IMG/VR virus record: IMGVR_UViG_3300010430_000454
Location: 1-23,770 of that record
Length of the DNA stretch: 23,770 nucleotides
Strand: one strand, 5' to 3'
DNA from: a virus
Part shown: one piece after another, positions 1 to 23,770 of the stretch
Position numbering within the stretch: the stretch's first letter is position 1
Layout of the letters: every line of letters starts with the position of its first letter
Notes under the pieces: model-generated
What the model saw: the letters and a program-made list of their open reading frames with translations, nothing else
Told to the model about the DNA's origin: nothing
The model's database searches: none
Translations under genes and position numbers: made by a program

Positions 1-1449
1 AACTTCCGTCCACGTGAGGGAGATGTCATTTATCTACCTCTGTCAAATTCTATCTTTGAGATCTACAAGGTAGAGACCGAGACTCCGTTCTATCAGTTAA
101 GTAATCTACCTACCTTCAGACTTCAGTGTGAGTTGTTTGAGTACAACGATGAAGACTTTGATACTGGTGTCGATACTATCGATGTGGTTGAAGATGAGTC
201 TGCATACCAGTACAAACTAACCATGATGCCTCCTGCGGATGCAACTGCAGAAGGAACAACAACAATTACTCCAGATGGTGTAGTTACTGAGATTCTCGTA
301 ACTGATCGTGGACAGGGTTATGCTGTTGCGCCAACAGTCACTATTAGTGACAACCCTGGCGGCAATTCTAAACTAGGAAATTCATCTCTAGACGTTAACC
401 GTGGTCGTGGTTTAGAATCAACCTTTAGTCAAACCGGATTGCATGGTACTGTCGAAGCATGGATACAGACTACCACACTTCCTCAGTCGGGTCAATCTGT
501 AATCTTCAAAATAGGTGGTGACGGAAATGATCAAGAAAATACTTACTTCTGGGGTGTTGACAATTTAGGACAACTGGTATATAGTAGGGGTGATAATGGG
601 GGAGGTTCAGTTACTAGTTTAACTGGTGGTACTGCTCTATTCGAAACAGGAGATTGGCACCATTTACTAATCGGTGCATTCGACACCAACAACATAGTCA
701 TCTACTTCGATGGTGATAAGGTTCTCGACACAACTCTTGCAGGTGTGACTTGGAACTTGGTAGGAGACGAAGGATTCTCTATTGGTTCTACTGCTGCACG
801 TAGTGTGGACGGAGTTGATTGGCTTGCACTGAACGGATTCATCGATGAGTTCCGTGTACAGGTAGGAACTAAAGCACAACTTTTAGAACCAAGATATGTT
901 GTATCAGGTAACAGTGATAGTATCGAAACAGACAATTCAACTTATGAATGGGATGATGATCCAACCTACGATGCCGTACTTAATCACTTCAATGCGATCT
1001 CGGCAACTGCAACTGCAACTATCACCGATGATGGTAAACTGAATGCAGTAGAACTGCAACAAGCAGGTCTCTACTACAACGCTGAACCAACAATAACATT
1101 CTCTGCACCTTACACTGGTGGTAACTATGTCAAGAATGAAATAGTAACTCAGACCACCGAATCTTATACCATGAAAGGTGAAGTTGGTAGATGGTCAGAT
1201 TCAGACAATGTTCTTTACCTCGCACACGTAGGTGCAACCGATGGTAAGTTCCATACGTTCAATTCATCTAATGCCGTTGTCAGTGAGTCGGCAACCTATT
1301 CACCTACACTAGTAGAAGAGTTGAATTATATACAACAGGTAGACACTGTAGGTAATAGTGAACCTGTCACACAGAATGATTACTTTGATGACTTTGAAGG
1401 AGACTTCTTAGACTTCTCAGAGAACAATCCATTTGGAGATATCTCATAA
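1..1449 (+). CDS. 14: Neck protein gp14 homologue with LamG-like insertion (5' end missing)
   Basis: Structural neck protein that in T4 joins the filled head to the tail. The frame is open from the first base, so the start lies outside the window. The first 45 codons read REGDVIYLPLSNSIFEI and later PFYQLSNL, matching T4 gp14 (EGDLIYFPMDNSLFEI, DPFYQLG). The C-terminus, rich in Asp/Phe and ending NNPFGDIS, resembles T4 gp14's SPFDNDFMD. Between these lies material T4 lacks: about nt 364-880 encodes a LamG/concanavalin-like beta-sandwich (VEAWIQT, GDWHHLLIGAFD, IVIYFDGDKV, GFIDEFRV), flanked by two similar 40-residue segments. The stop codon overlaps the gp15 start (TAATG). The gp14 call is strong. 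The LamG call rests on motif pattern only, and a sugar-binding role would be inference. Confidence 0.88.
   Translation, partial: NFRPREGDVIYLPLSNSIFEIYKVETETPFYQLSNLPTFRLQCELFEYNDEDFDTGVDTIDVVEDESAYQYKLTMMPPADATAEGTTTITPDGVVTEILVTDRGQGYAVAPTVTISDNPGGNSKLGNSSLDVNRGRGLESTFSQTGLHGTVEAWIQTTTLPQSGQSVIFKIGGDGNDQENTYFWGVDNLGQLVYSRGDNGGGSVTSLTGGTALFETGDWHHLLIGAFDTNNIVIYFDGDKVLDTTLAGVTWNLVGDEGFSIGSTAARSVDGVDWLALNGFIDEFRVQVGTKAQLLEPRYVVSGNSDSIETDNSTYEWDDDPTYDAVLNHFNAISATATATITDDGKLNAVELQQAGLYYNAEPTITFSAPYTGGNYVKNEIVTQTTESYTMKGEVGRWSDSDNVLYLAHVGATDGKFHTFNSSNAVVSESATYSPTLVEELNYIQQVDTVGNSEPVTQNDYFDDFEGDFLDFSENNPFGDIS
244..366 (+). repeat. First copy of a G-x-GY...PTVTIS beta repeat in gp14
   Basis: Encodes about 41 residues with the pattern TTTITPDGVV..I.V...GQGYAVAPTVTIS. 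It resembles the segment at 1000-1125 (TATITDDGKLNAVEL...GLYYNAEPTITFS). The two copies bracket the LamG-like domain. The similarity is at protein level only; the DNA is diverged. Confidence 0.6.
1000..1125 (+). repeat. Second copy of the beta repeat in gp14
   Basis: Encodes ATATITDDGKLNAVELQQ followed by GLYYNAEPTITFSAP and GGN. It has the same order of a TxTITxDG turn, a hydrophobic strand and an aromatic-x-x-PT[VI]T[IF]S strand as the copy at 244-366, and both end with GGN. It is probably a duplicated beta-hairpin module. Confidence 0.6.
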
Positions 1450-2228
1450 TGTTTGGTACACACTTTTATCACAAAAGAGTTAGAACTGCGGTATCCGTAT
1501 TTGGATCTATGTTCAATAACATGTATGTTTTGCGACAAAACGCACAGGGTGAAACTATATCTCAGGTGAAGGTACCGTTATCCTACGCACCTAAGAGAAA
1601 CTTCCTAGAACGTCTGCAACAGATGACTAATGAAGATGCGGAACGTAGGGTCGCAATGAAACTTCCTCGTATGTCATTTGAAATCACTGCAATGACATAT
1701 GACTCTATTCGTCAGTTACCCAAGACAAATGTGTTCTCTAGTGCAATTTCAGGAGATACTAGTAAGAAGAACAAATTCTTCGCTGTAACTCCATACGACA
1801 TAACTTTTGACGTAAATATCTATGCAAAGTCTCAGGACGATGCACTGCAGATCGTAGAACAGGTTCTACCATATTTCAACCCACAGTATACTTTGAGTGT
1901 AAAACCATTCGGATCCACCCATCCTGATATTAAAGAAGATGTTCCAATCATTCTTCAGTCAGTTTCATTGAGTGATGACTTCGAAGGATCTATAGGTGAT
2001 CGTAGAACGATTGTTTATACACTTAGTTTTAATATGAAAATTAACTTCTATGGGCCACTAGGTACTCAGGGACTTATCCGTGAAGTTAACAATCAACTAT
2101 ATATTCTTGAGGGAGATAATGATGATGAGGTATTCCAAACCAGAATGAAGATCACTCCCACTCCTGCAGGGGTTAGTCTTGACAGTGATTACGGATTTAA
2201 CATTGCTTATTTAGATAGTGCGATATAA
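1449..2228 (+). CDS. 15: Tail completion / sheath stabiliser gp15 homologue
   Basis: 259 aa (T4 gp15 is 272). In T4 this protein caps the finished tail as a hexameric ring and provides the contact to the neck. Visible similarity: MFGTHFYH...R at the N-terminus against T4 MFGYFYN, VPLSYAPKRNFLERL against VPITYASKEHFMMKL, and DDALQIVEQVLPYFNP against DDMFQIVEQILPYFQP. The start is fixed by the TAATG overlap with gp14, and the stop overlaps gp16 the same way, so the neck and terminase genes are translationally coupled. Position between gp14 and gp16 is exactly as in T4. Nothing in the gene looks broken. Confidence 0.93.
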   Translation: MFGTHFYHKRVRTAVSVFGSMFNNMYVLRQNAQGETISQVKVPLSYAPKRNFLERLQQMTNEDAERRVAMKLPRMSFEITAMTYDSIRQLPKTNVFSSAISGDTSKKNKFFAVTPYDITFDVNIYAKSQDDALQIVEQVLPYFNPQYTLSVKPFGSTHPDIKEDVPIILQSVSLSDDFEGSIGDRRTIVYTLSFNMKINFYGPLGTQGLIREVNNQLYILEGDNDDEVFQTRMKITPTPAGVSLDSDYGFNIAYLDSAI

Positions 2229-2572
2229 TGACAGACAAAAAAGTAGAATCGGATCACGAGTATTCTCGTGAAGTCCTCTATAACCTAATTGAAAAAGGTC
2301 AAGAGGGTATCGAAGAGATGATGGAATTAGCCCGTCAGTCTGAGCATCCTCGTGCATTTGAAGTTCTTGCAACCATGATCAAAAATACTGCAGAAGTCTC
2401 TGACCGACTGGTCGCACTCCATACGAGTAAAAAGAAACTGGAGATTATGGATCGTCCTGCTTTAGAAAACAAGAGTGGGGATACCAATAACATTTTTATA
2501 GGGTCAACCACAGATCTACAGAGATTTCTACAGAATGAGAAAACCGTGATTGAACATGACGATACAGAATAA
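2228..2572 (+). CDS. 16: Small terminase subunit gp16 homologue
   Basis: 114 aa, shorter than T4 gp16 (164). It is the DNA-recognition/regulator partner of the packaging motor. The protein is charged and mostly helical (EGIEEMMELARQSEHPRAFEV, then TAEVSDRLVALHTSKKKLE), as expected for the coiled-coil oligomerisation core. A C-terminal IFIGSTTDLQRFL segment resembles the conserved tail of marine T4-like gp16. It starts in a TAATG overlap with gp15 and its end overlaps the gp17 start by 17 bases. The call rests partly on synteny directly before the large terminase. Confidence 0.85.
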   Translation: MTDKKVESDHEYSREVLYNLIEKGQEGIEEMMELARQSEHPRAFEVLATMIKNTAEVSDRLVALHTSKKKLEIMDRPALENKSGDTNNIFIGSTTDLQRFLQNEKTVIEHDDTE

Positions 2573-4166
2573 AGAATCCTATTTAGGTAACCCGAATGTA
2601 AAAAGGGATGGGGTATCAGAAGAGTGGGACGCACACAAGATAACCGAATACAAGAAGTGCATGGAAGATCCTGCATACTTTTGCACGAATTATGTAAAGG
2701 TGGTGCATCTTGACAAGGGATTGGTGGACTTCAAGTTATACCCATATCAGGAACAAATGTTCCACCATTTTAACGATAATAGGTTTTCTATCATACTTGC
2801 TTGCCGCCAGTCTGGGAAGTCTATATCGTCAGTTGGTTTCCTCCTTTGGTTCTCTCTATTCCACCCTGAAAAAACTATTGCCATTCTTGCCAACAAAGGT
2901 GCAACCGCAAGAGAGATGCTCTCAAGAGTCACCCTCATGTTGGAGAATCTCCCGTTCTTCTTACAGCCTGGCTGCAAAGCTCTTAACAAAGGTTCAATTG
3001 AGTTTAGTAATAATTCTCGAATCATTGCTGCTGCTACTAGTGGGTCTTCTATTCGTGGTATGTCTGTTAACCTGCTTTTTCTTGATGAGTTTGCTTTCGT
3101 TGAAAACGCTGCTGAGTTCTACACGTCAACGTATCCAGTAATTTCATCTGGTAAAGACACTAAGGTAATCATCACATCTACCGCAAACGGTATCGGTAAT
3201 CAGTTCGAGAAGATCTGGACGGGTGCTGTACAAAAGACGAACGAGTACAAACCCTTCCGTGTGGACTGGTGGGATGTGCCAGGCAGAGACGAAAAATGGA
3301 AGGCAGAGACAATTGCGAATACTTCCCAATTGCAATTCGACCAAGAGTTTGGCAACACCTTCTTCGGGACAGGTGATACCTTAATCAACGCAGAGACTTT
3401 GATGTCTCTACGAGCAGTCAACCCCTCTAATATATTAGAAGCGGGTGACTGTTTAATTTATGACGAACCCAACCCTGAACATGAATATATCATGACGGTG
3501 GATGTGTCAAAAGGAAGAGGACAGGATTATTCTACCTTTCAGGTCATCGACATTACGGAGCGTCCGTTTAGACAGGTTGCTGCCTATCGCTGTAATACTA
3601 TTTCTCCACTACTCTTTCCTAATGTTATATATAAGTACGCAGTTCTCTACAACGAAGCATGGGTTGTAGTTGAAGCGAATGATCAAGGATCTGTGGTTTG
3701 TAATGGTCTATACTATGATTTAGAGTATGAGAACCTCCACACCTCCAGTGCGATTAAGGCGAACGCACTAGGTATTGAAATGAACAGAAAGACAAAACGT
3801 CTGGGTTGTTCTGCTATCAAAGATATCCTTGAGAATAATAAATTAGACATTAGGGATGAGAACACCATACTAGAGATCTCTACGTTTACCGCAAGAGGAC
3901 AGTCATACGAGGCATCCGATGGAAACCACGATGACTTGATGATGAACTTGGTGATGTTTGGATACTTCGTGTCTACACAGTTCTTTGCAGACATGACAGA
4001 CATAAACGTCAAACAAATGTTGTTTGATCAGAGGATGAAAGATATAGAAGCTGATGTTGTACCATTTGGATTCGTAGATGACGGAACAGATTGGGCAGAT
4101 CAACAAGACAACACACATGAAGGATGGCACTCTATTGAACATGTTCTGGATACCGGAGAGTTCTGA
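2556..4166 (+). CDS. 17: Large terminase gp17 homologue (packaging ATPase/nuclease)
   Basis: 536 aa from ATG 2556 (T4 gp17 is 610). Motor that pumps DNA into the prohead and cuts concatemers. N-terminal ATPase: Walker A CRQSGKS at about 83-89, Walker B LLFLDE at 173-178, coupling motif ITSTANG near 207-213. C-terminal RNase H-type nuclease: acidic residues in MTVDVSKGRGQDY (D316), VVVEANDQG (E373) and GNHDDL (D459/D460), matching T4 D401, E458, D542. A TTG two codons upstream (2550) is possible; I prefer the ATG because neither has a clear Shine-Dalgarno and ATG is the commoner start. It ends just before a late promoter, so the packaging genes end one transcription segment. Confidence 0.95.
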   Translation: MTIQNKESYLGNPNVKRDGVSEEWDAHKITEYKKCMEDPAYFCTNYVKVVHLDKGLVDFKLYPYQEQMFHHFNDNRFSIILACRQSGKSISSVGFLLWFSLFHPEKTIAILANKGATAREMLSRVTLMLENLPFFLQPGCKALNKGSIEFSNNSRIIAAATSGSSIRGMSVNLLFLDEFAFVENAAEFYTSTYPVISSGKDTKVIITSTANGIGNQFEKIWTGAVQKTNEYKPFRVDWWDVPGRDEKWKAETIANTSQLQFDQEFGNTFFGTGDTLINAETLMSLRAVNPSNILEAGDCLIYDEPNPEHEYIMTVDVSKGRGQDYSTFQVIDITERPFRQVAAYRCNTISPLLFPNVIYKYAVLYNEAWVVVEANDQGSVVCNGLYYDLEYENLHTSSAIKANALGIEMNRKTKRLGCSAIKDILENNKLDIRDENTILEISTFTARGQSYEASDGNHDDLMMNLVMFGYFVSTQFFADMTDINVKQMLFDQRMKDIEADVVPFGFVDDGTDWADQQDNTHEGWHSIEHVLDTGEF

Positions 4167-4179
4167 AAACATCGATTAC

Positions 4180-4187
4180 TATAAATA
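4180..4187 (+). promoter_or_regulatory. T4-type late promoter box TATAAATA before gp18
   Basis: Perfect TATAAATA in the 87-base gap between gp17 and gp18. In T4 this octamer is the -10 recognised by gp55-RNA polymerase and no -35 is needed. The expected start is near 4193, giving a leader of about 60 bases. Confidence 0.88.
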
Positions 4188-4225
4188 AAGGTATTGAATA
4201 TAACCGTATTATGATAATCGTATTA

Positions 4226-4237
4226 TTCGTTAACGAA
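4226..4237 (+). other. 12-bp perfect palindrome in the gp18 leader
   Basis: TTCGTTAACGAA lies between the predicted late transcript start and the Shine-Dalgarno AAAGGA (4241-4246) of gp18. It is preceded by a direct repeat of CGTATTAT (4205-4212 and 4219-4226). As RNA it can pair only weakly with itself; function unknown. Confidence 0.5.
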
Positions 4238-4253
4238 ACTAAAGGAAAATGCT

Positions 4254-6062
4254 ATGGCTGTCAAACCCGCATCTCCTAGAATCAATATCAGCGAAATCGA
4301 CAAGACAGGCATTGTACCTGCAGTCGGTTCTTCTGGTGGTGCATTCGTAGGAAACTTTCGTTGGGGGCCCGTACATGAGAGAACACTAATCGCAGATGAG
4401 ACTGGATTGGTTACCACTTTCGGAACCCCTGACACCGCTAATTCAGTGGACTTTCACTCCGCTGCTTACTTTCTAAAATACTCACAAACTTTACAAATTG
4501 TACGTGAGAACAACGGTGGGCAAAACGCTCACAGTGCTATCACCAAATTTGCCGGTGATTCAGATGGTAACTCATTGATTGTAAATAATCAGTCACATTG
4601 GGATAACACTGTTTCTTCTGCTGTTGGTGAAGGTGCTTCCAAAACATCATCTGGTACTTTTGTTGCCAAATATCCTGGCGATTTAGGTAATGCACTTACT
4701 GTATCTTACTGTCCTGCAGGAGATTCTTCAGGTGCAGATCACTTTACAGGTTGGGCTTATGCAGATGAATTTGATGGGAAACCCGGCACTTCATCTTATG
4801 CAACCACAAATGGTGCATCTAATGACGAAGTTCACGTTGCAGTTGTAGACCGTACTGGTGCCATCTCTGGTACTGTAGGTACTGTTCTAGAGAAATTTGC
4901 ATATCTATCTGCTGCTAAAGGCGCAGTTACTCCAGACAACTCACCCAACTTCATCTCTGACGTACTGAACGATAACTCTCAGTATATCTGGAATGGTTAC
5001 TTCGGTGATGACTCTGCCTTCGGTTCTAGTTTTAGCAACCTTGGTCAGAACTGGGGAACTACACCAGACGTAGACACTGCAACCAACTATGGTATCAATG
5101 CTACACTGACTGATGGAATGCGTACAGTTAAACTTGGTGGTGGACAAGCTTCTGCTACTCTTGGAACTGGAGATTTCTCAACTGGTTACGATCTGTTCGA
5201 AGACAAACTCGCAACTGAGATTGACTTCTTGATCGCACCTCAACATGCAAACGAAGCTAATGCTACTACAGTCGTAAATGACTTAGTATCAATTGCAAAT
5301 GCTCGTAAAGACTGTGTGGTTCTTACCTCTATAGACAGGGCAGGAATCGTGGGTAAAACTGACGCACAAGCAACTACCAACGCTGTTTCGACAACGGGTA
5401 CATTTACGAAATCATCATACTTAGTTGTGGATAACAACTTCTTCAAGATCTTTGACAAGTACAACGACAAGTATATCAACATCCCTGCCGCATCAAGTAC
5501 TGCGGGTCTAATGGCATCTACAGATGTTATTGCAGATCCTTGGTATTCACCTGCGGGTCAGAGACGTGGTAACTATCGTGGTGTCACAAGTATCTTGACT
5601 AACCCAAATCAAACCCAACGTGATTCTCTGTATAAATCAGGTATCAACCCTATCGCAAACATTCCGGGCACTGGTCTGATCTTGTTTGGTGATAAGACGT
5701 TGGAGAGCAGACCTTCTGCATTTGACCGTATCAACGTAAGACGTTTGTTCATTGCGATTGAGAAGTCTATTGGAGAAGCTGCGAAAAATGTAATGTTCGA
5801 ATTCAATGATGAGTTTACTCGTGCTGAGTTTGTTAACATTGTAGAACCTTTCCTCCGTAGAGTTAAGGGTCGAAGAGGTATCACCGACTTCCGTGTTGTT
5901 TGTGACGAAACAAACAATAACCAAGAGGTGATTGACAATAACCAATTCGTGGCAAATATCTTTGTGAAACCTGCACGTTCTATCAACTTTGTTCAATTGA
6001 ACTTTGTTGCTGTTAGAACTGGTGTAGACTTCGAAGAGATAGTTGGCACGGTAGGCGCATAA
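4254..6062 (+). CDS. 18: Contractile tail sheath protein gp18 homologue
   Basis: 602 aa (T4 gp18 is 659). It polymerises around the tail tube and contracts at infection. The N-terminus (SPRINISEIDKTGIVPAV, GGAFVGNFRWGP) is the typical myovirus sheath start, with the strand that links neighbouring subunits. The C-terminal part (DPWYSPAGQRRGNYRGV, NPIANIPGTGLILFGDKTL, INVRRLFIAIEKSI, AARSI-like KPARSINFVQLNFVAVRTG) is the conserved sheath core. The middle, about 100-330, is a more variable Gly/Ser/Asn-rich protrusion domain. Good Shine-Dalgarno AAAGGA eight bases before ATG. First gene behind a perfect late promoter; followed ten bases later by the tube gene, as in T4. Confidence 0.96.
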   Translation: MAVKPASPRINISEIDKTGIVPAVGSSGGAFVGNFRWGPVHERTLIADETGLVTTFGTPDTANSVDFHSAAYFLKYSQTLQIVRENNGGQNAHSAITKFAGDSDGNSLIVNNQSHWDNTVSSAVGEGASKTSSGTFVAKYPGDLGNALTVSYCPAGDSSGADHFTGWAYADEFDGKPGTSSYATTNGASNDEVHVAVVDRTGAISGTVGTVLEKFAYLSAAKGAVTPDNSPNFISDVLNDNSQYIWNGYFGDDSAFGSSFSNLGQNWGTTPDVDTATNYGINATLTDGMRTVKLGGGQASATLGTGDFSTGYDLFEDKLATEIDFLIAPQHANEANATTVVNDLVSIANARKDCVVLTSIDRAGIVGKTDAQATTNAVSTTGTFTKSSYLVVDNNFFKIFDKYNDKYINIPAASSTAGLMASTDVIADPWYSPAGQRRGNYRGVTSILTNPNQTQRDSLYKSGINPIANIPGTGLILFGDKTLESRPSAFDRINVRRLFIAIEKSIGEAAKNVMFEFNDEFTRAEFVNIVEPFLRRVKGRRGITDFRVVCDETNNNQEVIDNNQFVANIFVKPARSINFVQLNFVAVRTGVDFEEIVGTVGA

Positions 6063-6072
6063 GGAGTAGACC

Positions 6073-6600
6073 ATGGCTATTTTAGGCGTAGATGACTTTA
6101 AGTCTAAACTGAAAGGTGGTGGCGCTCGTCCAAACCTCTTTAACGTGAAGATGAACTTTCCTGCATATGCCCTTGGCGATGCGGAACTTACTTCCTTTAT
6201 GTGTAAAGCTGCAGCGCTTCCTGCATCCACAGTAAATGTGATCTCGGTTCCTTTCCGTGGTCGCCAGTTGAAAATTGCGGGTGACCGTACATTTGAAACT
6301 TGGACAGTAACCGTTATTAACGATACTGACTTTTCTGTTCGTGATGCAATGGAACGTTGGATGAACGGCATCAATTCGCACAACGCAAACACTGGATTTA
6401 ATGATCCTGCTGAATATCAAACCGATCTGTCAGTAGAGCAGTTGGACAAAGACGGTATTGTATTGAAAACATACAACTTCCGTTCTTGTTTCCCAACCTC
6501 TGTTGGTGCTATCGAACTGTCTTACGAGACTGTTGATACGGTTGAAGAGTTCACAGTTGAGTTCCAAGTCCAGTACTGGGAGTCGAATACAACCAGTTAA
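6073..6600 (+). CDS. 19: Tail tube protein gp19 homologue
   Basis: 175 aa (T4 gp19 is 163). It stacks as hexameric rings to form the DNA channel inside the sheath. Family features: LFNVKMNFP near the N-terminus, the loop ISVPFRGRQLKIAGDR, then FETWTVTVINDTDFSVRDAMERW and a C-terminal hexamer-forming strand FTVEFQVQYWE. Shine-Dalgarno AAGGAG lies directly upstream. A second gene in this window (12883-13374) has the same fold signature. A terminator follows immediately, so gp18-gp19 form a compact late unit. Confidence 0.94.
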   Translation: MAILGVDDFKSKLKGGGARPNLFNVKMNFPAYALGDAELTSFMCKAAALPASTVNVISVPFRGRQLKIAGDRTFETWTVTVINDTDFSVRDAMERWMNGINSHNANTGFNDPAEYQTDLSVEQLDKDGIVLKTYNFRSCFPTSVGAIELSYETVDTVEEFTVEFQVQYWESNTTS

Positions 6601-6616
6601 TGGTTGACTAAATAAG

Positions 6617-6650
6617 TGCATGGGTGGAATAATCTGCCCATGCATTTTTT
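6617..6650 (+). terminator. Rho-independent terminator after gp19
   Basis: Perfect 8-bp stem TGCATGGG (6617-6624) / CCCATGCA (6637-6644), 12-base loop, followed directly by six T (6645-6650). It separates the sheath/tube unit from the portal gene. Confidence 0.9.
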
Positions 6651-6666
6651 AGACCGAGGTTAATAA

Positions 6667-8196
6667 ATGGCAGATGACAATAACAACGTGGTGAAGTTAT
6701 TTGGATTCGAGATCCGCAGAGCGGGTAAGAAAGATCCAAACAAAGAGAATGAGAAGTTGCCTTCTATCGTCCCTAAGACGGATGATGATGGTGCAGGTTA
6801 TGTTACTGCGTCCGGTTCACACTACGGACAATACATTGATATCAATGGTGACAATGCGAAGGATAACGCAGAACTCATCATGAAGTATCGTGGGGTTGCA
6901 CAACATCCAGAAGTGGATGCGGCAATCGAAGACATCGTAAATGAATCGGTGTCCGGTTCTGAGATGGAATCCTCCGTCCAGTTAAACTTAGATGGTGTCG
7001 AAATATCCGATAAGATCAAGAAGATCATGCAGGAAGAGTTTGACGGCATCTGTTCAATGTTAAATTTTAATGAGTTGGGTCATGACATCTTCCGTTCATG
7101 GTATGTTGACGGTAGACTAGTACACCACCTCGTAGTAAACGAATCATCAATGTCTAACGGAATCCAAGAGATCCGTATGATTGATGCTACTAAAATTCGT
7201 AAAGTTAAAGAAGTTAAATATAAAAAGGATTCGAAGACAGGCGCAAAAATTGTCGATAAGACAGATGAGTTTTATGTGTTCCAAGAGAAATCCGGTAACA
7301 CACAGAACGCAGTCAAACTGACTCCGGATGCTGTTTCATATGTGACTTCGGGTCTAACAGACCCAACAAAGAAGCGTGTAGTATCCTACCTACATAAAGC
7401 AATCAAACCCATCAACCAATTGCGGATGATGGAAGATAGTCTGGTAATATATCGTCTTGCACGTGCACCAGAACGTAGGATCTTCTATATTGACGTAGGT
7501 AACATGCCTGCAGGTAAGGCAGAGACTCACATGAAAGATATCATGTCTCGTTACCGAAACAAGTTAGTATACGATGCTGACACAGGTCAATTGAAAGATG
7601 ACCGTAAACACATGTCAATGTTAGAAGACTTTTGGCTACCTCGTAAAGAAGGTGGTCGTGGTACAGAAATTTCAACACTGCCAGGCGGTGAGAATCTAGG
7701 TCAGATAGATGATATCGTCTACTTCCAAAAGAGATTGTATCGTTCATTGAACGTTCCTATCAATCGTCTTGAACAGGAAGCACAGTTCTCACTGGGAAGA
7801 TCAACTGAGATCTCTAGGGACGAAGTAAAGTTCCAGAAGTTTGTAGATCGGTTGCGTAGACGTTTCGGTAATATGTTCACGTCAATCCTGAAGAAACAAT
7901 TGATTCTGAAGGGTGTGATTACAGAACAAGACTGGGACTCTTGGAAGAACGACATTCAGATAGACTTTATTCGTGACAATCATTTCACTGAATTAAAGAA
8001 CGCTGAATTGTTAAAAGAACGTTTAGATACGATGGATCGTATTACTTCATATGTTGGTGAGTACTTCTCACGTGAATGGGTTATGAAGAACGTGATGATG
8101 ATGTCCGATGAAGATATCGAAAAAATGAAAGCGGAAGTCGAAGGTGAGAACTCTGCCGGAGACGATGAATCTAATGATGACTTTGGAGGTCAATAA
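6667..8196 (+). CDS. 20: Portal vertex protein gp20 homologue
   Basis: 509 aa (T4 gp20 is 524). Dodecameric ring at one capsid vertex, initiator of head assembly and dock for the terminase. Recognisable family blocks: HPEVDAAIEDIVNESV near 78-93, EEFDGICSMLNF and DIFRSWYVDGRLVHH in the clip/stem region, RAPERRIFYIDVGNMP, WLPRKEGGRGTEISTLPGG and LYRSLNVPINRLEQE toward the C-terminus, then an acidic tail. The start has GAGG a few bases upstream. The stop overlaps the gp67 start by TAATG. No late box of good quality lies between the preceding terminator and this gene, so its promoter is unclear; readthrough from gp18-19 is possible. Confidence 0.96.
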   Translation: MADDNNNVVKLFGFEIRRAGKKDPNKENEKLPSIVPKTDDDGAGYVTASGSHYGQYIDINGDNAKDNAELIMKYRGVAQHPEVDAAIEDIVNESVSGSEMESSVQLNLDGVEISDKIKKIMQEEFDGICSMLNFNELGHDIFRSWYVDGRLVHHLVVNESSMSNGIQEIRMIDATKIRKVKEVKYKKDSKTGAKIVDKTDEFYVFQEKSGNTQNAVKLTPDAVSYVTSGLTDPTKKRVVSYLHKAIKPINQLRMMEDSLVIYRLARAPERRIFYIDVGNMPAGKAETHMKDIMSRYRNKLVYDADTGQLKDDRKHMSMLEDFWLPRKEGGRGTEISTLPGGENLGQIDDIVYFQKRLYRSLNVPINRLEQEAQFSLGRSTEISRDEVKFQKFVDRLRRRFGNMFTSILKKQLILKGVITEQDWDSWKNDIQIDFIRDNHFTELKNAELLKERLDTMDRITSYVGEYFSREWVMKNVMMMSDEDIEKMKAEVEGENSAGDDESNDDFGGQ

Positions 8197-8489
8197 TGAG
8201 TGAAGTAGAACAAGAAGTAGTTAACCCTATTGAAGAACTGATCGATGCAATTGCAGGTCAGAATTTCAATCAAGCGAAAACGCATTTTGATGATGTGTTG
8301 GCTGACAAGATGCACGATGCACTTGAAGCAGAGAAAGTATCTGTCGCACAGGATATCTATTCAGATAAAGAAGTGGAAGAAATTGATGTACCCGAAGACG
8401 ATGAGTTAGATCGATTCGAGGATGATTTAGATGAGGAAGAAGATGAAGAAGTGGATGAAGAAGTTTCACAAGATGATGAAGTCGGGTAG
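8196..8489 (+). CDS. 67: Prohead core protein gp67 (PIP) homologue
   Basis: 97 aa (T4 gp67 is 80). Small acidic component of the inner head scaffold, needed for correct prohead shape and degraded by gp21 in T4. The N-terminal half (ELIDAIAGQNFNQAKTHFDD followed by LEAEKVSVAQ) follows T4 gp67's LIEAIKSNDLVAARKLF and IKEEKIAIAR. The C-terminal half is almost all Asp and Glu, as in T4. Gene position directly after the portal is the T4 position. It overlaps gp20 by TAATG. The stop codon lies in the loop of an 8-bp hairpin (8476-8496). Confidence 0.86.
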   Translation: MSEVEQEVVNPIEELIDAIAGQNFNQAKTHFDDVLADKMHDALEAEKVSVAQDIYSDKEVEEIDVPEDDELDRFEDDLDEEEDEEVDEEVSQDDEVG

Positions 8490-8496
8490 ACTTCAT
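8476..8496 (+). other. 8-bp hairpin across the gp67 stop codon
   Basis: Perfect inverted repeat ATGAAGTC (8476-8483) / GACTTCAT (8489-8496) with a 5-base loop that holds most of the TAG stop. No T-tract follows, so it is not a standard terminator. It could affect RNA stability or processing between gp67 and the next gene. Confidence 0.55.
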
Positions 8497-8532
8497 AAAG
8501 TAATAAAAATTGCAACTTAAAGAATTAATTTG

Positions 8533-8540
8533 TATAAATA
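8533..8540 (+). promoter_or_regulatory. T4-type late promoter box TATAAATA before the gp68-position gene
   Basis: Perfect TATAAATA 19 bases before the ATG at 8560, in an AT-rich 70-base gap. The predicted start near 8546 leaves a short leader that contains the GAGGAA Shine-Dalgarno. It would serve the protease, scaffold and capsid genes down to the terminator at 11889. Confidence 0.88.
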
Positions 8541-8559
8541 ATAAGTACTGAGGAAACTA

Positions 8560-8763
8560 ATGAAAACTTTTCAAGAGATTCGTGAGGCAAAAAAACCTCA
8601 AGGTAAGGTTGTCTTCAATAAGAAGATTGACAAAGTGCCCGTGGTAATCACGAAAGGTACAAAAGGTTTCGATGTGCACATTGACGGTGACTTTTTAGAC
8701 ACCTTCAAGTCACAGAAAGAGGCAGAAAAAACTGCACAAACAGTTGTAAAGGAACTGAGATAA
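8560..8763 (+). CDS. Small basic protein in the gp68 position (prohead core?)
   Basis: 67 aa, rich in Lys (MKTFQEIREA, then KVPVVITKGTKGFDVHIDGD, DTFKSQKEAEKTAQTVVKEL). I do not recognise a clear T4 homologue by sequence; T4 gp68, a prohead core protein of 141 aa, occupies this place between gp67 and gp21. Residues 7-9 (I-R-E, followed by Ala) fit the gp21 cleavage rule (I/L-x-E), which would support a core role, but the motif is short. First gene behind a perfect late box with Shine-Dalgarno GAGGAA. Its TAA is directly followed by the gp21 ATG. Coding status is strong; the function is inferred from position. Confidence 0.72.
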   Translation: MKTFQEIREAKKPQGKVVFNKKIDKVPVVITKGTKGFDVHIDGDFLDTFKSQKEAEKTAQTVVKELR

Positions 8764-9423
8764 ATGAAATTAATTAGCGAATACTACGAAAACGATATTC
8801 AATGTATCGTAGAGAAAAAAGAAGACGGTGAAAAGAAGTACGTCATCGAAGGCGTATTCGCTCAAGCAGATCAAAAAAACCGTAACGGACGTGTCTACCC
8901 TAAACCAATTATGGAAAGGGCAGTAGGTAAGTACGTTAAGGAACAGGTTAGCAAGAAACGTGCAGTAGGGGAACTAAACCACCCCGAAGGCCCGACTGTT
9001 AACTTGGATAAAGTTTCACACCTTATTACTGACCTCAAATTTGAGGGAAATAATGTGGTTGGAAAGGCACAAATACTTGATACCCCTATGGGTAAGATCG
9101 TGAAAGGTCTTCTTGAGGGTGGTGTTCAATTAGGTGTGTCAACTCGTGGTATGGGAAGTCTAGAGAACCGAAATGGTGTCGCATACGTTAAAGATGATTT
9201 TCATCTTGCAACGGTGGACATAGTGCAAGACCCCTCCGCACCTGACGCTTTTGTTAATGGTATCATGGAAGGTGTAGATTGGGTTTGGAATAACGGCATT
9301 TTGGAACCTCAGATAATTGAACAGATTGAGACAGAAATAAAAACAGCACCGAAGGCGTACAGTTCTGCTGTACAAATTCGAGAGTTTAAGAATTTCCTCT
9401 CGTTAATCAAATCTAAAATATAG
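8764..9423 (+). CDS. 21: Prohead core protease gp21 homologue
   Basis: 219 aa (T4 gp21 is 212). Serine protease of the T4 type that cleaves core proteins and the capsid N-terminus during head maturation. The family blocks are complete: GVFAQADQKNRNGRVYPKPI (30-49), catalytic His73 in GELNHPEGPTVN, catalytic Ser126 in GVSTRGMGSLE, and LATVDIVQDPSAPDAFVNG (148-166), which holds candidate third residues D152 and D156. The C-terminal tail is likely removed by self-cleavage, as in T4. The ATG follows the previous stop with no gap, so translation is probably coupled. Confidence 0.95.
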   Translation: MKLISEYYENDIQCIVEKKEDGEKKYVIEGVFAQADQKNRNGRVYPKPIMERAVGKYVKEQVSKKRAVGELNHPEGPTVNLDKVSHLITDLKFEGNNVVGKAQILDTPMGKIVKGLLEGGVQLGVSTRGMGSLENRNGVAYVKDDFHLATVDIVQDPSAPDAFVNGIMEGVDWVWNNGILEPQIIEQIETEIKTAPKAYSSAVQIREFKNFLSLIKSKI

Positions 9424-9432
9424 GAGTCTATA

Positions 9433-10479
9433 ATGACTGATGAAACTAAAGTCGAAGTAGAACTTCACGATGAACTTGATAACGATATCGTGGAGGAAAC
9501 TCTCGAAGAAGCCGCACCGAAAGGTTCCGGTACTTCAGGCGGAAAGGAACCAGATGGTGCCGTATCCGAACCTGAGTCTGTAGCATCTGTTGATAAGGCT
9601 GCTGACGCAACTAAACAGGCACCTGTGCCTAAGACTAAAGCAGGCATGATCTCTGCTATGTACGGTAAGATGAACGCCATGAAAAAGGTGGATCTTCAAG
9701 CTGCATATGGTAAGATGATGGGTGAAGAAGTCGAAGTACAGGACGAAGTAGTTGTAGAAACTCAAATTGATACTGGAGCAGAACTTGAACAAGTCATGGA
9801 ATCAGAGGCAACTCTGTCTGACGAATTCAAGGAAAAGACTTCAATTATCTTTGAGGCGGCAGTTAAGTCTAAGTTGTCAGAAGAAGTTTCTCGTTTAGAG
9901 GAGCAATACAAAGAAGAGTTGGCAGAAGAAGTATCTTCTATCAAGTCTGAACTTGTAGAGAAAGTTGACAGCTACCTGAACTACGTAGTTGAAACTTGGA
10001 TGGAAGATAATAAAGTCGCAGTTCAGAACGGTCTCCGTACTGAAATTGCAGAAGGCTTTATGAACAAGATGAAGGATCTATTCGTAGAATCTTACATTGA
10101 CGTTCCTGAAACCAAGGTAGACCTAGTGGACGAACTAGCAGGTCAAGTTGAAGAACTCGAAGAGTCTCTCAACAAGCAAACTGGTGAGTCTATCAAGTTG
10201 AGCGAAGAACTCGAACAGTACAAGCGTGATGCAATCATTGCAGAAGCTGCTCGTGGTCTAGCAGACACCCAAAAAGAAAAGTTAGCAGAATTGGTAGAAG
10301 GCATTGAATTTGACGAAGATTTCGAGTCAAAGGTTGCCACTGTCAAATCATCTTACTTTACAAAAACCGTAAGTGAGGAAGTGGAAATCGTAGACGAAGA
10401 ACCTGAGACAACTGTCGAAGTATCTTCTGCAATGGATTCTTACCTCTCTGCAATCCGTAAAACATCTCGATCTCAATAA
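9433..10479 (+). CDS. 22: Main prohead scaffold protein gp22 homologue
   Basis: 348 aa (T4 gp22 is 269). Forms the inner scaffold on which gp23 assembles and is then degraded by gp21. It is extremely acidic with long predicted coiled coils (about 110-200 and 225-285). A marine-type segment TKAGMISAMYGKMNAMKK and AAYGKMMGEE lies at about 70-100, before the coiled coils. The C-terminus SAMDSYLSAIRKTSRSQ matches the basic scaffold end expected to touch the shell. Residues 24-29 (LEEAAP) resemble the capsid cleavage site LTEAAP. Shine-Dalgarno TAGGAG lies just before the ATG; gp23 follows after ten bases. Confidence 0.92.
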   Translation: MTDETKVEVELHDELDNDIVEETLEEAAPKGSGTSGGKEPDGAVSEPESVASVDKAADATKQAPVPKTKAGMISAMYGKMNAMKKVDLQAAYGKMMGEEVEVQDEVVVETQIDTGAELEQVMESEATLSDEFKEKTSIIFEAAVKSKLSEEVSRLEEQYKEELAEEVSSIKSELVEKVDSYLNYVVETWMEDNKVAVQNGLRTEIAEGFMNKMKDLFVESYIDVPETKVDLVDELAGQVEELEESLNKQTGESIKLSEELEQYKRDAIIAEAARGLADTQKEKLAELVEGIEFDEDFESKVATVKSSYFTKTVSEEVEIVDEEPETTVEVSSAMDSYLSAIRKTSRSQ

Positions 10480-10489
10480 GGAAAAAACT

Positions 10490-11848
10490 ATGAATTCTTA
10501 CGATCAACTAATCGAGAAGTGGTCTCCCGTCCTGAACGAAAGTTCTGCAGGCGAGATTAAAGATCACCAACGTAAAGCAGTAACCGCTGCTATTCTCGAA
10601 AACCAAGAACGTGCTATGGCCGAAGAGCAAGCACAACACGAAGGTTTTGGTGGACTGACTGAAGCTGCCCCAGGCAACAACACGACTTCTGCTGCAAACT
10701 GGAACCCTGTACTCATCTCACTAGTAAGACGTGCAATGCCTAACCTTATGGCATATGACGTGTGTGGTGTACAACCTATGTCTGGCCCAACTGGTCTCAT
10801 CTTTGCGATGAAGGCACGTTACGGTGCAGGATCAACTTCAAGCCGTGAGGCATTGTTTAACGAAGCAGAGACTCAGTTCTCTGGTGATCGTACTGGTACT
10901 CATGACTCAGACAATGCGTCTGGTTTCAACGGTATCTCTGACGATTCTTCTAACGCTGCTCCAGTACGTACTACTGACTCAAGTGTTGACGATTCACGTC
11001 TAACTGCACTTGCTGCCGGTGGAATGACTACTGCAACTGCAGAAGCATTGGGTGACGGTGTTGGTGCTCCTTTCGCAGAAATGGGTTTCACCATCGAAAA
11101 AGCAACCGTGACTGCACAGTCTCGTGCGCTGAAAGCCGAGTACAGTTTGGAACTCGCACAAGACCTTAAAGCGATTCATGGTCTTGACGCAGAAACCGAA
11201 CTTGCGAATATCCTTTCAACTGAGATCCTTGCGGAAATCAACCGTGAAGTTATTCGTACAATCAACTCTCAAGCTAAGACTGGTGCGTTACAAGCTAACG
11301 TTACTACGAAAGGTATTTTTGACCTTTCTTCTGACGCTGACGGACGTTGGTCTGCAGAGAAGTTCAAGGGTCTTGTAGTACAGATTGACCGTGAATGTAA
11401 CGTAATTGCAAAAGAAACTCGTAGAGGAAAGGGTAACGTAGTTATCTGTTCTTCAGACGTTGCTACTGCACTTGCTGCTTCCGGTATGTTGGACTACACT
11501 CCTGCAATGTCTACTAACCTTCAGGTTGATGACACTGGTAACACCTTTGCAGGTACTTTGAACGGACGTGTACGTGTTTACATCGATCCATATGCTTCTA
11601 CTGACTACATCACTGTAGGTTACAAGGGAACTAACGCATATGACGCAGGTGTATTCTACTGCCCATACGTACCTCTCCAAATGGTTAAAGCCGTTGGTGA
11701 AGATACGTTCCAGCCAAAAATCGGGTTTAAGACTCGTTACGGAATGGCTTCAAACCCATTTGTTGGTGCAACTCCTAGTTCCGGTCTTGCCGCTGCTAAG
11801 AGCAACCAGTACTACCGTATCTTCCGAGTAGACAACATCTTAACGTAA
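10490..11848 (+). CDS. 23: Major capsid protein gp23 homologue
   Basis: 452 aa (T4 gp23 is 521, marine relatives are shorter). HK97-fold shell protein. The N-terminal propeptide (WSPVLNESSAGEIKDHQRKA) ends at a likely gp21 site L56-T57-E58 before AAPG. Then come the hallmark blocks NWNPVLISLVRRAMPNLMAYD, GVQPMSGPTGLIFAMKARYG, AEYSLELAQDLKAIHGLDAE, NREVIRTINSQAKTGA and the C-terminal FKTRYGMASNPF. Excellent Shine-Dalgarno AAGGAAAA. A strong terminator follows 40 bases after the stop. No gp24 vertex paralogue is present in the window. Arg is mostly encoded by CGT, in line with the phage tRNA-Arg(ACG) at the window end. Confidence 0.97.
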   Translation: MNSYDQLIEKWSPVLNESSAGEIKDHQRKAVTAAILENQERAMAEEQAQHEGFGGLTEAAPGNNTTSAANWNPVLISLVRRAMPNLMAYDVCGVQPMSGPTGLIFAMKARYGAGSTSSREALFNEAETQFSGDRTGTHDSDNASGFNGISDDSSNAAPVRTTDSSVDDSRLTALAAGGMTTATAEALGDGVGAPFAEMGFTIEKATVTAQSRALKAEYSLELAQDLKAIHGLDAETELANILSTEILAEINREVIRTINSQAKTGALQANVTTKGIFDLSSDADGRWSAEKFKGLVVQIDRECNVIAKETRRGKGNVVICSSDVATALAASGMLDYTPAMSTNLQVDDTGNTFAGTLNGRVRVYIDPYASTDYITVGYKGTNAYDAGVFYCPYVPLQMVKAVGEDTFQPKIGFKTRYGMASNPFVGATPSSGLAAAKSNQYYRIFRVDNILT

Positions 11849-11888
11849 GTTGAGATAAGAAATAGAATCTCGTTCAGGGATCTTTTCG

Positions 11889-11916
11889 GGGGAGTCGCAA
11901 GACTCCCCTTTTTTTT
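11889..11916 (+). terminator. Strong rho-independent terminator after gp23
   Basis: Perfect 8-bp GC-rich stem GGGGAGTC / GACTCCCC closed by a GCAA (GNRA) tetraloop and followed by eight T. It ends the head-gene transcript. The remaining bases to 11985 show no clear promoter; TATATAG at 11920 is only a poor late-box match. Confidence 0.95.
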
Positions 11917-11985
11917 GCCTATATAGAAGAGACATGGTAGTCAATAAACGAATGGAAGCGCACACCTCAACACGAGGACTATGAC

Positions 11986-12429
11986 ATGAGAGCAGTTCTG
12001 TTCTTACTACTGGTTCCGTTTTTGGCTCAAGCAGAAACGGTAATTAACTATGACGATGGGTCTACGTATACTCTCAAAGAAAATCAAGAGATCTATATCA
12101 GTACACCAAATAGTTCTTTGTTCAAACGTCAATTGATGAATAACAAAGATACATTTTTCCGTGTACAAAAACCTTGGACTAAAAGAGACTATGTACCACA
12201 ACCACAGGATCCGTATCAAATCGGTTCTGTTGCGTGGTGTGAATCATATGTCCCTTGGAGTGAAGGGTTAACTTTCGATATGATCTCTTGGCAACGTGCA
12301 TGTGATACCAACAATGATGGTAAATATGTATTCTGTGATGACTATACACCCACTTCTGAAAGTTTGGGATTTGGATATTCACAACCAACAGATGATGATG
12401 ATCGGTATGATGAAGAGTGTGGAGACTAA
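11986..12429 (+). CDS. Exported acidic protein with a calcium-loop-like motif, unknown function
   Basis: 147 aa. Residues 1-16 (MRAVLFLLLVPFLAQA) are a textbook signal peptide with an AQA cleavage site, so the protein should reach the periplasm or outside. The mature part has four Cys (85, 106, 117, 145). An EF-hand/dockerin-like loop D107-x-N-x-D111-G112 with D118 at position 12 sits between Cys106 and Cys117; the tail is Asp-rich. I recognise no family. It lies alone between the gp23 terminator and another terminator, with AGGA upstream of the ATG. Calcium binding and disulfides are inferences. It could act in lysis, superinfection exclusion or as a virion decoration. Confidence 0.78.
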   Translation: MRAVLFLLLVPFLAQAETVINYDDGSTYTLKENQEIYISTPNSSLFKRQLMNNKDTFFRVQKPWTKRDYVPQPQDPYQIGSVAWCESYVPWSEGLTFDMISWQRACDTNNDGKYVFCDDYTPTSESLGFGYSQPTDDDDRYDEECGD

Positions 12430-12432
12430 AAT

Positions 12433-12459
12433 AGGGGGGTAACACCCCCTTTCTTTTTG
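12433..12459 (+). terminator. Rho-independent terminator after the exported protein
   Basis: GGGGGT (12435-12440) pairs with ACCCCC (12444-12449) around an AAC loop, extended by weaker A/T and G-T pairs, then TTTCTTTTT. It abuts the late promoter box at 12460 with no spacer. Confidence 0.85.
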
Positions 12460-12467
12460 TATAAATA
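12460..12467 (+). promoter_or_regulatory. T4-type late promoter box TATAAATA immediately before the HExxH gene
   Basis: Perfect TATAAATA ending six bases before the ATG at 12473. With T4 late spacing (box about -13 to -6) the predicted transcript start falls on or next to that ATG. No terminator is visible between here and 16877, so UvsY and UvsW could be read from it. Confidence 0.8.
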
Positions 12468-12472
12468 GTAGT

Positions 12473-12883
12473 ATGAAAAAGATAAACGACATACTATCAC
12501 TCGCAAATCCTTACATTGGAATACTCTTTATTGCAATGGGGTTGATCTATGGATGTTCTGAGAGACAATCCGATGAAGCACCGGACGGATACTACTTCGA
12601 ACAACCAGAATACGTCAAGACAGAACTGGAAGTAAAAATGGTCTTGTTTAAAGAGAAGTCAGAGTTTCGCAAAGTTGCGATGGAAAAAGGAGCATGGAAT
12701 GACGGTACTGTACAAGCGTTTGGGACTATCAATCCAGACGGTAACTCTTGCACCATATACACATATGATGCTACCGTGAAGTATCAACCACACTATTGGG
12801 GTCATGAACTTGCACACTGCGTTTATGGAAGGTGGCACCAAGAACAGAACGCAAAGAGAGCACAACAGGCAAGGTTCGACTAA
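12473..12883 (+). CDS. Lipoprotein-like protein with HExxH metallopeptidase motif
   Basis: 136 aa. An N-terminal hydrophobic stretch (residues 13-27, PYIGILFIAMGLIYG) is followed by Cys28. IYGC is close to a lipobox but has Tyr at -2, so either a lipoprotein or a single membrane anchor. The C-terminal part holds H111-E-L-A-H115 and His122 (HELAHCVYGRWH), the zinc-binding pattern of many metallopeptidases. The spacing is one residue longer than the metzincin HExxHxxGxxH. The likely active domain faces the periplasm. No Shine-Dalgarno precedes the ATG, and a late promoter box ends six bases upstream. The stop overlaps the next ATG (TAATG). Peptidase activity and target are inferred; a cell-envelope or virion-processing role is possible. 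Confidence 0.75.
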   Translation: MKKINDILSLANPYIGILFIAMGLIYGCSERQSDEAPDGYYFEQPEYVKTELEVKMVLFKEKSEFRKVAMEKGAWNDGTVQAFGTINPDGNSCTIYTYDATVKYQPHYWGHELAHCVYGRWHQEQNAKRAQQARFD

Positions 12884-13374
12884 TGGCATTAACAACAAAT
12901 CTAAACTATCTACAACCTACTGGATTCAAGTTTGTTATCAGTAGGGATAACTATTCTAATATAGAATATTTTGCACAGTCTTTCACACATCCGGGCGCTT
13001 CAGTATCTCCGGTAGAGATTCCTACCAGACGTGTCAATCGTGTCCCTCTTGCAGGAGACAAGATCAACTACGGTGAGATGACGGTTGAAATTATCCTTGA
13101 TGAGAACATGTCTGCATACAAAGAGATGCAAGCTTGGTTGGAGAGGATTGTAAATGATGGTCACGTGGAGTACGATACTGCTACCAAGAAGGCTACTGCA
13201 TCTGACATTACTATCATGATCCTTTCTTCACATAACAACACGAATGTCAAGATTAAGTACCACGACTGCATACCCACAAACATTGGACAGATAACCCTCG
13301 CATCCAACGTGCAAGATGTTGCGTTCACCACCTTCAACACATCATTCAGGTTTAGTACATTTGAGATAATTTAG
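12883..13374 (+). CDS. Tail-tube-fold structural protein (gp19/gp54 family paralogue)
   Basis: 163 aa from the ATG in the TAATG overlap at 12883; an upstream in-frame start inside the HExxH gene is less likely. Blocks resemble gp19 of this phage: AGDKINYGEMTVEIILDEN followed by MQAWLERI aligns with AGDRTFETWTVTVINDTDF followed by MERWMNGI, and the ends share a PT[SN][IV]G turn before the last strands. Such second tube-like genes occur after gp23 in marine T4-like phages. A role as tube initiator or completion protein (like T4 gp54 or gp3) is inference; another option is a baseplate hub component. It sits well away from gp18/gp19, in a transcript with recombination genes. Confidence 0.8.
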   Translation: MALTTNLNYLQPTGFKFVISRDNYSNIEYFAQSFTHPGASVSPVEIPTRRVNRVPLAGDKINYGEMTVEIILDENMSAYKEMQAWLERIVNDGHVEYDTATKKATASDITIMILSSHNNTNVKIKYHDCIPTNIGQITLASNVQDVAFTTFNTSFRFSTFEII

Positions 13375-13375
13375 T

Positions 13376-14005
13376 ATGCAGGTTTGTGATATCAGGAACC
13401 CACGGGTTCTTGAACTATTAGAAAGATTTCGTTATTTGTTCATTGATAAGTATGATGTGACCAAAACTAACCACATGTTTGGAAAAGAAGATTCCGCAGA
13501 ATACTTTACTTCTCCCTTCTATCGTGATATAATAGTAGGGATGGGTAGAGACCATGATGGTTCACCTGAGTGTGCACGTTCATATCCTTTAAAACCAGAT
13601 CATTACAAAGGTGATGATCCGGAGTACAGGGAAGACTTCATGAAGATAGACGAGGCACTCAAGTGGGAACTTGGTATAGAGAATAATGCATTGTCTCAAC
13701 TCTACCCACCAGAAGGATTTATAGCATGGCACAACAATGCGAACGCCATAGGATACAATCTAATCTTCACTTGGTCAGAGACCGGAGAAGGGTGGTTTAA
13801 GTATCTTGATAAATATGGTAATGAGATTATGATCAAGGACAAGAAAGGTTGGAGTCTCAAGGCAGGTTACTTCGGTAACTATGATGATGGTAAAGTATGT
13901 TACCACAGTGCCTATACAAAGTGTTGGAGATTAACTTCATCACACATTGTTGCACATGATGTAGATTATTGGAAAGACTGTATTGAAATGATTGGAGAAA
14001 TATAA
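13376..14005 (+). CDS. Possible 2OG-Fe(II) oxygenase-like protein, unusual metal motif
   Basis: 209 aa. The C-terminal half has the look of a double-stranded beta-helix: YPPEGFIAWHNNANAIGYNL (110-129), ETGEGWFKYLD, KKGWSLKAGYFG and CYHSAYTKCWRLTSSHIV (175-192). H119, H177 and R185 are placed like the proximal His, distal His and cosubstrate Arg of 2-oxoglutarate oxygenases. The usual H-x-D is here H119-N-N121, so activity is uncertain. The N-terminal 100 residues are charged and unrecognised. It starts two bases after the upstream gene and overlaps the UvsY start by one base. It may be a binding protein rather than an enzyme. Confidence 0.6.
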   Translation: MQVCDIRNPRVLELLERFRYLFIDKYDVTKTNHMFGKEDSAEYFTSPFYRDIIVGMGRDHDGSPECARSYPLKPDHYKGDDPEYREDFMKIDEALKWELGIENNALSQLYPPEGFIAWHNNANAIGYNLIFTWSETGEGWFKYLDKYGNEIMIKDKKGWSLKAGYFGNYDDGKVCYHSAYTKCWRLTSSHIVAHDVDYWKDCIEMIGEI

Positions 14006-14454
14006 TGTTGTTGGATCTTGAGTCCATTCTAGAAGAGTGGAAAGTAGACTGTGAAATTAGTGATGCTGAGTTAGACAAGAACTCTCGTAACACCCCCAAG
14101 CTACACCAAAAGTATCTGGACTATCTGTCCCGAACCAAGTTGAATTTAAAACGAGCAGAACATCAACAGATGGTTTTTTTGAAAGAGAAGTGGCACTACT
14201 ACAATGGTTCCATGGATGAGTCTGCTATACGAGAGAAGGGATGGGATCCAGACCCGTTCGATGGACTACGTGTACTGAAGGGTGACATGGATCGTTACTA
14301 TGATGCAGATCCGGAGATTCAAAAGTCCGAAGAGAAGATCGCATACCTGAAGACCGTAATCGACACACTTAAAGAAATACTAGATAATCTTAAATGGAGA
14401 CATCAAACCATTAAGAACATCATTGATTGGAGACGATTGCAAGCAGGTGGATAA
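14005..14454 (+). CDS. uvsY: Recombination mediator UvsY homologue
   Basis: 149 aa (T4 UvsY is 137). In T4 it loads the UvsX recombinase onto gp32-covered single-stranded DNA. It follows the T4 protein in layout: acidic N-terminus DLESILEEWKVDCEIS, then YLDYLSRTKLNLKRAEHQQM, a KWHYYNG block (T4 RLDYYSG), and a C-terminal helix LKWRHQTIKNIIDWRRLQAG (T4 FAIKHIQDMRAFEAG). GGAG precedes the ATG. It overlaps the end of the upstream gene by one base and the UvsW start by eight. Adjacent uvsY-uvsW genes are also found in T4, although in reverse order. Confidence 0.9.
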   Translation: MLLDLESILEEWKVDCEISDAELDKNSRNTPKLHQKYLDYLSRTKLNLKRAEHQQMVFLKEKWHYYNGSMDESAIREKGWDPDPFDGLRVLKGDMDRYYDADPEIQKSEEKIAYLKTVIDTLKEILDNLKWRHQTIKNIIDWRRLQAGG

Positions 14455-15940
14455 CACAATAAAGGTACGGATGTTGAATCATTCGTACATGGCAATAGAA
14501 TCAAACCCACACCAAGAGCAGGAGTTGCGAGACTTCTTCTCGTTCTTTGTGCCTGGCCATAAATTTATGCCAGCGTTTAAGAGGCGTGTGTGGGATGGTA
14601 AGATCAAGTTATACAACATGGTCACTAAACAAATGCACGTAGGACTGTATCATCACCTACGGAAATTCTGTGCGGAACGATTCTATGGTCTACAGATTAT
14701 TGAGAACCCTGAGTACGGAATACCTAACGCTCAAGATAAAGTCAAACATCAAGATCTTGTAAAGTTTCTGGGTAACCTTGGTGCCCCGTTCGAACCACGT
14801 GATTATCAGTACGATGCAATTGCACACGGCATAGAGAACAAACGTGCACTGTTACTGTCTCCTACAGGTAGTGGTAAGTCATTCATTATATACAACCTAC
14901 TGCGATACCTGAAAGAGAATAAGAACGTAAAGAAAACTCTGATTGTTGTTCCTACAACAAGTCTAGTAGAACAGATGTACAAAGACTTCGAGGACTACGG
15001 GTATGACGTAGAGAACGAGTGTCATAAAATTTACAGTGGTAAGGAAAAAGAGACAGACAAAGGTGTCGTGATCTCGACATGGCAGTCTATCTACAAGTTC
15101 CCAGAGACATGGTTCCGACAGTTTACTTGCGTGTTTGGGGATGAGGTGCATTTATTCAAAGCGAAGTCCCTGTCTACTATGATGGATAAGTGTTACAAGG
15201 CAAAGTATCGATTTGGTACTACGGGTACACTGGATGGTACAGAGACAAACAAACTCGTACTCGAAGGTTTATTCGGCCCCGTGTTTACGGTGACTACCAC
15301 CGTGAAACTGCAAGAAGATAAACAACTCGCAGAACTAGACATATCTGTCTTGTTGTTGCGGTATCATAATGATACGTGTCACATGATGCGTGATAAAACG
15401 TATCAGGAAGAAATTGACTACATAGTTACTAACGAACAAAGAAATAAGTTCATCTCTAAACTGGCAATTGACCAGACAGGTAACACTTTAGTGATGTTCC
15501 AGTTTGTAGAGAAACACGGTAAGATCCTGTTTGAACTTATACGTGAGGCGGCAAAGAAAGGTCGCAAAGTACTTTATGTGTCGGGAGAGACCGACACCGA
15601 AGATAGAGAAAAGATCCGTGGTATAGTGGAGAAAGAAAAAGATGCGATTATTGTTGCTAGTTTGGGTACTTTCAGTACTGGTATTAACATTAGGAACTTG
15701 CACAACATCATCTTTGCAACTCCTTCCAAATCCCAAGTCAAAGTCTTGCAATCCATTGGCAGAGGTTTACGAGTGTCAGATGATCGCTCAGTCACCAAGC
15801 TATACGACATTGCAGATGACTTCCATGTAAAGAGTCACCAGAACTTCACTCTGAAACACAGCGCAGAAAGGATACGCATATATACTAAAGAAGGATTCAA
15901 ATATAAAGTGTATCCTATCAATTTAAAAGGTACGGGATGA
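14447..15940 (+). CDS. uvsW: Recombination DNA/RNA helicase UvsW homologue
   Basis: 497 aa from GTG 14447 (T4 UvsW is 503). SF2 helicase that unwinds R-loops and branched DNA, moving T4 from origin- to recombination-dependent replication. The start is chosen because DNTIKVRMLNHS aligns with T4 MDIKVHFHDFSH; ATG 14471 would cut this strand. Motifs: LRDFFSF N-domain, Walker A SPTGSGKS (138-145), motif II DEVH (232-235; T4 has DECH), TTGTL (258-262), VSGETDTEDR, STGINIRNLH and motif VI QSIGRGLR (435-442). It overlaps uvsY by eight bases. T4 UvsW is made late, fitting the late box at 12460 upstream of this gene string. Confidence 0.95.
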   Translation: MDNTIKVRMLNHSYMAIESNPHQEQELRDFFSFFVPGHKFMPAFKRRVWDGKIKLYNMVTKQMHVGLYHHLRKFCAERFYGLQIIENPEYGIPNAQDKVKHQDLVKFLGNLGAPFEPRDYQYDAIAHGIENKRALLLSPTGSGKSFIIYNLLRYLKENKNVKKTLIVVPTTSLVEQMYKDFEDYGYDVENECHKIYSGKEKETDKGVVISTWQSIYKFPETWFRQFTCVFGDEVHLFKAKSLSTMMDKCYKAKYRFGTTGTLDGTETNKLVLEGLFGPVFTVTTTVKLQEDKQLAELDISVLLLRYHNDTCHMMRDKTYQEEIDYIVTNEQRNKFISKLAIDQTGNTLVMFQFVEKHGKILFELIREAAKKGRKVLYVSGETDTEDREKIRGIVEKEKDAIIVASLGTFSTGINIRNLHNIIFATPSKSQVKVLQSIGRGLRVSDDRSVTKLYDIADDFHVKSHQNFTLKHSAERIRIYTKEGFKYKVYPINLKGTG

Positions 15941-15941
15941 T

Positions 15942-16463
15942 GTGAAGTATATTAAGGTATACCCCATTGACAATTTTGAGAAATTGCGTGATCAATTTTT
16001 AGAAGAAGTTAATTTAAGAAAAGTCGCAGATAAAATATCTGGTGATTACTGGGGTGGTTCGAGGTATAGCATCAATGACGCTAAAGCAATATCAAAGACA
16101 GACAAATATCTCGATCCCTTTGTAGAGATGGTATCGAAACCAATAGAGAATTATTGTAAAGAATGGTCGTGTATACAATATAATATACATAGTATATGGG
16201 TTCATGATTATGATGTAGGTGCTAAGTATATACATCACACACATCATCTTACGAATATGTCAGGGGTTGTTCATTTACGTTTAGAGGATGAGAGAGATTG
16301 TACTTGGTTACAGGGTGACACATCCCCTATTAAAGAAGGTGATGTTGTTTTGTTTCCTTCGATGCACCCACATGCTAGCTTGGAAACACATGGGAAAAAA
16401 ATTGTAGTGTCTTTTAATTGGAATATGCACGGTGAACATAACGTATCACCAAAACTTTGGTAA
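15942..16463 (+). CDS. Putative 2OG-Fe(II) oxygenase-family protein
   Basis: 173 aa from a GTG start one base after the UvsW stop; ATG 15940 is followed at once by a stop. The core IWVHDYDVGAKYIHHTHH followed by MSGVVHL (about 85-112), GDVVLFPSMHPHASLETHG (133-151) and KIVVSFNW (153-160) matches the phage oxygenase type that has H-x-H in place of H-x-D. H99, H101 and H144 are likely metal ligands. Where the family usually has Arg for 2-oxoglutarate binding, Lys153 is seen. Substrate unknown; in phages such genes are often thought to modify nucleic acid or protein. It starts after UvsW and is probably co-transcribed with it. Confidence 0.72.
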   Translation: MKYIKVYPIDNFEKLRDQFLEEVNLRKVADKISGDYWGGSRYSINDAKAISKTDKYLDPFVEMVSKPIENYCKEWSCIQYNIHSIWVHDYDVGAKYIHHTHHLTNMSGVVHLRLEDERDCTWLQGDTSPIKEGDVVLFPSMHPHASLETHGKKIVVSFNWNMHGEHNVSPKLW

Positions 16464-16472
16464 GGGATAATA

Positions 16473-16877
16473 ATGGAATCGATTAAGCAGTTAAAGTTAG
16501 TCACGGGTGAAGAGATCATTGCACGTATCGTTGAAGAAGACGATCATGATGTTTTCCTCCGCAACGCACTCACAATCCAGTTCAGGGAATTGGATGATGG
16601 GTCACGCCAGTATACCTTTAAATTGTTCATGTGTTATCAAGATGACCCGCAACGAATGATCATGACCAAAATGAATTCTATTATCGCAGTCGCCAATCCT
16701 GTAGAGGAAATGATCCGACAGTATAATCAAGGATGTGATAATATCTTCTATGGTGTTGATATGGAGTGGGATCCTGCAGAAGAATATGATCCCTATGATG
16801 CCGTTATGGATAAGATGTCTGACTCCGGAACTAATAATGTACTACACTTTCCATCACCACCGGATAAGATACACTAG
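16473..16877 (+). CDS. Conserved-looking phage protein, possible LSm-like barrel
   Basis: 134 aa. The N-terminal part (MESIKQLKLVTGEEIIARI, DVFLRNALTIQF, RMIMTKMNSIIAVANP, EEMIRQYNQ) resembles short phage proteins with an Sm-like five-strand barrel, where KLVTGEEI is the first strand and turn. The last 40 residues are acidic and Pro-rich (WDPAEEYDPYD). I cannot assign a role; RNA or protein binding would be a guess from the fold. Shine-Dalgarno GGGA lies before the ATG, which is nine bases after the upstream stop. A 54-base gap follows, with only weak -10-like sites (TATACT 16881, TATAAC 16912) and no matching -35. Confidence 0.7.
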   Translation: MESIKQLKLVTGEEIIARIVEEDDHDVFLRNALTIQFRELDDGSRQYTFKLFMCYQDDPQRMIMTKMNSIIAVANPVEEMIRQYNQGCDNIFYGVDMEWDPAEEYDPYDAVMDKMSDSGTNNVLHFPSPPDKIH

Positions 16878-16931
16878 GTGTATACTCACTTTCCCGCAAC
16901 GGCAAGCTAAGTATAACACAGGAATTTCATT

Positions 16932-17363
16932 ATGTCAAGCGAAAAATTAAAAAAAGTCGGATTTACTGCATCCGCATTTGATCTGCTACATGCAGGACAC
17001 ATCTCTATGTTACGTGAGGCGAAAACCGTCTGCGACTATCTTATCTGTGGTCTGCAGGTAGATCCGTCTCTGGATCGACTAGAGAAGAACAAACCCATCC
17101 AAGGGGTCACCGAACGATTCATTCAACTGAGTGCAGTCAAGTACGTGGATGAGATCGTGCCTTACGAGTACGAACATGAACTCCTAGATATTCTAGACAC
17201 ATATCCCATTGATCTCCGTATCATTGGGGAAGAGTATCGTGCGATGGAATTTACAGGCAAAGACAAATGTCAAATAAAGGGAATCGAGATCTACTATAAT
17301 AAAAGAGATCACGGATTCTCTACTTCTGGATTGAGGAAGAAAATAGTTGACAAAGGTGTGTGA
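16932..17363 (+). CDS. Cytidylyltransferase-like nucleotidyltransferase
   Basis: 143 aa, the usual size of small TagD/GCT-type enzymes. These join CTP to a small phosphate such as glycerol-3-phosphate or phosphoethanolamine. Motifs: VGFTASAFDLLHAGHISMLR near 9-28 with the catalytic H-x-G-H, KPIQGVTERFIQLSAVKYVDE in the position of the family's R-x-x-x-x-x motif region, DLRIIGEEY, and a C-terminal GFSTSGLRKKI in place of the family's ISTTxI/ISSS signature. Shine-Dalgarno AGGA lies before the ATG. The final codons contain the -35 box of the gp55 promoter. Such genes occur in marine T4-like phages; the substrate cannot be told from sequence. Confidence 0.85.
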   Translation: MSSEKLKKVGFTASAFDLLHAGHISMLREAKTVCDYLICGLQVDPSLDRLEKNKPIQGVTERFIQLSAVKYVDEIVPYEYEHELLDILDTYPIDLRIIGEEYRAMEFTGKDKCQIKGIEIYYNKRDHGFSTSGLRKKIVDKGV

Positions 17364-17375
17364 AAAGCATATAAT
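17347..17375 (+). promoter_or_regulatory. Perfect-consensus sigma70 promoter for gp55
   Basis: TTGACA (17347-17352), 17-base spacer, TATAAT (17370-17375): both hexamers are exact consensus. The -35 lies within the V-D-K codons of the nucleotidyltransferase. The expected start near 17382 is just before the Shine-Dalgarno TAGGAG of gp55. Confidence 0.93.
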
Positions 17376-17398
17376 GGTTAAAACTAGGAGATTTTATA

Positions 17399-18007
17399 AT
17401 GACCGCAATTAAACCAAAGGAAAAACCACATTACGTTAATAATAGAGAATTTTCTCTTGCCGTGGTTGAGTATTGTAAGGACGTAAAGAAACAACTGGAA
17501 CTGGGTAACCCCAGACCTATTGTCACTGACTATATTGCGTCATGTTTTCTCAAGATCTCAGAAGGACTGTCCCATAAGGCAAACTTCGTCCGGTACACTT
17601 ATCGTGAAGAGATGGTAATGGACGCAGTGGAGAATTGTCTCAAGGCGATTGAGAACTATGATATCGAAGCTGCGACTCGCAGTGGTAAACCCAATGCATT
17701 CGCATACTTTACACAGATCTCATGGTTTGCATTCCTACGCAGGATTGCTAAGGAAAAGAAACAACAGGACATCAAACTCAAGTACATCTCAGAAGCAGAT
17801 CTCTCTATGTTCATTGAAGAGAACACTGAGGGCGGTTACTCCGACTATAGTAACACTGCTCCATTCGTGGAACAGTTACGTGTTCGAATTGATAGTGTAA
17901 AGGATGCAGACAAACACTTCAACACCTATAAGAAGGAAGAGAAGATTCGCAAGAGACGTGCAGTGAATGTAGATTCGGATCTATCAGATTTTTTAGTTGA
18001 CAAGTAA
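17399..18007 (+). CDS. 55: Late-transcription sigma factor gp55 homologue
   Basis: 202 aa (T4 gp55 is 185). Replaces the host sigma so that RNA polymerase reads TATAAATA late promoters, of which three occur in this window. Similar blocks: YVNNREFSLAVVEY (T4 YVNNKELLQAIIDW), FLKISEGLSHKANFVRYTYREEMVMDA (T4 [26 protein letters not shown]), NAFAYFTQISWFAFLRRIAKEKK (T4 [21 protein letters not shown]). The C-terminus DLSDFLVDK ends with a hydrophobic-acidic patch like the T4 clamp-binding end SLDFLYE. It sits behind a perfect host-type promoter with TAGGAG eight bases before ATG, allowing early expression. Its last codons carry the -35 of the next promoter. Confidence 0.92.
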   Translation: MTAIKPKEKPHYVNNREFSLAVVEYCKDVKKQLELGNPRPIVTDYIASCFLKISEGLSHKANFVRYTYREEMVMDAVENCLKAIENYDIEAATRSGKPNAFAYFTQISWFAFLRRIAKEKKQQDIKLKYISEADLSMFIEENTEGGYSDYSNTAPFVEQLRVRIDSVKDADKHFNTYKKEEKIRKRRAVNVDSDLSDFLVDK

Positions 18008-18025
18008 CTCCCAGTGTGGTATACT
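17997..18025 (+). promoter_or_regulatory. Strong extended -10 sigma70 promoter before two small genes and gp47
   Basis: TTGACA (17997-18002), 17-base spacer, TATACT (18020-18025), with TGG directly upstream of the -10 (extended -10). The -35 overlaps the final codons of gp55. A dyad CCCAGT (18010-18015) / ACTGGG (18023-18028) spans the -10 and may be an operator. Confidence 0.9.
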
Positions 18026-18056
18026 GGGTGTACCAAATGAAAATAGGTAATTTATT

Positions 18057-18176
18057 ATGTGGAAATACATATGTGAATCGGGGGTCTATACTGAAACCTC
18101 TTTGATTAAATTATTGTGGGCTATTCACAGTCACAGAATGCATCACCTGATAAATCATGGGAGGTATGCAGATTGA
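18057..18176 (+). CDS. 39-aa small protein, unknown function
   Basis: ATG at 18057 preceded by AGGT eight bases upstream and placed about 25 bases after the expected start of the promoter at 17997. The protein begins MWKYICESGVYTETSLIKLL and continues WAIHSHRMHHL, ending GRYAD. It has three Trp/Tyr-rich segments and a His-rich amphipathic helix, which looks like real protein and resembles tiny proteins I associate with marine T4-like phages. Its TGA overlaps the ATG of the next gene (TGATG), a common coupling arrangement. The short length leaves doubt; without it the strong promoter would have a 140-base leader. Confidence 0.6.
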   Translation: MWKYICESGVYTETSLIKLLWAIHSHRMHHLINHGRYAD

Positions 18177-18391
18177 TGGGTTATAATAATCCACCACTGG
18201 ATAAACCGTATATACAACTGATCTGTCATCCCTACGAGCATGAAACATCCGTGAACACACGTGTTACTATTGACGTTATGCAGAAGGATCTGTCACGTGA
18301 TGATATGTTGCAAGTATTGGAGGATTTTATGAAAGCAATGGGATATAGGTTTAGTGATAAAGAATCCCTTTGTATTGAGGCATATGATTAA
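18176..18391 (+). CDS. 71-aa acidic protein, unknown function
   Basis: Start chosen at ATG 18176 in the TGATG overlap, with GGGAGG 11 bases upstream. A GTG at 18116 in the same frame is less likely because it overlaps the 39-aa gene and lacks a good site. The protein has VTIDVMQKDLSRDDMLQVLE followed by FMKAMGYRF, that is a beta strand then two helices, and ends ESLCIEAYD. I do not recognise a family. Its TAA is directly followed by the gp47 ATG, so it is read with gp47 from the promoter at 17997. The role is unknown. Confidence 0.75.
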   Translation: MGYNNPPLDKPYIQLICHPYEHETSVNTRVTIDVMQKDLSRDDMLQVLEDFMKAMGYRFSDKESLCIEAYD

Positions 18392-19456
18392 ATGAAAATA
18401 GCAATATTAAATGACACCCATGCGGGTTGTCGAAACTCATCTGACATTTTTATGGGATACCAAGAACGATTCTATACGGACGTGTTCTTTCCCTATTTGT
18501 TAGAGAACAACATTACTCAGATCTTGCATCTGGGTGACTACTACGACAATCGTAAGACCGTCAACTTTAAAGCCCTTGCACACAACCGTAAGATCTTCCT
18601 AGAGAAGTTACGTGAGTATGGTATCACGATGGATATCATTCCCGGCAATCATGACGTGTACTACAAGAACACCAATGAGTTGAACGCACTGAAGGAACTA
18701 CAAGGTCACTACATGAATGAAGTGAATCTTATTATGGAACCAACAGTGATGAGGTATGGCAACTTAGATGTTGCTTTGGTGCCTTGGATCAACCCTGAGA
18801 ACGAGGAATCAACACTTGAGTTTCTTGAGACGTGTAAGGCATCTATTGTCGGTGCACACTTGGAACTGCAGGGGTTCGAGATGGCACGTGGTCAAGTGTG
18901 TAAGGATGGTATGTCCACTAAGCACTTCGAGAAGTTTGAGATGGTTCTGTCTGGTCACTTCCACACACGTTCATCACAAGGGAACATTCATTATCTAGGA
19001 TCTCAGATGGAGTTCTTCTGGAATGACTGTGATGACAAGAAGTACTTCCACGTTCTAGATACCGAAACACGTGAGATAGAAGCGGTGCACAACCCTATAA
19101 CTATCTACGAGAAGATCTATTATGATCACGAGGAACAAGAGAACTTCAAGTTCAAGGACATGCGTTATCTCGATGATAAGTTCGTCAAGATCATTGTGGT
19201 GAATAAAGGTGACGCATATCAATTCGAACGGTTTGTTGATCGGGTGCAACAACAGAAGATCCATGAACTGAAGATTGCAGAAGACTTCAAAGATTTCCTT
19301 GGTGAGAACGTAGGAGATGACAACATATCTATTGACGATACTGAGACATTAGTATACGATTATATAGACAATGTTAATACTGACCTAGATAAGGATAGAA
19401 TAAAGAAGGAGATCTCTGTGTTGATGACAGAAGCTCAGTCTATGGAAATTGTATGA
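18392..19456 (+). CDS. 47: Recombination nuclease subunit gp47 homologue (Mre11-like)
   Basis: 354 aa (T4 gp47 is 339). With gp46 it resects DNA ends for recombination and degrades host DNA in T4. The metallophosphoesterase motifs are complete: D8-x-H10 (LNDTHAG), GD at 48-49 (HLGDYYDNR), GNHD at 85-88, H156 (VGAHLELQG) and GHFH at 188-191. The C-terminal 100 residues are the capping and gp46-binding region. Translation is coupled to the upstream small gene (adjacent stop/start) and the stop overlaps the Mom-like gene by ATGA. Unlike a direct 47-46 pair, two small genes and a promoter lie between gp47 and gp46, as T4 also has small genes there. Confidence 0.95.
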   Translation: MKIAILNDTHAGCRNSSDIFMGYQERFYTDVFFPYLLENNITQILHLGDYYDNRKTVNFKALAHNRKIFLEKLREYGITMDIIPGNHDVYYKNTNELNALKELQGHYMNEVNLIMEPTVMRYGNLDVALVPWINPENEESTLEFLETCKASIVGAHLELQGFEMARGQVCKDGMSTKHFEKFEMVLSGHFHTRSSQGNIHYLGSQMEFFWNDCDDKKYFHVLDTETREIEAVHNPITIYEKIYYDHEEQENFKFKDMRYLDDKFVKIIVVNKGDAYQFERFVDRVQQQKIHELKIAEDFKDFLGENVGDDNISIDDTETLVYDYIDNVNTDLDKDRIKKEISVLMTEAQSMEIV

Positions 19457-19977
19457 AGTCTGATTTTGAAGTGCGTCCTATTGGTTACGAGGACGCAAAG
19501 TCAATCATTGTCAAACACCATTACCTAGGCCAGATATACGATGAACACGATGGTTGGGTTCGTGCATATAAGTACTTTGGTTTGTTTGAGAAAGGTACTC
19601 TAATGGGTGCGATACAGTATACCGCTTACTGTCATGAAATAAACGGTGTCCCTATCCTTCAAGAGTATTACGGGTGTGACGAACAAGACTTCACGCACTT
19701 CTACGAGATATCCAGACTTGCGGTTGCACCTACTAAAGAGTACAACATCACATCTTGGTTTGTATCCCGAACTATGAAGATGTGTGACGCAGAGTATATC
19801 TGTACATCAACCGATGCAAGGATGCATGAAGGTGTAATATATGCCGCATGTAATATGCAATTCCATGGAGAAATGAAAAACCGTGCGGCAGGTTACATGG
19901 ACGTTCCTTTCAATGTATTTTCTAAGATCTATCGCAAAGACATAAAACAAACATGGGAAGTACACTCTTGGCCTTGA
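19453..19977 (+). CDS. Mom-like DNA-modification protein (GNAT fold)
   Basis: 174 aa. The pattern follows phage Mu Mom-type proteins: KHHYLGQ near 20, a strand pair FGLFEKGTLMGAIQYT, YEISRLAVAP (Mom-like ELNR), NITSWFVSRTMKM, and YICTSTDARMHEGVIYAACNMQFHG (Mom-like SFADA...G.IYRA..F...G). Mom, an acetyltransferase relative, converts adenine in DNA to a methylcarbamoyl form that blocks restriction. It overlaps gp47 by four bases (ATGA), so it is read with the early resection genes. The stop lies in the -35 of the next promoter. Mom-family membership is fairly likely; the exact chemistry and whether this phage's DNA is modified are not known. A plain GNAT acetyltransferase is the alternative. 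Confidence 0.7.
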   Translation: MKSDFEVRPIGYEDAKSIIVKHHYLGQIYDEHDGWVRAYKYFGLFEKGTLMGAIQYTAYCHEINGVPILQEYYGCDEQDFTHFYEISRLAVAPTKEYNITSWFVSRTMKMCDAEYICTSTDARMHEGVIYAACNMQFHGEMKNRAAGYMDVPFNVFSKIYRKDIKQTWEVHSWP

Positions 19978-20003
19978 CATTGGGTCGGATAGTGTGTTAC
20001 AAT
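19974..20003 (+). promoter_or_regulatory. Extended -10 sigma70 promoter upstream of gp46
   Basis: TTGACA (19974-19979), 18-base spacer, TACAAT (19998-20003) with TGT before the -10. The -35 overlaps the stop codon of the Mom-like gene. The predicted start near 20010 is only about four bases before the ATG at 20014. Confidence 0.8.
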
Positions 20004-20013
20004 AGGTACTGTT

Positions 20014-20214
20014 ATGGCAACTAAAAATGATATTACTGGCGATGCTATCATATCGAAAACAAGTGAGAAGTATCGTGATAATTATGATAAAATCTTCGGG
20101 AAGAAACCTCCGGAGGTTTGGCAACACTATTGCAAGTCAGAAGGACATCTCGCTATTGAGAAAGGTTCGGCTTGTAATTGGTGTGGAATAAAAGAGGACG
20201 GTACATTTGATTAG
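20014..20214 (+). CDS. 66-aa protein with CxxC, possible small zinc-binding protein
   Basis: Hydrophilic, with EVWQHYCKSEGHLAIEKG followed by CNWCGIKEDG. Cys39/His43 or nearby residues with the C-x-x-C near 54-57 could bind one zinc ion; this is inference. No family recognised. TAGGT lies about seven bases before the ATG, but a transcript from the promoter at 19974 would begin after it. The gene overlaps the gp46 TTG start by eight bases, so it may serve to couple gp46 translation. T4 also has small genes in the 47-46 interval, without evident sequence relation. Confidence 0.75.
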   Translation: MATKNDITGDAIISKTSEKYRDNYDKIFGKKPPEVWQHYCKSEGHLAIEKGSACNWCGIKEDGTFD

Positions 20215-21928
20215 GTTTGAGAAACTCCGGTACAAGAATTTCTTGTCATCCGGTAACAATTTTACTGATATAGATTTTACAAAATCATCTACTACATTAG
20301 TAGTAGGTCATAACGGTGCAGGTAAGTCCACGATGTTGGATGCACTGTCGTTTGGTTTGTTTGGTAAACCCCATCGTAAGATATCTAAAACACAGTTGGT
20401 CAACACGATCAATAACAAGGGTACACTGGTAGAGGTGGAATTCTCTATTGGTACACAGAACTATAAGATAGTACGTGGTATCAAACCATCTAAGTTCGAG
20501 ATCTGGGTTGGTGGTAACATGTTGAACCAATCGTCCCATGCGAAAGAGTATCAACAGATGCTTGAGAAGAACATCCTCAAGTTGACCCATAAGTCTTTCC
20601 ACCAGATTGTTGTTTTGGGTTCAAGTTCATTCGTACCATTCATGCAACTTGCAGGTGGTGCAAGACGTGAGGTGATCGAGGATCTACTCGACATCAATAT
20701 CTTCTCTAAGATGAATGGTTTACTCAAGGAAAGAATGTCTATACTGAAGGGTGAGATCACTGACAATGGACATGGTATTGAGTTAATCAAGACTAAGATC
20801 AACGCACAGAAGAAGTCTCTCCGTGAACTGACTGCGATGAACACTGCACACCGTAAAGAGAAAGAAGATCAGATAGAAACTACCCAATCAGAGATTGCGG
20901 AACTCAATGACTTCAACACCAAAAATATGTTTAACGCATCGACACAACTGGATAACGTGTCGAAAAAACTGGAATCTCTAAATACTAAGAAACAGAAGTT
21001 AATTGAATTTCAATCTACCTTCAAGTCTCAAATAAAGACTGTGGTCAAGGAAGCTAAGTTCTTTGACGAAAACGAGATCTGCCCTACTTGTGATCAAGCT
21101 ATTGACGATACACTTCGGGAGACTAAAAAGTCTGACGCACAAACACGTGCGAAAGAACTAAACGATGCCATCACGAAATCTAAGGAGGAAATGGACAAGT
21201 ATGAACAGACACAGAATGAACTTACAACGTCTTACGAGACAGCGAGAGATCTACAGAATGCAGTCCAATCAAACCAGTCCACCATTGCCAGACTCCAACG
21301 AGACATTGACCGAATCCGAAACGAAATCGATGAAATGTCCGACACCAACTCCCAGTTCGCAGAAGCAAACGCTGAGTTAGAACAACTAAGTAAAGACTTA
21401 GAATCAAAACAAGATGAGAAGTATACCCTGCATGAGCAGTATTCCTACAATCAAGTTAGTAGTGAGTTACTGAAAGATTCTGGTATCAAGACCAAGATCA
21501 TCAAACAGTACATACCAGTCATCAACCAACTGACCAACCAGTATCTACAGATACTAGACTTCTTTGTGCACTTCGATCTAGACGAAAGTTTTAACGAGAC
21601 TATCCGTTCTAGGTTCCGTGACAACTTCTCGTATGACTCATTCTCTGAGGGTGAGAAACAACGTATTGACCTGTCCCTACTATTCACGTGGAGACAGATC
21701 GCAAAGATGAAGAACAGTGTTGCAACCAACCTACTAATCCTTGATGAGACATTTGATTCGTCTCTGGATGATGACGGGGTTGACAACCTAATGAAGATCC
21801 TGTATAGTCTAGGTGAAGAGACTAACGTATTTGTTATCTCACACAAGTCAGAGTTAGAAGACGCACAGTTCCAACGTAAGTTAGAATTTGTGAAAGAGAA
21901 GAACTTCTCTAAGTTGAAGGCTGCATGA
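20207..21928 (+). CDS. 46: Recombination ATPase subunit gp46 homologue (Rad50-like)
   Basis: 573 aa from TTG 20207 (T4 gp46 is 560). Partner of gp47 nuclease. Order of domains: RYKNFLSSG start, Walker A GHNGAGKST (34-42), FGLFGKPHRKI, QIVVLGSSSFVPFMQL, coiled coil about 180-285, zinc hook CPTC (292-295), second coiled coil to about 410, LKDSGIKTKIIKQYIP, ABC signature SFSEGEKQRID (478-488), Walker B LLILDE (509-514) and H-loop ISH (544-546). TTG is chosen because the alignment begins there and GAGGA stands eight bases upstream. It overlaps the 66-aa gene upstream and the oxygenase gene downstream (ATGA). Confidence 0.95.
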   Translation: MIRFEKLRYKNFLSSGNNFTDIDFTKSSTTLVVGHNGAGKSTMLDALSFGLFGKPHRKISKTQLVNTINNKGTLVEVEFSIGTQNYKIVRGIKPSKFEIWVGGNMLNQSSHAKEYQQMLEKNILKLTHKSFHQIVVLGSSSFVPFMQLAGGARREVIEDLLDINIFSKMNGLLKERMSILKGEITDNGHGIELIKTKINAQKKSLRELTAMNTAHRKEKEDQIETTQSEIAELNDFNTKNMFNASTQLDNVSKKLESLNTKKQKLIEFQSTFKSQIKTVVKEAKFFDENEICPTCDQAIDDTLRETKKSDAQTRAKELNDAITKSKEEMDKYEQTQNELTTSYETARDLQNAVQSNQSTIARLQRDIDRIRNEIDEMSDTNSQFAEANAELEQLSKDLESKQDEKYTLHEQYSYNQVSSELLKDSGIKTKIIKQYIPVINQLTNQYLQILDFFVHFDLDESFNETIRSRFRDNFSYDSFSEGEKQRIDLSLLFTWRQIAKMKNSVATNLLILDETFDSSLDDDGVDNLMKILYSLGEETNVFVISHKSELEDAQFQRKLEFVKEKNFSKLKAA

Positions 21929-22464
21929 TTCGAACAGAAGTTATAAAAAACTTCTTGGATGATCCTGATAAGTGGAATAACTATATTAGTGGATTGTTGA
22001 CTCAGGACAAGAACAACTTCGCACTGAATTTGTTCTGGGATCAATCTCTACATGAAAAGGGAGTCTCTGTTCCGAATCCTATACTGATACATCGTGTGCC
22101 AGATAGTGTTCGACAAGAACTGACTCATGAAATAAATTTGAAACTAATTGAAAGGGGTATCGATGATCTAGAAGTAGAAAATATGATATTCCATTTAATG
22201 ACCAATGGATCTTGGATCAATTGGCACAGAGATATATCAAAGGAACGTGAAGGTGCGATTACTGTATATCTCAACACCGAATGGGATATTGATAATGGTG
22301 GTGACTTCATTTACAAGACTGATTTCGATCAGATGCAAAGGTTGACCCCATCATTCAATACTGCAATGTTTATCAGGGGAGAGGTGGATCACAGAACCAC
22401 ACCAGTGATCGGACACCACCTGAGAAAAACTTTGCAAGTTTGGTTGAAAAAGCTTGACAAGTGA
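21925..22464 (+). CDS. 2OG-Fe(II) oxygenase (prolyl-hydroxylase type)
   Basis: 179 aa. The C-terminal two thirds show a full facial triad: H101-x-D103 (INWHRDISKEREGAITVYLN) and H156 (GEVDHRTTPV), with R167 (HHLRKTLQVW) placed to bind 2-oxoglutarate. GGDFIY after the strand is typical of prolyl-4-hydroxylase-like members. The substrate could be protein or nucleic acid. It overlaps gp46 by ATGA, so it is translated with the recombination nuclease. Its final L-D-K codons carry the -35 of the clamp promoter. The family call is good, the function open. Confidence 0.85.
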   Translation: MIRTEVIKNFLDDPDKWNNYISGLLTQDKNNFALNLFWDQSLHEKGVSVPNPILIHRVPDSVRQELTHEINLKLIERGIDDLEVENMIFHLMTNGSWINWHRDISKEREGAITVYLNTEWDIDNGGDFIYKTDFDQMQRLTPSFNTAMFIRGEVDHRTTPVIGHHLRKTLQVWLKKLDK

Positions 22465-22482
22465 ACGTCATGGTGTTATTAT
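22454..22482 (+). promoter_or_regulatory. Extended -10 sigma70 promoter for the clamp gene gp45
   Basis: TTGACA (22454-22459), 17-base spacer, TATTAT (22477-22482) with TGT before the -10. The -35 lies in the last codons of the oxygenase gene. The expected start near 22489 gives a leader of about 29 bases that includes AAGG. Confidence 0.88.
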
Positions 22483-22517
22483 GTGTGTAATGTTTAATTT
22501 TAATGAAGGTATAAATT

Positions 22518-23195
22518 ATGGAACTATCTGATCGTACTCTGGCAGTACTTAAAAACTTCGCCAACATCAACTCAAATATCGTCTTTCGTGAAGGTAACGA
22601 GTTGAAAACTATCTCAGTCGCAAAGAACATTCTTGCGAAGGCGACTCTGGATGAGTCTATTCCCCAAGAGTTTGGGGTCTATGACTTGAATGAATTCTTG
22701 AATGTGTTGAGTCTGGTTGAAAATCCTTCTCTTCGATTCGAGGATAACTGTGTAGTAGTCTCTGACTCTACTGGTTTGAGGGGTAACCGATACTTCTTCT
22801 CTGACATCGACATGTTGTCTGCACCTAGCAAAGACGTGATCATGCCAGAACCGGAAGTTAAATTTACTCTAGATACTGACACCTTGAGCAGAATTAAACG
22901 TGCTGCATCTGTACTTGGTCATGACTCTATTAGTATTACCCCAGACGGTGGTAGTATTAAGTTGACAGTCGTGGACAACGAAGATGCGACTTCGAATAGT
23001 TTCTTCTCTCTGGTAGAGGGTGAGTTCCAAGAAGGGGTTGATTTTAACTTCGTCCTGAACGTGAACAACTTGAAAGTAGTGAATGAAGATTTTGACGTGG
23101 GTATCTCATCCAAGTTAATCTCTAATTTCAAATCAAAACAATCTGAAATAGAGTACTTTATTGCACTCGAAAAATCATCAACATTTGGAGTATAA
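22518..23195 (+). CDS. 45: DNA polymerase sliding clamp gp45 homologue
   Basis: 225 aa (T4 gp45 is 228). Trimeric ring that tethers the polymerase to DNA and, in T4, activates late transcription with gp55 and gp33. N-terminal LSDRTLAVLKNFANINSNIVF and ELKTISVAKNILAKATLDES, then FGVYDLNEFLNVLSLVENPSLRF, and the C-terminal NVNNLKVVNEDFDVGISSKLISNFK followed by YFIALEKSS match the family. Own host-type promoter, with AAGG eight bases before the ATG. TATAAATT just before the ATG is not a usable late box. A gene for the clamp loader (44/62) does not follow within the window. Confidence 0.94.
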   Translation: MELSDRTLAVLKNFANINSNIVFREGNELKTISVAKNILAKATLDESIPQEFGVYDLNEFLNVLSLVENPSLRFEDNCVVVSDSTGLRGNRYFFSDIDMLSAPSKDVIMPEPEVKFTLDTDTLSRIKRAASVLGHDSISITPDGGSIKLTVVDNEDATSNSFFSLVEGEFQEGVDFNFVLNVNNLKVVNEDFDVGISSKLISNFKSKQSEIEYFIALEKSSTFGV

Positions 23196-23196
23196 G

Positions 23197-23415
23197 ATGA
23201 GTAATAAAACTGAAAAGACTGAACCTGTAGTAGATGAGCGCCTTGCGGTATTGCAAGACCTTGCGAACCGTGTGTCTCGTTCTACTGTCGCAGTAATTGA
23301 TACTGTGGTTCAACGTGGTGGATTCAAAGGAGAGGAACTCTCTACCATTGGTCAACTTCGTGATCAAGCTATTGAAGCAATTCAATTAGTTGAACAGTTA
23401 CAGGGCGACCAGTAA
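23197..23415 (+). CDS. 72-aa helical protein after gp45, unknown function
   Basis: Start chosen at ATG 23197, one base after the gp45 stop and six bases after GGAG; a longer reading from 23161 would run inside gp45. The protein is helical and charged: ERLAVLQDLANRVSRSTVAV, then GGFKGEELSTIGQLRDQAIE and LVEQLQ. No family recognised. Its position after the clamp recalls T4 rpbA (45.2 region) only by place, not by sequence. The TAA is followed at once, in the same frame, by the TTG of the next open frame. Confidence 0.8.
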   Translation: MSNKTEKTEPVVDERLAVLQDLANRVSRSTVAVIDTVVQRGGFKGEELSTIGQLRDQAIEAIQLVEQLQGDQ

Positions 23416-23595
23416 TTGGTTCGTGTTGTATACAAACACTGGAAGTCGGGTGAACTACTGGAGGTTATCGGAGAGATGCCTCCACAGTTTAATAACGATA
23501 TCAGTGATCGTTTCGTGGTGAAGACTCCTAGTGGTCATTATGAGGATGTCATAAAGTCTACTGTAGTCCGTGTCGAAGCGGATTCAGTTACATGA
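23416..23595 (+). CDS. 59-aa small protein with TTG start, unknown function
   Basis: Open frame of 59 codons directly after the TAA of the 72-aa gene and in the same frame. The only upstream start is TTG 23416; ATG at codon 21 would leave a 39-residue remnant. The sequence (VRVVYKHWKSGELLEVIGEM, then ISDRFVVKTPSGHYEDVIKS, ending TVVRVEADSVT) alternates beta strands and looks like a small barrel, so it is probably real protein. No clear Shine-Dalgarno; translation may rely on coupling to, or readthrough of, the TAA. It ends ten bases before the first tRNA. Confidence 0.6.
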   Translation: MVRVVYKHWKSGELLEVIGEMPPQFNNDISDRFVVKTPSGHYEDVIKSTVVRVEADSVT

Positions 23596-23604
23596 TTGGG
23601 AATG

Positions 23605-23680
23605 CGACCTATGGTGAAACTGGATATCATACGAGTCTTCTAAACTTGGGTTCAGGGTTCGAGTCCTTGTAGGTCGGCCA
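23605..23680 (+). tRNA. tRNA-Arg, anticodon TCT
   Basis: 76 bases with a full cloverleaf: acceptor CGACCTA / TAGGTCG, D-stem GTGA / TCAT, anticodon stem CGAGT / ACTTG with loop CTTCTAA (anticodon TCT at 23639-23641), variable GGTT, T-stem CAGGG / CCTTG with loop TTCGAGT, discriminator G and encoded CCA. Several stem pairs are G-T. It reads AGA and AGG. Confidence 0.92.
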
Positions 23681-23691
23681 ATCAATTAACT

Positions 23692-23766
23692 GCCTCCGTA
23701 GTTTAACGGATAAAACAGTGCGCTACGAACGCACAACTCGTGGTTCGATTCCATGCGGGGGCACCA
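23692..23766 (+). tRNA. tRNA-Arg, anticodon ACG
   Basis: 75 bases with a full cloverleaf: acceptor GCCTCCG / CGGGGGC (one T-G pair), D-stem GTTT / AAAC, anticodon stem GTGCG / CGCAC with loop CTACGAA (anticodon ACG at 23725-23727), variable AACT, T-stem CGTGG / CCATG with loop TTCGATT, discriminator A and encoded CCA. It reads CGT, and with host A34-to-inosine editing also CGC and CGA. It lies 11 bases after the first Arg tRNA. Confidence 0.93.
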
Positions 23767-23770
23767 ATCA

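Follow-up and report, generated by a model that had tools for sequence, protein, structure and literature searches.

The window, the whole stretch of 23,770 bases that makes up the analysed virus record, belongs to a T4-like phage, since the product of its major capsid gene (gp23, positions 10,490 to 11,848) matches PF07068 with an E value of 3.7e-150; the nearest record by gp23 in the phage collection is C48C1, at 67% identity. This gene and the gene of the tail tube protein (12,883 to 13,374; phrog_45, E 1.7e-32, scanned from 12,886) form the left and right borders of a cargo site. Between them lie, in order, a terminator-like stem-loop with a T run 3' of gp23 (11,888 to 11,909), the promoter-like TATATAGAAG that starts a leader (11,920 to 11,929), the gene of a predicted exported protein of 147 aa (11,986 to 12,429), the terminator-like stem-loop of that gene (12,433 to 12,451), the element TATAAATA (12,460 to 12,467) and a second cargo gene of 136 aa (12,473 to 12,883), with all of these features on the plus strand. 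The region has sixteen terminator-like sites, compared with an expectation of 5.8 from shuffles. The element TATAAATA, which we take to be the T4-type late promoter consensus, has three matches in the window against a mean of 0.91 in shuffles, all three just upstream of genes. A late promoter of this kind directly before the exported gene was considered and rejected, the element standing after the gene in the window and a like element lying upstream in one of 74 loci.

The first 16 residues of the exported protein, MRAVLFLLLVPFLAQA, are followed by ETV and have the basic start, hydrophobic core and A-x-A end that fit a Sec signal peptide, so that the mature protein would begin at E17. The protein contains four Cys, of which C106 just precedes and C117 is enclosed by an EF-hand-like loop, D107-T-N-N-D-G-K-Y-V-F-C-D118 (codons at 12,304 to 12,339, plus strand), with D107, N109, D111, G112, Y114 and D118 at the characteristic positions. 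The preliminary description had pointed to an exported, Cys-rich product lying between two terminators, with a signal peptide unusual for a T4-type morphogenesis region; the signal-peptide-like N-terminus, the four Cys, the loop and the two stems are all present, and among 28 window genes examined with a simple signal rule this gene alone passes. The Asp-rich tail that it mentioned is likewise found in the window protein (TDDDDRYDEECGD) but is not kept in most relatives. The second cargo gene encodes what we take to be a lipobox-like LIYGC and an HExxH motif (HELAH, in WGHELAHC), and thus resembles a lipoprotein zinc peptidase. Searches with this protein gave no clear family and one relative in the phage collection, located in C48C1 about 37 kb from gp23. 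Because its gene overlaps that of the tail tube in TAATG, it is probably part of the tail-tube transcript.

A protein family with a predicted export signal

In IMG/VR scans with the window protein, the family alignment and a distant member, the numbers of relatives among pattern matches were 109 of 117, 263 of 320 and 149 of 153, respectively, with the best 80 kept in each case. The 207 loci collected from IMG/VR viral contigs yielded 86 distinct complete mature sequences; one further homologue (L176), which reads ETVIS, was left out by the motif filter. The start of the mature proteins, ETVINYDDGSTYTL, varies little, and an alignment of 85 sequences has 22 invariant columns. A median dN/dS of 0.18 (230 pairs with dS between 0.1 and 1) indicates that the protein is under purifying selection. 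Four Cys are present in 67 and two in 19 of the 86 sequences, and no sequence has an odd number, which is what disulfides in an oxidising compartment would lead one to expect. The high yield of relatives among pattern matches, these even Cys numbers and the constancy of the loop positions described below show that the features noticed in the window protein are not due to chance.

To predict export, we used a rule of our own that asks for a basic start, a hydrophobic core and A-x-A; 69 of the 86 family members pass it, compared with 38 of the 1056 other ORFs in these loci that are 60 aa or longer. Families with especially frequent passes include i-spanins, o-spanins, CsgF, CsgG and the HELAH lipoprotein, an indication that the rule selects exported proteins. 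The residue at position -1 of the expected cleavage site is A, G or S in 80 of 86 members and that at -3 is acceptable in all 86; Pro precedes the site in six members, which may be cut elsewhere. Together with the even Cys numbers, these patterns favour the suggestion of an exported, Cys-rich protein, as far as sequence can.

The loop retains D at position 1 and D or N at positions 3 and 5 in all 86 sequences, and the family shows the further features of an EF-hand-like loop, namely an acidic residue at position 12, Gly at 6 and a hydrophobic or aromatic residue at 8, with the exception of one D-Y for D-G and of one sequence (L017) whose tail is replaced after D-G-K. In the latter (L017:2989-3432, on the same contig as L095), the C-terminus is swapped for ALITQQT..., which resembles the start of a neighbouring membrane protein in L154, and the sequence is either a recombinant or an assembly join. 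The calcium loops of Excalibur, EF-hand and dockerin proteins have the form D-x-D/N-x-D-G with an acidic position 12 and Cys close by, much like the family loop. The Excalibur motif reads D-x-D-x-D-G-x-x-C-E, whereas the family places Cys at loop position 10 or 11, outside that spacing, and none of 58 members matches the EF-hand or Excalibur profile. The calcium-like loop of the preliminary description therefore holds at the level of the motif and not at that of the profile; calcium binding by the protein is predicted.

No acceptable match in Pfam or PHROGs was obtained for any of the 58 members, and searches of Pfam, PHROGs and PDB sequences with single members and with the alignment returned weak matches alone (best E 0.019), none of the PDB matches being acceptable. 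A tblastn search with four members against 50,697 phage records gave no full-length match. Matches in Mycobacterium phages, part of them annotated as HNH endonuclease, were dismissed at a best E of 0.1 and a coverage of about a third of the query. In a collection of 84,980 genomes, 16 stretches fit the pattern and none is a relative. AlphaFold models of moderate confidence (mean pLDDT 67.7 and 69.2) predict two beta hairpins and two short helices ahead of the loop, with a loose tail at the end; with these models, Foldseek and VIA found nothing in the PDB. Foldseek against BFVD gave a single relative, the viral protein A0A516LJC9 (E 2.8e-7, 40% identity over 101 columns), which is very likely a family member but differs in its length of 111 aa and has no name or function attached. 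The homology and structure searches proposed at the outset thus lead to no homologue of known function, and a literature search by general terms found no paper on the family. Although many marine phage lineages carry the family, the search of cultured phages did not reveal it, and it has probably escaped annotation. We are confident that it is a real and undescribed family and that its genes are carried as morons.

The cargo site and the changing neighbourhoods of the gene

In close relatives of the window phage, the interval between gp23 and the tail-tube gene is either empty or filled with other genes. Empty sites measure 114 nt in L223 and L224 (gp23 92 and 89% identical), 140 nt in L225 and L226 and 98 nt in C48C1, and contain a terminator-like stem and TATAAATA with no cargo; the same element precedes the tail-tube gene in the empty sites of L223 to L226 and L209. 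A stem similar to that at 11,888 to 11,909 follows gp23 in relatives with and without insert. Other cargo is found in L220, L221, L222, L227 and L228. The first of these carries an antisense gene, as read (L220:2443-3429, minus strand), with a signal-like N-terminus and matches to reprolysin-type peptidases; it has relatives in the contigs of L221 and L222 and no match in the 50,697 phage records. The interval of L227 holds an HNH endonuclease with I-TevI-like and NUMOD3 parts and another reprolysin-type metallopeptidase with a signal-peptide-like start (L227:1607-2524, plus strand), also present in the contig of L228 and 43% identical to the peptidase of L220. Further antisense genes lie beside the exported protein in L192 and L084. 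These differing contents mark the interval as a hot spot for cargo, part of which is exported.

Five further loci (L083, L084, L086, L164 and L192) retain the leader that runs from TATATA to the start codon, with TATATAAAAG and TATATAATAA in place of TATATAGAAG in relatives, and in L084 it is kept although the sequence further upstream differs. As judged from sequence, the gene would therefore travel with a promoter-like element and a terminator-like stem of its own. Its absence from the same interval in close relatives, its own flanking elements and its repeated change of neighbourhood described below bear out the earlier impression of a separately acquired unit.

At 95% nucleotide identity, the 207 loci reduce to 75 non-redundant loci, which we sorted by their neighbours into seven types. 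Type A (28 loci) has an M15 endolysin, a tail-like and a glutaredoxin-like gene before the exported gene and a terminase-like gene after it; type B (8 loci) has the exported gene, an EF-hand membrane protein and a spanin pair; type C (15 loci) an Hsp20-like gene and M15 or lysozyme; type D (10 loci) a holin and an M15 endolysin; type E (3 loci) a peptidase, CsgF, CsgG and a curlin repeat; type F (6 loci, the lineage of the window) gp23; and type G (3 loci, L155 having been moved from here to C by hand) a lysozyme. Two loci are unclassed. The labels Hsp20-, NifU- and glutaredoxin-like, for neighbours in some lineages, are presumptive and based on resemblance. Several other gene families are common to B and C, and the two may thus be a single phage lineage in which the points of insertion differ. 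The gene tree, which is built on few columns and has many weak forks, requires 26 neighbourhood changes, where the least possible is 7 and shuffles average 42; strongly supported branches alone force at least three changes for F and at least four for A. Copies in the A and D types are up to 98% identical. The gene thus moves independently of the surrounding genome, as expected of a moron, and is present in one copy in 17 of 18 longer records. A contig of 101,258 bases (G016, locus L141) has two pieces of the gene, one at each contig end, which are either a second copy or the mark of an unclosed circle.

The position after the capsid gene, as first noted, is accurate for the window and peculiar to this one lineage, and it provides no evidence of a capsid role. 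The location directly after gp23 in the window might suggest a minor virion protein or a decoration protein whose gene was picked up next to that of the capsid, but the signal peptide and the unrelated neighbours in all but 6 of 75 non-redundant loci make this very improbable; a capsid-linked role was rejected on the ground that the neighbourhood is not conserved.

Lysis genes and the possible role of the protein

Profiles identify endolysins (PF08291/phrog_894; PF13539, phrog_465; PF00959), a GTA-type holin (PF11351/phrog_3427) and Rz/Rz1-type spanins (phrog_739, phrog_812) among the neighbours. Of the 75 non-redundant loci, many of which are cut short, 54 have an endolysin, holin or spanin gene no more than 3 kb away; among the 29 that extend for 3 kb in both directions, the number is 21. 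By type, such a gene is found within this distance in 23 of 28 A loci, 6 of 8 B, 13 of 15 C, 9 of 10 D and all three G, and in none of the three E, six F and two unclassed loci. The two longest T4-like records have their nearest detected lysis gene at distances of 64 kb and 12 kb. We then computed, over whole records, the chance that a gene placed at random would lie equally near, taking one value per neighbourhood type in 16 of 18 records (in the other two, four profiles detected no lysis gene). This test, built after the pattern had been seen, gives a Fisher p of 0.021 for all six neighbourhood types and, post hoc, of 0.006 without E and F. The proximity supports a link with lysis without proving it, and the lineage of the window itself is evidence to the contrary. 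Furthermore, many phages have morons clustered close to their lysis modules, so that neighbourhood alone is weak evidence.

As the relatives are mobile and adjoin lysis genes more often than elsewhere, we consider an accessory role in lysis at the envelope to be the most likely of the roles weighed here. On this view the gene, an insertion between gp23 and the tail-tube gene, would be transcribed as a small unit from its own promoter-like element to its own terminator; its relatives pass between unrelated marine phages and nearly always occur once per record. The product would be exported through a cleavable Sec signal peptide and take up its fold in the periplasm of the host, where it would have one or two disulfides and a single EF-hand-like calcium loop. 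Its place of action would be the envelope of the dying cell, where it would assist or time the lysis step at the peptidoglycan or the outer membrane. Computation establishes the family, its conservation and mobility, the cargo site and the neighbourhoods, whereas export, disulfides, calcium binding and the lysis role are inferred. This explanation as a whole, a moron encoding an envelope-acting lysis-accessory protein, is put forward tentatively, and for the role in lysis itself we would claim somewhat less than that. Since the gene moves intact between unrelated genomes and the mature N-terminus is near-invariant, a target in some conserved part of the host envelope is likely. If the lysis role is true, the protein would be a lysis part independent of endolysin type. 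A more specific version, in which a calcium- and redox-dependent periplasmic factor works with many unrelated endolysin, holin and spanin sets and is for this reason tradable, seems to us unlikely though worth stating.

Known envelope proteins of lysis offer partial parallels. The periplasmic lysis regulators of the T4 RI type would be analogous as small, exported, disulfide-containing proteins that act on lysis timing; the present family differs in its cleavable-type signal peptide and EF-hand-like loop, matched no lysis-described PHROG family at E 1 with any of the 58 members, and does not qualify as an RI-type antiholin or lysis inhibitor. Spanins of the Rz/Rz1 type (PMC6139136) are envelope proteins of the lysis module and are found near the exported gene in neighbourhood B. 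Unlike them, the family lacks a lipobox (no Cys at the cleavage site), a coiled coil and a C-terminal hydrophobic membrane segment, and no spanin PHROG is among the matches of the 58 members.

The closest competitor of the lysis-accessory role is superinfection exclusion, in which a periplasmic or outer-membrane protein blocks the adsorption or DNA entry of competing phages, and which we regard as possible but doubtful. Exclusion genes are typical morons that are traded between phages with common hosts, and the cassette anatomy, strong mobility, single copy and predicted envelope location would all fit, as would the distance of the gene from lysis genes in T4-like phages. Exclusion leaves the excess of lysis neighbours unexplained, and the position in the late region suggests expression that would come too late unless the TATATA leader is an early promoter. 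If true, it would imply a widely shared barrier between marine phages.

Neighbourhood E bears on both readings, CsgG and CsgF being neighbours of the exported gene there. According to PMC9004378, PMC7029224 and PMC9599517, the curli secretion cluster is spread between distant marine phages, with suggested roles from lysis timing to superinfection defence; PMC9004378 speculates that phage CsgGF tunes lysis, and the defence proposed in PMC9599517 would suit exclusion. Phage type VIII secretion (curli) clusters are likewise exported cargo common to distant marine phage lineages, but they consist of other proteins, are multigenic and are known from bacteria, whereas no bacterial relative of the exported family was found. 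In L180:6141-7812 and L159:7950-12174, the curli cluster lies just downstream of the exported gene, with CsgF, CsgG and curlin-repeat genes recognised by profile and a FecR-like gene by resemblance alone.

Third in our ranking, after the lysis-accessory role and exclusion, comes a link with exported zinc peptidases, whose partner, inhibitor or substrate the protein would be, protecting or tuning them in the periplasm. An HExxH lipoprotein follows the gene in four of six F loci and a reprolysin-like peptidase does so in two of three E loci, M15 zinc peptidases are nearby in A, C and D, and exported metzincin-like peptidases replace the gene at the same site in close relatives. These peptidases are of unrelated families, which argues against a single partner; none adjoins the gene in L084, L192 or the B neighbourhoods, and a wider metzincin search returned five loci with no further co-occurrence. 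We therefore regard such a link as improbable. Similarly unlikely is an auxiliary role in host physiology, such as metal or calcium handling or a function at the surface, with no part in lysis or exclusion. The loop motif, the Hsp20-, NifU- and glutaredoxin-like neighbours of some lineages and the type VIII secretion genes adjoining the gene in E would be compatible with it, yet no homologue was confirmed in the 84,980-genome collection, and there is thus no known host gene as a source.

A membrane protein with an EF-hand-like loop was also considered as a partner, members of two clusters (40 and 103) adjoining the gene, and was set aside; by charge, the loops of these two families would lie in the cytoplasm, and the association is treated as a coincidence for now. 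The small membrane proteins with EF-hand-like loops directly adjoin the exported gene in neighbourhoods B and E (L034:3412-3744 and L079:2623-2901).
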